Shown piece after piece: positions 1 to 64,000 of a stretch of 64,000 nt of DNA (position 1 is the first letter of the stretch; each line of letters opens with the position of its first letter). This DNA comes from Modestobacter sp. VKM Ac-2986. Its GTDB lineage: Bacteria; Actinomycetota; Actinomycetes; Mycobacteriales; Geodermatophilaceae. Below the pieces are notes generated by a model. That model ran no database searches. It saw only the letters and a list, made by a program, of their open reading frames with translations, and was not told the origin of the DNA. The position numbers and the translations under genes were made by a program. The stretch spans positions 248,001 to 312,000 of the forward strand of contig NZ_JAPVBH010000001.1 of the NCBI RefSeq assembly GCF_026967795.1. The letters are read 5' to 3'.

Positions 1-72
1 CACGGCGTCCACTACGCGGCCGACCGCAAGGTGGTCTGGGTGGTCCTGGACAAGCAGCCCCAGCTGTCCTGA
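1..72 (+). CDS. C-terminal end of an unidentified protein
   Basis: Only the last 23 codons are inside the window; the frame is open from the first base and ends with TGA at 70-72. The visible tail is rich in V, W, H and K (it ends VVLDKQPQLS). It is too short to assign to a family. Phosphoglucomutase starts 70 bases further on, in the same direction. Confidence 0.5.
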   Translation, partial: HGVHYAADRKVVWVVLDKQPQLS

Positions 73-142
73 GGGCGGCCCGCCTCGCCGGAGAGGGTGA
101 CCCGGGTCGCGCGGAACGGGTCCGGGGAGCCAAGATCGGACC

Positions 143-1777
143 ATGAGCTCCGACCGCGCCGGACAGACCGCGCAGCCCTCCGACCTGGTCGACGTCCCGC
201 ACCTGGTGACCGCGTACTACGCGGTGCAGCCGGACCCGGCCGACGTCGCCCAGCAGGTCGTCTTCGGCACCTCCGGCCACCGGGGGTCCTCGCTGGACGG
301 CGCCTTCAACGAGGCGCACATCCTGGCCACGACCCAGGCGATCTGCGAGTACCGGTCGCAGCAGGGGTACGACGGCCCGCTGTTCGTCGGCCGCGACACC
401 CACGGGCTGTCCGAGCCGGCCTGGGTCAGCGCCCTGGAGGTGCTCGCCGCCAACGACGTCACCGTCCTGGTCGACGCCGCCGACCGGTACACGCCGACCC
501 CGGCCGTCAGCCACGCGATCCTCACCGCCAACCGCGGCAGGACCACCGGGCTCGCCGACGGCATCGTCGTCACCCCCTCGCACAACCCGCCCCGCGACGG
601 CGGCTTCAAGTACAACCCGCCTTCGGGTGGTCCGGCCGACACCGACGCCACCGGCTGGATCGCCCGCCGGGCCAACGAGCTGCTGGCCGCCGGCCTCGAC
701 GGCGTGAAGCGCATCCCGTTCGCCCGGGCGCGCGCCGCCGCGCAGTCCTACGACTTCCTCGGCACCTACGTCGACGACCTGCCCACCGTGCTCGACATCG
801 ACGCGATCCGCGGCGCCGGCGTGCGCATCGGTGCCGACCCGCTCGGTGGCGCCAGCGTCGACTACTGGGGCGCCATCGCCGAGCGGCACCGGCTCGACCT
901 CACCGTCGTCAACCCGTTGGTCGACCCGACCTGGCGCTTCATGACGCTGGACTGGGACGGCAAGATCCGGATGGACTGCTCCTCGCCGTCCGCCATGGCC
1001 TCGCTCATCAGCGCCAAGGACGACTACCAGATCGCCACCGGCAACGACGCCGACGCCGACCGGCACGGCATCGTCACCCCCGACGGCGGGCTGATGAACC
1101 CCAACCACTTCCTCGCCGTCGCGATCTCCTACCTGTTCGCCCACCGGCCGGAGTGGGGCGCGGGCACCGCCGTCGGCAAGACGCTCGTGTCGAGCTCCCT
1201 CATCGACCGGGTCGTGGCCGACATGGGCCGCACGCTCGTCGAGGTGCCGGTCGGGTTCAAGTGGTTCGTGCCCGGCCTGCTCGACGGCTCGGTCGGCTTC
1301 GGCGGCGAGGAGTCCGCCGGCGCCTCGTTCCTCCGCCGGGACGGCAGCGTGTGGACCACGGACAAGGACGGCATCCTGCTCGCCCTGCTGGCCTCGGAGA
1401 TCCAGGCCGTCACCGGGAGCTCGTCCTCGCAGCTGCACTCGTCACTGACGGAACGCTTCGGTGAGTCGGCCTACGCGCGCATCGACGCGGCGGCCACCCG
1501 CGAGCAGAAGGCGGCGCTCGGCAAGCTCTCCCCCGAGGCCGTCACCGCGACCGAGCTGGCCGGTGAGCCGATCACCGCAAAGCTCACCCGCGCCCCGGGC
1601 AACGACGCCGCGATCGGCGGGCTGAAGGTCACCACCGAGAACGCCTGGTTCGCCGCCCGCCCGTCGGGCACCGAGGACGTCTACAAGGTCTACGCCGAGT
1701 CGTTCAAGGGCCCCGAGCACCTGGCCCAGGTGCAGGTCGAGGCCCGCGAGGTGGTCAGCGCCGCCCTGAAGGGGTGA
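143..1777 (+). CDS. pgm: phosphoglucomutase, alpha-D-glucose phosphate-specific
   Basis: A 544-residue cytoplasmic enzyme interconverting glucose 1-phosphate and glucose 6-phosphate, linking glycogen, trehalose and cell-wall sugar supply to glycolysis. The four family signatures are present in order: the active-site serine loop [11 protein letters not shown] (S146), the metal loop [10 protein letters not shown] near residues 300-307, the sugar-binding loop [10 protein letters not shown] near 388, and the phosphate-binding loop [12 protein letters not shown] near 506. Length matches the long bacterial Pgm type (about 545 aa) rather than PgcA/ManB. The ATG at 143 gives the expected N-terminus for this family. 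A hairpin follows the stop. It stands alone as a transcription unit as far as can be seen. Confidence 0.95.
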
Positions 1778-1792
1778 GGCGTGCTGTGCGAC

Positions 1793-1822
1793 ACGGCCGG
1801 GCGTTGACAGACTCCCGGCCGT
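1793..1822 (+). terminator. GC hairpin after pgm
   Basis: Nine-base arms ACGGCCGGG (1793-1801) and CCCGGCCGT (1814-1822) with a 12-base loop, 16 bases after the pgm stop. There is no U-tract, as is common for high-GC actinomycete terminators. Confidence 0.6.
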
Positions 1823-1979
1823 GACCGCATGGGAGCAGGGGCGACCGCAGGACGGGCAGCCTGCTCCGTACGGGCAGTCCCCGTACGGGCAGCCCCCGTT
1901 CGGCCAGCCCGCTCCCCACGGGCAGCCGTACGGACAGGGTCCGTACGGCTCGTCCTGCCGGTCGTCACCGCGTCGCTGA
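1821..1979 (+). pseudogene. short proline/glycine/tyrosine-rich ORF, probable broken gene 5' end
   Basis: From GTG 1821 the frame reads 52 codons with repeated PYGQ-type units (PYGQS, PYGQP, PFGQP, PYGQG), the style of the cytoplasmic N-terminus of many actinobacterial membrane proteins. It then turns into a short Ser/Arg-rich tail and stops at 1977-1979. Shifting frame near 1950 gives a further hydrophobic/polar stretch ending at a TGA at 2024-2026. This suggests a frameshifted or deleted remnant whose membrane part is gone. Its start overlaps the pgm terminator hairpin, so it may not be expressed. It could also be a genuine small protein. Confidence 0.35.
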
Positions 1980-2041
1980 GCGGGCAGCGCGTCGTCCAGC
2001 GGTGGGCCGCCGCGGGGAAGGGCTGAGCGGTCGGCCTCGGG

Positions 2042-2608
2042 TCACCGGGTCAGCAGGCCGCCGGCGACCATCCCGACCAGCATCAGGAGCGGGAGGCCGA
2101 CCAGGAGCGCGACCTGTCGCCCGCCGAACGGGACCATGTCGGCACCGTCGCGCGGGTCGACCACCGGGTCGGCGTCCGGGCTGTGCCGGGCCTGCAGGAC
2201 GAAGCGCAGCGCGCAGCCGCCCAGCACGAGCGCGGCAGTGAGGGCGACCAGCCAGGTGGGCAGGCCGACGGTGGTCGGCTCCCCCGCCCCCAGCGCCCAC
2301 AGGGCGGTGGCGAAGGCGTAGCCGGACAGGCCGCACACGACGGCGAGGCACAGGTCCCGCCAGGACAGCCCCGAGCGCACCTGCGCCCACGGGCCCACCG
2401 GGGTGACCCCCAGCGCGGCGGCGACCTGACCGGCGTACTCCTTCGGCGTCCCGAAGGCCTCCCGCGGGCGTTCACCGGTCTCGGCCACGTGGCTCTCCAC
2501 CTCGGCGAGCACCTCCCCGATCCGGGCGCCGGGCACGTCCAGCAGCCGCAGCCGCAGCAGCAGGTCGTCGCGCCAGGCCTGGTCGGTGCTGTTCAGGACG
2601 CGTCCCAT
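2042..2608 (-). CDS. HAAS-domain-like membrane protein paired with PadR
   Basis: A 188-residue protein. The N-terminal half (about 1-85) is soluble and helical and carries the sequence ARIGEVLAEVESHVAETGERP followed by AFGTPKEYAGQVAA, which resembles the HAAS/DUF1700-type signalling module found next to PadR regulators. The C-terminal half has three or four hydrophobic segments (about 90-115, 120-140, 165-187). It starts 10 bases after the padR stop on the same strand, so the two are very probably co-transcribed. By analogy with padR-HAAS pairs it would be a membrane partner controlled by PadR. The actual function is unknown. Confidence 0.75.
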   Translation of the reverse strand: MGRVLNSTDQAWRDDLLLRLRLLDVPGARIGEVLAEVESHVAETGERPREAFGTPKEYAGQVAAALGVTPVGPWAQVRSGLSWRDLCLAVVCGLSGYAFATALWALGAGEPTTVGLPTWLVALTAALVLGGCALRFVLQARHSPDADPVVDPRDGADMVPFGGRQVALLVGLPLLMLVGMVAGGLLTR

Positions 2609-2618
2609 GACGGGCTCC

Positions 2619-2963
2619 TCAGACGGGGAGGGAGGGGGTGGACAGCAGGCCGGCGGCCCGCTCGGTGAAGACCTGCCACTGCTCCGACCGCTCGCGCAGC
2701 GCCTCGGCGCCGTTCCCGGTCAGCGTGAAGAACTTCCGTCCCGGGCCCCCGTCGCCGGCCTCCCAGGACGAGGAGACCAGCCCCTCGGCCTCCAGCCGGG
2801 TCAGGATCGGGTAGAGGGTGCCGCCCTTGACCGAGCCCAGCCCGGCCTCGCCCAGGCGCGCGGCGATGGCGTAGCCGTAGGTGGGCCCGTCGGCGACGAC
2901 CCGCAGGACGCACAGCGACAGCACGCCCCGCATCCACTCCCCGGGCCACCGCTCGTCCGTCAC
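2619..2963 (-). CDS. PadR family transcriptional regulator
   Basis: A 114-residue winged-helix repressor. The N-terminal motif LCVLRVVADGPTYGYAIAAR and the wing LYPILTRLEAEGLVSSSWE are typical of PadR group s2 proteins, followed by a short helical dimerisation tail. The GTG start at 2963 lies 7 bases after a TACTGT -10 box, so the message is probably leaderless. A 12-base palindrome sits between the -10 and -35 boxes and suggests autoregulation. The HAAS-like gene follows in the same operon. Confidence 0.9.
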   Translation of the reverse strand: MTDERWPGEWMRGVLSLCVLRVVADGPTYGYAIAARLGEAGLGSVKGGTLYPILTRLEAEGLVSSSWEAGDGGPGRKFFTLTGNGAEALRERSEQWQVFTERAAGLLSTPSLPV

Positions 2964-2970
2964 GAGCTAG

Positions 2971-2999
2971 ACAGTACGGCTGACTAGTCAGTCTGACAA
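2971..2999 (-). promoter_or_regulatory. padR promoter with palindromic operator in the spacer
   Basis: On the minus strand, TTGTCA (-35, 2994-2999), a 17-base spacer, and TACTGT (-10, 2971-2976) precede the padR GTG by 7 bases. The spacer contains the perfect palindrome CTGACTAGTCAG (2980-2991). This is a good match to a housekeeping-sigma promoter with a repressor site placed to block it. PadR as the repressor is inference. Confidence 0.65.
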
Positions 3000-3033
3000 G
3001 CTAGTTCTTCCGCGGGTCGTACTGCGGACACGG

Positions 3034-3070
3034 CACCGCCCCACCGGCGTGGCTCGCCGGCGGGGCGGTG
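3034..3070 (-). terminator. hairpin after the secreted hydrolase gene
   Basis: Arms CACCGCCCC (3034-3042) and GGGGCGGTG (3062-3070), with an inner GCC/GGC stem, lie just beyond the stop of the minus-strand hydrolase. Confidence 0.6.
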
Positions 3071-3093
3071 GCAGGACAGCGGTGGAGCGGCGT

Positions 3094-4683
3094 CTACTCG
3101 CCGGCCACGTCCTCGGCCTCGGCGAAGAGCCGCCGGGCGTCGGAGGACGTCAGGAAACCGGCCTCCTCGAGGTCGTGGACGCTGTCCCAGACCTGCGACA
3201 CGTAGTCCTCCGGCGTCGGGTACAGCGCGTCGAGCCTGGCCTGGTCGAAGGGCACCTCGTAGCCGGCGATGTAGCAGAACGAGGCGCCGGTCGCGGTGCC
3301 GAACCAGGTGCTCCGGGGGACGTCGAGGTACGGGGAGCGCAGGCCGCCCTGCACGTTGCCGAACTCGTCGAGCACCGGCTCGCCGTTGCGCACGACGATC
3401 GGGTCCGCCCTCGGCGGGGCCACGTCGTCCCGGACCCAGCGGTCGAGGTTGCGCAGCGCCGCGTCGAAGAAGATCGAGCTGGGGAAGCGGCTGCGCGGGC
3501 CCTGGTCACAGGCCACCGGCGGCACCGTCCGGCCGGCCGCGACGATGTCCTCCGACGAGGCGGAGAAGTACAGCTCGTCCGGGGTGGCGTGACCGGCACC
3601 GGCCATCTCGTAGTGCCGGAAGCGGTCCGGGGCGGTGTCGCTGTCGGGACGGCGCGAGCCGATGCCGCGCAGGTAGTCCGACTGCGACATCAGCTGGACC
3701 ACCGGGACCCCGATCCCGTACAGGTCCCGGCGCGGGTCGTCGGCCGGCGGGGCGGCCTCGCACTGGTTCATCGGGTAGGCACCGGCGAAGCCGCCGCCGG
3801 CCACGCCGAGGAGGTAGCCGTCGTAGGTGGGCACGCCCTGCTCCGCCACGACGAGCGGGTGCACCGCCTTCATGTAGTTGACCAGGTACCCACCGGTCTG
3901 CGAGTAGCCGAAGCCGTACGCGTGCTCCACCCGGGTCTCGGCTCCCCCGTAGGTGAGCGGGTTGGTCGGGTCGTCCTCCCGCAGCCAGTTGCCGACCTGC
4001 GTGTAGACGTCCCAGATGAGGCCGTTCTCGGTGGCCTGGGTGGTGTCCGCGGGGAGCGGCGTCTCCGGCGTGGCGGGATCGGCGTCCGCGTCCACGGTCG
4101 TGCAGTTGGCCGGGTCGGTCACCGGGAGCGGGTTGGCGAAGGACAGCTGCCCGTACCGCTCGGCGTCGAAGGTCTGCAGCGCATCGACCGCCACGGGCTT
4201 GGCGGTGATCCCGACCCAGGCGTCCCCGTTCTCGACCAGCTGGCGATGGGTCACCGCCCAGCCGATGTTCAGGTCGAAGAGGTTGGAGGGGTTGAGCATC
4301 TCCACCACGACGTTGCCGCTGAAGTGGGCGCCCTCGGCGGGGCGTCGCACGAGCACGCGGGTCGTGTAGGGCGCATCCGCGGTGCGCACGACCGCCGGTG
4401 CGTCGGCCGGCCAGCTGTACACGTTGGACGTGCCGCTGGCCAGGAACTCCTCCTCGACGTAACCGGACGCAGCCAGGTCCTCGGGGACCTCCGTCCGGTC
4501 CGCCGCGCCGAAGGGGTACGACTCCGCCGTCACGGGCAGCGGCCCGGTGACGGCGGCTGCTGCGCCGAACTCCCCCGGCGGGGCCGGTTCGGCGTCGGTG
4601 GCCGCCGCGACCGGCGCGAGTGCTCCGGTCAGGCCCGCGGCCAGGGCCATCGTGAACAACGTCTTCGGTAGAGCAGCCTTCAT
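3094..4683 (-). CDS. secreted alpha/beta hydrolase domain protein
   Basis: A 529-residue exported protein. The start chosen is the ATG at 4683 because GAGGAAGAGG stands just before it and it opens a classic Sec signal peptide (MKAALPK, hydrophobic core, cleavage near AAATDA). An earlier in-frame start at 4716 would add 11 residues. The nucleophile elbow GYSQTGG lies near residue 260, and a late GAGHAT-type segment could supply the histidine. The overall plan (long N-terminal beta region, Y/F/W-rich, LVNYMKAVHPLV) fits the large alpha/beta hydrolase domain family (PF20091 type) of actinobacterial secreted esterase-like proteins. The substrate is unknown. It is downstream of, but separated by a strong terminator from, the glycerol operon. 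Confidence 0.8.
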   Translation of the reverse strand: MKAALPKTLFTMALAAGLTGALAPVAAATDAEPAPPGEFGAAAAVTGPLPVTAESYPFGAADRTEVPEDLAASGYVEEEFLASGTSNVYSWPADAPAVVRTADAPYTTRVLVRRPAEGAHFSGNVVVEMLNPSNLFDLNIGWAVTHRQLVENGDAWVGITAKPVAVDALQTFDAERYGQLSFANPLPVTDPANCTTVDADADPATPETPLPADTTQATENGLIWDVYTQVGNWLREDDPTNPLTYGGAETRVEHAYGFGYSQTGGYLVNYMKAVHPLVVAEQGVPTYDGYLLGVAGGGFAGAYPMNQCEAAPPADDPRRDLYGIGVPVVQLMSQSDYLRGIGSRRPDSDTAPDRFRHYEMAGAGHATPDELYFSASSEDIVAAGRTVPPVACDQGPRSRFPSSIFFDAALRNLDRWVRDDVAPPRADPIVVRNGEPVLDEFGNVQGGLRSPYLDVPRSTWFGTATGASFCYIAGYEVPFDQARLDALYPTPEDYVSQVWDSVHDLEEAGFLTSSDARRLFAEAEDVAGE

Positions 4684-4763
4684 GTTCGATCCTCTTCCTC
4701 GAGGGCTCGAGTGCAACGAGGCCCACGCGGGACGCGGGCCGGTCGGGGGAGGTCTGCCCCCGG

Positions 4764-4798
4764 GTGTGCCCCGTCGTGCTGTGCACGACGGGGCACAC
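4764..4798 (-). terminator. strong hairpin terminator of the glycerol operon
   Basis: Sixteen-base perfect arms, GTGTGCCCCGTCGTGC (4764-4779) and its complement (4783-4798), with a three-base loop TGT. It sits 33 bases beyond the stop of glpK1 and before the hydrolase signal region. Confidence 0.8.
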
Positions 4799-4830
4799 GG
4801 TCGTGTCCGGGACGACGGGCGCCCCGGCGT

Positions 4831-6348
<1,518 letters not shown>

Positions 6349-6370
6349 GTCGGTGTCCTCCTGGTCGGAG

Positions 6371-6396
6371 AGGGCGAAAGTGGCCACTTTCGCCCT
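6371..6396. repeat. 26-base perfect zero-loop palindrome between glpF and glpK
   Basis: AGGGCGAAAGTGG (6371-6383) is followed directly by its exact reverse complement (6384-6396). Having no loop it is a poor terminator but a good dimeric-protein site or genome-wide intergenic repeat. It lies 22 bases upstream of the glpK start and 20 bases after the glpF stop. Confidence 0.7.
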
Positions 6397-6416
6397 GTGG
6401 GGGCGGGTGGGGGAGG

Positions 6417-7154
6417 TCAGAGGGAGACGTGGGAGAAGGCGCCGGCGAGCGCGCCACCGATGAGCGGGCCGACGATCGGCACCCAGGCGTAGCCCCAGTT
6501 GCTGCCGCCCTTGCCCTTGATGGGCAGCAGGGCGTGGGCGATGCGCGGGCCGAGGTCGCGGGCCGGGTTGATGGCGTAGCCGGTGGGCCCACCGAGCGAG
6601 GCGCCGATGCCGACGACGAGCAGGGCCACGGCCAGCGGGCCGAGCGCGACCGGGGTGTCGCCGAAGCGCAGGATGATGTAGATCAGCACGAAGGTGCCGA
6701 TGATCTCGGTGACCAGGTTGTCCACGGGGCTCTTGATCGCCGGGCCCGTGGAGAAGGTGCCGAGGATGGTGCCCTGGTCGGGCTCGGCGTCGTAGTGCTT
6801 GCGGTAGGCGGCCCAGGCGAGGATCGCGCCCAGGATCGCGCCGACCAGCTCGCCGGCGAAGTAGACCAGGGTGGCCGTGAACGTCACCGGCACACCCGGC
6901 GCGTACTCGTCGGCCCCGCTGGCCCACAGACCCACGGTCACCGCCGGGTTCAGGTGGGCTCCCGAGGTGGCCGCGGCGTAGACGCCGGCGAAGACGGCGA
7001 GCCCCCAGCCGAAGATGATGACGATGTAACCGCCACCGAGGCCGCCGGACTTGGCCAGCAGGACGTTGGCGACCACGCCGACGCCGAGCAGGATCAGGAT
7101 GGCGGTTCCGGTGACTTCACTGGCGAAGACGGTCAGCAGACCGACGCTGTCCAC
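6417..7154 (-). CDS. glpF: glycerol uptake facilitator (aquaglyceroporin)
   Basis: A 245-residue MIP-family channel with six membrane spans and the two pore half-helices HLNPAVTVG (near residue 68) and [10 protein letters not shown] (near 195). The arginine after the second NPA and the GlpF-like spacing support a glycerol facilitator rather than a strict water channel. The GTG at 7154 is chosen because GAGGAG lies 9 bases before it; upstream codons to 7208 are not typical of the family. It lies between the two glycerol kinase genes, so imported glycerol can be trapped as glycerol 3-phosphate. Confidence 0.93.
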
Positions 7155-7216
7155 GTGTAGGCGCTCCTCACAACGGGCCCGCTCCGATGCGGGCCGTGGA
7201 TGTCCCACCCGGCGTG

Positions 7217-7230
7217 GTGATCACCGTCAC
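7217..7230. promoter_or_regulatory. GTGA-N6-TCAC Crp-like box upstream of glpF
   Basis: GTGATCACCGTCAC lies 62 bases upstream of the glpF start in the 149-base gap after glpK2. The half-sites match the Crp/GlxR pattern TGTGA-N6-TCACA except for the outermost bases. The surrounding 16-mer GGTGATCACCGTCACC recurs exactly before tctC. Confidence 0.5.
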
Positions 7231-7303
7231 CGGGTGTGGTGCGGACCGTATGAGGGCCGGTGTGACCCGGACAACACGAGCGGTGCGACATGGTCGTACC
7301 AGG

Positions 7304-8806
7304 TCAGGGAGCACCCCACGCGATGCTGAGCTGGACCGCCCGCTCCCACGTCGGGTACTCGGCGGTGAGGGCGCGTGCCCGCTCCGGGGACGGCGACCAC
7401 TGGGCCGCCCGGTGCCAGTTGCGCCGCAGCGCCTCCACGTCCGACCACAGCCCGACGGCGAGCCCCGCGGCGTAGGCCGCACCCAGGGAGACCGTCTCCC
7501 CCACCATCGGCCGCACCACCGGGGTGTCCAGGGCGTCGGCGACGAACTGCATGAGCAGGTTGTTGGTGGTCATCCCGCCGTCCACCCGCAGCGCCGGCAG
7601 CGACAGGCCGGAGTCGGCCGCCATCGCCCGGACGACGTCGCGGGTCTGCCAGCCGGTCGCCTCCAGCGCGGCGCGGGCCAGGTGCCCCTTGGTGACGTAG
7701 GAGGTGAGCCCGGCGACCAGCCCGCGGGCCTCGCCACGCCAGTGCGGGGCGAGCAGCCCGGAGAACGCCGGGACGACGTAGCAGCCGCCGTTGTCGCTGA
7801 CGGTGCGCGCCAGCGTCTCGACCTCCGCGGCCGAGGAGATGAGCCCGAGCCCGTCGCGCAGCCACTGCACCAGGGCGCCGGCCACGGCCACCGAGCCCTC
7901 CAGCGCGTAGTGCACCGGCTCCCCCGTCAGCTGGTAGGCCACCGTGCTGATCGACCCCGAGCGGGTGTGCACCAGCTCGGTTCCGGTGTTCTGCAGCAGG
8001 AAGCTGCCCGTGCCGTAGGTGCACTTGGCCTCGCCGGGGGCGAAGCAGGTCTGGCCGAACAGGGCCGCCTGCTGGTCGCCGAGTGCCCCGGTGATGGGCA
8101 GCGCCGGCGACAGCGCCGTCGCCGTCCCCAGGACGCCGACCGAGGGGCGGATCTCGGGCAGCATCGCGGCCGGGACGTCGAAGAAGGCGAGCAGGTCGGG
8201 GTCCCAGCGGCAGCTGCGCACGTCCATCAACAGCGTGCGGCTGGCGTTGGTCACGTCGGTGACGTGCACGCCGCCGTCCGGGCCGCCGGTGAGGTTCCAG
8301 ATCAGCCAGGTCTCCATCGTGCCGAACAGCAGCTGCCCGGCCTCCGCCCGCTCCCGGGCGCGCGGGACGTGGTCGAGGATCCAGCGCAGCCGCGGCCCGG
8401 AGAAGTAGCCGGCGATGGCCATGCCGCTGCGCTCGGCCACCAGCGCGGCACCCGGCCGCGCGGCCAGCTCGGTGACCAGCTCGTCGGTGCGGGTGTCCTG
8501 CCAGACCAGCGCCCGGGTCACCGGCCGGCCGGTGTCCCGGTCCCACACCACGGTGGTCTCGCGCTGGTTGGCGATGCCCAGCGCCATCACCTCGCCGGTG
8601 CCCGGGACGTCGGCCAGCACCTGGGCGGCGGTGCGCTGGGTGTTCGCCCAGATCTCCATCGGGTCGTGCTCGACCCAGCCCGGGCGCGGGAAGTACTGGC
8701 GGTGCTCCCGCTGGCGGACCGCGACCATCCGCCCGCCCCGGTCGAAGACCAGCGACCGCGTCGACGTCGTCCCCTGGTCGACGGCGAGCACGTACCGCTC
8801 AGGCAC
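7304..8806 (-). CDS. glpK: glycerol kinase (second copy, co-transcribed with iclR)
   Basis: A 500-residue FGGY kinase with the N-terminal loop [41 protein letters not shown] and the C-terminal GGMTTNNLLMQFVADAL. The GTG start at 8806 overlaps the iclR stop by 8 bases (translational coupling); a GTG 9 bases earlier is also possible. It is similar in plan to the kinase at 4831-6348 but clearly diverged, for example EELGALGGG in copy 1 against TELAARPGA here. It may be a second glycerol kinase or a kinase for a related polyol; the conserved glycerol-kinase signatures favour the former. Confidence 0.93.
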   Translation of the reverse strand: MPERYVLAVDQGTTSTRSLVFDRGGRMVAVRQREHRQYFPRPGWVEHDPMEIWANTQRTAAQVLADVPGTGEVMALGIANQRETTVVWDRDTGRPVTRALVWQDTRTDELVTELAARPGAALVAERSGMAIAGYFSGPRLRWILDHVPRARERAEAGQLLFGTMETWLIWNLTGGPDGGVHVTDVTNASRTLLMDVRSCRWDPDLLAFFDVPAAMLPEIRPSVGVLGTATALSPALPITGALGDQQAALFGQTCFAPGEAKCTYGTGSFLLQNTGTELVHTRSGSISTVAYQLTGEPVHYALEGSVAVAGALVQWLRDGLGLISSAAEVETLARTVSDNGGCYVVPAFSGLLAPHWRGEARGLVAGLTSYVTKGHLARAALEATGWQTRDVVRAMAADSGLSLPALRVDGGMTTNNLLMQFVADALDTPVVRPMVGETVSLGAAYAAGLAVGLWSDVEALRRNWHRAAQWSPSPERARALTAEYPTWERAVQLSIAWGAP

Positions 8807-9545
8807 CGGGGGCACCCAGCTCGCGGGAGACCGCGTGCGCCGCGTCGGTGACCATCGACAGCACGAGCGGGCGCGGGGTGCCGCGGACGTCGAACAGCGC
8901 GCTCTGGGCCCCGGTGATGCCCAGGGCGGCCACCACCAGCCCGCCGGCGCCGCGCACGGGGGCGGCGATGCCGCCGACCCCGGGCTGGTGCTCGACGCGG
9001 TCGGCGGCCCAGCCCCGGGCCCGCACCTCGGCGAGCTCCGTGGCGACCGCGGACGAGCGGGCCCCCGATCGGGACCCGGTGTGCGGGTGGCTGTGCGCGC
9101 GCAGGACCTTGCCCAGCGCGCAGCCGGACGGGAGCGCGGTGCCGACCTCCAGCAGCTGGGCGGAGTCGTCGGGCCGGAAGACGTGGTGGACGACGACGAC
9201 CTCGTCGCCGGCCAGCGCGGCCAGCCGGACGGCGTGCCCGCTGCGGGCGGCCAGGGCGTCGGCCCAGTTCGACGCCCGGGCGCGCAGCTCGTTGGTGTCG
9301 AGGGTGGACCCCAGGCGCAGCAGCGCCACCCCCAGGGCGTAGCGGCCGGTCGCCGGGTCCTGCTCGACGAAGCCCACCTGCAGCAGGGTGCGCAGCAGGC
9401 TGTGTGCGGTGGTCTTGGCCAGCCCCACGGCCTCGGCGATGTCGGTGACCCCGAGCGTGCCGCCGGAGCCGGCGACGACCTGCAGGATCGCCGCCGCCCG
9501 CTCGATGGACTGCACGCTGCCGGGCACGGCGCGACCGTAGGCCAT
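8799..9545 (-). CDS. IclR family transcriptional regulator of glycerol genes
   Basis: A 248-residue regulator. The N-terminal winged helix (SVQSIERAAAILQVV, GVTDIAEAVGLAKTTAHSLL, residues about 8-60) and the C-terminal effector domain with GSTLDTNELRARA and GCALGKVLRA are IclR-type. The start is set at ATG 9545; the frame stays open further upstream without family-like residues. It is divergent from glpD (138-base gap) and overlaps glpK2, so control of both directions in response to a glycerol metabolite is the natural inference. Confidence 0.9.
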   Translation of the reverse strand: MAYGRAVPGSVQSIERAAAILQVVAGSGGTLGVTDIAEAVGLAKTTAHSLLRTLLQVGFVEQDPATGRYALGVALLRLGSTLDTNELRARASNWADALAARSGHAVRLAALAGDEVVVVHHVFRPDDSAQLLEVGTALPSGCALGKVLRAHSHPHTGSRSGARSSAVATELAEVRARGWAADRVEHQPGVGGIAAPVRGAGGLVVAALGITGAQSALFDVRGTPRPLVLSMVTDAAHAVSRELGAPGA

Positions 9546-9683
9546 GACGCACCGCGGCGGAGCGCCACGAGCTGTGCGACATCGTCGGACGGCGACCCTC
9601 GGCGTGGACGCCGGTCCCGACCTACCGTGGGATGCCAGAGGCCACATCGAGGTGTCCCGGGTCCGGCACGAGGAGCATCACAC

Positions 9684-11414
9684 ATGACCGCTGTCCCCCC
9701 GCTCGGTCCGCAGCAGCGCGCCGAGGCCTGGGCCGAACTGGCCAAGGGCGAGTTCGAGGTCCTCGTCGTCGGCGGCGGGGTGACCGGCGCCGGTGTCGCG
9801 CTGGACGCCGCCACCCGCGGCCTCCGCACGGCGATGGTCGAGGCCCGTGACTTCGCCAGCGGGACGTCGTCCCGGTCCTCCAAGCTGTTCCACGGCGGGC
9901 TGCGCTACCTGGAGCAGTTCGACTTCGGCCTGGTCCGCGAGGCGCTGCACGAGCGCGACCTCTCGGTGAACCGGATCGCCCCGCACCTGGTCAAGCCGGT
10001 GCCCTTCCTCTACCCGCTGACCCACCGCGGCTGGGAGCGGCCCTACGTCACCGCCGGCCTGGCGCTCTACGACGGCCTGGCCCGCTTCGGTGCGCTGTCC
10101 GAGCCCATGCCCGGGCAGAAGCACCTGACCCGCACCGGCGCCCGCCGGATGTTCCCCGCGCTGAAGGAGCACGCGTTCGTCGGCGCGGTGCGCTACTACG
10201 ACGCGCAGGCCGACGACGCCCGGCACACCCTCACCGTGGCCCGCACCGCGGCCGCCTACGGCGCCACCGTGCTGAACTCCGCGGAGGTCGTCTCCTTCAC
10301 CCACGCCGGCGGCCGCGTCGTCGGCGCCCGGGTGCGTGACGTCGAGACCGGCCAGGAGGTCGACGTCCGCAGCGAGGTCGTGGTCAACGCGACCGGCGTG
10401 TGGACCGACGACCTGCAGACCCTGGTCGGCGGCCGCGGCCGGTTCCACGTGCGCGCCAGCAAGGGCGTGCACATCGTCGTCCCGCGCGACCGGATCAACG
10501 GCGAGGCCGGGCTGATCCTGCGCACGGAGAAGTCGGTGCTGTTCGTGATCCCGTGGGGCAGCCACTGGATCATCGGCACCACCGACACCGACTGGTCGCT
10601 GGACAAGGCGCACCCGGCGGCGTCGAAGGCCGACATCGACTACATCCTCGAGCACGTCAACGAGGTGCTGTCGGTGCCGATCACGCACGCGGACATCACC
10701 GGCGTCTACGCCGGCCTGCGCCCGCTGCTGTCGGGTGAGGAGGAGTCGACCAGCCAGCTCTCCCGCGAGCACGCCGTCGCCCGCCCGATGCCCGGCGTCA
10801 TCGCCGTCGCCGGCGGCAAGTACACGACCTACCGGCCGATGGCCGCCGACGCCGTCGACGCGGTGGCCGAGGACGTCACCCGCCGCGTGCCGCCGAGCGT
10901 CACCGAGGACATCCCGCTGGTCGGCGCCGAGGGCTACAAGGCGATGGTCAACTCCCTCGACACGCTCAGCCAGCGCTGGGGCATCCCGCACTTCGCCGCC
11001 GAGCACCTGCTCAACCGGTTCGGCTCGCTGACCCCGGAGGTGCTGGCCCTGGCCGACGCGGACCCGGCGCTGCTGCAGCCGGTGCCCGGCGCGGAGGAGT
11101 ACCTCATGGTCGAGATGGTGTACGCCGCGGCCAACGAGGGCGCCCTGCACCTGGACGACCTGCTGGCCCGGCGCACCCGGATCTCCATCGAGACCCCGCA
11201 CCGCGGCGTGGAGTCGGCCGAGCCGGTGGCCCGCGCCGTGGCCGGGGTGCTCGGCTGGGACGCCGATCGCATCGCCAGCGAGGTCGACAGCTACCGCGCC
11301 CGGGTCGACGCCGAGCGGCGGTCCCAGGAGGCCGGCGACGACCTGGCGGCCGACGCCGTCCGGCTCGCCGCCCCCGACACCCGCGCCGTCGCCGTGGGCC
11401 GCGCCCTGGCCTGA
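9684..11414 (+). CDS. glpD: aerobic glycerol-3-phosphate dehydrogenase
   Basis: A 576-residue flavoprotein oxidising glycerol 3-phosphate to dihydroxyacetone phosphate and passing electrons to quinone at the membrane. FAD signature VLVVGGGVTGAGVALDAATRG is near residues 26-46, followed by DFASGTSSRSSKLFHGGLRY. The second conserved block GRFHVRASKGVHIVVP and the C-terminal GlpD cap (EYLMVEMVYAAANEGALHLD) are present. ATG 9684 follows AGGAG with 8-base spacing. TACCGT at 9623-9628 is a candidate -10 box. It completes the pathway encoded by the divergent glpK/glpF genes. Confidence 0.96.
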   Translation: MTAVPPLGPQQRAEAWAELAKGEFEVLVVGGGVTGAGVALDAATRGLRTAMVEARDFASGTSSRSSKLFHGGLRYLEQFDFGLVREALHERDLSVNRIAPHLVKPVPFLYPLTHRGWERPYVTAGLALYDGLARFGALSEPMPGQKHLTRTGARRMFPALKEHAFVGAVRYYDAQADDARHTLTVARTAAAYGATVLNSAEVVSFTHAGGRVVGARVRDVETGQEVDVRSEVVVNATGVWTDDLQTLVGGRGRFHVRASKGVHIVVPRDRINGEAGLILRTEKSVLFVIPWGSHWIIGTTDTDWSLDKAHPAASKADIDYILEHVNEVLSVPITHADITGVYAGLRPLLSGEEESTSQLSREHAVARPMPGVIAVAGGKYTTYRPMAADAVDAVAEDVTRRVPPSVTEDIPLVGAEGYKAMVNSLDTLSQRWGIPHFAAEHLLNRFGSLTPEVLALADADPALLQPVPGAEEYLMVEMVYAAANEGALHLDDLLARRTRISIETPHRGVESAEPVARAVAGVLGWDADRIASEVDSYRARVDAERRSQEAGDDLAADAVRLAAPDTRAVAVGRALA

Positions 11415-11452
11415 CGGGCGCCCCGCCCGGGCCGGCCGCGCTCGGGTGAGCT

Positions 11453-11506
11453 CAGCAGAGGCCGTCCTCCTGCACCGACCCCGGTGCCGGAAGGCGGCCT
11501 CTGCTG
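11453..11506 (+). terminator. hairpin terminator after glpD
   Basis: Twelve-base perfect arms CAGCAGAGGCCG (11453-11464) and CGGCCTCTGCTG (11495-11506) with further partial pairing inside. Confidence 0.75.
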
Positions 11507-11571
11507 CTGGCCTGGGGAGTCCCGGCCGGAGGACGTCGACAGTGAGCCAGACGGCAGGTCACGAGGACACC

Positions 11572-11587
11572 GATGCACCGCTGCATC
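11572..11587. promoter_or_regulatory. inverted repeat upstream of tetR, candidate operator
   Basis: GATGCA-CCGC-TGCATC ends 17 bases before the GTG of the TetR gene, and TGCAT recurs at 11600-11604 immediately before the GTG. TetR-type repressors usually bind such palindromes in their own promoter; binding here is inference. Confidence 0.45.
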
Positions 11588-11604
11588 CAATACAGTCCTG
11601 CATC

Positions 11605-12240
11605 GTGACCGACGCGGAGGCCGAGCGGCCCAGGCGGCGCCGGGAGGACACCGTCGAGCGACTGCTGGACGCTGCGCTCGAGACCTTCGCCGAGCAGGGC
11701 TTCGCCGCCGCCAGCGTCGAGGACGTCTGCCGCCGCGGTGGGTTCACCCGCGGCGCCTTCTACTCCAGCTTCCGCAGCAAGGACGAGCTGTTCGCCGCCC
11801 TGATGCACCGTGAGGTCGAGCGCGACCTCGCCCGCGCCGCGGACATGCTCACCGGCCTGGTCGACGAGCCGGACCCGGTCACCGCCGCCGTCGACCGCAG
11901 CCTCGCGCTGTTCCGGGTCGGCCGGGTCTGGACGCTGGTCACGACCGAGTACGTGCTGCACGCCGCCCGCCACCCCGAGGCCGCCGAGGTGCTCCGCCGG
12001 TACCGCCGGCAGCTGCAGGACAGCCTCGTCGCGCTGATCACCCCGGCGCTGGCCGAGGCCGGGCTGCACCTGCGGGTGCCCGCCGCCGAGCTGATGCGGG
12101 CGGTCTTCGCCCTGCACGCCGGCATGACCGTGCTGTCCCTGACCGACCCGGCCGAGGCCGACAGGATGCGGCGCGACGCGCTGCTGATGCTCGTCCGCGG
12201 CGCCGTGAGCACCACTCCGACCACCTCCCGACCCGGCTGA
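11605..12240 (+). CDS. TetR family transcriptional regulator
   Basis: A 211-residue regulator. The helix-turn-helix VEDVCRRGGFTRGAFYSSFRSKDELFAAL lies at about residues 38-66, followed by an all-helical ligand domain. GTG 11605 is chosen because it follows the operator-like repeat and yields a normal TetR N-terminus (DTVERLLDAALETFAEQGFA); an in-frame ATG at 11446 would add an unrelated leader. It is 13 bases before the MMPL exporter on the same strand, so local control of that exporter is likely. Confidence 0.9.
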   Translation: MTDAEAERPRRRREDTVERLLDAALETFAEQGFAAASVEDVCRRGGFTRGAFYSSFRSKDELFAALMHREVERDLARAADMLTGLVDEPDPVTAAVDRSLALFRVGRVWTLVTTEYVLHAARHPEAAEVLRRYRRQLQDSLVALITPALAEAGLHLRVPAAELMRAVFALHAGMTVLSLTDPAEADRMRRDALLMLVRGAVSTTPTTSRPG

Positions 12241-12253
12241 TCCTGGAGAACCG

Positions 12254-14485
12254 ATGTCCACCCTGCTCTACCGCCTGGGCCGTGCCGCCTACCGGCGGCG
12301 CGCTCTGTTCTCCGCGGCCTGGGTGGTGGTGCTGGGTGCCGTCATCGCCCTGTTCCTGACCGTCGGCGGGGAGTTCGACGACGAGTTCACCATCCCCGGC
12401 TCGGAGTCCCAGGCGGCGCTGGACCAGCTCCGCGAGGCCTCGCCGGGAGCTGCCGGCGCCGGTGCCCAGCTGGTGTTCATCGCCCCGGAGGGCGCGACGG
12501 TCCTCGACCCGCAGTACGCGGCGGCGATCGGCGAGGTCGTGGCCACGGCCGGCACGGTCGAGCAGGTGGCGGCGGTGCAGGACCCGTTCGCCACCCAGGC
12601 GGTGAGCCCCGACGGCCGGGCCGCGCTGGCGTCGGTGCAGTACGGCGTGAGCGCCGACCAGCTCTCCGGTGACGCCCTCGAGCAGCTGCAGGAGGCCGCG
12701 GGCGCGGCGACCGCGGCCGGCATGGAGGTGGAGGTCGGCGGGAACGCGTTCAACACCGGCGCGGTCACCGTGGGCCCCACGGAGCTCGTCGGCGTCGTCG
12801 TCGCCGTCCTGGTGCTCGTGCTGACCTTCGGCTCGCTGCTGGCGGCCGGGATGAACCTGCTGACCGCGCTGGTCGGGGTGGGGATCGGGCTCACCGGGCT
12901 GCTGGCGCTGTCCGGGGTGATCACGCTGTCGTCCACCGCCCCGACGCTGGCGCTGATGATCGGCCTGGCGGTCGGCATCGACTACACGCTGTTCATCCTG
13001 TCCCGGCACCGCTCGCAGCTGGCCGCCGGCATGGAGCCGGAGGAGTCGGCCGCCCGGGCCACCGGCACCGCGGGCTCCGCCGTCGTCTTCGCCGGCCTGA
13101 CGGTGATCATCGCGCTGTCCGGGCTCGCGGTGGTCGGCATCCCGTTCCTCACCGTGATGGGCCTGGGTGCGGCCGGCACCGTGCTGGTCGCCGTCCTCGT
13201 CGCGCTGACCCTGCTGCCGGCGCTGCTCGGCTTCGCCGGTGCCCGGCTCGTGCCGAAGCCCGGCTCCCGGGCCGCCCGCCGGGAGCAGGCGCTGGCCGAG
13301 CACGCCGGCGCCCCCGCACGCACCGGCGGCGCCCGCTGGGCCGCCCTGGTCACCCGGCGTCCGGCGCTCACCGTGGCCGTCTGCGTGGTCGGCCTGCTGG
13401 TGATGGCGATCCCCGCGCTGCAGCTGCGGCTGGCCCTGCCCGACGCCGGCACCGCCCCGGCCGAGACCACCGAGCGGCAGGCCTACGACGCGGTCAGCCG
13501 GTACTTCGGCCCCGGCGTCAACGGGCCGATCCTGGTCTTCCTCAGCGACCTGGACCCCGCGACCGCCGAGCAGACCGCGAACGAGGCGGCCGTGACCATC
13601 GGCGGCACGCCCACGGGCACACCGGGGCAGTTCGACGGCGGCCTGGACGACGTCGTCTACGCCGCACCGCAACTGCTGCCCGGCGGCACCAACGCGATCG
13701 TGCAGGTGGTCCCCGAGAGCGGCCCACAGGACGAGGCCACCACCGACCTGGTCACCGCGCTGCGTGAGACGGGCACCGACCTGGAGGCCCGCACCGGCGC
13801 CCAGGTGGCGGTCACCGGGCAGACCGCGGTGGCCATCGACGTCTCCGACCGGCTGACCCGGGCGCTGCTGCCGTTCACCCTGGTCGTCGTCGGGCTGGCG
13901 CTGGTGCTCCTGCTGCTGGTCTTCCGCTCGGTCCTGGTGCCGGTGAAGGCCGCACTCGGCTTCCTGCTGTCGGTCGGCGCCTCCTTCGGCGCCGTCGTGG
14001 CGGTCTTCCAGTGGGGCTGGCTGATGGACGTCTTCGGCGTGCCGGCCACCGGTCCGGTCATCAGCTTCATGCCGATCCTGCTCATGGCGGTGCTCTTCGG
14101 CCTGGCGATGGACTACGAGGTCTTCCTGGTCTCCCGGATGCGCGAGGAGTTCGTGCACGGCGGGGCGCCGCGGGAGTCGGTCGTGGCCGGCATGCGGCAC
14201 GCGGCCCGGGTCGTCGTCGCGGCTGCGCTGATCATGTTCGCGGTGTTCGCCAGCTTCGTGCACATCGACGACGTGACGGTGAAGGCGATCGCCTTCGGCC
14301 TGGCCGTCGGCGTGCTGGTCGACGCCTTCGTCGTCCGGATGACCCTGGTGCCGGCGGTGCTGGCGCTGGTCGGGCGCTCGGCCTGGTGGCTGCCGCGCTG
14401 GCTGGACCGCCTGCTCCCCGACCTGGACGTCGAGGGCGCCCGGCTCGACGCCGTGCGGGAGCCGGTGCCCGCCGGGCGCAGCTGA
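12254..14485 (+). CDS. MMPL/RND family membrane exporter
   Basis: A 743-residue transporter with the duplicated MMPL plan: one N-terminal span, an extracytoplasmic loop (about 40-165), five spans, a central cytoplasmic region, then the same pattern again. The two signature segments are GIDYTLFILSRHRSQL (near residue 240) and GLAMDYEVFLVSRMREEF (near 620), with the paired Asp/Tyr residues of proton-driven members. GGAG lies 6 bases before the ATG. Substrates of the family are lipids, siderophores or drugs; none can be picked from sequence alone. It is co-directional with tetR, and its stop codon lies inside a 40-base palindrome. Confidence 0.9.
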   Translation: MSTLLYRLGRAAYRRRALFSAAWVVVLGAVIALFLTVGGEFDDEFTIPGSESQAALDQLREASPGAAGAGAQLVFIAPEGATVLDPQYAAAIGEVVATAGTVEQVAAVQDPFATQAVSPDGRAALASVQYGVSADQLSGDALEQLQEAAGAATAAGMEVEVGGNAFNTGAVTVGPTELVGVVVAVLVLVLTFGSLLAAGMNLLTALVGVGIGLTGLLALSGVITLSSTAPTLALMIGLAVGIDYTLFILSRHRSQLAAGMEPEESAARATGTAGSAVVFAGLTVIIALSGLAVVGIPFLTVMGLGAAGTVLVAVLVALTLLPALLGFAGARLVPKPGSRAARREQALAEHAGAPARTGGARWAALVTRRPALTVAVCVVGLLVMAIPALQLRLALPDAGTAPAETTERQAYDAVSRYFGPGVNGPILVFLSDLDPATAEQTANEAAVTIGGTPTGTPGQFDGGLDDVVYAAPQLLPGGTNAIVQVVPESGPQDEATTDLVTALRETGTDLEARTGAQVAVTGQTAVAIDVSDRLTRALLPFTLVVVGLALVLLLLVFRSVLVPVKAALGFLLSVGASFGAVVAVFQWGWLMDVFGVPATGPVISFMPILLMAVLFGLAMDYEVFLVSRMREEFVHGGAPRESVVAGMRHAARVVVAAALIMFAVFASFVHIDDVTVKAIAFGLAVGVLVDAFVVRMTLVPAVLALVGRSAWWLPRWLDRLLPDLDVEGARLDAVREPVPAGRS

Positions 14486-14522
14486 CCGGTCCGGGGTTCC
14501 ACGTGGAACCCCGGACCGGTCA
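14483..14522. repeat. 40-base perfect palindrome centred on a parS-like site
   Basis: The left arm from 14483 to 14502 (TGACCGGTCC, GGGGTTCCAC) is followed without a loop by its exact reverse complement (14503-14522). The centre, 14496-14509, is GTTCCACGTGGAAC, matching the 14-base core of the ParB site TGTTNCACGTGNAACA. It spans the MMPL stop codon and ends 10 bases before dapE. It may act as a parS site, a bidirectional terminator, or both. Confidence 0.7.
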
Positions 14523-14532
14523 TGATCGGGCC

Positions 14533-15618
14533 GTGAGCACCGCACCGGACGTCGTCGAGCTGGTCCGCGAGCTGGTGCGCCGGCCCACCGTCTCCGGTGA
14601 CGCCGCCGCCCAGCGGGACGTGCTGGGGGTGGTCGCCGAGGTGCTCGGCGCCGCCGCCCCGCACCTGCAGCGGCAGGAGGGGACCGACCGGGACCAGCCG
14701 TGGACGCTGCTGACCTCCCCGACCGACCCGGGACGGCCACGGCTGCTGCTGGCCTGCCACGTCGACACCGTCCCGGCCACCGACCCCGGCGGTTGGCAGC
14801 GCGACCCGTTCGGGGCCGAGCTGGACGGCGGCCGGGTCTGGGGCCGCGGCGGGTCGGACATGAAGGCCGGCCTGGTCGCCGCGGTGGCCGCCCTGGCCGC
14901 CGCACCGGAGGGGACGCCGGTGGCGCTGCTGCTCACCAGCGACGAGGAGATCGGCTCGCGGGGGGCGGCTGCGGCGTCCGCGGCCGTCGCCGAGCTCGCG
15001 GTCGGGGCGGTCGTGGTGCCCGAGGCCACCGGCAACCGGGTGGTCCTCGGCCACCGGGGTGCGCTGTGGCTGACCGTCCGCGCCGAGGGCGTGGCCGCCC
15101 ACGGCAGCACGCCGGAGCGGGGCCACAACGCGCTGCTGGACCTCGTCGCCGTCCTCGGCCGGGCGGGGGGTGCGCTGCCGCTGGCCCGTGAGCCGTTCCT
15201 CGGCCAGGAGACCTGGAACCCGGGGGTGATGCGCAGCGGCACGGTGCCCAACGTGGTGCCCGACCGCGCCGAGGTGGTGGTCGACCAGCGGACCGTGGGC
15301 GACGGCGCCGCCCTGCTCGGATGGTGGCGGGCCCAGCCGGAGGTGGCCGGGGTCGACGTGCTGGTCGACCTCCCGCCGGTGCGCACGCCCGCCGGGGACC
15401 CGTGGGTGACGGGGCTGCCGGCCCCGGTGGAGTCCGCCCCGGCCACCTACTTCACCGACGCCTCGGTCCTGCGGCCGGTGGTCGGCGAGGCACCGATCGT
15501 CGTCTGGGGCCCGGGGACGCCGGCGGCGATGCACGCGGTCGACGAGCACGTCGAGGTCGCCGAGCTGCAGCAGGCCACGGCCGCGTTCGGCGAGGTGCTG
15601 CGCCGCTGGCCGGGCTGA
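14533..15618 (+). CDS. dapE: succinyl-diaminopimelate desuccinylase-like M20 peptidase
   Basis: A 361-residue M20-family metallohydrolase. The first metal motif LLLACHVDTVPA is near residues 73-84, GRGGSDMKAGLVA near 107-119, the catalytic/metal pair TSDEEIGSRG near 139-148, and VVVPEATGN near 157-165, with the dimerisation domain inserted between and a closing metal His near EHVEV. This is the actinobacterial DapE type, which removes succinate from N-succinyl-LL-diaminopimelate on the lysine and cell-wall route. Other M20 amidohydrolases look alike, so the exact substrate is inference. GTG 14533 is preceded at 6 bases by CATGAT, a possible -10, with no Shine-Dalgarno. Confidence 0.85.
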   Translation: MSTAPDVVELVRELVRRPTVSGDAAAQRDVLGVVAEVLGAAAPHLQRQEGTDRDQPWTLLTSPTDPGRPRLLLACHVDTVPATDPGGWQRDPFGAELDGGRVWGRGGSDMKAGLVAAVAALAAAPEGTPVALLLTSDEEIGSRGAAAASAAVAELAVGAVVVPEATGNRVVLGHRGALWLTVRAEGVAAHGSTPERGHNALLDLVAVLGRAGGALPLAREPFLGQETWNPGVMRSGTVPNVVPDRAEVVVDQRTVGDGAALLGWWRAQPEVAGVDVLVDLPPVRTPAGDPWVTGLPAPVESAPATYFTDASVLRPVVGEAPIVVWGPGTPAAMHAVDEHVEVAELQQATAAFGEVLRRWPG

Positions 15619-15633
15619 GGCGCCGGTCCGGGC

Positions 15634-15771
15634 TCAGCCGCCGGTGCTCTCCCGCACGGTGAGCGAGGGGGCCAGGGCCACCCGGGACGGTGGGGCGTGC
15701 CCGTTGCCCAGCACCCGGGGGAACAGCCGCACCGCCTCGGCGGCGACGTCGGCTTGCGGAACGGAGCCGCC
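15634..15771 (-). pseudogene. LacI-family regulator remnant (C-terminal end only)
   Basis: The minus strand reads VPQADVAAEAVRLFPRVL, a short linker, then APSLTVRESTGG and a stop at 15634-15636. This is the characteristic C-terminus of LacI/GalR repressors (the family pattern is a PV-A--A---L--L region followed by LP--LVVR-ST). Upstream of about 15765 the frame loses all resemblance and no start or DNA-binding domain is present. The rest of the gene has been deleted, with the deletion edge close to the flavin reductase promoter. Confidence 0.7.
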
Positions 15772-15812
15772 CCTCGCGGGACGGGCCCCGGGCCCGTGGT
15801 GGGATCAGCGGT

Positions 15813-16346
15813 GTGACTGGTGAACCGGACGTCCCCGCCCAGGTGATCGACCCGAGGGTGATGCGCGACGTGCTCGGGCACTTCGCCTCCGGGGTCACCG
15901 TCGTGACCGCGCTGGGCACCGAGGGCCCGGTGGGGTTCACCTGCCAGTCGTTCAGCTCGCTGTCGCTGGACCCGCCGCTGGTCACCTTCGCCCCGTCGCG
16001 CACCTCCACCACCTGGCCGCGGCTGCGCGAGGCGGGGCGCTTCTGCGTCAACGTGCTGTCGGAGGACCAGCGGGCCCTGTCGGGGCAGTTCGCCCGCTCG
16101 GGCACCGACAAGTTCGCCGGCGTCGACTGGGCGCCCAGCGCGCACGGCTCGCCGGTGCTCGAGGGGGTCGTGGCCTGGATCGACGGCGAGCTGTTCGCCG
16201 AGCACGACGGCGGTGACCACACGATCGTCGTGGCCCGCGTGCTCGACCTCGGTGCGGACGCCTCGCGCACGCCACTGCTGTTCCACCGCGGCGGCTACGG
16301 CCTCCAGGCGGCCCTGCTCAGCGGCGGGACCCCGGAGACGACCTGA
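15813..16346 (+). CDS. flavin reductase family protein (FMN-binding split barrel)
   Basis: A 177-residue protein with the flavin-reductase-like fold: FASGVTVVTALGTEGPVGFT and SFSSLSLDPPLVTF near residues 25-65, then RFCVNVLSEDQRALSGQFA near 82-100 and the C-terminal GGDHTIVVARVLDL. Members reduce FMN or FAD with NAD(P)H for a partner monooxygenase, but no oxygenase gene is adjacent. GTG 15813 is the first start giving a family-like N-terminus; an in-frame start at 15690 is upstream of any homology. It faces the LOV photoreceptor gene tail to tail across a shared terminator. Confidence 0.87.
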   Translation: MTGEPDVPAQVIDPRVMRDVLGHFASGVTVVTALGTEGPVGFTCQSFSSLSLDPPLVTFAPSRTSTTWPRLREAGRFCVNVLSEDQRALSGQFARSGTDKFAGVDWAPSAHGSPVLEGVVAWIDGELFAEHDGGDHTIVVARVLDLGADASRTPLLFHRGGYGLQAALLSGGTPETT

Positions 16347-16374
16347 CGGCGGCCCCCTCGCAGGGGCCCGCCGT
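16346..16374. terminator. bidirectional hairpin between flavin reductase and LOV phosphatase
   Basis: Arms ACGGCGG (16346-16352) and CCGCCGT (16368-16374) with an inner CCCC/GGGG stem, in the 65-base gap between convergent genes. Confidence 0.65.
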
Positions 16375-16411
16375 GAGCGGTGCGAGCGGTGGGGGGCGAG
16401 GGGGTCCCTCC

Positions 16412-18736
16412 TCAGGCGAACTGGACGGCGATGACCGCGACGTCGTCCCGGCGGTCGGGGTGCGGCCCCACCGCGTGCACGCACAGCTCGACCGGTGAGG
16501 CGTCCACCGGTGCGGTGCGCAGCCGGCTCACCAGCGAGGCGATCCCCTGGTCGAGGTCCTCGCCGGGCCGCTCGATGAGCCCGTCGGTGTAGGCGACCAG
16601 CGTCGAGCCGGGCGGGATGGCCACCTCGCGGGAGGCGCGCACGTGGGTGGCGTCGACGCCGATCAGCAGTCCGGTGATGCCGTCGAGCATCTCCACGCTG
16701 CCGTCGACGTGCCGCAGCAGCAGAGGCGGGTGGCCGGCGTTGGCCAGCTGCATCCGCCACGGCTCCCCCGGCCCGGTCGGGCGGACGGCGCGCCCGTAGA
16801 GCATGGTCGCCATCGGCGCGACGTGCAGGCCCTGCACCAGCCGGTCGACCCGGCCGAGGATCTCCCCGGTGTCGCCCTCGCCGGCGTCCCAGGCGCAGGC
16901 CCGCAGCAGCCCGCGCAGGTGGCCCATCGCCGCGGCCGCGGCGACGTCGTGACCGACCACGTCGCCGATCGCGATCCCCACGCTGCCGTCGGGCAGGTGC
17001 AGCATGTCGTAGAAGTCGCCGCCCACCTCCGCGCTGCTGGACGCGCTGAGGTACTGGGCCGCGGCGGTGACCCCGGGGATCGTCGGGAGCTCGGGCAGCA
17101 GCGACCGCTGCAGCGTCTCCGCGACGGTGTGCTCCTGCTGGTAGAGCCGCACGTTGTCCATCGCCATGGCCGCGCGCCGGGAGAGGTCGCGGGCCAGGTC
17201 GACGTCGTCGGCGCCGAAGCGTCGGGCCTGGGACTCGGCGACGAGGGTGAGCGCACCGAGTGTCCGGCGGCGGGCGACCAGCGGCACCGTGAGCTGCGAG
17301 GAGGTGCCGAGCTCGGCCATCAGGGCCCGCAGCGCCGGGTCCGGGGCGGCCGCGACCATGACCTCCGGCGGGATCTCCGGGAGGAGCACCGGCTCCTTGG
17401 AGGTGAGCACCTGGCGGATGGGCGCGGCCTCGGGCAGGTCGGCGACGCGCAGCGCGGCGAAGCGGCCCAGTTCCTCGTCCAGGCCGCGCCGGTGGGACGC
17501 GGAGGTGCCGGTGACCGCACCGTTCTCGTCGACCAGGGTGATGAACACCCAGTCGGCCAGCAGCGGCACGCACAGCGAGGCCAGCCGGCCGAGCAGGTCG
17601 TCCATGTCCAGGGTGGCGCTCAGCGTGCTGGTCGCCTCGGCCATCAGCGCCAGGCGGCTCTGCGCCCGCTCGGCCTGCACCCGTGCGGCGTCGGCGGCGG
17701 CGTGCGCCTGCTCGGCGTCCCGGCGGGCGGCGCGCTCGGCGGCGAAGGCGGCCCGCCGGTCGTCCTCCACGCGCACGCGCTCGGTGACGTCGGTCTGCAC
17801 GCCGACGAAGCTCACCAGCTCGCCCTCGCCGTCGAAGACCGGCGTGATCGACAGCTGGTTCCAGAAGGCCGTGCCGTCCTTGCGGTAGTTCAGCAGCGTC
17901 GTGGTGACCGGCTGCCGGCCCTGCAGCGACTTGCGCAGCTGGTCGACGCTGTCGGGGTCGGTCGCCGGGCCCTGCAGGAAGCGGCAGTTGCGCCCGACGC
18001 TCTCCTCGTAGGAGTAGCCGCTGATCCGGCTGAACGAGGGGTTGACCCAGACCAGCGGGTCGTCCTCCTGGCGCGGGTCGGTGATGGTGAAGGCGATGTC
18101 GGTGGCGATGACCGCGCGCTCGCGCAGGGCCTGCAGCTGGGCGTCGGGGTCGTCGGAGGCGCCGGGCTCGTCGATCTGGAGGAAGACCACCAGCGACAGC
18201 CGCTGCTCGCTGCCGTCCTGCGACAGCGGGAAGCCGGTCACCCACAGCACCTGGTCGGGCTCGGCCTCGGCGGCACGGCTCTCGTCGGAGCTGCGCCGAG
18301 GGGACAGCCGGACCGCCTCGCCGGCGACCGGGCGCCCGGCGGCGACCAGGGACAGCGGGCTGCCGGTGTCCTCCAGCGGGGCGCCGCCCAGGTCGGTCAG
18401 CCCGGCGGAGGCGCCCCAGGTGTCGACCGGGACCGGCAGCCCGATGTTGCCGGCGAGCTCGTTGGCGGCGGCGTTGGCGTAGGTGACGGTGCCGGCCGCC
18501 TGGTCGATCACCAGGACGGCGACCGGGACGTCGGAGAGCACGCCCGGCAGGGCCGCCTGCGCACCGCGCTCGGAGTCACTCCCCGTGACCACCGCCTCGG
18601 CAGCGCCCACGACGGACGCCTGCTGCGTGCGATCGGTCGGGTCGGTGCCCGCAGTCAGGGTGCTGGCCAGAGCGGCAGCGGCCTCGGGGGGGACCTGGCC
18701 AGGGACGTGGTCCCCCGGTCGTCTGTCGGACGGCAC
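16412..18736 (-). CDS. blue-light sensing LOV-GAF-PP2C (SpoIIE-type) phosphatase
   Basis: A 774-residue multidomain cytoplasmic protein. Order: an N-terminal PAS-like region (about 65-125, VAVLVIDQAAGTVTYANAAA), a LOV domain (about 205-325), a short coiled coil (325-365), a GAF domain (about 370-520) and a C-terminal PP2C/SpoIIE phosphatase (about 535-772). The LOV domain carries the full flavin-adduct motif GRNCRFLQG, with the photoactive cysteine at residue 251, plus NPSFSRISGYSYEE and NYRKDGTAFWNQLSITPV. The phosphatase has EVGGDFYDM, GDVVGHDVAAAAAMG, NAGHPPLLL, YTDGLIE and DDVAVIAVQF, so the metal-binding Asp and Gly residues are all there. Such enzymes dephosphorylate STAS anti-sigma antagonists to release stress sigma factors; no STAS or anti-sigma gene lies nearby. 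The light-controlled output is inferred from family knowledge. Confidence 0.93.
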   Translation of the reverse strand: MPSDRRPGDHVPGQVPPEAAAALASTLTAGTDPTDRTQQASVVGAAEAVVTGSDSERGAQAALPGVLSDVPVAVLVIDQAAGTVTYANAAANELAGNIGLPVPVDTWGASAGLTDLGGAPLEDTGSPLSLVAAGRPVAGEAVRLSPRRSSDESRAAEAEPDQVLWVTGFPLSQDGSEQRLSLVVFLQIDEPGASDDPDAQLQALRERAVIATDIAFTITDPRQEDDPLVWVNPSFSRISGYSYEESVGRNCRFLQGPATDPDSVDQLRKSLQGRQPVTTTLLNYRKDGTAFWNQLSITPVFDGEGELVSFVGVQTDVTERVRVEDDRRAAFAAERAARRDAEQAHAAADAARVQAERAQSRLALMAEATSTLSATLDMDDLLGRLASLCVPLLADWVFITLVDENGAVTGTSASHRRGLDEELGRFAALRVADLPEAAPIRQVLTSKEPVLLPEIPPEVMVAAAPDPALRALMAELGTSSQLTVPLVARRRTLGALTLVAESQARRFGADDVDLARDLSRRAAMAMDNVRLYQQEHTVAETLQRSLLPELPTIPGVTAAAQYLSASSSAEVGGDFYDMLHLPDGSVGIAIGDVVGHDVAAAAAMGHLRGLLRACAWDAGEGDTGEILGRVDRLVQGLHVAPMATMLYGRAVRPTGPGEPWRMQLANAGHPPLLLRHVDGSVEMLDGITGLLIGVDATHVRASREVAIPPGSTLVAYTDGLIERPGEDLDQGIASLVSRLRTAPVDASPVELCVHAVGPHPDRRDDVAVIAVQFA

Positions 18737-18886
18737 CGCACGAGCCTACCGAGGCGGTCCGTTGCGTACCACTGACCCCGCGCCTGAGCACGCCTTTCGG
18801 GTGGTGCGTCACCCGGCGCCGTGCGGGGTAGGGACGACCGACGCCGGCGCCGAGCGCCGGACGAGGACCACGAGAGAGGACGCGTC

Positions 18887-19705
18887 ATGGGACTCCTGGA
18901 CCGGCTGTTCGGGCGCGGCCAGCGCAGCAGCTCGCCGTACGGCCCCGGGCAGCAGTACGCCGGGGAGGAGCGGGGCTACGGGTACGCCCGGCAGCCGGCC
19001 CCCGCGGCGCCCACCGGCGGGCAGCGGCCGGCCCGCTCGGCCGACGAGCAGGCGATCGAGCGCTACAGGTACCTGCTGCGCACCGCCCCGCCGGACCAGG
19101 TGGAGGCCGCGCACGCCGAGGCGTTCGCCAAGCTGACCCCCGAGCAGCGCGCGCAGGTGCTCGAGCAGCTGGCCTCCGCGAGCCCGGCGTCCGAGCGGCC
19201 CCGCGGGGACGACGCCCAGAGCCTCGCCCGCGCCGCCACCCGCGCCGAGATCCGCCAGCCCGGCACCCTGGAGCGCGTCTTCGGCGGGGGCGGCGGTGGT
19301 TACGGCCCCGGCTACGGCCAGGGCGGCTACGGCGGGGGCGGGTACGGCCAGGGCGGCTACGGCCCGGGCTACGGCGGGGGCGGCTACGGACGGGGCGGCG
19401 GCTTCGGCGGGGGCGGCATGGGCATGGGCAGCATGATCGGCGGCAGCATGCTGGGCACGATCGGCGGGCTCGTCGTCGGCACCGCGGTGGCCGACGCGCT
19501 GTTCGACACCGGCCTCGGGGACGGCGGCCTGTTCGGGGGCGGCGACGAGGAGGCCTACGCCGAGGGCTACCAGGACGGCGAGCAGGCCGACGACGGTGGC
19601 GGCGACAACGGCGGTGACGGCGGTGGCGCCGACTACGACGCCGGCGGGTACGAGGACGGCGGCGGCTTCGACGGCGGTGGCGGGGACTTCGGCGGCGAGT
19701 TCTGA
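18887..19705 (+). CDS. glycine-rich protein with acidic C-terminus
   Basis: A 272-residue protein. Residues 1-70 are hydrophilic, and the middle helical part (about 45-125: DEQAIERYRYLLRTAPPDQVE, LTPEQRAQVLEQLASASP) looks like a small folded domain. A run of GYG and GGGYG repeats follows (about 133-180), then a hydrophobic glycine-rich segment with Met (GMGSMIGGSMLGTIGGLVVG, about 182-203), and a Gly/Asp/Glu-rich acidic tail. This organisation occurs in actinobacterial proteins of unknown function often mislabelled as transport ATPases. AGAGAGGA precedes the ATG at 18887. Function unknown. Confidence 0.8.
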   Translation: MGLLDRLFGRGQRSSSPYGPGQQYAGEERGYGYARQPAPAAPTGGQRPARSADEQAIERYRYLLRTAPPDQVEAAHAEAFAKLTPEQRAQVLEQLASASPASERPRGDDAQSLARAATRAEIRQPGTLERVFGGGGGGYGPGYGQGGYGGGGYGQGGYGPGYGGGGYGRGGGFGGGGMGMGSMIGGSMLGTIGGLVVGTAVADALFDTGLGDGGLFGGGDEEAYAEGYQDGEQADDGGGDNGGDGGGADYDAGGYEDGGGFDGGGGDFGGEF

Positions 19706-19712
19706 CGCCGGT

Positions 19713-19741
19713 GGCCCGGCCCGGTCAGCCCGGGCCGGGCC
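19713..19741. terminator. bidirectional GC hairpin
   Basis: Perfect 12-base arms GGCCCGGCCCGG (19713-19724) and CCGGGCCGGGCC (19730-19741) with loop TCAGC, 8 bases after the glycine-rich gene and overlapping the last codons of the convergent membrane-protein gene. Confidence 0.7.
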
Positions 19742-20186
19742 GCCCCTGCGTGGCGTCGAGCTCGGCCAGGTGGCGCAGCCACAGCAGCCCGAGCACCGGC
19801 AGCACCAGCGGGACGTAGCCGTACCCCTGGCCGAACCCCGACCAGACCGTGGCGTCGGGGAAGGCAGCCGGGTCGAGCAGGGAGAGCGTGCCGACCACGA
19901 GCACCCCGGCCAGCTCGACCCCGCAGGCGGCCATCGCGGTGCGGCGTCCGCTGCGCCCACCGCGGGCCAGGCCCACGGTGGCCACGAGGTAGACGACCGC
20001 GGCCACCGCGGATAGCAGGTAGGCGACCGGCGCCTCGTCGAACTGCACCGCGAGCTGGACGACGGCGCGGGCGCCGGCGGCCAGGGCGAAGACGCCGTAG
20101 ACCGCGACGAGCACCCGGCCCGGACCGCGGGCGGTGTCGGTGCCGGTCGGCTCGGGCGCGGGCCCGCCCAGCGGGGAGTCAGCCAC
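19725..20186 (-). CDS. small integral membrane protein
   Basis: A 153-residue protein with an N-terminal hydrophilic stretch and four predicted spans (about 27-48, 53-72, 84-104, 122-142). A short loop WSGFGQGYGYVPL precedes the last span. No enzyme motif is recognised. Its start overlaps the end of the 121-residue gene by 8 bases, so the two are translationally coupled. It may be a subunit of an unknown two-component membrane complex; function unknown. Confidence 0.7.
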   Translation of the reverse strand: MADSPLGGPAPEPTGTDTARGPGRVLVAVYGVFALAAGARAVVQLAVQFDEAPVAYLLSAVAAVVYLVATVGLARGGRSGRRTAMAACGVELAGVLVVGTLSLLDPAAFPDATVWSGFGQGYGYVPLVLPVLGLLWLRHLAELDATQGRPGPG

Positions 20187-20544
20187 CGGTGACCGCCCAG
20201 AGGTCGACCAGCCGCCACAGCATCACCGCGACGGTGAGCGCGGCGACGCCGAGCACGGTGCCGGCCCAGCGGGTGGGCTCGGTGCGCGCCCACAGCACGC
20301 CAGCGATCGGCAGCAGGACCACGCTGCCCAGGTAGGCGGCGAAGGTGGTCAGCTCGGCCGGGCGGTGCCCGCCGACGAGCCGCACGACGGCGAGCACCCC
20401 CTGCACGACCAGCAGCAGCTCCAGCACCCCGGCGACGGCCAGGTGCGCGGTGCCGATCCGCCGGCGCAGCACCGTGCTGAGTGCACCCACCCCGGCCAGG
20501 GCGACGGCGACGACGGTGAGGACGACGACCAGGGGCGTGCTCAT
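20179..20544 (-). CDS. small integral membrane protein
   Basis: A 121-residue protein with four hydrophobic segments (about 5-25, 35-55, 68-88, 98-118) and few charged loop residues. It is the first gene of a two-gene unit with the 153-residue membrane protein. No family recognised. Confidence 0.7.
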   Translation of the reverse strand: MSTPLVVVLTVVAVALAGVGALSTVLRRRIGTAHLAVAGVLELLLVVQGVLAVVRLVGGHRPAELTTFAAYLGSVVLLPIAGVLWARTEPTRWAGTVLGVAALTVAVMLWRLVDLWAVTGG

Positions 20545-20683
20545 CGGCGCCGGCCGGGAGGTGAGGACTGCACGCCCCCATCCTCCCGCGCCGTCAGACC
20601 ACCGTTCACACGCCGTGGTTCTCGGCCACCGTTCAGGGGCCCGCGCCGAGCCTGCGAGGTGTGGGGGGAACGGTGGTCCTTCT

Positions 20684-21676
20684 TCAGCGGTGGACGGAGG
20701 ACATGTCCGGGTAGCGGTCGCCGGCGGTGGACCCGGCGGGGGCGGCCTCGTCCAGGGCGCGCAGGTCGTCGGCGGTCAGCTCGACGTCCGCGGCCGCGGC
20801 GTTCTCCTCCAGGTAGGACACCCGCTTCGTGCCCGGGATCGGCACGATCGTCGGGTTGCCGTCGCGCCCGGACTGCGCCATCACCCAGGCCAGCGCGAGC
20901 TGGGTGGCGGTGACGCCCTTGGCCTCGGCGATCTCCCGCACGCGGTCGACCAGCTCGAGGTTCTGGGCGAACGCCTCGCCCTGGAAGCGGGGGTTGTGCC
21001 GGCGGAAGTCGTCGGGCGCCAGGTCGTCGATGCTGCGGATCTGCTCGGACAGGAAGCCGCGGCCGATCGGGGAGTAGGCGACGAAGCCGATGCCCAGCTC
21101 CGCGCAGACGGCCAGCACGCCGTCGTCCTCGGGGTCGCGGGACCACAGGGAGTACTCGGTCTGCAGCGCCGTCACCGGCTGGACGGCGTGTGCCCGGCGG
21201 ATGGTGTCCGGGGCCGCCTCGGAGATGCCGGCGTGCCGGATCTTGCCTGCCTCGACGAGCTCCGCCATCGCGCCCCAGGTGTCCTCGATCGGGACGGTGG
21301 TGTCGACGCGGTGCTGGTAGTAGAGGTCGATGACGTCGACGCCCAGGCGCTGCAGCGAGGCGTCGCAGGCGGCGTGCACGTACTCGGGCCGGCCGTTGAT
21401 GCCGAGGAAGGAGCCGTCCTCGCCGCGCTCGTTGCCGAACTTGGTGGCCAGGGTGACCTCCTCGCGGCGGCCGGCGATCGCCTGCCCGACGAGGCGCTCG
21501 TTGGTGAACGGGCCGTACATGTCGGCGGTGTCGAGGAAGGTGACGCCCAGGTCGAGGGCGCGCTGGATCGTCCGCTCGGCCTCCGCCTGGTCGCCGGTCC
21601 CGTAGAACTCGCTCATCCCCATGCAGCCCAGGCCCTGGGCTGCGACGGTCAGGTCGCGGAGCTGTCGCATCTGCAT
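20684..21676 (-). CDS. aldo/keto reductase
   Basis: A 330-residue NADPH-dependent oxidoreductase of the AKR13-like group. [12 protein letters not shown] opens the barrel, [18 protein letters not shown] (catalytic Asp and Tyr) lies near residues 38-56, ATKFG (Lys) near 75, and [10 protein letters not shown] (His) near 115-124. The cofactor region [21 protein letters not shown] is near 275-295. The start is ATG 21676 (an ATG 6 bases later is also possible); the much longer open frame upstream is out of family. Likely reduces aldehydes or ketones from a broad substrate range. Confidence 0.92.
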
Positions 21677-21705
21677 GACCGGTGGGTGCCCGCGATGTGC
21701 ACGGG

Positions 21706-22548
21706 TCAACCAGTTGTGGCGACCCGGCGGACCGGGCAGACCACCGGCGTCCCGGATGTCGGGTCGCGCAGCACGGCGGCCTCGACGCCGTACAGCTCGC
21801 GCACCAGCCCGGTGGTGACGACCTCGGCGGGCGGGCCCTCGGCGACCACCCGCCCCTCGCGCATGGCGACCAGGTGGTCGGCGTGCCGGCAGGCGGTGGA
21901 CAGGTCGTGCAGCACCAGGACGACGGTGCGGCCCTGGGCGGCCAGGTCGTGCACCAGCTCGAGCACCTCCAGCTGGTGGCCCAGGTCGAGCGCGGAGGTG
22001 GGCTCGTCGAGCAGCACGACCGCGGTCTGCTGAGCGACGACCATGGCGATCCACGCCCGCTGCCGCTGCCCGCCGGAGAGCTGGTCCAGCGGCCGGTCGG
22101 CGAGGTCGAGCAGGTCGGCGGCCTCGAGTGCCCGCTGCACCGCGGCGGCGTCCTCGGGCGACCACTGGCGCAGCAGCCCCTGGTGCGGGTGCCGGCCGTA
22201 GCGCACCAGGTCGCGGACGGTCAGCCCGTCGGGAGCCGCGGCGGTCTGCGGCAGCAGCCCGATCCGCCGGGCGGCGTCCCGGGGCCGCAGGGTGGCGAGG
22301 TCGCGGCCGTCGAGCAGGACGGCGCCGCCCTGCGCCTCGTGCACCCGGGCCAGCGCGCCGAGCAGGGTCGACTTGCCGCACCCGTTGGGCCCGACGATCG
22401 CCGTCACCTGCCCCGGCGGCAGCCGCAGGTCCAGGGCGTGGACGACGCGGGTGCCGTCGTAGCCGAGGTCCAGGGCCTCGGTGGCGAGGTCGGCGGGGTC
22501 GGCTCCGGCGTCCTCCCGGGTGGGGCGGGGTGCCTCCAGCGTGCTCAC
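21706..22548 (-). CDS. iron-siderophore ABC transporter ATP-binding protein
   Basis: A 280-residue ATPase with Walker [10 protein letters not shown] (about residues 53-61), Q-loop LLPQTAA, signature [13 protein letters not shown], Walker [13 protein letters not shown] and the H-loop VLHDLS. It is the FepC/FhuC type by its permease partners. The GTG start at 22548 overlaps the permease stop by 4 bases. It is the last gene of a three-gene unit driven from the iron box at 24644-24662 and powers uptake of a ferric siderophore. Confidence 0.93.
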
Positions 22549-23615
22549 GCGAGCCTCCTCGATCGGGTGGTCAGCAACAGCCACAGCAGGTACGGCCCGC
22601 CCACCACGGCGGTGACCAGGCCGGCGGGCAGTTCCAGCGGCGCGGCGACGGTGCGGCCGGCGAGGTCGGCGAGCAGCACGACCAGGGCACCGGCCAGCGC
22701 CGCGCCGAACACCGGCACGACCCGTGGCCCGGCGGCCTTGCGGGCGATCTCCGGGGCCAGCAGGGCGACCAGCCCCAGCGGCCCCGCGGTGGCCACGGCG
22801 AGCCCGGCGGTGACGACGGCGGTGGCGATGACGGCCAGCCGGACCCGCTTCACCCGGGTGCCGAGCCCGACCACGACGGCGTCGGCGAGCCGCAGCAACC
22901 GCAGCTGCCGGCCCAGCACGATCGCCACCGGCAGCGCCACGGCCAGCCCGACGGCCAGCACGGCCACCGAGGTGGCGGAGCGGCTGTTGAGGCTGCCGAC
23001 GCTCCACGGGAAGGCGGCGTTGGCGTCGTCGATGGCGGCCCGGGCGAGCATCAGCTGGGTGACCGCGCCGAGTGCGGCGCCGACCCCCAGCCCGACCACG
23101 AGGAACCGGTAGCCGTGCGTGCCGGCGCCGCCGGCGAGCCCGAGCGCCAGCGCGGCGGCGGTCGCCGCGCCCACGAGCGCGAACGCCGACGGCGAGACGC
23201 TGGTGGAGACGGCGACGACGCTGGCCACGGCGAAGGCGGTCGCGCCGTCGTTGAGGCCGACCGTGTCCGGGGTGGCCAGCCGGTTGCGGGCCAGGGTCTG
23301 CAGCAGCACCCCGGCGGTGCCCAGCGCGGCACCGACGGCGAGCGCGGCGGCCACCCGGGGCAGCCGCAGCCGCTGCACGAGCAGGACCTCCCGGTCGCTG
23401 CCGGAGCCGAACACCGCCGGCAGCGTGTGCGCCAGCGGCAGCCGGGCCGTGCCCACGGCCAGGCTCACCGCGACCGCGGCGACCACCAGCGCCGCCAGCA
23501 CGACGGCGGCCAGGGCGGCCCGCCGGTCGAGGAGCACCGAGCGGCCCAGCAGCGCCAGCCGCCAGGTGCCCGGGGGCGCGGGCGCGGCGGCGGGGCGGGG
23601 CAGGGTCGCGGTCAC
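22545..23615 (-). CDS. iron-siderophore ABC transporter permease (FecCD type)
   Basis: A 356-residue BtuCD/FecCD-family permease with about nine or ten spans. Recognisable blocks are [36 protein letters not shown]-like (family core GVLLQ-L-RNPLA-P), [12 protein letters not shown] (the PEIAR segment contacting the ATPase, where HIAR is usual) and [19 protein letters not shown] at the C-terminus. It overlaps both neighbouring genes by 4 bases. Confidence 0.92.
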
Positions 23616-24604
23616 AGCGCCGGCATCCGGGTCGACCGGACGACGGCCACCAGCACGGGGGCGCCGATCATCGCGGTGACCACGCCCAGCGGCATCTCGT
23701 AGGGCCGCACCAGCAGCCGGGACGCGACGTCGGCCAGCAGCACCACCGCGGGGCCCAGCAGCACGGTCACCGCCAGCACCCGGCGCAGGTCCGGGCCGAC
23801 CAGCGCGCGGGCCAGGAACGGCACGACCAGCCCGATGAACACGACCGGGCCGGCGGCGGCCACCGCGCCCCCGACGAGCAGCGCGACCGCGACCATCGCC
23901 AGCGCGCGGGCCCGGGCCGGGCGGTGGCCCAGCCCGCGGGCCACCGTGTCGCCGAGGGCGAGGGCCGACAGCGGCCGGGCGGCGAGCAGGGCGACCAGCA
24001 GGCCGACGGCCAGCACCGGGCCGACCTGGGTCAGGGTGCCGAGGTCGCGGCCGGCCACCGAGCCCACCGTCCAGAACCGGACCTCGTCGGCGGTGCGCTG
24101 GTCCAGCAGCAGCACCACCGAGGTCGCCGCGGACAGCAGCGCGGACAGCGCCGCACCGGCCAGCACGAGCCGCACCGGGTCGTCACCGGCGCCGCGCAGC
24201 CGGGCCGCGCCCACCGCCAGCAGGCACCCGGCCCCCGCGCCGAGGACGGCGACCCACGGGCCCAGGGAGGCGGCGCTGGCCCCGGAGGCGATGACCAGCA
24301 CGACGGCGAAGGAGGCCCCGGCGCTGACCCCGAGCAGGCCGGGCTCGGCCAGCGGGTTGCGCGCAGCGGTCTGCAGGACGGCGCCGGCCACCCCGAGCGC
24401 GACGCCCACCGCGACGGCCACCACGGTCCGCGGCACCCGCAGCTGGAGGACGGCGAACCGGGCGTCGGCGTCCCCGCCACCGGCCAGGACGGCCAGCGCA
24501 CGCGACGGTCCGACGTCCCCGGCGCCGACGGCCAGGCTGGCCAGCACGGCCACCGCGAGGACGACCAGGGCCGGCACCAGGCCGCGCACCACCACCGGAC
24601 GCAC
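23612..24604 (-). CDS. iron-siderophore ABC transporter permease (FecCD type)
   Basis: A 330-residue permease, partner of the next gene. It has GVAGAVLQTAARNPLAEPGLLG near residues 65-86, the ATPase-contact segment LVVPFLARALVGPDLRRVL near 258-276 and the terminal PLGVVTAMIGAPVLVAVV. The GTG start at 24604 has GGGGGAGCAGG just before it. It is the first gene of the minus-strand importer operon, 40 bases from the iron box. Confidence 0.92.
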   Translation of the reverse strand: MRPVVVRGLVPALVVLAVAVLASLAVGAGDVGPSRALAVLAGGGDADARFAVLQLRVPRTVVAVAVGVALGVAGAVLQTAARNPLAEPGLLGVSAGASFAVVLVIASGASAASLGPWVAVLGAGAGCLLAVGAARLRGAGDDPVRLVLAGAALSALLSAATSVVLLLDQRTADEVRFWTVGSVAGRDLGTLTQVGPVLAVGLLVALLAARPLSALALGDTVARGLGHRPARARALAMVAVALLVGGAVAAAGPVVFIGLVVPFLARALVGPDLRRVLAVTVLLGPAVVLLADVASRLLVRPYEMPLGVVTAMIGAPVLVAVVRSTRMPAL

Positions 24605-24643
24605 CCTGCTCCCCCGTTCCGCCCCGGCCTCGTCGGCCGACTG

Positions 24644-24662
24644 TTAGGCCAGGCTAACCTAC
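24644..24662. promoter_or_regulatory. IdeR/DtxR iron box in the divergent siderophore promoter
   Basis: TTAGGCCAGGCTAACCTAC agrees at 16 of 19 positions with the IdeR/DtxR consensus TTAGGTTAGGCTAACCTAA. It lies between the divergent permease operon (start 24604) and the binding-protein gene (start 24712), where one bound repressor could shut both under iron-replete conditions. TAACCT within it is a possible -10 for the plus-strand gene. Confidence 0.88.
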
Positions 24663-24711
24663 CGCCGCGGTGCCGACGGACGGTGCCGTACCCGAACCGT
24701 GGAGGACCCCT

Positions 24712-25680
24712 GTGACCCATCTGCCTGGAGCGCGCCGCCGTCCGGTCCGCACCGCCGCGACCCTGGCCGCTGCCGCCCTGGCGCTCGCTGCGTGCGGGAG
24801 CGCCGAGTCGGCCGCCTCGGCGCCCGACGCGGCCAGCGAGGCGGCATCGTCGGAGACCACGGTCAGCACCGCCTTCGGTGAGGTCGCCGTCCCGGCCGAC
24901 CCCCAGCGCGTGGTCACCCTCGCCGAGAACGCCCTCGACGTCGCCCTGTCGGTCGGCGTCACCCCGGTCGGCACCACGGCCAGCCGCGGCGGGAACGCCG
25001 CTCCGGCGTACCTCGGGGAGGCCGCCGCGGCCGTCCCGGTCGTCGCGACGGTGGCCGAGCCGAACCTGGAGGCGGTCCTGGAGGCCGAGCCCGACCTGAT
25101 CCTCGCCGCGGCCGGCCTGGCCCAGGAGCAGTACGACGCACTGACGGCGATCGCGCCGACCGTCGTCCCGGACACGGCCACCGGCGGGGACTGGCAGGAG
25201 CCGCTGCACGTCTACGCCCAGGCGCTCGGCGCCGACGACGAGCTCACCGCCGACCTGGACGCGATCACCGCCCGGGCCGAGGCGGTGGCCGCCACGGGCT
25301 CGCTGGACGGCAGCGCCGCCGTGCTGCGCTGGATGGCCAACGGCGCGGTGGTGATGAACTCCGCGCTGATGCCCGGCTCGCTGCTGCAGGCCGCCGGCGC
25401 CGACCCGCTGCCCGTCTCCGACCTGGGCGCGAAGCCGCACAGCGACCCGCTGTCGCTGGAGAACCTCGGCCAGGTCGACGCCGACCGGCTGTTCGTCGCC
25501 GCCTTCGGTGCTGACGGCAAGGGCGCGCTGGAGGCCGCGAAGAGCCAGCCGGCCTTCACCCAGCTGGGCGCCGTCCAGGCCGGGACGACATCGGAGGTCG
25601 ACGGCTCGGTGTGGAGCAGCGCCTCGGGCCCCACCGCCGCGGAGCTGGTCATGGACGACATCGAGGCCGCCGCCTCCTGA
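24712..25680 (+). CDS. iron-siderophore ABC transporter substrate-binding lipoprotein
   Basis: A 322-residue exported lipoprotein: a basic N-terminus, hydrophobic core and lipobox LALAAC with the acylated cysteine at residue 28. The FepB/TroA-type fold follows, with FGEVAVPADPQRVVTL near the mature start, EPNLEAVLEAEPDLILAA, and a late GALEAAKSQPAFTQLGAV segment. GTG 24712 follows GGAGG; the in-frame GTG at 24670 lies next to the iron box and adds an unlikely leader. It would deliver the ferric siderophore to the divergently encoded permeases. Confidence 0.92.
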   Translation: MTHLPGARRRPVRTAATLAAAALALAACGSAESAASAPDAASEAASSETTVSTAFGEVAVPADPQRVVTLAENALDVALSVGVTPVGTTASRGGNAAPAYLGEAAAAVPVVATVAEPNLEAVLEAEPDLILAAAGLAQEQYDALTAIAPTVVPDTATGGDWQEPLHVYAQALGADDELTADLDAITARAEAVAATGSLDGSAAVLRWMANGAVVMNSALMPGSLLQAAGADPLPVSDLGAKPHSDPLSLENLGQVDADRLFVAAFGADGKGALEAAKSQPAFTQLGAVQAGTTSEVDGSVWSSASGPTAAELVMDDIEAAAS

Positions 25681-25687
25681 CCCACCC

Positions 25688-25716
25688 GGACGCCGCCCCG
25701 GGCCGGGGCGGCGTCC
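25688..25716 (+). terminator. hairpin after the binding-protein gene
   Basis: Thirteen-base arms GGACGCCGCCCCG (25688-25700) and CGGGGCGGCGTCC (25704-25716) with loop GGC, 7 bases after the stop codon and directly abutting a parS-like site. Confidence 0.75.
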
Positions 25717-25730
25717 GTTCCACGTGGAAC
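25717..25730. other. parS-like site
   Basis: GTTCCACGTGGAAC is a perfect palindrome; with one flanking base each side it matches TGTTCCACGTGGAACA at 15 of 16 positions (CGTTCCACGTGGAACA). It is intergenic, between the siderophore binding-protein gene and fluC. Confidence 0.65.
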
Positions 25731-25740
25731 AGCGCCCCCG

Positions 25741-26190
25741 GTGGCATGCTGCCCCCGGTCGCCGTGGAGGCGGCCGGGGGCCCGGGGAGGACCGCTGATC
25801 GGCTACGTCGCCGCTGCCTTCGGCGGTGCGCTGGGCTCGCTGGCCCGCTGGGTGCTCGGCCTGGCCCTCCCCCACGACCCCGGCGCCTGGCCGACGGCCA
25901 CCCTGGTGGTCAACCTGACCGGCTGCCTGCTGCTCGGGCTGCTGGCCTCCGCGCTGTTCACCCGGCACCCGCGCTCGCCCTGGCTGCGCCCGTTCCTGGG
26001 CACGGGTGTCCTGGGCGGCTGGACGACGTTCTCCACCTTCGCCGTGGACGCCGTGCAGCTGGCCGACGCCGGCCGCGGGGCCGCGGCCGTCGGCTACGTG
26101 CTCGTCTCGGTGGTCGGCGGGGTGCTGGCCGCGGCGGCCGGTGTCCGGCTGGGCCGCGCGGTCCCGGTCCCGCGGGAGGCGCGCCGGTGA
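25741..26190 (+). CDS. crcB: fluoride exporter FluC/CrcB, first subunit
   Basis: A small four-span channel protein. Family blocks are GGALGSLARWVLG, WPTATLVVNLTGCLLLGLL (the conserved Asn of the pore) and GTGVLGGWTTFSTFAVDAVQL (the GxxGGxTTFSTF motif). From the GTG at 25741 it has 149 residues; a CTG at 25795, directly behind GGGGAGG, would give a more family-like N-terminus and 131 residues. It overlaps the second fluC by 4 bases, the usual tandem arrangement in Gram-positives. No fluoride riboswitch is recognised upstream. Confidence 0.88.
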   Translation: MACCPRSPWRRPGARGGPLIGYVAAAFGGALGSLARWVLGLALPHDPGAWPTATLVVNLTGCLLLGLLASALFTRHPRSPWLRPFLGTGVLGGWTTFSTFAVDAVQLADAGRGAAAVGYVLVSVVGGVLAAAAGVRLGRAVPVPREARR

Positions 26191-26540
26191 CCGCGCTGCT
26201 GGTGGTGCTCGGCGCGGTCGTCGGGGCGCCGCTGCGGCTGTTCGCCGACCGGGTGGCCGGTGCCCGGCGGGGCGGGGCCAGCGTCCTGGGCACGCTCACC
26301 GTCAACGTCGTCGGCAGTGCGGTGCTCGGCGTCCTGCTCGGCCTGCGCGACGTCCCGCCCGCCGTCGTGGCGCTCGTGGGCACCGGCTTCTGCGGCTCGC
26401 TGACCACCTTCTCCACCTTCGGCACCGACGTCGTCCGGCTGGTCGAGCAGCGGGTGGTGCTGCGGGCGGCCGGCTACGTGGCCGGGTCGCTGGTGCTCGG
26501 CGTGGGCGTCGCGGCGCTGGGCTGGCTGTCGGTCCGGTGA
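26187..26540 (+). CDS. crcB: fluoride exporter FluC/CrcB, second subunit
   Basis: A 117-residue four-span protein with [25 protein letters not shown] and [24 protein letters not shown] 26187 overlaps the first fluC stop. The pair probably forms the dual-topology Fluc channel that removes cytoplasmic fluoride. Confidence 0.9.
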
Positions 26541-26578
26541 CCGTTCGCTCCACCGCGCGACGGGACGCGCGCGTCCCC

Positions 26579-26584
26579 TAGGGT
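26579..26584 (+). promoter_or_regulatory. -10 box of a probably leaderless otsA transcript
   Basis: TAGGGT stands 8 bases before the otsA ATG, and no Shine-Dalgarno is visible, so transcription should begin at or next to the start codon. Confidence 0.5.
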
Positions 26585-26592
26585 CGGCGGCG

Positions 26593-28008
26593 ATGAGCGA
26601 TTCAGCGGGAACGCAGGTCCGGGCCGACAGTCCGGTGGTCGTGGTCGCCAACCGACTGCCGGTCGACCAGGTCACCGACGCCGACGGGACGACGCGCTAC
26701 CAGCGCAGCCCCGGTGGCCTGGTGACGGCACTGGAGCCCTTCGTCGCCGGTCGCGGCGGCGCGTGGGTGGGCTGGTCGGGCGCGGCCGGGGACGCCCCGG
26801 AGCCCTTCGAGTCCGGCGGCATGCAGCTGGTCCCGGTGCCGCTGTCGGCCGAGGAGGTCGACCGCTACTACGAGGGCTTCTCCAACGCCTCGCTGTGGCC
26901 GCTCTACCACGACGTGGTGGAGAAGCCGGAGTACCAGCGCAGCTGGTGGAACAGCTACGTCGAGGTCAACAAGCGGTTCGCCGACCGCGCCGCCGAGGTG
27001 GCCGCCGAGGGTGCGGTCGTGTGGGTGCACGACTACCAGCTGCAGCTGGTGCCGGCGATGCTGCGCCAGCGGCGTCCCGACCTGACCATCGGCTTCTTCC
27101 TGCACATCCCGTTCCCGCCCTTCGAGCTGTTCACCCAGCTCCCGTGGCGCTCGGCGATCATCGAGGGCCTGCTGGGGGCCGACCTGGTCGGGTTCCAGCA
27201 GCCGGCCGCGGCGGCGAACTTCCTCGACCTGGCCCACCGGCTGCACGACCTCCCCACCGAGGGCAGCACGGTCTCCTACGAGGGCCGCACGGTCACGGCC
27301 AAGTCGTTCCCCATCTCCATCGACGTCTCCTCCTTCGACGAGCTGGCCCGCTCCCCCGAGGTGCTGGCCCGCGCCGCGGAGATCCGCGAGGAGCTGGGCC
27401 GGCCGGACAAGATCGTGCTCGGCGTCGACCGGCTGGACTACACCAAGGGCATCGGCGTCCGCCTGGAGGCCTTCGGCGAGCTGCTCGACGACGGCGCCGT
27501 GACCGCACCGGGCACCGTGTTGGTGCAGGTGGCCACGCCCAGCCGTGAGCGCGTCGAGCACTACGTGACCATGCGCGAGACGATCGAGCAGCAGGTCGGG
27601 CACATCAACGGCCTGCACGGCTCGACCGCGGGGCCGGCGGTGCAGTACTTCAACCAGTCGATGCCGCGCGAGGAGCTCGCCGCGCTCTACCGGGCCGCCG
27701 ACGTCATGCTGGTGACCCCGTACCGCGACGGCATGAACCTGGTCGCCAAGGAGTACGTGGCCGCCCGCGGCGACGACCAGGGCGTGCTGGTGCTCAGCGA
27801 GTTCGCCGGTGCCGCCGCCGAGCTCACCCAGGCGCTGCTGGTGAACCCGCACGACATCGACGGGGTGAAGCACCAGCTGCTGCGGGCGCTGCGGATGGAC
27901 CCGGCCGAGGCCGCGGAGCGGATGCGGGCGATGCGCGCGCACATCACCGAGCACGACCTCGACCACTGGGCGAACTCCTACATCGAGTCGCTGCAGGCCC
28001 AGGTGTGA
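26593..28008 (+). CDS. otsA: alpha,alpha-trehalose-phosphate synthase
   Basis: A 471-residue GT20 glycosyltransferase joining a nucleotide-activated glucose to glucose 6-phosphate to give trehalose 6-phosphate. N-terminal [12 protein letters not shown] and [13 protein letters not shown], then [35 protein letters not shown], the donor site [17 protein letters not shown] and the C-terminal [13 protein letters not shown] are all present. It overlaps otsB by 4 bases. Trehalose made here is the usual desiccation and osmotic protectant, and Pgm at the left end of the window supplies the same sugar-phosphate pool. Confidence 0.96.
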
Positions 28009-28760
28009 CGGGTGCGGGTGTGACGACGCTGGAGGCCGCGCTCGACGAGCTGGCCGTGCGGCGGCCGCTGCTCCTGGCCAGCGACTACGACGGGGTGCTC
28101 GCCCGGCTGCGGGACGACCCGGGCACGGCCGTGCCCGAGCCCGGGGTCGCCGACCTGCTCACCCGGCTGGCCGTCGTGGAGGGGGTCACCGTCGCCCTGG
28201 TCAGCGGGCGCGGGGTCGCCGACCTGCAGGCGACCAGCGGGCTCACCGGGCCCTTCCGCTGGGTCGGCAGCCACGGTGCGGAGTTCGACGGTCCGCTGCC
28301 CGGCGACCTGGCCGCCCGCCGCGACGCGCTGGCCGACGCGCTCGCCCCGCTGGTGGCCGCCGTGCCCGGCGCCCGGCTGGAGGTCAAGCCGGCGAGCGCC
28401 GCGGTGCACGTGCGCACGGTGACCGACCGGGACGCCGCCGCCGGCCTGCTCGCCGCTGCCGCCGCCGGCCCCGGGTCCGACTCGTCGCTGACCGCCAAGC
28501 CCGGCAAGGACGTGCTGGAGCTGGCCGTCACCGACGCCGACAAGGGGTCGGCGCTCGTGCGGCTGCGCACCGAGCTGGGTGCGGCGGGCGTGCTGTACCT
28601 CGGCGACGACGTCACCGACGAGGACGGCTTCGCCGCGATCGCGCCGGACGGCGTCAGCGTCAAGGTCGGCGACGGCGCGACGGTGGCCCGCTTCCGGGTG
28701 CCCGACCTCGACGGCGTGCGCGACCTGCTCACGCGACTCGCCGGGGCGCTGGACGCCTGA
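28005..28760 (+). CDS. otsB: trehalose-phosphatase
   Basis: A 251-residue HAD-family phosphatase releasing trehalose from trehalose 6-phosphate. Motif I is ASDYDGVLA (D27 nucleophile, D29), motif [12 protein letters not shown], and motif [15 protein letters not shown] near residue 200. GTG 28005 overlaps the otsA stop (GTGA). Confidence 0.94.
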
Positions 28761-28795
28761 TCCGGGGCGGGGGTGACTCGGATCTGCCCAGGGCA

Positions 28796-28822
28796 TAGCG
28801 TGCGGTGGGTGATCACCGTCAC
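28796..28822 (+). promoter_or_regulatory. tctC promoter with Crp-like box at the transcription start
   Basis: TAGCGT (28796-28801) is a -10-like box. GTGATCACCGTCAC (28809-28822) follows within 8 bases, where a bound protein would repress. The 16-mer GGTGATCACCGTCACC is identical to the one upstream of glpF. Confidence 0.5.
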
Positions 28823-28846
28823 CTCCGGACCGGAGGTCCCCCGACC

Positions 28847-29833
28847 GTGCCGCTGACCCGCAGGTCGTTCCTCGCCGGCGCGCTGGCCGCCCCTGCGCTC
28901 GGGGTGCTGGCCGGCTGCGCGGGCACCGTCGTGCAGCCCGGGGACCTCTCCCGGCTGCGGATGATGGTGCCGGCCAGCCCCGGCGGTGGGTGGGACACCA
29001 CCGCCCGCACCCTGCAGCGCGTGATCCAGTCCAGCGGCGTGGCCCGCAACGTCCAGGTCTTCAACGTCGAGGGCGCCGGCGGCACCATCGGCCTGGGCCA
29101 GCTGGCCCGCCAGGACGACGACGCGCTGCTGATGATGATGGGCCTGGTCATGGTGGGCGCCGTCGACACCAACGACTCCAGCACCCGGCTCACCGACGTC
29201 ACCCCGATCGCCCAGCTGATCGGTGAGACCGAGCTGATCGTCGTCCCGGCGGAGTCGCCCTACGACGACCTGGCCTCCTTCGTCGAGGCGTGGAAGGCCG
29301 ACCCGCGCGGCACCCCGATCGCCGGCGGCTCGGCCGGTGGCACCGACCAGATCCTGGCCGGGCTGCTGGCCCAGGCGGCCGACATCGACCCGCGCGAGGT
29401 CAACTACATCCCCTACTCCGGTGGCGGTGAGTCGCTGTCGGCGCTGCTGGGCAACCAGGTCGCCGCCGGCATCTCCGGCACCGCCGACTACGGCTCGCAG
29501 GTCACCGCCGGGACGCTCAAGGGCCTGGCGGTGTCCACGGCCGAGCGGTCCGGGCAGGTGCCCGACGTCCCCACGATCATCGAGAGCGGCTTCGACGTCG
29601 AGGTCACCAACTGGCGTGGGCTGATGGCCCGCCCGGGGATGAGCGAGGACGCCCGGGCCGACCTCATCGGGGTGGTCCAGCAGGCGCACGACACCGACGA
29701 GTGGGCCGAGGCGCTGGCCAACCGGGGCTGGCTGGACACCTTCCAGACCGGCGACGAGTACGGCGAGTTCCTCGCCGCGGAGGAGACACGGGTGCGACAG
29801 GTGCTGATCGAGATCGGGCTGATCGAGGAGTGA
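28847..29833 (+). CDS. tctC: tripartite tricarboxylate transporter substrate-binding protein
   Basis: A 328-residue exported binding protein of the Bug/TctC family. The start is GTG 28847, behind GGAGG, giving a twin-arginine lipoprotein signal (TRRSFLAG, lipobox VLAGC, cysteine 24); a GTG at 28805 could give a leaderless 14-residue longer form. The mature protein shows [34 protein letters not shown] and the ligand-region [19 protein letters not shown]. TctB and TctA follow, so it feeds citrate-like or other carboxylates to that permease. Confidence 0.93.
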
Positions 29834-29906
29834 ACGGGCTCGCGAGTCCACCCATGTGCACAGCAGCTCCGCGAACGCGGCCGACCAGCGCCGGCGAGGA
29901 GGTCTC

Positions 29907-30440
29907 GTGAGCACCGCGGTGACTCCCCCGCAGGCGCCGGAGCAGACCGGACGGCAGACCGGCGAGCTCGTGATGGCGGTGCTGCTCGGCGCGCTCGGCG
30001 TCTACCTGCTGGTCGACGCCGGCGCGATCGCCGTGCCCGGCTCGAGCAACACGGTCGGCCCGCGCTTCTTCCCCTATGCCGTCGGCGCGCTGACCCTGGT
30101 CACCGGCGTCGGGCTCGCCTTCCGCGTGCTGCGCGGCGACCGCGGCCCGGCCGACGACAGCGAGGACGTCGACCCCGACGCCCCCACCGACTGGCGCGCG
30201 GTCGCGGTCATCGCCGTCGCGTTCCTGGCCCACGCCCTGCTGATCAACGTGATCGGCTGGCCGCTGGCGGTGGCGCTGATGTTCGCCGCGGTGTCCTGGG
30301 CGCTGGGCGCCGTCGGCGTCGTCCGGCCCTTCCTCATCGGGCTGACCCTGGGCTGCGTGGCCTGGATCGTGTTCGTGAAGGCACTGAACGTGGCGCTGCC
30401 CGGCGGCACGGTCCTCGAGTTCCTGACGGGCTGGTTCTGA
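29907..30440 (+). CDS. tctB: tripartite tricarboxylate transporter small membrane subunit
   Basis: A 177-residue protein with four spans (about 22-42, 55-75, 100-125, 145-165) and the TctB block [21 protein letters not shown] 29907 follows GAGGAGG. Its stop shares one base with the tctA start. Confidence 0.9.
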
Positions 30441-31978
30441 TGGCCTTCGACGACCTGCTGGGCGGGTTCGCCGACGCGATCACCCCGCTCAACCTGCTGT
30501 TCGCCCTGCTCGGCGTCCTGCTGGGCACCGCAGTCGGCGTGCTCCCGGGCATCGGGCCGGCGATGACGGTGGCGCTGCTGCTGCCGGCCACCTACGTGCT
30601 GGAGCCCACCAGTGCGCTGATCATGTTCGCCGGCATCTACTACGGCGGCATGTACGGCGGGTCGACGACGTCGATCCTGCTCAACACCCCCGGCGAGTCC
30701 AGCTCGATCATGACCGCGCTCGAGGGCAACCGGATGGCCAAGGCCGGGCGCGGGTCCGCCGCGCTGGCCACCGCGGCCATCGGGTCCTTCGTCGCCGGCA
30801 CCATCGCCACCCTGCTGCTGGCGCTGGTCGCTCCCACCGTGGTCGACCTGGCCATCGGCGTCACCGCCGCGGACTACTTCGCCCTCACCGTCATCGCCTT
30901 CGTCGCGGTGGCCACCGTGCTGGGCTCCTCGCCGCTGCGCGGGCTGGCCTCGCTGTGCCTGGGCCTGTACCTCGGGCTGGTCGGCACCGACGTGATCACC
31001 GGGCAGGAGCGGTTCACCCTCGGGGTGCCGCAGCTGTCCGACGGCATCGACGTCGTGGTGGTCGCGGTCGCGCTGTTCGCCGTCGGGGAGGCGCTCTACG
31101 TCGCCTCCCGGCTGCGCCGCGGCGCGGTGCACGTGATCGACCACAAGGGCAACTGGATGACCCGGGAGGACTTCCGCCGGTCGTGGAAGCCGTGGCTGCG
31201 CGGCACCGCCTACGGCTTCCCGTTCGGGGCGCTGCCGGCCGGCGGTGCGGAGATCCCGACGTTCCTGTCCTACGCCACCGAGCGGAAGCTGACCAAGCAC
31301 CCCGAGGAGTTCGGCAAGGGCGCCATCGAGGGCGTCGCCGGGCCGGAGGCGGCCAACAACGCGGCCGCCGCCGGCGTGCTCGTCCCGCTGCTCACCCTGG
31401 GCATCCCCACCTCGGCGACGGCGGCGATCATCCTGGCCGCCTTCCAGGGCTACGGCATCCAGCCCGGCCCCACGCTGCTGACCACCGAGGGCCCGCTGGT
31501 CTGGACGCTCATCGCCTCGCTGCTCATCGGCAACGCGATGCTGCTGGTGCTCAACCTGCCGCTGGTGGGCGTGTGGGTGAAGCTGTTGCGGATCCCCCGG
31601 CCCTACCTCTACGCCGGCATCCTGGTCTTCGCCTCGCTCGGCTCCTACGCGGTCAACGCCGACCCGCTGGACCTGGTGCTGCTGCTGATCCTGGGCCTGC
31701 TCGGTTTCGTCATGCGACGCTACGGCTGGCCGGTGGCGCCTGCGGTGATCGGGCTGATCCTCGGGCCGATCGCGGAGGCCAACCTGCGCCGGGCGCTGGC
31801 GATCAGCGACGGTGACCTGGGCGTGCTGGTCGACACCTGGTTCAGCCGGATCGTGCTCCTCCTGGCGCTGCTGGCCCTGGTGGTGCCGATCGTGCTCCGG
31901 GCCGTGCGCGGCCCCCGGACGACCCCGCACGACCTGCAGCACGCCGATGCCGAGATCGAGGAGAGGAGCGCACGATGA
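30440..31978 (+). CDS. tctA: tripartite tricarboxylate transporter large membrane subunit
   Basis: A 512-residue permease with about 11 or 12 spans. The family signature [21 protein letters not shown] is near residues 30-50, with [20 protein letters not shown] near 66-86 and the second half-repeat [15 protein letters not shown] near 322-336. It is one base from tctB and overlaps the universal stress gene by 4 bases. Confidence 0.94.
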
Positions 31979-32397
31979 CCCAGCAGCACGACGCCGTCGT
32001 GGTCGTGGGGCACGTCCCCAACCCCCGGGGCCAGGCCGCCCTGGCGCACGGGATCCGGGAGAGCCGGCAGCGCGGTGCCCGGCTGGTGGTGGTCAACGCC
32101 TCCCGCGGTGACTCCCTGGTCGACGAGGACTTCCTCCAGGGCGACGCCCTGACCCGGCTGCACGAGGAGCTGGCCGGCTCGGGGGTCTCGTTCGAGGTGC
32201 GCCAGCCGGTGCACGGCCGGGACGTCGCCGAGGAGCTGGCCGCGGTGGTCGCCGAGACCTCCGCCGAGCTGCTGGTGATCGGCCTGCGCCGACGGTCCGC
32301 GGTGGGGAAGCTGCTCATGGGCAGCGCCGCCCAGCGGATCCTGCTCGAGGTCGACTGCCCGGTGCTGGCCGTCAAGAGCCCGCCCCGGGAGGGCTGA
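31975..32397 (+). CDS. universal stress protein (UspA family)
   Basis: A 140-residue single Usp domain. ATP-type binding residues are suggested by the late motif [33 protein letters not shown], i.e. G-2x-G-9x-G(S/T). It overlaps tctA by 4 bases, so it is made with the transporter; co-expression of Usp domains with TTT/TRAP transporters is known and often regulatory. Confidence 0.9.
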
Positions 32398-32450
32398 ACC
32401 CGCCCGTCCCACCCGCCTCACCGGGCCTTCTGCGGCCCTGCTCCCCCACC

Positions 32451-32482
32451 GTGACCGCCGTTCCCCCAGGGACGGCGGTCAC
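32451..32482 (+). terminator. hairpin terminator of tctCBA-usp
   Basis: Eleven-base arms GTGACCGCCGT (32451-32461) and ACGGCGGTCAC (32472-32482) in the 326-base gap before cheA. Confidence 0.75.
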
Positions 32483-32723
32483 GGTCGTCCGGGGCCCTGC
32501 CGATTGACTGCTGTACGCCGCAGTCCCGCCGCTGACCAGCGCGGACGGTCACTGTCAGGAATTGTCGACAAAGCCACGAAGAACCATTCCGAGTGTCTGA
32601 CCAGGCCATTCCAGAACGGCGTGCGCATTCCCGTTGATTCACCTTCAGGTGGACCCGGGGGCGCCGAAACAGCCATCACCGGACGGGACAGGCCCGCACG
32701 GCGCACCAAGGGAAGAGGCAGGC
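32483..32723 (+). promoter_or_regulatory. cheA upstream region with a TTGTCGACAA motif
   Basis: A noticeably more AT-rich stretch without a gene. TTGTCGACAA at 32562-32571 (inside GGAATTGTCGACAAAGC) recurs before the chemoreceptor genes at 37761 and 39585. It ends 152 bases before the cheA GTG. No convincing TAAA/GCCGATAA flagellar-sigma promoter was found. Confidence 0.5.
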
Positions 32724-35153
32724 GTGGAAGGTCTGGACGACATCGTCGAGGAGTTCCTCGTGGAGAGCCACGAGAACCTGGACCAGCTGGACCAGGACCT
32801 CGTCGCCCTGGAGCAGGACCCTCGGTCGCGGGACCGGCTCTCGAGCATCTTCCGCACGATCCACACCATCAAGGGCACCAGCGGCTTCCTCGCCTTCAAC
32901 CGGCTGGAGGAGGTCGCGCACGTCGGGGAGAACCTGCTGTCCCGGCTCCGCGACGGTGCACTGGACCTGACGCCGTCCCGCACCAGTGCGCTGCTGATGA
33001 TGACCGACATCATCCGGGCGCTGCTGGCCGCCATCGAGGCCACCGGTGGTGAGGGCACCGTCGAGGTCGCCGACACCGTCGCGGTGCTCGCCGCCGCCCT
33101 CGAGGACGTCCCCACCCCCGCCGCCGAGACGGCCGTGGTCGAGGCCGCCGAGGCCGTCGTCGCCGCCGAGTCCGTGGTGGAGGCCGCCGAGGCCCCCGCC
33201 GCGGCGCCCGCGAAGGCCGAGAAGCCCGCCGCCAAGCGGGCGCCTGCCAAGCGTGCCTCCCGCGCCAAGGCCGCCGTCCCGGCGCCGGCTCCGGTGCCGG
33301 CGGTGGAGACCGTCGCCGTCCCGGCACCCGTCGCCGCGGTGCCGCCGGCCCCGCCGGTCACCCCGCCGCCTGCCGCCGTTGCGCCCGCCGCCCCGCTCGC
33401 CCCCGAGCCGGGCACCGCCGAGGCCGGCCCCAAGGGCCGCGGCGTCGCCGACAGCACCATCCGCGTCGACGTCGACCTGCTGGACAACCTGATGCTGCTC
33501 GTCGGTGAGCTCGTGCTCACCCGCAACCAGATCGTCCAGTACGTCGGCCGGCAGAACGACCAGGACCTGATCCGCGCCTCGCAGCGGCTGAACCTGATCG
33601 CCAGCGAGCTGCAGGAGAGCGCGATGAAGACGCGCATGCAGCCGATCGACCACATCTGGTCCAAGCTCCCCCGCGTCGTCCGCGACCTCGGCCTCCAGTT
33701 GCAGAAGAACATCCGGCTGGAGATGGAGGGCAAGGACACCGAGCTGGACAAGACCCTGCTCGAGGCGGTCAAGGACCCGCTGACCCACCTGGTCCGCAAC
33801 TCCGTCGACCACGGCATCGAGGCCACCGCCGACCGCATCGCCGCCGGCAAGCCCGCCGAGGGTGTGCTCACCCTGCGCTCGCGGCACGAGAGCGGCCAGG
33901 TCGTGGTCGAGGTCGCCGACGACGGGGCCGGCATCGACCCGGCCAAGATCGGCCGCAGCGCCGTCAACAAGGGCCTGCTCACGCCCGAGACGGTGGCCCG
34001 GATGAGCCCGCAGGACCTGCTGAACATGATCTTCGCCCCGGGCTTCTCCACCGCCGCCGCGGTCACCAACGTCTCCGGCCGCGGGGTCGGCATGGACGTG
34101 GTGAAGACCAACATCGAGGGCATCGGCGGCACCATCGAGGTCGAGTCGGTCGTCGGTCGCGGCACCTGCATGCGGCTGCGCATCCCGCTGACCCTGGCGA
34201 TCGTCCCGGCGCTGACCATCGAGTGCGCCGGCGACCGCTACGCCATCCCGCAGATCAGCCTGCAGGAGCTCGTCGCCCTGGACGCCGAGAAGGCCTCGGC
34301 CGCGGTCGAGGAGGTCGGCGGTGCGTCGGTCTACCGCCTCCGCGGCGAGCTGCTCCCCCTCGTGCGCCTGGCCGACGTCCTGGGCCTGCCCTCCGACCGG
34401 CACGACGGCCACGTCGTCATCGCCGTCCTCCGCTCGGAGGGGCGCCGCTTCGGCCTGGTGGTCGACCGCGTCATCAACACCGAGGAGATCGTCGTCAAGG
34501 CGGTCAGCAGCCAGCTCAAGGCGATCGGGCTGTACTCCGGCGCCACCGTCCTCGGCGACGGCGCCGTCGCGCTGATCCTCGACGTCCAGGCGCTGGCCCG
34601 CCGCGCACTGCGCGCCGAGTCCGCGGACCGGCAGGAGACCCGCGCGGCGATCACCGCCGCGATCGCCAGCCAGGAGCGCCAGCGGATGCTGCTGGCCGCC
34701 ATCGGCGGCGGCCGCCGGGTCGCCATCCCGCTGGACACCGTCACCCGCCTCGAGCAGGTGCGCAGCGACACCGTCGAGCGGGTCGGGTCGCGGGAGGTCG
34801 TGCAGTACCGCGGCGCGATCCTGCCGATCGTCCGGCTGGACCGGCACCTGGGCGCCTTCGGCAACGACGACCGCGAGACCCTCGAGGTCATCGTCTACGC
34901 CGACCGCGGCCGCAGCGTGGCCATCGTGGTCGAGGAGATCCTCGACATCGTCGACGGCGAGGCCTCGGTGCACAGCGACATCGACGACCTGGGCCTGCTC
35001 GGCTCGGCCGTCATCGGCGACCGGGTCACCGAGCTGCTCGACGTGCGGGCCGCGATCCTCGCCGCCGACCCCGCCTTCTACAACCCCCCGCCCGGCATGC
35101 CCGACGCCTTCGCCGCCCTCGAGGCCGCCGGCGCCCACCTGATGGAGGTCTGA
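32724..35153 (+). CDS. cheA: chemotaxis histidine kinase CheA with two CheW-like domains
   Basis: An 809-residue cytoplasmic kinase. An Hpt domain (1-105) carries FRTIHTIKGTSGF with phosphorylated H47. A long Ala/Pro/Lys linker (about 125-240) stands where a P2 domain would be and I see no P2 fold. The dimerisation domain (about 242-300) is followed by the ATP-binding domain with LVRNSVDHGIEA (N box, near 357), VADDGAGID (near 400) and GRGVGMDVVK (near 452). Two CheW-like regulatory domains follow in tandem (about 490-630 and 650-790), where most CheA have one. GTG 32724 follows GGAAGAGG. It heads the chemotaxis region and should form arrays with CheW and the four receptors downstream. Confidence 0.96.
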   Translation: MEGLDDIVEEFLVESHENLDQLDQDLVALEQDPRSRDRLSSIFRTIHTIKGTSGFLAFNRLEEVAHVGENLLSRLRDGALDLTPSRTSALLMMTDIIRALLAAIEATGGEGTVEVADTVAVLAAALEDVPTPAAETAVVEAAEAVVAAESVVEAAEAPAAAPAKAEKPAAKRAPAKRASRAKAAVPAPAPVPAVETVAVPAPVAAVPPAPPVTPPPAAVAPAAPLAPEPGTAEAGPKGRGVADSTIRVDVDLLDNLMLLVGELVLTRNQIVQYVGRQNDQDLIRASQRLNLIASELQESAMKTRMQPIDHIWSKLPRVVRDLGLQLQKNIRLEMEGKDTELDKTLLEAVKDPLTHLVRNSVDHGIEATADRIAAGKPAEGVLTLRSRHESGQVVVEVADDGAGIDPAKIGRSAVNKGLLTPETVARMSPQDLLNMIFAPGFSTAAAVTNVSGRGVGMDVVKTNIEGIGGTIEVESVVGRGTCMRLRIPLTLAIVPALTIECAGDRYAIPQISLQELVALDAEKASAAVEEVGGASVYRLRGELLPLVRLADVLGLPSDRHDGHVVIAVLRSEGRRFGLVVDRVINTEEIVVKAVSSQLKAIGLYSGATVLGDGAVALILDVQALARRALRAESADRQETRAAITAAIASQERQRMLLAAIGGGRRVAIPLDTVTRLEQVRSDTVERVGSREVVQYRGAILPIVRLDRHLGAFGNDDRETLEVIVYADRGRSVAIVVEEILDIVDGEASVHSDIDDLGLLGSAVIGDRVTELLDVRAAILAADPAFYNPPPGMPDAFAALEAAGAHLMEV

Positions 35154-35154
35154 C

Positions 35155-35607
35155 GTGAGCACCGCCACCGACGCCCGCACCGTGCCCGTCACCAGCCAGC
35201 TGGCCACCTTCTGGCTCGACGGCGACCTCTACGGCGTGGAGGTCGAGCACGTCCAGGAGGTGCTGCGCAGCCAGAGCATCACCCGGGTGCCGCTGGCCCC
35301 GCCGGCCGTCGCCGGGCTGATCAACCTGCGCGGCCAGGTCGTCACCGCCATCGAGCTGCGCGAGCGGCTCGGCCGCCCGGCCCGCCCGGCCGGGGAGCAG
35401 CCGGTCGTGATCGTCGTCCGGCTGCACGGCGAGGCCGTCAGCCTGCTGGTCGACAGCATCGCCGACGTCGTCGACGTCAACGTGCGGGACTTCGAGGCCC
35501 CGCCGGACACCCTCGACGGCAGCGCCCGCGACCTGATCCGCGGCGCCTACAAGCTCGCCGGCCAGCTGCTGCTGTCCCTGGACGTCAACCGGGCCGTCGG
35601 CACCTGA
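35155..35607 (+). CDS. cheW: chemotaxis coupling protein CheW
   Basis: A 150-residue single CheW domain: [42 protein letters not shown] (the conserved NLRG) and [14 protein letters not shown]. It starts one base after the cheA stop and links receptors to CheA. Confidence 0.96.
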
Positions 35608-35620
35608 ACGAGGACCCAGT

Positions 35621-35653
35621 CGCCCCACCTCCCGGTCCGCCGGGGGTGGGGCG
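35621..35653 (+). terminator. hairpin after cheW
   Basis: Arms CGCCCCACC (35621-35629) and GGTGGGGCG (35645-35653), 13 bases past the cheW stop; it may only reduce read-through into the first receptor gene. Confidence 0.6.
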
Positions 35654-35770
35654 GCACCGCTCCACCCGCACCACTCCCCCGGCCGCCGAGCCGGCACCCC
35701 GGGGGCCGCACGAGACCCACCCCGCCCGACGGGCCCGGACCGACCACACCAGCCAGCCAGGAGCCAGACC

Positions 35771-37378
35771 ATGACCAACGCCGCCTCTCCCGCCCGGTGG
35801 ACCCGCTGGTTCACCGACCGGCCGCTGGGCCTGAAGATCGGTGCGGTCCTGGCGCTGCTCGTCGTGGTCGTCGCCGGCACCAACGTGCTGTCGATCTCCC
35901 GGATGCGCGCCATGCACGCGGTGCAGGAGGAGATCTACACCCAGAACCTCCGGCCGCTGAACGACCTGGCCGCCATGCAGCGCGCGGTCGCCGCCTACCG
36001 CTCCCGGGTGCTGCAGTACCCGGTCTACACGCCCGCCGACCGGCCGGCCATCAGCGAGCAGGCGGCGGAGAAGCTGGCCGACCTCCAGGCCGCCGTCACC
36101 TCCTACACCCCCTTCGTCATCGACCAGACCGCCGCTGCGACGTTCGAGACCGAGTTCAGGAAGCTGGTCGAGATCAACGAGACCCAGCTGATCCCGGCCG
36201 CCGACGCCGGTGACCTCGAGGGCTTCGGCCGCATCTACAAGGACGTCGCGTCCCCCATCGTCAGCGACTTCTCCCAGGCGCTCGAGGACGAGGGCGTGGC
36301 CCAGTCGGCCCAGGCCCAGGCCCGCAACGCCGAGGCAGCCGCCGAGGTCGACCAGGCGGTGGTCCTCGTGGTCACGACCGCCCTGGTCGGGGTGCTCCTG
36401 GCCGCCGGGCTCGGCGTCTTCATGATCCGCCGGCTGCTGTCCACCGTCCGCTCGGTGCAGGCGACCGTCGAGGCGATGGCCACCGGCGACCTGACCGTGG
36501 TGCCCGACGTCCGCGACGCCGACGAGATCGGCCAGATGGCCACCTCGCTGGCCGCCGCGCAGGAGTCGCTGCGCTCGGTGATGGCCTCGGTCGTCGCCTC
36601 CTCCGACGCCGTCGCCGCCGCCTCCGAGCAGCTGTCCGCCTCCTCCGCCCAGATCTCGTCCTCGGCGCAGGAGACCTCCGCCCAGTCCGGCGTCGTCTCC
36701 GCCGCCGCCGAGGAGGTCTCCCGCAACGTGGCCACCGTCGCCGCGGGTGCCGAGCAGATGGGTGCCTCGATCCGGGAGATCAGCCAGAACGCCAACGAGG
36801 CCGCCCGCGTCGCCGCGCAGGCCGTCGCCGAGGCCGAGACCACCAACGCCACCGTCGTGAAGCTGGGCGACTCCTCCCGCGAGATCGGCAACGTCGTCAA
36901 GGTCATCACCTCGATCGCCGAGCAGACCAACCTGCTGGCCCTCAACGCCACCATCGAGGCCGCCCGCGCCGGGGAGGCCGGCAAGGGCTTCGCCGTGGTC
37001 GCCAACGAGGTCAAGGAGCTGGCCCAGGCCACCGCCCGGGCCACCGAGGACATCACCCGCCGGGTCGAGACGATCCAGGGCGACACCAGCGGCGCCGTCA
37101 CCGCCATCGGCCGCATCTCGGAGATCATCGGCTCGATCAACGACTTCCAGCTGACCATCGCCAGCGCGGTCGAGGAGCAGACGGCCACCACCAACGAGAT
37201 GTCCCGGTCGGTCCAGGAGGCCGCCGGCGGCTCGACCGAGATCGCCATGAACATCACCGGCGTCTCCACCGCGGCCAGCTCGACCACCGAGGCGCTGGGC
37301 CAGACCCGGCAGGCCGTCGACGAGCTGTCCCGCATGGCCAGCGACCTGCGCACCACGGTCGCCCGTTTCACCTACTGA
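35771..37378 (+). CDS. methyl-accepting chemotaxis protein 1
   Basis: A 535-residue transmembrane receptor: span 1 about 20-42, a four-helix-bundle-like periplasmic sensor (about 43-195), span 2 about 197-218, HAMP (218-270) and a cytoplasmic signalling hairpin (270-535). The tip [20 protein letters not shown] is near residue 380 with the following [15 protein letters not shown]. The C-terminus is VARFTY with no NWETF-type CheR tether. AGGAG precedes the ATG. The sensor half differs from the other three receptors while the signalling half is nearly identical, so ligands differ but output is shared. Confidence 0.95.
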
Positions 37379-37385
37379 CGAAGGA

Positions 37386-37436
37386 CCCCCTTCCTCCCCG
37401 CCCTTCGCAGGCTCAGGGCGGGCCCCTGGAAGGGGG
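37386..37436 (+). terminator. nested two-stem terminator after receptor 1
   Basis: Outer arms CCCCCTTCC (37386-37394) and GGAAGGGGG (37428-37436), inner arms CCCGCCCT (37397-37404) and AGGGCGGG (37415-37422). A related structure with paired base changes follows receptor 3. Confidence 0.75.
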
Positions 37437-37462
37437 CTGCACCCCCCCGACCACACCGACCC

Positions 37463-37509
37463 CCGCGGCCGCTGTCCCGTCCCCTTCCCCGGGCGGACAG
37501 CGGCCGCGG
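37463..37509 (+). terminator. second strong hairpin after receptor 1
   Basis: Fifteen-base perfect arms CCGCGGCCGCTGTCC (37463-37477) and its complement (37495-37509). Confidence 0.75.
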
Positions 37510-37760
37510 TCGTGTGTGCCGGGTGCATTCCCGGAATGGTCGGGGGATTGTCGACAAGAACCCTCTCCTGTCGGGTGGCCGCCCTTTCTCCGCCGCACTC
37601 TGCGACACGGCGCGGGAAGCGGTAACGCGCGTTATCGATTGCCCCACGATGGCACTCGGAGAACACAGGTCGACCGCGCGGTGAACGGCGGTGTGTGGTG
37701 CTCTCCGCCCCCCACCGTCCACCCAGGACCGGGGGTCCGTCGTCGTCCTGGAGAACCGCC
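37510..37760 (+). promoter_or_regulatory. upstream region of receptor 2 with conserved motif block
   Basis: TTGTCGACAA at 37548-37557, then exactly 25 bases, then CCTTTCTCC at 37583-37591 and CGACACG about 11 bases on. The same block with the same 25-base spacing precedes receptor 3. The motif ends 203 bases before the ATG. No gene is seen in this 382-base gap; a short AT-richer stretch (GCGTTATCGATTG) is near 37630. Confidence 0.5.
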
Positions 37761-39356
37761 ATGAGCTCCTCTGCACCCTCCGGCCCGCTCGCCTGGTTCG
37801 CCGGCCGCCGGCTCGTCGTCAAGTTCGGCGTCCTGCTCGGCGTCGTCCTGGTGGCCTTCGGCGCCCTGCTCGCCAGCCTCCTCACCTCCAACGCCGCCGT
37901 CCGGGACGCCAGCGCCACCCGGTCCGCCGTGGCCGAGGCGGAGACCCTGGTCCTGCAGCTGGACACCCGGGCCAGCGAGCTGAAGGTCGACGGGCTCAAG
38001 GCGCTGGTCAACCCCGACCCGCGGGAGCAGCTGGCCGACCTCGCGGACGACACCCAGACCGCCGACGGCCTGCTCGCCGAGCTCGCTGAGGTGCCGCTCA
38101 CCGGGGAGTCCGCCACCGCTGTCGCCGGGCTGCGGGACACCTTCGCGACCTACACCGCCGCGATCGGCACCTTCACCGACGGCGCGGTCGCCGACCAGGC
38201 CGGCGCCCGGCTGCGGTACGAGGAGATCCAGGCCGCCAACGACGTCTCCGACGTCGCCGTGAGCGAGGCCAAGGACGTCATGCACGCCGCCTCGGACGCC
38301 GCCGACGCCGAGGTCGAGGCCGCGATCGCCCGCTCCGCCCGGCTGGGTGTGCTCACCGCGGTCGCCGGCCTGCTGGTCATCGCCGGCATCTGCCTGCTCA
38401 CCCAGCGCTCGCTGTCCCGCCCGATCGGCCGGGTCCAGGCCTCGCTCGCGGCCATGGCCACCGGCGACCTGACCGTCGACTCCGGTGTGACCGCGCAGGA
38501 CGAGGTGGGCCGGATGGCCGCCGAGCTCCGCACCGCCCAGCAGCACCTGCGTGGCGTCGTCGCCGCGGTCGTGGCGTCCTCGGACGCGGTGGCAGCGGCG
38601 TCGGAGGAGCTGTCGGCGTCGGCGGCGGAGATCTCCGCCTCGGCCGACGAGACCTCGGTGCAGTCGTCGGTGGTCTCTGCGGCCGCCGAGGAGGTCTCCC
38701 GCAACGTGGCGACGGTCGCCGCCGGCGCGGACGAGATGGGCTCGGCGATCCGCGAGATCAGCCAGAGCGTCAACGAGGCCACCCGGGTCGCCTCGCAGGC
38801 GGTCGTGGCGGCACAGACGACGACGGAGACGATCCAGGCGCTGGGCACCTCGAGCCAGGAGATCGGCGCGGTGGTCAAGGCCATCACCAGCATCGCCGAG
38901 CAGACGAACCTGCTGGCGCTGAACGCCACCATCGAGGCCGCGCGGGCCGGTGAGGCGGGCAAGGGCTTCGCGGTGGTGGCCAACGAGGTCAAGGAGCTGG
39001 CCCAGGAGACCGCCCGGGCCACCGAGGACATCGCCCGCCGCGTGGAGGCCATCCAGGCCGACACGACGCGCGCCGTGACGGCCATCGGCGGCATCTCCGG
39101 GGTGATCGGGCAGATCAACGACTTCCAGCTGACCATCGCCAGCGCCGTGGAGGAGCAGACCGCCACGACCAGCGAGATGTCCCGGTCGGTGCAGGAGGCC
39201 GCCGGCGGCTCCACCGAGATCGCCACGAACATCACCGGGGTGTCCGCCGCGGCCTCGGCGACGACCTCGGCCCTGGGTCAGACCCGGCTGGCCGTGGACG
39301 AGCTGTCCCGGATGGCCAGCGACCTGCGCGGCAGCATCGCGACCTTCACGTACTGA
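37761..39356 (+). CDS. methyl-accepting chemotaxis protein 2
   Basis: A 531-residue receptor. Span 1 is about 22-44, sensor about 45-190, span 2 about 192-215, then HAMP and a signalling domain with tip [20 protein letters not shown] near residue 377. The sensor has repeated Ala/Asp-rich helices ([20 protein letters not shown]). ATG 37761 follows CTGGAGAA; an in-frame start at 37695 lies inside the regulatory region. The C-terminus is IATFTY. Confidence 0.94.
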
Positions 39357-39385
39357 CCCGTCGGACCCGCGTCTGCGTCGGCCAT

Positions 39386-39438
39386 TCCCGGGGATTGTCG
39401 ACAAAGCAGTTCCCCGGGACGGTCGCCGTCCTTTCTCC
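39386..39438 (+). promoter_or_regulatory. TTGTCGACAA motif block upstream of receptor 3
   Basis: TTGTCGACAA (39395-39404) lies in the loop of a stem with arms TCCCGGGGA (39386-39394) and TCCCCGGGA (39411-39419). CCTTTCTCC (39430-39438) follows at the same 25-base spacing as before receptor 2. It ends 146 bases before the ATG. Confidence 0.5.
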
Positions 39439-39584
39439 ACCGTTCCCGCGACACGCACACGGACGTCGGGTGCGCCATTCCCCGACCGGTCCACCATTGT
39501 TCCGGAACCCGCCGGTACCCACACTCCCCGGCGGGCCCACTCCCCCTGTTCGACCCTTCCCCACCCCACTCCCAGGAGAGACCC

Positions 39585-41195
39585 ATGTCCGTACACCCGC
39601 TCGCACGATCCGGCTCCGTCTGGGGCGACCGCAGTGTCCGGACCAAGGTGCTCGCCGCGGTCGGTGCCGCCGCCGTCGCGGGCACCTGCATCGGGGTCGT
39701 CGGCATCCAGTCGGTGAACGAGGGTGCCGCCAACACCGCTGACCTGGTGGAGAACCACGTCGCCGCGGTCGCGGTCGTCGGGGACATGGCCGACGACATC
39801 CAGCAGCTGCGGGTCGCCTCCCGCAACGCCGCTCTCGCCCAGACCCCCGCCGACACGCAGCAGGCACTGGACCGGATCCCCGAGATCCTCTCCGCCTACC
39901 AGGGCGACGAGGACGCCTACACGGGCCTGGACGTGGACGCCGACCGCGCGGCCCTCGCCGCGGAGGCCGGCGGCCTGGTCGACGACTGGCAGGCCTTCTC
40001 CCAGAGCACCCTCGCCCCGCTGGCCCTCGCCAACGACGTGCCCGGCTGGGTCACTGCCAACAACTCGAACCTGCTGCTGACCGAGGCCACCGAGGTGCTC
40101 GACGAGCTCCGCGCGGCCGAGACCCAGCTGGCCGTCGAGGCGTCGGAGGAGGCCGCCGGCGCCGCCGACTCGGCGCGCACGCTCGTCCTCGTGGTCCTGG
40201 TCGTCGGGATGGCCCTGGCCCTCCTGCTCGGCTGGTTCGTCGCGACCGGGGTCGCCCGGGCCACCCAGCGGGTGCGCGACGTCATCGAGGGCCTGGCCGC
40301 CGGAGACCTGACCCGCAGCAGTGGGCTGACCACCACGGACGAGCTGGGCACGATGGGCCGCGCGCTGGACGACGCGGTCGCCAGCCTGCGTCAGGTCATG
40401 ACCGCGGTCGCCGCCTCCTCCGACGCCGTCGCCGCCGCCTCGGAGGAGCTGTCCGCCTCCTCCGCGCAGATCTCGGCCTCGGCCGAGGAGACCTCCGCCC
40501 AGTCCGGTGTGGTCTCGGCCGCCGCCGAGGAGGTCTCCCGCAGCGTGGCCACCGTCGCCGCGGGTGCCGAGGAGATGGGTGCCTCGATCCGGGAGATCAG
40601 CCAGAACGCCAACGAGGCCGCCCGCGTGGCCGCCCAGGCCGTCGCCGAGGCCGAGACCACGAACGCCACCGTCGTGAAGCTCGGCGACTCGTCGCGGGAG
40701 ATCGGCAACGTCGTCAAGGTCATCACGAGCATCGCCGAGCAGACCAACCTGCTGGCGCTCAACGCCACGATCGAGGCGGCGCGGGCCGGGGAGGCCGGCA
40801 AGGGCTTCGCGGTCGTGGCCAACGAGGTCAAGGAGCTGGCCCAGGAGACCGCCCGGGCCACCGAGGACATCGCCCGTCGCGTGGAGGCCATCCAGGGCGA
40901 CACCTCCGGGGCCGTGGCCGCGATCGGCCGGATCAGCGAGATCATCGGCTCGATCAACGACTTCCAGCTGACCATCGCCAGCGCCGTGGAGGAGCAGACC
41001 GCGACGACGAACGAGATGTCCCGGTCGGTGCAGGAGGCCGCCGGCGGCTCCACCGAGATCGCCACCAACATCACCGGCGTCTCCACCGCCGCCAGCTCCA
41101 CCACCCAGGCCCTCGGCCAGACCCGGCAGGCCGTCGACGAGCTGTCCCGGATGGCCAGCGACCTGCGGGGGAGCGTGGCCCGCTTCACCTACTGA
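39585..41195 (+). CDS. methyl-accepting chemotaxis protein 3
   Basis: A 536-residue receptor with span 1 about 23-43, a helical sensor (about 45-190, [21 protein letters not shown]), span 2 about 196-218, HAMP and the signalling hairpin (tip near residue 385). AGGAGAG precedes the ATG. Its signalling half is closest to that of receptor 1 ([18 protein letters not shown] is shared). C-terminus VARFTY. Confidence 0.95.
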
Positions 41196-41495
41196 AAGGA
41201 CCCCGTCCTCCTCCCCCCTCGCAGGCTCGGGGCGAGCCTCTGGACGGGGCCGGGAACGCCTGATGACGGCCGTCGCACCTCTCCGGAGGGGCGGCGGCCG
41301 TCGTCGTCGTGGGCGGGTGGCGGTGCGGTCACCGGCCCGTGTCGACTCGTCGCCCGGGAGCGGTGGTCAGTGGTCTTTGTGCAGGTCGACGCGCCGACAC
41401 GCCGCTGAGGAGCAGGTCCGTGCCGGTCGGGCTGCCCGACGATCCACCACACCGCTGCCGGCCTCGCCGGCACCACCGCCCCAGGAGGCACACCC
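41196..41495 (+). terminator. gap with two terminators between receptors 3 and 4
   Basis: A nested hairpin (outer CCCCGTCC 41201-41208 with GGACGGGG 41242-41249, inner CTCGC 41218-41222 with GCGAG 41232-41236) is homologous to the one after receptor 1 with compensatory changes. A second hairpin has arms GACGGCCG (41265-41272) and CGGCCGTC (41295-41302). The rest of the 300 bases holds no gene and lacks the TTGTCGACAA motif. Confidence 0.7.
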
Positions 41496-43100
41496 GTGAG
41501 CGCACCATCCGTCCTCGCCCGGTTCCGCGTGCGCGGCATCCTGGCCAAGATCCTGTCGGCGGTGGCCGTCGCCGTCCTGGTGGCCGTGGGCGTGGGCCTG
41601 GTCGGGCTGACCAGCCTGCGCGGCTCGGCCGACGCGACCGAGCGCATGTACCGCGACGAGCTGGTCGGCACCGCCGACGTCGAGGCCGTGCGGGCCGAGC
41701 TGTACGCCCTGCGGCTGTCCTCGGTGAACTACGCCGTCGCGACCGACTCCGCCGCCCGGCAGCGGTACATGGGCGACCGGCAGGAGGCGTTCAACATGCT
41801 CGCCCGGGCCGCCTCGCACTACCTCGCCACCCACCCGACGGCGGAGAGCCGCCAGCTGATCGACAGCGCGCTGGGCAGCCTCAACGAGTACAAGGCGGCC
41901 CTCCCGGCGCTCGACGCCCTCGCCGACAGCGGCGACCTGACGGCCTGGGCCGCCCAGCGGGACGCCGAGGTCGCCCCCATCGCGGAGGCGATCGTCAGCG
42001 ACCTGGACCGGCTCGCCGCGCTGCGCCAGGAGAACGCCTCCGCCAGCGCCGCTGCGGCGACCGCCTCCTACGAGCACACCCGCTGGGTCCTGCTGGGCAC
42101 CGTGGTGGCCGGCGCCGTCCTCGCCCTGGCCATCGGTGTCGTCATCGCCCGGCGGATCACCGCCGGCCTGCAGCGCGTGCAGCACGCCGCCGAGGGCCTG
42201 GCCGTCGGCGACCTCACCCGCACCGCCGACGTCCGCTCCCGTGACGAGGTGGGCCGCACGGCGGCCGCCCTGGACGACGCGATGACCGGGCTGCGCTCGG
42301 TGATGACCTCGGTGGTGGCCTCCGCCGACGCGGTCGCCGCCTCCGCCGAGGAGCTGTCGGCGTCCGCGGCGCAGATCTCCGGCTCCGCGCAGGAGACCTC
42401 GGCGCAGTCCGGTGTCGTGTCCGCCGCCGCCGACGAGGTGTCCCGCAACGTGGCGACGGTGGCCGCGGGTGCCGAGGAGATGGGTGCCTCGATCCGGGAG
42501 ATCAGCCAGAACGCCAACGAGGCCGCCCGGGTCGCCGCCCAGGCAGTGGGGGAGGCCGAGTCGACGACCGAGACCATCACCGCCCTCGGCGCGAGCTCCA
42601 AGGAGATCGGGGCCGTGGTCAAGACCATCACCTCGATCGCGGAGCAGACGAACCTGCTGGCGCTCAACGCCACGATCGAGGCGGCGCGGGCCGGGGAGGC
42701 CGGCAAGGGCTTCGCCGTGGTCGCCAACGAGGTCAAGGAGCTGGCCCAGGAGACGGCCAAGGCCACCGAGGACATCGCCCGCCGGGTGGAGGCCATCCAG
42801 GCCGACACCACCCGGGCCATCGCGGCCATCGGCGGCATCTCCGGCGTGATCGGGCAGATCAACGACTTCCAGCTGACCATCGCCTCGGCGGTCGAGGAGC
42901 AGACCGCGACCACCAGCGAGATGTCCCGCTCGGTCGCCGAGGCCGCCAGCGGCTCGACCGAGATCGCCACCACCATCACCGGGGTGTCCACGGCGGCCTC
43001 GGCGACGACCTCGGCGCTGGGCCAGACCCGGCTGGCCGTGGACGAGCTGTCCCGGATGGCCGGCGACCTGCGGGGGAGCGTCGCCCGGTTCACCTTCTGA
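41496..43100 (+). CDS. methyl-accepting chemotaxis protein 4
   Basis: A 534-residue receptor. Span 1 about 16-38, sensor about 40-185 ([20 protein letters not shown]), span 2 about 195-215, HAMP, and signalling domain (tip near residue 382). GTG 41496 follows AGGAGG. C-terminus VARFTF. It closes the receptor array and is followed by the strongest hairpin of the region. Confidence 0.95.
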
Positions 43101-43106
43101 GGACCC

Positions 43107-43150
43107 GGCCCCTCGCCCGGCACCGTCGCACCCGTGCCGGGCGAGGGGCC
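43107..43150 (+). terminator. strong terminator at the end of the receptor array
   Basis: Seventeen-base perfect arms starting GGCCCCTCGCCCGGCAC (43107-43123) paired with 43134-43150. Confidence 0.85.
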
Positions 43151-43181
43151 CTCCCGCTGGACCCGGTCGGTGACCCGGCCG

Positions 43182-43196
43182 GTTTACGTTGTAAAC
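43182..43196. promoter_or_regulatory. GTTTAC-GTT-GTAAAC operator-like palindrome
   Basis: An AT-rich perfect inverted repeat (six-base arms, three-base spacer) in otherwise very GC-rich DNA, 24 bases upstream of the GTG of the 143-residue gene. It is placed as an operator overlapping the promoter core. Confidence 0.55.
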
Positions 43197-43220
43197 ACAG
43201 ACGGTCTACCCTCGTCGCCC

Positions 43221-43652
43221 GTGGACCTGGACGAGCTCGCGCGGCTGACCTCCGACTTCGGGGACGCGGCGGACGAGTTGAACGACGCCGCCCGGCGCGC
43301 CGGGCAGGACGTCCCCGGGGTGCCGCTGCAGCTGCGGGTCGGACCGGACCCGCTGCGGGGCCGGGTCGAGCGGGTCCTGACGCTCCAGGAGGAGATCGTC
43401 ACCCTGCTGGGCGCCCAGGACGGCGCCCCCGGGCCCGTGGAGACGGTCACCGTCGGGCTGGTGGTGCCCCCGGGCGTGTGGCAGGTGTCCGCGGGCGACC
43501 GGGGGCTGGTCCGCGACCGGGCCCGCGCCGCGCTGGACCGGGCGGCCGCCCGGCTCGGGCTGGTGGTCGTCACCGAGCCCCAGGAGACGGTCGCCGAGGA
43601 CGAGCGCGGCGGCGTCGTCTTCACCCTGACGGCCGGCGGCCGACCCGGCTGA
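43221..43652 (+). CDS. uncharacterised 143-residue protein
   Basis: A soluble, acidic protein without a signal peptide. Residues 1-30 and 50-75 are helical (LDELARLTSDFGDAADELNDAA, RVERVLTLQEEIVTLLGAQ). Residues 80-140 look alpha/beta (VETVTVGLVVPPGVWQVSAG, then a helix, then GLVVVTEPQETVAEDERGG). No family recognised. Its position between the receptor array and a PP2C phosphatase, behind its own palindromic operator, suggests a stand-alone regulated gene. GTG 43221 is preferred over an in-frame start at 43134, which lies inside the terminator. Confidence 0.6.
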   Translation: MDLDELARLTSDFGDAADELNDAARRAGQDVPGVPLQLRVGPDPLRGRVERVLTLQEEIVTLLGAQDGAPGPVETVTVGLVVPPGVWQVSAGDRGLVRDRARAALDRAAARLGLVVVTEPQETVAEDERGGVVFTLTAGGRPG

Positions 43653-43679
43653 CGGGTCCCCGGCCGCCGTGCCGGCCGC

Positions 43680-45386
43680 TCAGCCGTCGGCGGGGTCGGG
43701 ACCGACGGTCGGCGGGACGGCGCGGGGGCCGGCCTCGGCCGGGCGCCGGCGGTCCTGCCGGTGCAGCCGGATGGCGACCAGTGCGACGTCGTCGTCGGGG
43801 GTGGTGTGCACCAGCTCCTCGACCAGCCGGTCGCACAGCTCCTGCAGCGGGCGGTCGGCGAGCCGGGCGGCGGCGGCCCGGAGCAGGGCCATGCCGTCGT
43901 CGAGCACCGAGTCCCGGCGTTCGATGAGCCCGTCGGTGTAGAGCAGGACCGTCGTCCCCCGGTCCAGGCTGATCACCGACTCGCTGCGCTGCACCGTCGG
44001 GTCGACGCCGAGCATCAGGTCGCCGCGCCAGGTGGCGAGCTCGGCGACCGTGCCGTCGGGGTGGACGACCAGCGGCGGCGGGTGGCCGGCGTTGGCCCAC
44101 CGCATGCGGGTGATGCCGCGGTCGAGGTCGTCGGTGCTCTGCTCGAAGCGGGCCAGCGCCACCGTGGCGTAGGTGTGCAGCTGCAGCTGGGTCATCGCGG
44201 CGTCGAGCTGGGCCAGCAGCTGCGCCGGGCCGGCGTCGCCGGTGACGGCGATGCCCCGCAGCATGCTGCGGAGCTGGCCCATGGACGCCGCGGCCGCGGT
44301 GTCGTGGCCGACGACGTCGCCGATCACCAGCGTGGTCGCGCCGTCGGGCTGGACGAACGCGTCGTACCAGTCGCCGCCCACCCGGGCGGCCTGGGCGGCC
44401 GGCAGGTAGCGCACCACGATCTCGGCGTGGTCGGGCTCCGGGGGCGCGGTGAGCATGCTGCGCTGGAGCTCCTCGGCCAGCCGGCGCTGCTGCTCGTACA
44501 GCCGCGCGTTGTCCAGGGCCAGTCCGGCCCGGTCGGCCACCTCGGCGGCGGTGGCCAGGTCGGCCGGGTCGACCGTCCGGTGCCGGTCGTGGCCCAGGGT
44601 GAGCGCCCCGAGCACGTGGTCGGGGCCGCGGACGGGCAGCACGGTGAGCGTGTCCGGGCCGAGCAGCCGCAGCATCTCGCGGGCGTCCCCGGTGGCCACC
44701 GTGCCCAGGGCCGGGCCGGTCAGCTGGGTGCCGGACAGGGTCACCGGGGTGCTGGTGGTGACCGCGCGCAGCAGCGGCGCCGTCGCGGGGGAGGACTCGA
44801 GCACGGCAGTGGCGTACCGGCGCACCAGCGGGGTGCGGGCGGGGTCGGCGTGCACCCCGCCGGCGTCGGTCAGGCTGCCGTCCTCGCCGAGCAGGGTGAG
44901 CGTGGCCCAGCTGGCCAGCGCCGGCACCAGCAGCCGCGGGATGCGGCCCACGGCGGCCGGTGCGTCCAGGGTGCCCACCAGCTCGTCGCTCACCTGGGCC
45001 AGCAGGGCCAGCCGCTCGACGGCCGCCCGGCGGGCGGTGATCTCGGAGAAGTACAGCCAGAGCCCCTGGGCGGTGGGCACCGCCTGCACCTCGTGCCACT
45101 GGTTCAACGGCTCGGGGTAGAACGCCTCCACCGTCTGCGGCTGCCGGGTGGAGACGGCCCGGTGGTACGCCCGGCCGAACTCGCTGTCGACGTTGGCCGG
45201 GAAGGCCTCCCAGTACGACCGGCCCACCAGCCCCTCCCGTGGGACGGCGAGCATCGACTCCGCCGCGCGGTTGACGAACCGGATCGTCCACTCCGTGTCC
45301 AGCTCGACGAGGCCGATGGGCATCGTCTCCAGGGTCTGGGCGTCGGTGTCCGTGCTCTCGTCGTCCGTCCGCCACCAGCGGGCCAT
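43680..45386 (-). CDS. PAS-GAF-PP2C (SpoIIE-type) phosphatase
   Basis: A 568-residue cytoplasmic protein: PAS (about 18-120, PIGLVELDTEWTIRFVNRAAE), GAF (about 140-300) and PP2C/SpoIIE domain (about 330-550). The PP2C part has RVGGDWYDAF, GDVVGHDTAAAASMGQLR, NAGHPPPLVV, LYTDGLIERRD and DDDVALVAIRLH, all metal-binding residues intact. The PAS has no LOV cysteine motif. AGAGG precedes the ATG. It is divergent from an ArsR regulator with an inverted repeat between them, so ArsR may control it. The likely target is a phosphorylated STAS protein not encoded here. Confidence 0.9.
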   Translation of the reverse strand: MARWWRTDDESTDTDAQTLETMPIGLVELDTEWTIRFVNRAAESMLAVPREGLVGRSYWEAFPANVDSEFGRAYHRAVSTRQPQTVEAFYPEPLNQWHEVQAVPTAQGLWLYFSEITARRAAVERLALLAQVSDELVGTLDAPAAVGRIPRLLVPALASWATLTLLGEDGSLTDAGGVHADPARTPLVRRYATAVLESSPATAPLLRAVTTSTPVTLSGTQLTGPALGTVATGDAREMLRLLGPDTLTVLPVRGPDHVLGALTLGHDRHRTVDPADLATAAEVADRAGLALDNARLYEQQRRLAEELQRSMLTAPPEPDHAEIVVRYLPAAQAARVGGDWYDAFVQPDGATTLVIGDVVGHDTAAAASMGQLRSMLRGIAVTGDAGPAQLLAQLDAAMTQLQLHTYATVALARFEQSTDDLDRGITRMRWANAGHPPPLVVHPDGTVAELATWRGDLMLGVDPTVQRSESVISLDRGTTVLLYTDGLIERRDSVLDDGMALLRAAAARLADRPLQELCDRLVEELVHTTPDDDVALVAIRLHRQDRRRPAEAGPRAVPPTVGPDPADG

Positions 45387-45417
45387 CGCACCTCTTCTGC
45401 CAGTTCGTCAGTTCGAT

Positions 45418-45439
45418 GACTTGACGACTCTCTCAAGTC
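45418..45439. promoter_or_regulatory. inverted repeat between the phosphatase and arsR
   Basis: GACTTGA (45418-45424), an 8-base spacer, and TCAAGTC (45433-45439). It sits in the 88-base divergent promoter region; ArsR repressors favour imperfect palindromes of this TTGA/TCAA kind. Confidence 0.6.
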
Positions 45440-45462
45440 GGTCAGACGCTACCCGGCCGCCC

Positions 45463-45468
45463 TATGCT
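45463..45468 (+). promoter_or_regulatory. -10 box of a probably leaderless arsR transcript
   Basis: TATGCT ends 6 bases before the arsR ATG, with no Shine-Dalgarno. Confidence 0.5.
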
Positions 45469-45474
45469 GGGCGT

Positions 45475-45861
45475 ATGCCGTTCACCCCCGGCCGGCCGCT
45501 GGCCGAGGCCAAGGCCGACCTCTTCAAGGCCCTGGCCCATCCGGCGCGCATCCGGGTGCTGGAACTGCTCGCCGAGGGCGACCACACCGTGGGTGAGCTG
45601 GCCGCGGCCACCGGGCTGGAGCTGTCGCACCTGTCGCAGCAGGTGACCGTGCTGCGCCGGGCCGGCATCGTCGACAGTCGGCGGTCGGGCAGCAACGTCA
45701 TCTGCTCGCTGTGCGACCCGCAGACCGCCGAGCTGCTCGCCGTGGCCAGGCGGATGCTCACCGCCCACCTGCGCCAGGGGCAGGCCCTGCTGGAGGCCCT
45801 CGACGGCGCGGACGACGCCGTCGCCCTGGCCGACTCCGCCCGGGGCGCCCGCACCGGCTGA
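45475..45861 (+). CDS. ArsR family transcriptional regulator
   Basis: A 128-residue winged-helix protein: KADLFKALAHPARIRVLELLAEG, GELAAATGLELSHLSQQVTVLRRAGIVDSRR. The usual metal-binding ELCVCD motif in helix 3 is replaced by ELSHLSQQ, so it is probably not a classical arsenic/cadmium sensor; a CSLC pair occurs near residue 82. The ATG at 45475 is the first start with a family N-terminus. Divergence from the PP2C phosphatase suggests control of that gene. Confidence 0.88.
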   Translation: MPFTPGRPLAEAKADLFKALAHPARIRVLELLAEGDHTVGELAAATGLELSHLSQQVTVLRRAGIVDSRRSGSNVICSLCDPQTAELLAVARRMLTAHLRQGQALLEALDGADDAVALADSARGARTG

Positions 45862-46070
45862 GCCCGTGCCACGGCCGGCCGGCCCTGGCGCGACCCGACC
45901 GGCGCGCCACGACCGGGTGACAGCGGTTGGAACACGCTGTGATCGGGCACTGACGGTCGGACAGGAACGCGCGGCGCTCCCTCCTCGCCGTCCCGCGAGC
46001 GGGTGAGCGGGGCGTGGCAGCAGGTGGCGGTGTCCCCGCACGCTTGCCGCACCACCCACCTGGAGGCGAC

Positions 46071-46985
46071 GTGCCCTACTCCCTGGTCAGCGCAGCGACG
46101 CTCGGCTTCGACCTGGTCCGACTGTCCGGCGGCGCACAGGTCGCCGACGTCCTGCTGACCGGCCTCGGCGCCGACGCCGACACCCTGCACCGGCTCGCCG
46201 GTGCCCACGCCGCCGCCGGCCGCTCCGACGCCGAGCGCGCCGCGCTGGCCGTCCGGGCCCGCCGCGCGCACGAGCTCGCCGCCGCCGGGGTCCCCCAGCT
46301 GCGCGACATGGGCGAGCCCACCGGGGACCTCGACGACCGCTCGGCGCAGCTGGTCACGCTCCTCGAGCGCAGCACGATCGGCAACACCCCGGCCCTCGAG
46401 CGTCTCGTCCGCGACGACGTGCTGGGCCCGGAGCACCCCGTCGTCGCCGACTGCGACCCCGCCGTCGCCGCGCTCGCCGCCGACGTGCTGGCCGACGCCG
46501 CCACCGGCTGGTGGGCCGCCGAGGCCCTGGACGCCCCGACCCGCCGGGCGCTGACCGGCTCCTACGCCACCGGCACCGCCTGGGAGCCCGGCCCGCGGCC
46601 GGACCTCGGGCCGATGGCCACCGGGCTGGCCGAGCTGCTGGACGCCGTCCGCGGCGCCGGCGACACGGACCGCCGCCGCTGGCGGGCCGCCGTGGACGCC
46701 GGTCGTGCACAGCGCCGCCCCTGGGCCGCCGCCATGCACGGCGCCGCCTGGGCCGCCCACGTCTCCGGGCGCACCCGCACCCTGGCCGCGGCCCAGCTGA
46801 TGACCGTCTCGGCGTTCGTCGAGGGCGGCTTCACCCCGCGCGACGGCGCCGAGGGCGTCTGGAACGCCCTCGCCGGCTGCGTGCAGGGGCTGGCGATGGC
46901 CGACCTGCTCGACGACGAGTCGCTCACCGTGCTCGGCTCGCCCTGGGCGATGGTCACCGGGCGCGCGCTGCCGCAGGGGAGCTGA
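46071..46985 (+). CDS. uncharacterised 304-residue protein upstream of cheB
   Basis: A soluble, mostly helical Ala-rich protein with an even charge pattern; no signal peptide, membrane span or nucleotide-binding motif. Recognisable stretches are GFDLVRLSGGAQVADVLLTG at the N-terminus, LVTLLERSTIGNTPALERLV near 100, and AAAMHGAAWAAHVSGRTRTLAAAQLM near 220. The C-terminal third has conserved-looking Trp residues. GTG 46071 follows TGGAGG. It reads toward cheB with a 126-base gap. No family recognised; a role in signalling is only suggested by position. Confidence 0.65.
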   Translation: MPYSLVSAATLGFDLVRLSGGAQVADVLLTGLGADADTLHRLAGAHAAAGRSDAERAALAVRARRAHELAAAGVPQLRDMGEPTGDLDDRSAQLVTLLERSTIGNTPALERLVRDDVLGPEHPVVADCDPAVAALAADVLADAATGWWAAEALDAPTRRALTGSYATGTAWEPGPRPDLGPMATGLAELLDAVRGAGDTDRRRWRAAVDAGRAQRRPWAAAMHGAAWAAHVSGRTRTLAAAQLMTVSAFVEGGFTPRDGAEGVWNALAGCVQGLAMADLLDDESLTVLGSPWAMVTGRALPQGS

Positions 46986-47111
46986 CCTCCCCGGGGGCCA
47001 CCACCCCCTGATCCGGGACGAGACCCCTGGTCCGCTCAAGCCCCGGCACCCCCGTGCCGATACAGGGAGGGAGCGGCCCACCGGCCGGTACCTACGGCTG
47101 CGGGGGAACGC

Positions 47112-48233
47112 GTGGAACAGATCAAGGTGATGGTCGTCGACGACTCCGTCGTCGTCCGCAAGATCGTGACCGACGTGCTCTCCGCGGACCCGATGATCAA
47201 CGTCGTCGGCACCGCCGTGAACGGCCGGCTGGCCGTGGCGAAGCTGGACCAGCTCAAGCCCGACCTGATCACGATGGACATCGAGATGCCGGAGATGAAC
47301 GGCATCGAGGCGGTCCGGGCCATCCGTGGCCTGCGCAACCGCGTCCCGATCATCATGTTCAGCACGCTCACCGAGCGCGGCGCGTCGGCCACCCTGGACG
47401 CGCTGTCCGCCGGCGCCAACGACTACGTCACCAAGCCGGCCAACGTCGGCAGCGTCGCGCAGTCGATGGAGAGCGTCCGCCAGCAGCTCATCCCCAAGAT
47501 CAAGGCGCTCACCGGTCGCCCGCTCACCGCGGCCGCCCCGGTGGCCGCCGCCGCGCCGGTCGCGGTGCGCCCGCCGGCCGCCCGCACCCGCGCCCCCAAG
47601 TCCCCCGCCGTCCTCGTGATCGGCTCCTCCACCGGTGGCCCCGAGGCGCTGACCAAGGTGCTGCCGCTGCTGCCGGCGAACTTGCCGGTGCCCGTCCTGC
47701 TGGTGCAGCACATGCCCCCGGTCTTCACCCGGCAGTTCGCCCAGCGGCTGGACCGGCTGTGCGCCCTGGACGTGGTCGAGGCCGTCGACGGCACCCCGCT
47801 CGCCCCGGGCACCGTGCACATCGCCCCCGGCGACTTCCACCTGACCGTGGGCACCAACGGGGCCGGCCGGCGCACCGCGCTGAACCAGGCCCCGCCGGAG
47901 AACTTCTGCCGCCCGGCCGTCGACGTCCTCTTCCGCTCCGCGGTCGCCGCCTACGACGGCGCCGTGCTGGGCGTCGTGCTCACCGGCATGGGCTCCGACG
48001 GTCGCATCGGCGCCGGCCTGATCCGGGACGCCGGCGGCAGCGTCGTCGCCCAGGACCAGGCGTCCTCGGTCGTCTGGGGCATGCCCGGCGCCGTCACCCA
48101 GGCCGGTTTCGCCGACGAGGTACTGCCGCTCGGCCGGGTCGCCGAGGCGATCATCCGGCTCCTGCCCACCCCGCGACCCGGTGCGCTGTCCGCCGCCGGC
48201 CGCGCCGCCGTACCGATGGGAGGCATCCGATGA
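47112..48233 (+). CDS. cheB: chemotaxis protein-glutamate methylesterase CheB
   Basis: A 373-residue enzyme: receiver domain (1-120; DD near 10-11, phosphoacceptor D56 in DLITMDIEMPEM, KP near 112) joined by an Ala/Pro linker to the methylesterase (about 165-360). The catalytic triad is visible: Ser in VIGSSTGGPEAL (near 173), His in LLVQHMPPVFTRQFA, Asp in GMGSDGRIG. It demethylates and deamidates receptor glutamates for adaptation. GTG 47112; it overlaps cheR by 4 bases. Confidence 0.96.
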   Translation: MEQIKVMVVDDSVVVRKIVTDVLSADPMINVVGTAVNGRLAVAKLDQLKPDLITMDIEMPEMNGIEAVRAIRGLRNRVPIIMFSTLTERGASATLDALSAGANDYVTKPANVGSVAQSMESVRQQLIPKIKALTGRPLTAAAPVAAAAPVAVRPPAARTRAPKSPAVLVIGSSTGGPEALTKVLPLLPANLPVPVLLVQHMPPVFTRQFAQRLDRLCALDVVEAVDGTPLAPGTVHIAPGDFHLTVGTNGAGRRTALNQAPPENFCRPAVDVLFRSAVAAYDGAVLGVVLTGMGSDGRIGAGLIRDAGGSVVAQDQASSVVWGMPGAVTQAGFADEVLPLGRVAEAIIRLLPTPRPGALSAAGRAAVPMGGIR

Positions 48234-49054
48234 CCCTGACCACCACGAGCTTCGACTGGGTGCGCCAGCTGGTCCACCGCGAGAGCGCGATCGTCCTGCA
48301 GCCCGGCAAGGAGTACCTGGTCGAGGCCCGGCTGCTCCCGATGGCCCAGCAGCGCGGGCTGTCCGGGGTGAGCGAGCTGGTCGAGAGCGTCCGCAAGACG
48401 CCCGACCCGGCGGTCACCCGGCGGATCGTGGAGGCGCTGACCACGAACGAGACGTCGTGGTTCCGCGACGGCGACCCGTTCACCTCCTTCACCTCCACCG
48501 TGCTCCCCCAGCTGCTGGCCGCCCGCCGTCCCGACGAGCGGCTGCAGATCTGGTCGGCGGCCTGCTCCAGCGGGCAGGAGGCCTACACGCTGGCGATGCT
48601 GCTGTCCGACGCGCTGCCCAACGCCGCGACCCGGGTGGCCATCACCGCCACCGACCTCTCCCGGCAGATGGTCGAGCGCACCCGCGCCGGCCGGTTCAGC
48701 CAGCTGGAGGTCAACCGCGGCCTCCCGGCCTCGATGCTGGTGCGGCACTTCACCCGCGCCGGCAACGAGTGGGAGATCGCGCCGGCGCTGCGCCGCATGG
48801 TCACCGCCAGCGAGTGCAACCTCGCGGCCCCGCTGCCGCGGCTGGGCACCTTCGACGTGGTCTACCTGCGCAACGTCCTCATCTACTTCGACCTGGCCAC
48901 CAAGCAGCAGATCCTCGGCCGGGTGCGGCAGATCATGCGGCCTGACGGCTGGCTGTTCCTCGGCGCCGCCGAGACGACCCTCGGGGTCGACGACAACTGG
49001 GAGCGGGTCGTCCTCGGCCGCGGCTCCGCCTACCGACCCCGGAAGGGAGCCTGA
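48230..49054 (+). CDS. cheR: chemotaxis protein methyltransferase CheR
   Basis: A 274-residue SAM-dependent enzyme. An N-terminal helical domain is followed by TTNETSWFRDGDPF, the SAM motif IWSAACSSGQEAYTLAM, TDLSRQMVERTRAGRF and VVYLRNVLIYFD. ATG 48230 overlaps the cheB stop (ATGA). It methylates the four receptors' adaptation helices; these lack the C-terminal pentapeptide tether, so docking must be direct. Confidence 0.95.
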   Translation: MTLTTTSFDWVRQLVHRESAIVLQPGKEYLVEARLLPMAQQRGLSGVSELVESVRKTPDPAVTRRIVEALTTNETSWFRDGDPFTSFTSTVLPQLLAARRPDERLQIWSAACSSGQEAYTLAMLLSDALPNAATRVAITATDLSRQMVERTRAGRFSQLEVNRGLPASMLVRHFTRAGNEWEIAPALRRMVTASECNLAAPLPRLGTFDVVYLRNVLIYFDLATKQQILGRVRQIMRPDGWLFLGAAETTLGVDDNWERVVLGRGSAYRPRKGA

Positions 49055-49056
49055 CC

Positions 49057-49440
49057 ATGCGCGCTCTGGTGATCGACGACTCTCGCGCCATGCGGCGCAT
49101 CGTCGGCACGATCCTCAAGGACTTCGGCTACGAGGTCCGCGAGGCCGGCGACGGCCGACAGGCCCTCGACGTGCTCGAGGAGGGCTTCACGCCCGACCTG
49201 TGCTGCATCGACTGGAACATGCCGGTGATGGACGGACTGCAGTTCGTCATGGCCGTCCGCGCCAACCCCGCCCACCGGCAGGTGACGCTGATGATGGTCA
49301 CCACCGAGAGCGAGACCGGCCAGATCGTCAAGGCGCTGGCCGCCGGGGCCCACGAGTACCTGATCAAGCCCTTCACCGCCGACGCGATGCGGGACAAGCT
49401 CGCGCTGCTCGGCCTGCTCCCCGAGGAGGTGTCCGCGTGA
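49057..49440 (+). CDS. CheY-like response regulator
   Basis: A 127-residue single receiver domain: VIDDSRAMRRIVGTIL, phosphoacceptor D52 in CCIDWNMPVMDG, then a switch Thr in MMVTTESE and the Lys in LIKPFTADAM. It starts two bases after cheR. One of two receivers in this operon; which one contacts the motor cannot be told from sequence. Confidence 0.93.
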   Translation: MRALVIDDSRAMRRIVGTILKDFGYEVREAGDGRQALDVLEEGFTPDLCCIDWNMPVMDGLQFVMAVRANPAHRQVTLMMVTTESETGQIVKALAAGAHEYLIKPFTADAMRDKLALLGLLPEEVSA

Positions 49441-49940
49441 CCCTGTCCCATGCCCAGCCGATCACCGAGCTGCTGGACGTCGAGACGGTGCAGAGCATCG
49501 CCGACGAGGTCTGGCCCTCGCTGGTGGGCGACGGCGAGGCCTTCGTGCCGGTGCCCGTCGCGCCGCCGGCCGAGGTCGTCAGCGCCTGGGTGACGATCTC
49601 CGGCCCGTGGAACGGCGCCGTCGTCCTCACCTGTGCCCCGGCCACGGCCGCGGCGCTCACCGAGAACGTGCTGATGACCCGGCCGCCCACGGTCGTGGAC
49701 GACGAGGACGTCGCCGACGCGCTGGGGGAGCTGGCCAACGTGCTCGGCGGCAACATCAAGTCCGTGCTGCCCGGGCCCTCGGCCCTCGGGCTGCCCCAGA
49801 TCGGGACCGCGCCGCCGACCGGACGGCTGGACGACGTCCGCCGTCTCACCGGCCAGTGGCGTGGCCAGTCCCTGACCATCTCCGTGCAGGGCGTCACCGT
49901 GGCGCCGCACACCGAGCGGAACGAGGTGCCGCAGCAGTGA
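49437..49940 (+). CDS. CheX-type chemotaxis phosphatase
   Basis: A 167-residue protein with the CheX/CheC active-site signature ALGELANVLGGNIKSVLPG (E and N of E-x-x-N, near residues 98-101) and a preceding beta hairpin WVTISGPWNGAVVLTC. Such proteins dephosphorylate CheY-P. It lies between the two cheY genes with 4-base overlaps on both sides, strongly supporting that role. Confidence 0.85.
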   Translation: MTLSHAQPITELLDVETVQSIADEVWPSLVGDGEAFVPVPVAPPAEVVSAWVTISGPWNGAVVLTCAPATAAALTENVLMTRPPTVVDDEDVADALGELANVLGGNIKSVLPGPSALGLPQIGTAPPTGRLDDVRRLTGQWRGQSLTISVQGVTVAPHTERNEVPQQ

Positions 49941-50299
49941 AGATCCTGGTGACCGACGACAGCCGAGTCATGCGGCAGATCGTCATCCGAACCCTGCGTC
50001 AGGCCGGGTACGACGACCACGACATCATCCAGGCCGCCGACGGCAAGGAGGCCTTCGACATGGTCGCCGCCGAGAAGCCGGACCTGGTGCTCTCGGACTG
50101 GAACATGCCCGAGATGACCGGCATCGAGTGCCTCGAGGCGCTGCGCGCCTCGGGCTCCCAGGTGCCCTTCGGCTTCGTGACCTCGGAGGGCTCGCCGGAG
50201 ATGCGGGACAAGGCGGCCAACGCCGGCGCTCTGTTCCTCATCGCCAAGCCCTTCACCGAGGACACCTTCCGCGACGCCCTGGACGGGGTCCTCTCGTGA
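49937..50299 (+). CDS. CheY-like response regulator
   Basis: A 120-residue receiver: ILVTDDSRVMRQIVIRTL, phosphoacceptor D54 in VLSDWNMPEMTG, switch Thr in FGFVTSEGSPEM, and Lys in LIAKPFTEDTF. GTG 49937 overlaps the cheX stop. Confidence 0.93.
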   Translation: MKILVTDDSRVMRQIVIRTLRQAGYDDHDIIQAADGKEAFDMVAAEKPDLVLSDWNMPEMTGIECLEALRASGSQVPFGFVTSEGSPEMRDKAANAGALFLIAKPFTEDTFRDALDGVLS

Positions 50300-50784
50300 C
50301 CGCCCCCACCGCGCCGGCGCTGCTGCCCAACCCCAAGGACGTCCGGGACCTGATCGAGGGGCTGATCGGCAAGGACGTCACCGTGGGACCGGGCGACCCG
50401 CTCTCGCTCAACGACAAGCCGGCCGTGGCCGTCTACGTCGACCCGACGCTGGCCACCACCGCGCTGGTCCTGGTGGACGTCCCCCTCGCCGCGTGGTGCG
50501 CCGGCGCCTTCGCGCTGCTGCCCAAGGGCGGCCTCGAGGACGCCATCGACGACGGCGAGCTCTCGGACATGCACCTGGAGGTGCTGTACGAGGTGGTCAA
50601 CGTGATGGCGGCGCTGTTCAACGGCGGCGGCATCACCCACTCGAAGCTGTACAAGCTCTACGCGCCCGGCGAGGCCCTCCCCGGCGACATCGCCGGCCTG
50701 GCGGCCGCGTTCAACCGCATCGACCTGACCGCCGAGGTGGCCGGGTACGGCAAGGGCGCGCTGTCGATCGTGATGGCGCACTGA
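50296..50784 (+). CDS. CheX/CheC-like protein of unknown role at the end of the chemotaxis operon
   Basis: A 162-residue soluble protein. It begins with a short helix (NPKDVRDLIEGLIGKDVTVG), followed by beta strands (AVAVYVDPTLATTALVLVDV) and the helix MHLEVLYEVVNVMAALFNGG, whose E-V-V-N resembles the E-x-x-N of CheC/CheX/FliY phosphatases. The resemblance is faint and the enzyme role is inference. GTG 50296 overlaps cheY2 by 4 bases, so it belongs to the operon. It could be a second CheY-P phosphatase or a scaffold. Confidence 0.7.
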   Translation: MTAPTAPALLPNPKDVRDLIEGLIGKDVTVGPGDPLSLNDKPAVAVYVDPTLATTALVLVDVPLAAWCAGAFALLPKGGLEDAIDDGELSDMHLEVLYEVVNVMAALFNGGGITHSKLYKLYAPGEALPGDIAGLAAAFNRIDLTAEVAGYGKGALSIVMAH

Positions 50785-50809
50785 CCCACCGTTCCACCGC
50801 ACGACCCCG

Positions 50810-50849
50810 GGACCGGGGGAGCAGGGCAGCCGCCCCGCTCCCCCGGTCC
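50810..50849. terminator. bidirectional terminator of the che and dicarboxylate-regulator operons
   Basis: Thirteen-base perfect arms GGACCGGGGGAGC (50810-50822) and GCTCCCCCGGTCC (50837-50849) between convergent genes. Confidence 0.8.
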
Positions 50850-50880
50850 TGTCGTGTCGGTGGTGGCGTCCCGGGGGCGG

Positions 50881-51576
50881 TCAGCGCCAGCGGTAGCCGA
50901 CCTCCGGGCGCCCGGCCGTCCCGTACCGGGGGCTGCGGGTGGCCAGCCCGGCGTCGGCCAGGTGCTCGAGGTAGCGCCGCGCGGTGATCCGGGAGGCGCC
51001 GATCAGCTCGGCGGTCTCGGCCGCCGACAGCCCGTCGGCGGTGTCCGTGCCCCCGCGCAGCGCGGCCACCACCGCCTCCAGCGTCTGCGGCGACATGCCC
51101 TTGGGCAGGGCCGCCGGGCGGGGGGTGCTCACGGCGCCGAGCACCCGGTCGACGTCGTCCTGCCCGTCCAGGTCACCGGTGCCGGCCAGCCGGTCCCGGT
51201 AGGCGGCGTAGGCGGTCAGCCGGTCGCGCAGTGCGGGGTAGGTGAACGGCTTGAGCAGGTAGCCCACCACCCCGGCGGAGACCGCGGCGCGGACGGTGGA
51301 CAGCTCCCGGGCGGAGGTCACGGCCAGCACGTCCACGTCCTGGCCGGTGGCCCGCAACCAGCGGACGACGTCGGTGCCGTGGGCGTCGGGCAGGTGCATG
51401 TCCAGCAGCACGAGGTCCACCGGCTGCCGGGTCAGCGCCTGCCGGGCCTGCGCGCCCGTGCCGGCGACGCCGACCGCGGTGAAGCCGGGTGTCCGGTCGA
51501 CGTAGAGCCGGTGCGCCTCGGCCGCGATCGGCTCGTCCTCGACCACCAGCACCCGGACCGGTGGGGCGCCCGTCAC
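50881..51576 (-). CDS. DcuR/CitB-type response regulator
   Basis: A 231-residue regulator: receiver domain (about 8-125; VLVVEDEPIAAEAH, phosphoacceptor D59 in LVLLDMHLPDAHG, KPF near 112) and a C-terminal helix-turn-helix (LSAAETAELIGASRITARRYLEHLADAG near 183-210) of the MalR/DcuR group. GTG 51576 overlaps the sensor kinase stop by 4 bases. With the sensor it should control the divergent dctA gene in response to C4-dicarboxylates or citrate. Confidence 0.92.
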   Translation of the reverse strand: MTGAPPVRVLVVEDEPIAAEAHRLYVDRTPGFTAVGVAGTGAQARQALTRQPVDLVLLDMHLPDAHGTDVVRWLRATGQDVDVLAVTSARELSTVRAAVSAGVVGYLLKPFTYPALRDRLTAYAAYRDRLAGTGDLDGQDDVDRVLGAVSTPRPAALPKGMSPQTLEAVVAALRGGTDTADGLSAAETAELIGASRITARRYLEHLADAGLATRSPRYGTAGRPEVGYRWR

Positions 51577-53216
51577 CGGGCGGTCGCCGGGGACGGCAGC
51601 GGCACGGTGACGGTGAACTCCGCGCCCGGTCCGGGACGCACCTCGATCGTGCCGCCGTGGCGGCGGACGGTCTGGGCCACCAGTGCCAGGCCCAGACCCC
51701 GCCCCAGGCCGGCCGGCGCACCCGCGGGCGCCTGCTTGGTCGTCCATCCCTGGTCGAACACCCGCCGTGCCTGGTCGGCGGTCAGTCCGGGGCCGGTGTC
51801 CTCGACGCGCACCTCCAGCGCCGCCCCGGTGGCCTCCAGCAGCAGGTGCACCTCACGCGGCGGCGGACCCTCCAGTGCCGCGTCCACCGCGTTGTCCAGC
51901 AGGTTGCCCACGACGGTGACCAGGTCGCCGCCGGGCAGCCCGGTGCTGCCGACAGCCGAGTCCGGGTCGACCACCAGGGACACCCCGCGCTCGTGCGCCG
52001 CGGCCGCCTTGCCCAGGAGCAGGGCAGCCAGCACCGGCTCGTCCACGGCGGCGACGACCTCGTCGGTGAGCCGCTGGGCGACGGCCAGCTCGGTGGTGGC
52101 GAACTCGATCGCCTCCTCGGTGCGGCCCAGCTCGACGAGGGAGATGGTGGTGTGCAGCCGGTTGGCCGCCTCGTGGGACTGCGCGCGCAGCGAGTGGGCG
52201 AAGGCGCGGACGCTGTCCAGCTCACCGGTCAGCGCCTGCAGGTCCGTGTGGTCGCGCAGGGTGACCACGGTGCCGACCGTCCGCCCGGCCTGCCGCGCCG
52301 GTGCCTGGTTGACCACCAGCACGCGGGACCGGGTGACCTGGACGGCGTCCACGGTGAGCCGCTGCCCGGTGAGCACGTCGGTGAGCCCGGCGGGCAGCCC
52401 GAGGTCGGTGACGTGCCGGCCGGTCAGGTCCTCGGGGAGGTCGAGCAGCCGCCGGGCCTCGTCGTTGACCAGCTGCACCCGGCAGTCGCCGTCGACCAGC
52501 AGCAACCCCTCCCGGACGGCGTGCAGCACGGCGTCGTAGTACTCCAGCATCCGGGCCAGGGGGGCCGCCCCCAGGCCGTGGGTCTGCCGGCGCAGCCGGC
52601 GGCTGATCGCCCAGCTGCCCAGCCCGCCGACGGCCAGCGTCGCCAGCGCCGTCCAGGCGATGCCGGGGAGGGCGCCCTGCAGGTCGTCGCCGATGGTCGT
52701 GACGGTGATGCCGGCCGAGACCAGGGCGACCACCTGGCCGCGCTCGTCGAGCACCGGCCCGGTGGCCCGGACAGAGGGTCCCAGCGTCCCGGAGTACGTC
52801 TCGGTGAACGTCCGCCCGGCCAGGGCCGGGGCGATCGTGCCGAGGAAGGGGCGGCCGATCTGGGACGGGTCGGGATGGGTGTACCGGGTGCGGTCGGGCG
52901 CCAGCACGGTGATGAAGGAGGTCCCGGTGTCGGCCCTGATCTGTTCCACGTAGGGCTCGAGCAGCGCGGTCGCGTCCGGGCCGGAGACCGCGGTGCGAAC
53001 GAACGGCGAGTTGATCAGGCTCTCGACGATGCCGAGCACCTCGGCCTCGGCGGCCTCGCGCACCGCCGTCCGGGCAGAGCCGTAGGCCACCCCACTGGCG
53101 ACGACCACGACGACGAGCACGACGCTGGCCTGCAGGAGCAGCAGCTGGCGGGCCAGGCTGCCGCGCCCGGGCCGGCGGCCGGGAGGGGCGGGAGGGTGCA
53201 CGCGCCGAGTGTCCAC
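51573..53216 (-). CDS. DcuS/CitA-type sensor histidine kinase
   Basis: A 547-residue membrane sensor: span 1 about 25-47, a periplasmic single-Cache domain (about 50-180; SPFVRTAVSG, YTHPDPSQIGRPF), span 2 about 185-207, cytoplasmic PAS (about 225-330; GLLLVDGDCRVQLVNDEARRLL), and the SpoOB-type phosphoacceptor AQSHEAANRLHTTISLVELG. The ATP-binding domain follows with VGNLLDNAVDAAL, EDTGPGL and GLGRGLGLALV. The H-E-x-x-N-x-L-H pattern is the hallmark of CitA/DcuS kinases. The start at GTG 53216 is uncertain; GTG 53201 is an alternative. Signal: probably extracellular dicarboxylates. Confidence 0.93.
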   Translation of the reverse strand: MDTRRVHPPAPPGRRPGRGSLARQLLLLQASVVLVVVVVASGVAYGSARTAVREAAEAEVLGIVESLINSPFVRTAVSGPDATALLEPYVEQIRADTGTSFITVLAPDRTRYTHPDPSQIGRPFLGTIAPALAGRTFTETYSGTLGPSVRATGPVLDERGQVVALVSAGITVTTIGDDLQGALPGIAWTALATLAVGGLGSWAISRRLRRQTHGLGAAPLARMLEYYDAVLHAVREGLLLVDGDCRVQLVNDEARRLLDLPEDLTGRHVTDLGLPAGLTDVLTGQRLTVDAVQVTRSRVLVVNQAPARQAGRTVGTVVTLRDHTDLQALTGELDSVRAFAHSLRAQSHEAANRLHTTISLVELGRTEEAIEFATTELAVAQRLTDEVVAAVDEPVLAALLLGKAAAAHERGVSLVVDPDSAVGSTGLPGGDLVTVVGNLLDNAVDAALEGPPPREVHLLLEATGAALEVRVEDTGPGLTADQARRVFDQGWTTKQAPAGAPAGLGRGLGLALVAQTVRRHGGTIEVRPGPGAEFTVTVPLPSPATAR

Positions 53217-53254
53217 CGGGAGGGGTCCCCGCTGTGAACGTTATGGACTAATGG

Positions 53255-53268
53255 GTGACGTCGATCAC
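53255..53268. promoter_or_regulatory. GTGA-N6-TCAC Crp-like box upstream of dctA
   Basis: GTGACGTCGATCAC lies in the 140-base divergent region, 88 bases before the dctA ATG and 39 bases from the sensor-kinase start. Confidence 0.45.
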
Positions 53269-53356
53269 GGTGCGGGTGAAGGTGCTCGGGTCGCCCGCCG
53301 TCCGGGTGACCTGATCCGAGGCCAGCAGCCCGGTCGCCGACTCCACAGGAGCAGTC

Positions 53357-54811
53357 ATGGCCACAGGCAGCACGCCTCCCGACCGGGGTGCCGACACCGG
53401 CACCCCCAGCCGCCGGCGGGACCGCACCCACTGGCTCTACCTCTCCGTGATCGCTGCGGTGGCCCTGGGCATCGTCGTCGGGCTGGTCTTCCCCGACTTC
53501 GCCGTGGGCCTCAAGTGGCTCGGCGACGCCTTCGTCAACCTGATCAAGATGCTGATCGCGCCGGTCATCTTCTGCACGATCGTGCTGGGCATCGGCTCGA
53601 TCCGGAAGGCCGCCCAGGTCGGCAAGGTCGGCGGCCTGGCGCTGGGCTACTTCATCCTGATGTCCACCTTCGCGCTGACCATCGGCCTGGTCGTGGGCAA
53701 CCTGCTGCACCCCGGCGACGGCCTGCAGCTGTCCGACGAGCTGCGTGGGCGCGGCTCGTCGCTGGCCGAGACCGCGGAGGGCGCTGGCGGCACCACCGAC
53801 TTCATCCTCGGACTGATCCCCGAGACGCTGGTCTCCGCGCTGACCGACGGCTCGGTCCTGCAGGCGCTGCTCGTGGCGCTGCTGGTCGGGTTCGCCATCC
53901 AGTCCATGGGGACCGCGGGGGAGCCGGTGCTGCGCGGGATCGGCCACTTCCAGCGGCTGGTCTTCAAGGTGCTGTCCATGATCATGTGGGTCGCGCCGAT
54001 CGGTGCCTTCGGCGCCATCGCGGCCGTGGTCGGGGCCACCGGCGTCGACGCGCTGAAGAGCCTCGCCGTCCTGATGCTGGGCTTCTACGCGACCTGCCTG
54101 ATCTTCGTCTTCGGCGTGCTGGGCGCGGTGCTGTGGGTCTTCACCCGGATCAACGTGTGGAAGCTGCTCAAGTACCTGGGCCGGGAGTTCCTGCTCATCG
54201 TCTCCACGTCCTCCTCCGAGACCGCCCTGCCCCGGCTCATCGCCAAGATGGAGCACGTCGGGGTCTCCAAGCCCGTCGCCGGCATCGTGGTGCCGACCGG
54301 GTACTCCTTCAACCTCGACGGCACCGCCATCTACCTGACGATGGCCTCGCTGTTCATCGCCGAGGCGCTGGGCGACCCGCTGTCACTGGGTGAGCAGGTC
54401 GGCCTGCTGGTCTTCATGATCATCGCCTCGAAGGGCGCCGCGGGCGTCACCGGCGCGGGCCTGGCGACGCTGGCCGGCGGCCTGTCCTCGCACCGTCCCG
54501 AGCTGCTCGAGGGCGTCGGCCTGATCGTCGGCATCGACCGGTTCATGTCCGAGGCGCGTGCGGTCACCAACTTCTCCGGCAACGCGATCGCCACCGTGCT
54601 GGTCGCCCACTGGACCAAGGAGCTCGACCGCGAGCAGCTGGACGCCGTCCTGGCCGGGGACCGCCCCTTCGACGAGGCCACCATGGTCGACGACGGCCAC
54701 GGGCACGGCGGTGGGCACGGCGGTGGGTACGGCGACGTGCACGCCGACGAGCGCGGGCTCGGTGCCGCCAGCGGCGCCCGGGGCACCGGCGAGACGCCGT
54801 CCCCGCGCTGA
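53357..54811 (+). CDS. dctA: C4-dicarboxylate:cation symporter (DAACS family)
   Basis: A 484-residue carrier with eight spans and two re-entrant loops. The serine-rich hairpin VSTSSSETALPRLIAKME, the substrate motif GYSFNLDGTAIYLTMASLFIA and the closing DRFMSEARAVTNFSGNAIATVLVA are those of DctA. The usual short C-terminus is extended by a histidine/glycine-rich tail (GHGHGGGHGGGYGDVHADE) that could bind metal. It is divergent from the DcuS/DcuR-type pair, the usual arrangement for succinate, fumarate and malate uptake. Confidence 0.95.
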   Translation: MATGSTPPDRGADTGTPSRRRDRTHWLYLSVIAAVALGIVVGLVFPDFAVGLKWLGDAFVNLIKMLIAPVIFCTIVLGIGSIRKAAQVGKVGGLALGYFILMSTFALTIGLVVGNLLHPGDGLQLSDELRGRGSSLAETAEGAGGTTDFILGLIPETLVSALTDGSVLQALLVALLVGFAIQSMGTAGEPVLRGIGHFQRLVFKVLSMIMWVAPIGAFGAIAAVVGATGVDALKSLAVLMLGFYATCLIFVFGVLGAVLWVFTRINVWKLLKYLGREFLLIVSTSSSETALPRLIAKMEHVGVSKPVAGIVVPTGYSFNLDGTAIYLTMASLFIAEALGDPLSLGEQVGLLVFMIIASKGAAGVTGAGLATLAGGLSSHRPELLEGVGLIVGIDRFMSEARAVTNFSGNAIATVLVAHWTKELDREQLDAVLAGDRPFDEATMVDDGHGHGGGHGGGYGDVHADERGLGAASGARGTGETPSPR

Positions 54812-54818
54812 CCCGGCA

Positions 54819-54857
54819 GCCGCCGCGCGGTCACCTGGCCGGGTGACCCGCGGCGGC
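54819..54857 (+). terminator. hairpin after dctA
   Basis: Long stem with one bulge: GCCGCCGCG then GGTCACC on the left pairs with GGTGACC then CGCGGCGGC on the right. Confidence 0.7.
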
Positions 54858-54892
54858 ACCCCGGGGCGGCGCTCCCCGGCGCGCCCGCGGCG

Positions 54893-56614
54893 ATGGTGCA
54901 GAGTGTCCTGATGACCGTCACCGGGGCGCCCGCGCCCGCCGACCTGCTCGTGCGGGCGGTGCAGGGGATGGCGCGTCCGCTCTTCGTGCTCGACGACGCC
55001 TGGCGGTTCAGCTACATCAACCCCTCCGGCGCCGCCCTGCTGGGCCGCACGGTCGCGGAGCTGGTCGGCCGGGTCGTGTGGGAGGAGTTCCCCGAGGCCC
55101 GGGGCGGCGACTTCGAGCGCCACTACCGGCACGTCGCCGAGACCGGCGAGCCCGCCGGGTTCGAGGCCTGGTTCGCCCCGCTCGGGGTGCTGTTCCAGGT
55201 CGACGCCTTCCGCACCGACGGCGGCCTGGTCGTCACCTACGACGACGTCACCGCGCGTCGGCGGGCCGAGCAGGCCCGCGAGGAGGCCGCCGCCGCCCGC
55301 GAGGTCGAGGCCGCGCACGCCGCCGAGGCCGCGGCCGAGGCGGCGCTGGCCGGCCGGCACCTGATGCTGCTGGGCGACATCAGCCAGGCGATGACCTCCA
55401 CCCTGGACGTCGAGGAGGCGGTGCACCGCTTCGCCGACCGGGTGGTGCCCACCCTCGCCGACTGGTGCCTGGTCTCCGTGGTCGAGGACGGCGTGCGCCG
55501 CGACATCGGCCGCGCCCACAGCGACCCCGCCCGGCAGGCCGCCGTCGACCGCTACGCCGACCTGCGGGTGCGCACCAACCGGCCCAACGCCCCGGTGCCG
55601 ACCTCGCTGTGCGACGGCACGCCCGTGGTCATCCAGCAGCTCACCGACGAGGTGATGACGACGATGGTCGGCGACGCGCGGGCGCTCGAGGCGGTCCGGG
55701 CGCTGCAGCCCAGCGCGGTCGCGGTGTACCCGCTCATCGCCCGCGAGGAGCTCTTCGGCGCGCTCACCCTGGTCAACGGCCCCGACCGCGGCCCGTTCAC
55801 CGACCTGGAGCTGAGCACCGCCGCCGTCGCCTCCTTCCGCGCGGCGCTGGCGCTGGACAACGCCCGGCTGGCCGGTGCGCAGGTGCGGGTGGCCGAGCGG
55901 CTGCAGCGCAGCCTGCTGTCCGAGCCGGTGCAGCCCGACCAGTTGGAGATCGCCGTCCGCTACCGGCCGGCGACCAAGGGCATCGCCATCGGTGGCGACT
56001 GGTACGACGCCTTCCAGCAGCCCGACGGCGACACCGTGCTGGTCATCGGCGACGTGGTCGGCCACGACCTCGAGGCCGCCGCCACGATGGGCCAGCTGAA
56101 GACGACGGTCCGGGCGATCGCCTACGACCGGCAGGAGCGCCCCGCGCAGGTCCTCGGCCGCGCCGACCGGGCCGTCGCCGGGCTGGGCGTCGCGACGCTG
56201 GCCACCGCGCTGGTCGGCCGGGTCGGGTCCGCCGCCGACCGGGCGGGCGGGCGCCGGCTGCGCTGGGCCACCGCGGGCCACCCCGTGCCGATGCTGCTGC
56301 AGCCCGACGGCACGGTCGTCGAGCTCGACGCGCCCGTCGGCCCGCCGCTGGGCACCGACTGGCCGGGGGAGCGCGCCGACGGCGTCGTCGACCTGCTGCC
56401 GGGGTCGACGCTGCTGCTGTTCACCGACGGGCTGTTCGAGCGCCGCACCGAGGACCTGGACACCGGGCGGGCCCGGCTGCGGGCCGCCGTCGCCGCGCTG
56501 GCCGGGGAGCCGCTGCCGGACCTGTGCGACGGCCTGCTCGCCGAGCTGCTCGCCCAGGGCGCGGAGGACGACGTGGCGCTGCTGGCCGTCCGCGTGCACC
56601 CCGGAGGGCGCTGA
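54893..56614 (+). CDS. PAS-GAF-PP2C (SpoIIE-type) phosphatase
   Basis: A 573-residue cytoplasmic protein: PAS (about 20-120; RPLFVLDDAWRFSYINPSGAALLG), Ala-rich coiled coil (121-155), GAF (about 158-325) and PP2C (about 345-570; IAIGGDWYDAF, GDVVGHDLEAAATMGQLK, TAGHPVPMLLQ, FTDGLFERR, AEDDVALLAVRVH). In the HP motif the usual NAGHP reads TAGHP. The PAS lacks a LOV cysteine. ATG 54893 is used; ATG 54911 is an alternative. It is the third enzyme of this class in the window. Confidence 0.9.
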   Translation: MVQSVLMTVTGAPAPADLLVRAVQGMARPLFVLDDAWRFSYINPSGAALLGRTVAELVGRVVWEEFPEARGGDFERHYRHVAETGEPAGFEAWFAPLGVLFQVDAFRTDGGLVVTYDDVTARRRAEQAREEAAAAREVEAAHAAEAAAEAALAGRHLMLLGDISQAMTSTLDVEEAVHRFADRVVPTLADWCLVSVVEDGVRRDIGRAHSDPARQAAVDRYADLRVRTNRPNAPVPTSLCDGTPVVIQQLTDEVMTTMVGDARALEAVRALQPSAVAVYPLIAREELFGALTLVNGPDRGPFTDLELSTAAVASFRAALALDNARLAGAQVRVAERLQRSLLSEPVQPDQLEIAVRYRPATKGIAIGGDWYDAFQQPDGDTVLVIGDVVGHDLEAAATMGQLKTTVRAIAYDRQERPAQVLGRADRAVAGLGVATLATALVGRVGSAADRAGGRRLRWATAGHPVPMLLQPDGTVVELDAPVGPPLGTDWPGERADGVVDLLPGSTLLLFTDGLFERRTEDLDTGRARLRAAVAALAGEPLPDLCDGLLAELLAQGAEDDVALLAVRVHPGGR

Positions 56615-56621
56615 CCGGCGC

Positions 56622-57557
56622 TCAGTCGGTGCGCGCCGCGGCCTCCCGGACGGCGGCGGCGACCGCCGCGACGCCCTGCGGGCTCCACAGCAGCGAGTCG
56701 TGGTCGGTGTCGGGCACCTCGCGGGCGGTGATCCGCGCCGCCGCCAGGCCCATGTCGGCCAGCCGACCCTCGTCGTAGAGGCCGGGCTTGCCGCCGTCCA
56801 TGCCGCGCGTCGCCCACAGCAGGGTCGCGGGCACGGGCAGGTCGGCGGTGGCCTCCAGCACCGCCTCGTTGCGCAGCATGTCCGCGCCGTCGGCGCGCAC
56901 CGCCTCGGGGGAGACGGCGCTGCGCAGCTGCGGTCCCGTGCCGGTCAGGTCGCGGGCCAGGAAGGCCGCCACGTCGGGGTCGTCGACCCACGGGCCGACC
57001 GTCGGGTGGTCGGCCCAGAACGACAGCACCGCGGCCTCGTCGGGGAACGTGGCGCCCAGCCGGTCCAGGGTCGGGCCCAGGAAGGCGGCCAGCATCGTGT
57101 CGGTGTCCGCGGCCGGCGGCACGGGGAAGGGCAGCCCGCCGTCGACGAGCACCAGACCGTGCACCAGGCCGCGGGCGGCCCCGGCGGCGGCCAGGGTGGC
57201 GACGAAGCCGCCCATCGAGTGGCCGACCAGCACGGTGACGTCGGCACCGGCGTCGTCGTCGGCCCCGAAGGCCTCCAGCAGTGCGGTGACGTCGGCGGCG
57301 TGCACGCCCAGGCCGTAGGGGGAGGGGAGGCCGGCGCTCAGGCCCCGCCCGCGCAGGTCCGGGGCGACGACCTGGCAGCCACCGGCCAGCGCGGACGCCA
57401 CCGGCGCCCAGACCATGGCGTTGCTGGTGATGCCGTGCACCAGCACGACCAGCGGTGCGGCCGGCGCGTCGGCCGCCCAGTACAGCGCCGCGAGGTCACC
57501 GCCCTCCACCGGGACGGTGATCTCCTCGGGCAGGCGCACGTCGGCGGGGGTGCTCAC
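56622..57557 (-). CDS. alpha/beta fold hydrolase
   Basis: A 311-residue cytoplasmic hydrolase. The oxyanion-region motif LVHGITSNAMVW lies at about 39-50, VVAPDLRGRGLSAG near 63-76, the nucleophile elbow VGHSMGGF with S114, a cap domain (about 140-230), and the closing His in DTDHDSLLW. Epoxide hydrolase, haloperoxidase and esterase members all look like this, so no substrate is given. It converges with the PP2C phosphatase gene with only 7 bases between stops. Confidence 0.88.
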   Translation of the reverse strand: MSTPADVRLPEEITVPVEGGDLAALYWAADAPAAPLVVLVHGITSNAMVWAPVASALAGGCQVVAPDLRGRGLSAGLPSPYGLGVHAADVTALLEAFGADDDAGADVTVLVGHSMGGFVATLAAAGAARGLVHGLVLVDGGLPFPVPPAADTDTMLAAFLGPTLDRLGATFPDEAAVLSFWADHPTVGPWVDDPDVAAFLARDLTGTGPQLRSAVSPEAVRADGADMLRNEAVLEATADLPVPATLLWATRGMDGGKPGLYDEGRLADMGLAAARITAREVPDTDHDSLLWSPQGVAAVAAAVREAAARTD

Positions 57558-57585
57558 GCCGCCACCCTGCTCCGGTCCGGCGCTG

Positions 57586-57599
57586 GTTGCACGTGGAAC
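57586..57599. other. parS-like site with one mismatch
   Basis: GTTGCACGTGGAAC differs at one base from the palindromic core seen at 14496 and 25717, and is followed by A as in TGTTCCACGTGGAACA. It lies in the 46-base gap between the ZIP transporter and the hydrolase. Confidence 0.5.
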
Positions 57600-57603
57600 A
57601 CCG

Positions 57604-58353
57604 CTAGGCGAGGTGGATCGTGAAGGCCACCAGGAAGCCCAGCGAGGTGATCAGCCCGGTCCAGCTGCGGGTCGTCTCGAACGCCTCGGGGATCATCGTG
57701 TCGGCGATCATCGTCAGGATCGCGCCGGCGGCGACCGCGGTGATCACGGCGATGACCTCCGGTGGCGCATCGCCGAGGGCGACGTAGCCCAGCAGGGCCG
57801 CGAGCCCGCTCAGCACGGCGATCGCCGTCCAGACCCCGAACACGTACCGCGCCGACCGGCCGCTGCGCTTCATCCCGGCCGCGCTGGACAGCCCCTCGGG
57901 GACGTTGGAGATGAACACCGCGGCCAGCACCGGCAGGCTCACCGTCCCGCCCGCGAGCAGCCCCACGCCCAGGACGACGGACTCGGGGACGCCGTCGAGC
58001 AGCGCGCCGACCGCGATCGCCGCACCGCTGCCCTGCTGCTCGTCCTCCGAGGGCTGCTGACCGCCCGACCGCTTGCGGTGCCGGGCCCCGCGCCGGGCCA
58101 GCAGCGCGTTCGCCCCCAGGTAGGCCACCGCACCGCCCAGGAAGCCCAGTGCGGTCGGGACCAGCCCGCCGGTGTCGGCCGCCTCGGCCATCAGGTCGAA
58201 GGCGACCGCCGAGATGAGCACGCCCGACCCGAAGGCCATCACGCCGGCCACGACCCCGTCGGGCACCCGCACCAGCCAGGCGATCAGCGCGCCGATGACC
58301 AGCGCGGCCCCGCCGAGCAGCCCCCAGAGACCGGCCTCCAACCAGATCGGCAC
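57604..58353 (-). CDS. ZIP family metal transporter
   Basis: A 249-residue protein of seven or eight spans with a central charged loop (RRGARHRKRSGGQQPSEDEQQ). The conserved pair of helices carries GALLDGVPESVVLGVGLLAG and AVFISNVPEGLSSAAGMKRSG, the ZIP metal-binding signatures (the first usual His is replaced by Asp). Probably takes up a divalent cation; selectivity cannot be predicted. GTG 58353 follows GGGGAGG. A short hairpin (58363-58383) lies just upstream. Confidence 0.87.
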   Translation of the reverse strand: MPIWLEAGLWGLLGGAALVIGALIAWLVRVPDGVVAGVMAFGSGVLISAVAFDLMAEAADTGGLVPTALGFLGGAVAYLGANALLARRGARHRKRSGGQQPSEDEQQGSGAAIAVGALLDGVPESVVLGVGLLAGGTVSLPVLAAVFISNVPEGLSSAAGMKRSGRSARYVFGVWTAIAVLSGLAALLGYVALGDAPPEVIAVITAVAAGAILTMIADTMIPEAFETTRSWTGLITSLGFLVAFTIHLA

Positions 58354-58515
58354 GTCGTCCTCCCCGCCCGTCCCCCGGGCGGGTCCGTCGGCGCAGCCGC
58401 CGGTACCCGGCCGCCCGGGTGGTCAGTCGCCGAGCGCCCGCTGCCTGCGTCACACGTCGTCCGTACGCGTTGCCCGTGCCGCAGCGCGTGCACCGCGCAC
58501 GGAACGCGTCCTTCG

Positions 58516-59706
58516 TCAGTCGGTGGCGTGGCTGAGCAGGTAGCGGCCGAAGTGCGGGACGGTGAAGGCGATCTGGCCGCGCTCGGCGGAGTAGACCAGG
58601 CCCTTCTTGATCAGCGAGTCGCGGGCGGGGGAGAGGGAGGCGGGCTTGCGGCCCAGGGTGACCGCGACGTCCGACGTCCCGACCGCGGCGCCCGTGGGGC
58701 CGCCCAGCTCGGCCATGGCGTGCATGTACTCCCGCTCGGCGGGGGTGGCGCGGTCGTAGCGGGAGCCGAAGAAGCCCACTGCGAGCTCGGCCTCGGCGGC
58801 CGGGGCGCCCATCGCGACGTCGGCCGCGGTGATGGGGGAGGAGGCGGCGACGTCCCAGGTGACCTTGCCGTAGGCCTGCACGAAGTAGGGATAGCCGTCG
58901 GCGGCGTCGTAGAGGGCGTCCAGCGCGGCGGGTTCGAAGGTGACGTCCTCCCGCTCGGCAGGGGCCAGCAGCGCGCGGTCGGCGGCGTCCCGGTCGAGCC
59001 GGTCGATCCGCAGGTAGCGGAAGAGCCGCTCCGAGTAGCTCTTGGAGGCCGACAGCACCGCGGGCAGGTGGGGCAGCCCGGCGCCGACGACGATCAGCGG
59101 GGCGCCCTGCTGGCTCAGCTCGTGGCAGGCGGCGCAGATGGCGGAGACCTCATCGGTCTGCACGTCCTGCATCTCGTCGATGAACAGCGCCACGCCCTTG
59201 CCCACGTCGGCGGCGATCCCGGCCACGTCGCTCAGCAGCTCGACCAGGTCGATCTCCATGTCGCCGGAGTCGGCCCGGCCGGTGGTGGCCGGCACGTCGA
59301 TGCCCGGTTGCCAGCGGTCGCGCACCTTGGCGTCCGCGGGCGCCTGCCGCTGGGCGAAGGCCTTGAGGGTGCCCAGCACGGCGTCGGTGGACTCCTGGTC
59401 GGGGTGTCGGAGCTCGCGCAGGGCCATGTGCAGCGCGGCCGACAGCGGACGGCGCAGCGACTGCTCGGGCCGGGCCTCGATCTTGCCGGTGCCCCAGCCG
59501 CGGGTGATGGCCGCCGAGCGCAGTTGGTTGAGCAGCACGGTCTTGCCCACCCCGCGCAGCCCGGTGAGCACGAGCGAGCGCTCCGGCCGGCCGCGGGCGA
59601 TGCGCTCCAGGACGACGTCGAAGGCCGACAGCTCGGTGTCCCGGCCGGCCAGCTCGGGTGGGCGCTGTCCGGCGCCGGGGGCGTACGGGTTCCGGACGGG
59701 GTCCAT
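58516..59706 (-). CDS. AAA/STAND-type ATPase with C-terminal winged-helix-like region
   Basis: A 396-residue protein. The N-terminus NPYAPGAGQRPPELAGRD is followed by Walker A GLRGVGKT (49-56), Walker B ALFIDEMQD (D177, E178), a sensor-like VVGAGLPHLPAVL (near 207), and a C-terminal region (about 310-396) ending in an apparent winged helix (RDSLIKKGLVYSAERGQIAF, HFGRYL). The ORC/Cdc6-like plan suggests nucleic-acid binding. The cellular role is unknown. A TAGCCT box ends 7 bases before the ATG (leaderless type), and inverted repeats plus a LexA-like box lie upstream. Confidence 0.85.
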   Translation of the reverse strand: MDPVRNPYAPGAGQRPPELAGRDTELSAFDVVLERIARGRPERSLVLTGLRGVGKTVLLNQLRSAAITRGWGTGKIEARPEQSLRRPLSAALHMALRELRHPDQESTDAVLGTLKAFAQRQAPADAKVRDRWQPGIDVPATTGRADSGDMEIDLVELLSDVAGIAADVGKGVALFIDEMQDVQTDEVSAICAACHELSQQGAPLIVVGAGLPHLPAVLSASKSYSERLFRYLRIDRLDRDAADRALLAPAEREDVTFEPAALDALYDAADGYPYFVQAYGKVTWDVAASSPITAADVAMGAPAAEAELAVGFFGSRYDRATPAEREYMHAMAELGGPTGAAVGTSDVAVTLGRKPASLSPARDSLIKKGLVYSAERGQIAFTVPHFGRYLLSHATD

Positions 59707-59713
59707 GTCGAGG

Positions 59714-59817
59714 AGGCTATGCCGTCCTCTTGCCCTGGAGCTAGACAGGCGTAGACCAGGGCATCGACGACGGTCTCGACCGCCGTCTCAGGCTCTCTAG
59801 CTCTCCTGCTAGAGAGC
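59714..59817 (-). promoter_or_regulatory. ATPase promoter region with two inverted repeats
   Basis: On the minus strand TAGCCT (59714-59719) is 7 bases from the ATPase start. GCCCTGG (59732-59738) and CCAGGGC (59756-59762) bracket the -35 region. Further up, GCTCTCTAGC (59792-59801) and GCTAGAGAGC (59808-59817) form a perfect 10-base stem. These may be repressor sites or, if transcription starts further upstream, leader hairpins. Confidence 0.55.
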
Positions 59818-59881
59818 GCCAGACGCCGTCAGAGGGCGGCGCGACCGTCGCCGTGCTCGTGTCCCGACCCTAGCACCGATC

Positions 59882-59897
59882 TCGAACACGTGTTCGA
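59882..59897. promoter_or_regulatory. LexA/SOS-type box
   Basis: TCGAACACGTGTTCGA is a perfect 16-base palindrome matching the Gram-positive LexA pattern CGAAC-N4-GTTCG. It lies between the VTT gene stop and the AAA ATPase, 175 bases upstream of the ATPase start. A TAGGGT box (59867-59872, minus strand) could be the promoter it covers. Confidence 0.65.
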
Positions 59898-59899
59898 AC

Positions 59900-60589
59900 T
59901 CAGGCCGTCGCCCGGCGTCGCCGGACCTGCCACCAGCGCGCGAGCCCCAGCCCGACCAGCGTCACCGAGAGCGGCACCAGGGCCAGCAGCAGCCCGCCGC
60001 CGTCCCCCGCAGAGCCGACGGTCGCGCCGAGGAGGACGTAGGCGATGGTGCCCGGTGCCATCCCGACCGTCGACCCGAGCAGGTAGGCGCCCAGCGGGAT
60101 GCCGGACAGGCCGCTGGCGTAGCTGACCAGCGTGAAGGGCGTGACCGGCAGCAGCCGCCCGACCAGGACGGCGACGGCGCCCCGGCGGGTGAGCAGGGCG
60201 TCGGCCCGGGCCAGCCGCGGCCCGGCCAGCCGCGTCACCGTCTCCCGGCCCAGCCAGCGGGCGAGACCGAAGCCGGCCAGGGCGGCCAGCACGCCGCTGC
60301 CCAGCGACAGGGCGAGGCCGCCCCAGAACCCGGCGAGCACCCCGGCCAGCACCGAGAGCGCGGTGCGGGGCACCGGTGCCAGCGGGGCGAGGGAGAACGC
60401 GGCGAGCAGCAGCACCCAGCCCGACGGGCCGCGCCGGTCCAGCCAGCCGCGCACCGTCGCCACGTCCGGGACGTCGACGAGGACGGCCACCACGATGCCG
60501 GCGGTCAGCAGGCACAGCAGGGCCGCGGCCCGCAGCACCGCACCCCGGGGGAGCCGCCGTCCGGCCGGGACTGCGGGGACGGGAGCCAC
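59900..60589 (-). CDS. VTT (TVP38/DedA-like) membrane protein
   Basis: A 229-residue protein with six or so hydrophobic segments. The VTT core is seen in AFSLAPLAPVPRTALSVLAGVLAG, LPVTPFTLVSYASGLSGIPLGAYLLGSTVGMAPG and a short basic C-terminus (RWWQVRRRRATA). Relatives are implicated in lipid scrambling or undecaprenyl-phosphate recycling. GTG 60589 is chosen; the frame is open further upstream but reads as non-family Arg-rich sequence. Confidence 0.85.
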   Translation of the reverse strand: MAPVPAVPAGRRLPRGAVLRAAALLCLLTAGIVVAVLVDVPDVATVRGWLDRRGPSGWVLLLAAFSLAPLAPVPRTALSVLAGVLAGFWGGLALSLGSGVLAALAGFGLARWLGRETVTRLAGPRLARADALLTRRGAVAVLVGRLLPVTPFTLVSYASGLSGIPLGAYLLGSTVGMAPGTIAYVLLGATVGSAGDGGGLLLALVPLSVTLVGLGLARWWQVRRRRATA

Positions 60590-61044
60590 CCGGCCAGTGT
60601 CGCAAGTGTCGTGGAGGCCGCACCGGCATCGGCGGGTGTGCGCCCAGCGGGCTCGTCGCCGTCCGCAGTGCCCGGTACGCGCACGCTCGCCGGGCCGGGA
60701 CGTGCGCAGCGCCCCGCCGGGGGCTGGGCCCGACGGGGCGCGCGATGGCCGGTCCGTCAGCCGCCTCTCGGCGAGTGGTCGCTCGCGGCGACGCTGGGGT
60801 GGGGCCCGGGGGTCTGTCCGGACCGGCACCCCGTACAAGCAGGTGGGAGCGGGAGTTGTTCCCGTCAGCGGTACGGCGTGAGGGCGCGCAGCAGCTCGGT
60901 CCCCCCGATCGGCAGCAGCTCCAGCCGCCGTGCGGAGCCCAGGCCGCCCTCCTGTCCGACCCCCACCCGGTCGGGGGACCGACCGCGACGCGCGAGGACG
61001 CCGGACGGCGGCCCCAGCGACCGCCGGGCGCTAGCGTGCGCGCC
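60590..61044. other. 455-base intergenic region without a clear gene
   Basis: Divergent promoter space for the VTT and PF04020-type genes. It holds a GCGCCCCG/CGGGGCGC stem near 60711-60742. A minus-strand frame of about 34 codons ending at 60865-60867 reads like a protein C-terminus (SARRLELLPIGGTELLRAL) but has no recognisable body or start. Confidence 0.4.
61032..61037 (+). promoter_or_regulatory. -10 box of a probably leaderless transcript
   Basis: TAGCGT ends 7 bases before the GTG at 61045; no Shine-Dalgarno. Confidence 0.5.
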
Positions 61045-61431
61045 GTGAACACGATCGGGAAGTTCGCCCTGCGGGTCGTCGTGCTGGCCGTGATCATCTT
61101 CGCGGTCACCCGGCTGGTCGACGGCATCGACGTCCTCGGCAACGACCAGGCCACCCTCGGCAGCGCCGGCACCTACCTGTGGGTCGCGCTGCTGTTCGCC
61201 GTCGTCAACTCGATCGTCGGCCCGGTGGTCCGGCTGCTCGCGCTGCCGTTCGTCATGGCGACCCTCGGCCTCTTCCTGCTGGTCGTCAACGCCGCGCTGC
61301 TCGGCCTCACCGCGGCCCTGTCCGACCGGTTCAGCGTCGACGGCTTCGTGGCCGCGCTGCTGGGCGGCTTCCTCATCGCCGTCTTCAGCTGGATCGCCGA
61401 GCTGCTGCTGCCGCTGAAGGTCCGCGGCTGA
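61045..61431 (+). CDS. PF04020-type membrane protein (phage holin 4 superfamily)
   Basis: A 128-residue protein with four spans (about 7-25, 47-66, 75-97, 103-122). Family blocks are WVALLFAVVNSIVGPVVRLLALPF and TLGLFLLVVNAALLGLTAALS, then GGFLIAVFSWIAELLLPL. Despite the family name these are ordinary chromosomal membrane proteins of unknown function; there is no phage context here. Confidence 0.88.
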   Translation: MNTIGKFALRVVVLAVIIFAVTRLVDGIDVLGNDQATLGSAGTYLWVALLFAVVNSIVGPVVRLLALPFVMATLGLFLLVVNAALLGLTAALSDRFSVDGFVAALLGGFLIAVFSWIAELLLPLKVRG

Positions 61432-61486
61432 CGCCTGGGACCCGGCGCGGCACGCCGATGTGCGTGCAGCGCGGCGGGGTGGCGGC

Positions 61487-61492
61487 TAGCGT
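61487..61492 (+). promoter_or_regulatory. -10 box of a probably leaderless gdh transcript
   Basis: TAGCGT ends 8 bases before the ATG at 61501. Confidence 0.45.
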
Positions 61493-61500
61493 CGGTGAGC

Positions 61501-64000
61501 ATGGCTGGCCTGGGTACGGAGTCCGATCGGTCCGCTGCTCCTGACCTCCTGCCCTCGCCGTCGATGACCGCCGACGGCCCGGTCGACATGGCCTCCCTGG
61601 AGGCCGCCCAGCACGCCAAGCGCCGGCTGCTGGACCTGGCCGCGGCCGCGGCGGGCGGGCTGCTCGCCGAGGAGCCCGACGACGTCCCCGGGATCGGGCC
61701 GGCGGACGCCGCGACCCTGGTGCACCGCTTCTACGCCGGCGAGCCCGCCGCCGAGGTCGTCGGTCACGACCCGGCCGACCTCGCCGTGCTGGCCGTCGAC
61801 CACCTCCGGCTGGCCGCCGCCCGACCGGTCGGCATGCCGCTGCTCGACGTCCACCGCACCGCCGGGGGGCCCGCCGTGCTGCGGGTGGTCGTCGACGACA
61901 TGCCGTTCCTGGTCGACTCCGTCACCGCCGAGGTGGTGCGCCAGGGCATCGCGCCCGAGCACGTCGTCCACCCGGTCGTGGTCGTGCGCCGCGACGCCGC
62001 CGGCCGGCTGCTCGCCTTCTGCGACAGCGCGGACGCCGGGGCCTGCGGCGCCGACGCGCTCGCCGAGTCCTGGATGGCCGTGGTGCTGTCGGGCCAGGTC
62101 GACGAGGAGTCGGCCACCGACCTGCTCGCCGGGCTGGCCACGGTGCTGGCCGACGTCCGGCGCAGCCACCTGGACGCCGCGGCCCTGATCGCCCGCACCC
62201 GCGAGGTCGCCGACGTCCTCGAGGGGCTGCCGCCCGCCGGGGACGCCGCCCACTCCGCCGCGCACCCGGCCGACGACCCGGTCGAGGCCGCAGCGCTGCT
62301 GCGCTGGCTGACCGAGGGCAACTTCCTGTTCCTCGGCGCGCGCACCGTCCAGCTGGGCGGCGGCGCGGACGGGCCGACCGCCACCGTGGTCCCCGGCTCC
62401 GAGCTCGGCGTGCTGCGCAGCTCGCCGGAGCGGGCCACCTCCGTCGCCCCGGCCGCGCTCGCCTCCCCCGAGGCCATGACGCGCCGGGTGCTGGTGACGA
62501 AGGGCGACGCCCGCTCGACCGTGCAGCGCCCGGCCTGGCTGGACCTGGTCGTGGTCGACCTGCCCGGGGAGACCGGGCACCCCGCGCGCCTGCTGCTCGT
62601 CGGGCTCTTCCCGACCGAGGCCCACCACAGCAGCGTGCGCGACGTCCCGCTCGTGCGGCGCACCGCGGCGGCGGTGCTGGTGCGCTCCGGGGTGCCCGCG
62701 GACAGCCACTCGGGCAAGGAGCTGCTCGACGTCCTGGAGACCTACCCCCGCGACGAGCTGCTGCAGGTCGACACCGAGGAGCTGCTGCCGGTCGCGCTGG
62801 CCGTGCTGCACCTGCGGGAGCGCCGGCAGACCCGGCTGTTCCTGCGCCGGGACCCCTTCGGCCGGTTCTTCTCCGCGCTGGTCTACCTGCCCCGCGACCG
62901 GTACACCACGCAGGTGCGGCTGACCATGCAGCGGCTGCTGCTGGAGACCCTGGGCGGCACGAACGTCGAGTTCACGGTGCGGTCGAGCGAGTCGGTGCTG
63001 TCCCGGCTGCACTTCGTCGTCCGGGTGCCGGTCCGCCGGCACAGCTCCCCGACCCTGCCCGAGGTCGACGTCCCGGCCCTGGAGGCGGCGCTGTCGGCGG
63101 CCGCCCGCAGCTGGACCGACGACCTCGCCGACGCCCTCGCCGCCCGGTACGGCGAGGACGCTCCCCGGCTGCTCGCCCGGGTCGCCGACGCCTTCCCCGC
63201 CGCCTACCAGGAGGACTTCCCCGCCCGGGCCGCCGTCGAGGACCTCGCCCGGCTGGACCGGCTCCCCGTCGGCGGGACCGACCTGCGGCTGTGGGCACCC
63301 GCCGACGCCGCCGACGGCGACCGCCGACTGACCGTCTACCGGGTGGGCGAGCGGCTGCTGCTGTCCGACGTGCTGCCGGTGCTGCAGCACATGGGCGTCG
63401 ACGTGGTCGACGAGCGGCCCTACGAGATCGACCGCATCGGTGCCCCGATGGCCTGGGTCTACGACTTCGGCCTGGCCGCACCGACCTCGACCGTGCCCCT
63501 CGCCGGCACGCTGCCCGAGCGGTTCACCGAGGCCATCGCCGCGGTCTGGTCCGCCCGGGCTGAGGACGACGGCCTCAACGCCCTGGTGCTGCTGGCCGGG
63601 CTGACCTGGCGGCAGGTGGCGGTGCTGCGCGCCTACGTGCAGTGGCTGCGCCAGGGCGGGCTCCCGTTCGGCGCGGCCTACGTCGAGCAGGTGCTGGCCA
63701 CCCACCCCGGCGTCGTCGCCCGGCTGGTGGCGCTGTTCGAGACCCGCTTCCACCCCGACCTCGCCGCCGGCCGCGAGGTGCGCACCGCCGCCCTGGTCGA
63801 CTCCCTCACCCAGGCGATCGGCCAGGTCGAGAGCCTGGACGCCGACCGGGTGCTCACCGCCCTGCTGTCGGCGGTGCAGGCGACCCTGCGGACGACGGCG
63901 TTCACCGCCGAGGTGCTCGCCGGGACCGCCCCGCTGGCCCTCAAGCTCGACCCGCACGCGCTGCCCGACCTGCCCGAGCCGCGGCCGGCCCGCGAGGTGT
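61501..64000 (+). CDS. gdh: NAD-specific glutamate dehydrogenase, N-terminal part (cut by window end)
   Basis: The frame is open from ATG 61501 to the window end (833 codons), with no stop. It matches the N-terminal regulatory half of the large (about 1600 aa) NAD-dependent glutamate dehydrogenases: LRVVVDDMPFLVDSVTAEVVRQGI near residue 121, LLRWLTEGNFLFLGARTV near 265, the ETYPRDELLQVDTEEL block near 416, LFLRRDPFGRFFSALVYLPRDRY near 446 and ERPYEIDRIGAPMAWVYDFG near 640. The catalytic dehydrogenase domain lies beyond the window. The enzyme deaminates glutamate to 2-oxoglutarate and ammonium. The opposite strand has a long open shadow frame across this region. Confidence 0.93.
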   Translation, partial: MAGLGTESDRSAAPDLLPSPSMTADGPVDMASLEAAQHAKRRLLDLAAAAAGGLLAEEPDDVPGIGPADAATLVHRFYAGEPAAEVVGHDPADLAVLAVDHLRLAAARPVGMPLLDVHRTAGGPAVLRVVVDDMPFLVDSVTAEVVRQGIAPEHVVHPVVVVRRDAAGRLLAFCDSADAGACGADALAESWMAVVLSGQVDEESATDLLAGLATVLADVRRSHLDAAALIARTREVADVLEGLPPAGDAAHSAAHPADDPVEAAALLRWLTEGNFLFLGARTVQLGGGADGPTATVVPGSELGVLRSSPERATSVAPAALASPEAMTRRVLVTKGDARSTVQRPAWLDLVVVDLPGETGHPARLLLVGLFPTEAHHSSVRDVPLVRRTAAAVLVRSGVPADSHSGKELLDVLETYPRDELLQVDTEELLPVALAVLHLRERRQTRLFLRRDPFGRFFSALVYLPRDRYTTQVRLTMQRLLLETLGGTNVEFTVRSSESVLSRLHFVVRVPVRRHSSPTLPEVDVPALEAALSAAARSWTDDLADALAARYGEDAPRLLARVADAFPAAYQEDFPARAAVEDLARLDRLPVGGTDLRLWAPADAADGDRRLTVYRVGERLLLSDVLPVLQHMGVDVVDERPYEIDRIGAPMAWVYDFGLAAPTSTVPLAGTLPERFTEAIAAVWSARAEDDGLNALVLLAGLTWRQVAVLRAYVQWLRQGGLPFGAAYVEQVLATHPGVVARLVALFETRFHPDLAAGREVRTAALVDSLTQAIGQVESLDADRVLTALLSAVQATLRTTAFTAEVLAGTAPLALKLDPHALPDLPEPRPAREV

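Follow-up and report, generated by a model that had tools for sequence, protein, structure and literature searches.

The gene studied here lies at 16412..18736 on the reverse strand of the window, by which we mean the whole stretch of 64,000 nucleotides of Modestobacter sp. VKM Ac-2986 DNA that was analysed. It starts with GTG, encodes a protein of 774 amino acids with the order PAS-LOV-GAF-PP2C (SpoIIE-type) and is apparently a single-gene unit, with the flanking genes on both sides running on the opposite strand. All window coordinates given below refer to features on the reverse strand. In Pfam the protein matches SpoIIE at residues 582-773 (E 6.7e-37), PAS_9 at 224-319 (E 2.4e-23) and GAF_2 at 376-527 (E 1.8e-10). 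In addition, a weak PAS_8 match (E 1.6e-8) has its best stretch at 68-103, and no match to HATPase_c_2 or STAS was obtained for the protein at E values up to 1.

The upstream region contains TAGGCT at 18743..18748, 6 nt before the GTG, which is probably the -10 box of a leaderless promoter whose sigma class we infer. A TAnnnT box is present 6-7 nt 5' of the GTG in all 16 aligned upstream regions, and this conserved spacing supports the GTG as start codon. Within the same promoter region a conserved upstream element, GTGGTACGCAAC, occupies 18761..18772 and was recognised by eye as TGGTRCRCAA in 14 of the 16 regions. We also considered a SigF-type promoter, for which the consensus is GTTT..GGGTA, but discarded it: the box that is conserved has the form TAnnnT, and the GGTA present in the window is missing from L056, L058-L061 and other loci.

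The LOV domain (residues ~205-325; 17762..18124) was assigned from NCBIfam and PDB matches, FMN-site residues and fold matches. It carries the motif GRNCRFLQG, with C251 (codon at 17984..17986) as the cysteine of the flavin-cysteinyl adduct. The profile search proposed in the initial annotation returned LOV proteins as the best NCBIfam matches; within residues 189-330 these include YtvA_fam (E 7.5e-43) and BluLightHisKinLov (8e-40), all of them far under the whole-protein cut-offs, as expected where a single domain is matched. For YtvA_fam the score is 146.8 against a cut-off of 250 bits and no STAS match accompanies it, so that the architecture is not that of YtvA. In the alignment with LOV entries of CagFbFP, C251, Q255 and Q314 correspond to C85, Q89 and Q148. 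N250, R252, Q255, N283, N293 and Q314 correspond to the FMN-contact residues of LOV domains.

Conservation of this site was followed in several sets of homologs. The first set, 35 aligned homologs, was selected on match range rather than on a motif (L173, L174 and L186 were left out, the first two having stop codons within the given range). In it N250, C251, Q255, N283, N293 and Q314 are invariant (35/35) and R252 is found in at least 90%. All seven residues are invariant in 32 orthologs and paralogs, a set picked mainly by the CRFLQ motif, in which N250, N283, N293 and Q314 alone count as a test. A third set of 79 rows combines 76 sequences from named genomes, selected with loose LOV and GGD/GAD patterns, with three paralogs of the own genome; here N283 and N293 are each found in 78 rows, C251 and Q314 each in 77. 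L169, L171, L187 and L201 are absent from it, as the filter applied detected no single frame with both patterns for them; the LOV motif of L187 reads NCRLLQG. L183 and L200 have no LOV cysteine and sit on long branches in the tree of the 79-row set. The complete adduct motif and the flanking LOV residues claimed in the initial annotation are thus present and conserved, all but R252 invariantly in the 35 homologs. Taken together, the flavin site of the 774-residue protein is complete, from which flavin binding and light gating are predicted.

The phosphatase domain (residues 556-774; 16415..17071) contains D574, D592, D718, D764 and D765, which correspond to the metal-site residues of PP2C enzymes. 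In the 79-row set, where D574 was part of the selecting pattern, D592 is kept in 79/79 and D718, D764 and D765 in 77/79. In a larger set of 109 homologs, mutually less than 95% identical, D592 is found in all 109 and the other three in 108. The phosphatase site is therefore regarded as intact and activity is predicted. Both the Pfam domains and the conserved aspartates agree with the earlier description of a LOV domain joined through GAF to an intact SpoIIE-type phosphatase.

An AlphaFold2 model calculated from the 35-sequence alignment reached a mean pLDDT of 82.8 and a pTM of 0.48, a value which makes the relative placement of the domains unreliable. It shows a PAS-like region with alpha/beta elements at 73-187, the LOV domain at 214-316, a helix at 318-373, the GAF domain at 378-about 505, a second helix at 509-546 and the PP2C domain at 556-773, while residues 1-65 have a pLDDT below 50. 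Together with the weak PAS_8 match, the PAS-like region bears out the extra PAS domain that had been placed N-terminal of LOV, and we assign it to residues ~66-190 (18167..18541). The GAF domain, seen in both Pfam and the model, is given as residues 376-527 (17156..17611). Superposition of the LOV fold on CagFbFP crystal structures gave an rmsd of 0.8-0.9 over ~105 columns. The best fold match of the model in the PDB is 3ke6, the RsbU-RsbW domains of Rv1364c, and 6hmj, with PAS and LOV on one chain, is among the top matches. For the PP2C part alone a phmmer search of the PDB at E 0.001 gave no match; the fold comparison did give one.

Two helices connect the sensory domains with the phosphatase: the LOV-to-GAF linker of 56 residues (318-373; 17618..17785) and the GAF-to-PP2C linker of 38 residues (509-546; 17099..17212). 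The former was measured from D316 at the LOV end to L362 at the GAF start; relative to the window protein, its length is shifted by a multiple of seven residues in all but one of the 109 homologs (108/109). The differences are +7 in 33 sequences, -21 in 28, 0 in 18, -14 in 17, -7 in 8, +14 in 2, and +21 and -35 in one each. The sole exception is paralog C of the own genome with -11. On a tree from which the linker columns had been excluded, the lengths require at least 20 changes, their remainders modulo 7 only one. The 109 homologs were selected by patterns in which N250, R252 and Q255 are fixed, position 251 may be C, S or A, and GGD is required, so that these positions are no test in this set; L183 and L200 fall outside it, L200 because it has no LOV cysteine where the pattern asks for C, S or A. 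In the 79-row set, in which the linker of L183 is not measurable, 76 of 78 measurable rows are multiples of seven, the exceptions being C and L200 (-22).

As a control, 18 other segments between conserved columns were measured; of their 38 non-zero length classes, 3 are multiples of seven. Length varies freely between the N-terminal PAS and LOV, and residues 527-547 between GAF and PP2C have a single length in 109/109 homologs. One heptad position of the LOV-to-GAF linker is apolar on average (+1.93) and the other six are negative. Among the periods tried, hydropathy peaks at 3.67 residues (0.202) versus 0.139 at 3.5, and the coil may for this reason not be a plain 7/2 coil. Seven-residue steps match what a coiled coil that keeps its register would show, and the two modelled helices together with these steps would fit a helical linker leading from a dimeric sensor into PP2C. 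The steps could partly stem from older duplication of 21-bp units; the linker DNA of the window contains no 21-bp tandem array. According to passages of PMC6798134, linker lengths differ by heptad steps within several families of LOV and phytochrome receptors, and a single added residue inverts the light response of the LOV kinase YF1. Sections of PMC12143880 report that in RsbU the linker drives dimerisation of the PP2C domains, and propose this as a general mechanism. The natural linkers found here provide a set in seven-residue steps for studying and engineering light-controlled phosphatases.

The protein is widespread in the genus, whose group is known from soil and stone. Orthologs, 68-85% identical over most of their length, occur in 21 of 23 Modestobacter genomes, counting G022, which holds a fragment with 75% identity; none was found in G003 and G004 among these 23. 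Beyond the genus, 7 of 11 other sampled Geodermatophilaceae genera have an ortholog, which was not found in g6, g8, g10 and g12, some of these being incomplete genomes. Among the best 80 of 255 relatives, sequences of ~40-47% identity come from Kineococcus, Pseudonocardia and Cellulomonas. LOV motifs occur in five proteins of the own genome (4.19 Mb), namely the window protein (A), the paralogs B (C1:70k) and C (C12:109k), both LOV-GAF-SpoIIE proteins with an N-terminal region similar to that of A, and two EAL-DICT-LOV proteins, one of them with GGDEF.

In the whole-genome search no STAS match fell within the window, and the sole RsbW-type match over the cut-off that touches the window is part of a SpoIIE fusion protein encoded at the left edge of the window. 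This agrees with the initial annotation, which had seen no STAS or anti-sigma partner next to the gene and had left the target open. The first part stands, no partner adjoins the gene; the target itself can now be narrowed to a STAS-RsbW-sigma module by means of the relatives and of the lone SigBFG sigma factor of the own genome. This is the one SigBFG match over the family cut-off (C9:609276-609947). Directly before it lies an RsbW-like gene (C9:608521-608823), and a STAS gene (C9:606746-607027) is located ~2 kb before the sigma gene, with an unrelated gene on the opposite strand between the STAS and the RsbW-like genes. At E 1e-60 exactly one SigBFG match was found in 72 of 76 family genomes, three in two and none in two.

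For the gene neighbourhoods, STAS, RsbW-like and sigma genes were sought near LOV-phosphatase genes with models made from the proteins of the own genome. The 100 loci comprised 80 named ones (the best 80 of 255 relatives) and 20 orthologous loci. A full STAS-RsbW-sigma trio is present in five of them (L184, L187, L188, L193 and L199), all from Pseudonocardiaceae. Four others (L167, L170, L173 and L189) have no sigma gene but carry an RsbW-like gene immediately downstream, two of them also with a STAS gene farther off. Within Pseudonocardiaceae a LOV-phosphatase at E 1e-110 occurs in at least 28 of 249 genomes, a lower bound with five candidates scored per genome. The trio is divergent from the LOV-phosphatase gene in 10 of the 28, namely in 9/9 of genus g65 and 1/1 of g106; G523 and G541 of g65 have LOV-phosphatases that are identical over the query. 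It was not found in the other 18 (15 of g77, 2 of g89 and 1 of g94), of which 17 have more than 5 kb of 5' flank and L298, with 785 bases, is too short to judge. Counting these 10, which include L188, L199 and L193, with L184 and L187, the trio stands beside the LOV-phosphatase in 12 genomes. Since the trio was not found in 18 of the 28, the link may go back to one or two rearrangements in evolution. At 18 further loci, 7 from Geodermatophilaceae and 11 from other families, several of them with one short flank, no trio was seen either; an RsbW-like neighbour is found at L274, on the same contig as L170, and at L275.

The trio proteins resemble those of the C9 cluster. The sigma factors of L184, L187, L188 and L193 are 61-68% identical to the own SigBFG sigma, with the next sigma at ~30% or less. 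Their RsbW proteins share 50-52% with the RsbW-like protein of the cluster and match no other at 1e-4; the STAS proteins share 49-53% with the STAS protein of the cluster, and 40-47% with another STAS protein. In a tree of 40 sigma rows, for which the reading frame most similar to the own sigma was used in each case, LOV-adjacent and Geodermatophilaceae sigmas form one clade (support 100/98). This clade leaves out 18 of 19 other SigBFG copies of Pseudonocardiaceae, the exception being the second copy of G422; the 19 are part of 22 other listed copies, three of G523 having been left out. Nine of the ten trio genomes have 2-8 SigBFG matches each at 1e-60, G541 being outside that search. In a quick tree the LOV-phosphatases of Pseudonocardiaceae are sister to the clade of A and its paralog B (SH-aLRT 99), so that the sigma link concerns the common A and B lineage rather than A alone.

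As judged from gene content and relatedness, the target of the LOV-phosphatase is most likely the sigma factor of the C9 cluster, the only SigBFG sigma over the cut-off in this genome. Against this, in Modestobacter the LOV-phosphatase gene lies far from this cluster, and the RsbW-like protein of the cluster is without the usual N-box Asn, which raises the question which kinase opposes the phosphatase. With 21 SpoIIE matches in the genome, three of them within the window, and eight STAS matches, of which four have the phospho-site Ser as judged by eye, other substrates are possible.

We propose that the protein acts as a serine phosphatase gated by blue light and feeds into the partner switch of an alternative sigma factor, with the C9 SigBFG sigma as likely target, and put the probability of this proposal as a whole at about 0.6. 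Blue light would cause C251 of the LOV domain to form an adduct with the flavin, as suggested by the intact site. The signal would leave through the long LOV-to-GAF helix, where the two chains of a dimer probably pair in a coiled coil, and then pass through GAF and the second helix of fixed length. By analogy with published work on RsbU and RsbP, the packing of the two PP2C domains would change and set the activity, be it upwards or downwards. The phosphatase would take the phosphate off a STAS-type anti-anti-sigma factor, which in the dephosphorylated state would remove the RsbW-like anti-sigma factor from the sigma factor. The N-terminal PAS and GAF domains probably provide a second input. 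Such a route from light to phosphatase within one protein, found in 21 of 23 genomes of the genus and with the sigma cluster beside the gene in relatives, offers a testable light input to SigF.

In its most specific form, the photoreceptor of these actinobacteria would be the RsbU-type phosphatase of the SigF general stress switch, acting in one enzymatic step without a stressosome, and the coiled coil would be held to whole heptads as its register sets the sign of the light response; we hold this tentatively, at slightly less than even odds. The same light-gated phosphatase could instead act on another STAS protein or switch and not on the SigF cluster, for example on the STAS/RsbW-like pair at C1:119.8-120.6k, which seems doubtful to us and yet is the alternative to be taken most seriously. 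The phospho-site Ser in four of eight STAS matches leaves room for it. Moreover, a B-type gene is immediately followed by an RsbW-like gene in the record 'Modestobacter sp. Leaf380' and in a Klenkia MAG, where the RsbW-like protein is 76% identical over 90 residues to the one at C1:120k, and paralog C is divergent from an RsbW-like gene. However, these links belong to other paralogs and the window protein has no such neighbour, whereas the sister clade of A and B is linked to a SigF-like cluster only.

That redox state, flavin level or temperature, and not light, is what the LOV domain responds to in vivo, or that light switches the phosphatase off, is in our view unlikely. LOV domains can report redox through their flavin. 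Moreover, 19 of 20 loci have a flavin reductase gene on the convergent side; in 17 the centre of this gene is no more than 1.6 kb away, in L087 and L090 it is more distant, and L098 has no such gene. A pure redox sensor would not need the adduct cysteine, however, which is kept in 77/79 and 35/35 homologs, and several other neighbours are equally syntenic, which leaves the association weak; a functional link to the flavin reductase gene is not claimed. Very improbable is a PP2C domain that serves as a non-catalytic adaptor like RssB: a weak NCBIfam match to the RssB model NF045505.1 (E 1.9e-5) would fit such a role, but the metal-site aspartates are conserved at the frequencies given above for the 79-row set and for the 109 homologs.

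The best-known route by which light controls the general stress response runs through YtvA and the stressosome. In Bacillus, YtvA (LOV-STAS) is a LOV sensor in the SigB stressosome and feeds the STAS/RsbW/sigma partner switch. The system proposed here would likewise place a LOV sensor ahead of such a switch, but YtvA is itself a STAS protein acting upstream, whereas here the sensor sits on the phosphatase. According to parts of PMC4844311, SpoIIE phosphatases are among the functions that prokaryotes typically couple to LOV and BLUF domains. The LOV-SpoIIE kind described there has the same output as our protein, but those parts mention neither a target nor a linker rule, nor a protein of the order PAS-LOV-GAF-PP2C. 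Our literature search, with subscription journals mostly outside its scope and heptad steps not among its targets, found no LOV-PP2C protein of Geodermatophilaceae or Pseudonocardia. This work appears to add SigF as the likely target, the distribution of the protein within Geodermatophilaceae and the heptad rule for LOV phosphatases, for the last of which we do not claim that it is unpublished.

Sections of PMC12143880 describe RsbP of Bacillus as having a PAS domain and using RsbQ, and RsbU as using RsbT. The window protein follows the same plan of a sensor or partner-binding domain, a helical linker and PP2C, with the difference that its sensor is a LOV domain. The same sections place RsbW and STAS domains on one chain with the phosphatase in Rv1364c of Mycobacterium tuberculosis and describe no LOV domain for it. 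The RsbU-RsbW part of that protein (3ke6) is the best fold match of our model, but the window protein is without fused RsbW or STAS domains. A further likeness is that to 6hmj, which we take to be PAL of Nakamurella, an RNA-binding LOV receptor. Both proteins combine PAS and LOV on a single chain, with RNA binding and not PP2C as the output of PAL.

Sequence conservation across 16 upstream regions of the LOV phosphatase gene delimits a probable promoter footprint on the reverse strand (window 18743-18772 (-)). A TAnnnT box is spaced 6-7 nt ahead of the GTG start in all 16 aligned regions, and upstream of it the motif TGGTRCRCAA is kept in 14 of them. These conserved boxes are probably the footprint of a leaderless promoter. 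At its other end the gene is convergent with a flavin reductase-like gene (window 15690-16346 (+); Pfam Flavin_Reduct, 3.4e-46), which lies on this side in 19 of the 20 loci compared. In the same loci, synteny is not confined to the flavin reductase, as several further neighbours are syntenic as well.

Besides the LOV protein, the window encodes two PAS-GAF-SpoIIE phosphatases (43680-45386 (-) and 54893-56614 (+)) and a CheA/CheW pair, and a SpoIIE-RsbW fusion spans its left edge (locus L117:1201-3573). Elsewhere in the genome, at L051:2747-3476, paralog C of the LOV phosphatase and an RsbW-like gene are arranged divergently; among 109 homologs, only this paralog departs from the heptad rule for the LOV-to-GAF helix. 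The N-box position of RsbW-like proteins is usually occupied by Asn. This residue is absent from the RsbW-like protein of the genome's only SigBFG cluster (L112:4803-5417), as it is from the anti-sigma-F factor RsbW of PDB 8ih8.

The same genome encodes two EAL-DICT-LOV proteins, one of them with a GGDEF domain (L052:3574-5457 and L053:2699-4942), and both are predicted as possible light-linked c-di-GMP enzymes.

In the LOV-phosphatase tree some database records clash with their labels. A record labelled 'Bacillus' (L158) lies inside Blastococcus, 'Modestobacter sp. Leaf380' (L170/L192) is placed among Klenkia, a 'Streptomyces' record (L194) stands beside Quadrisphaera, and the proteins of a Sphaerisporangium and a Cellulosimicrobium record (L202/L203) are very similar. 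Mislabelling or contamination is the likely cause.
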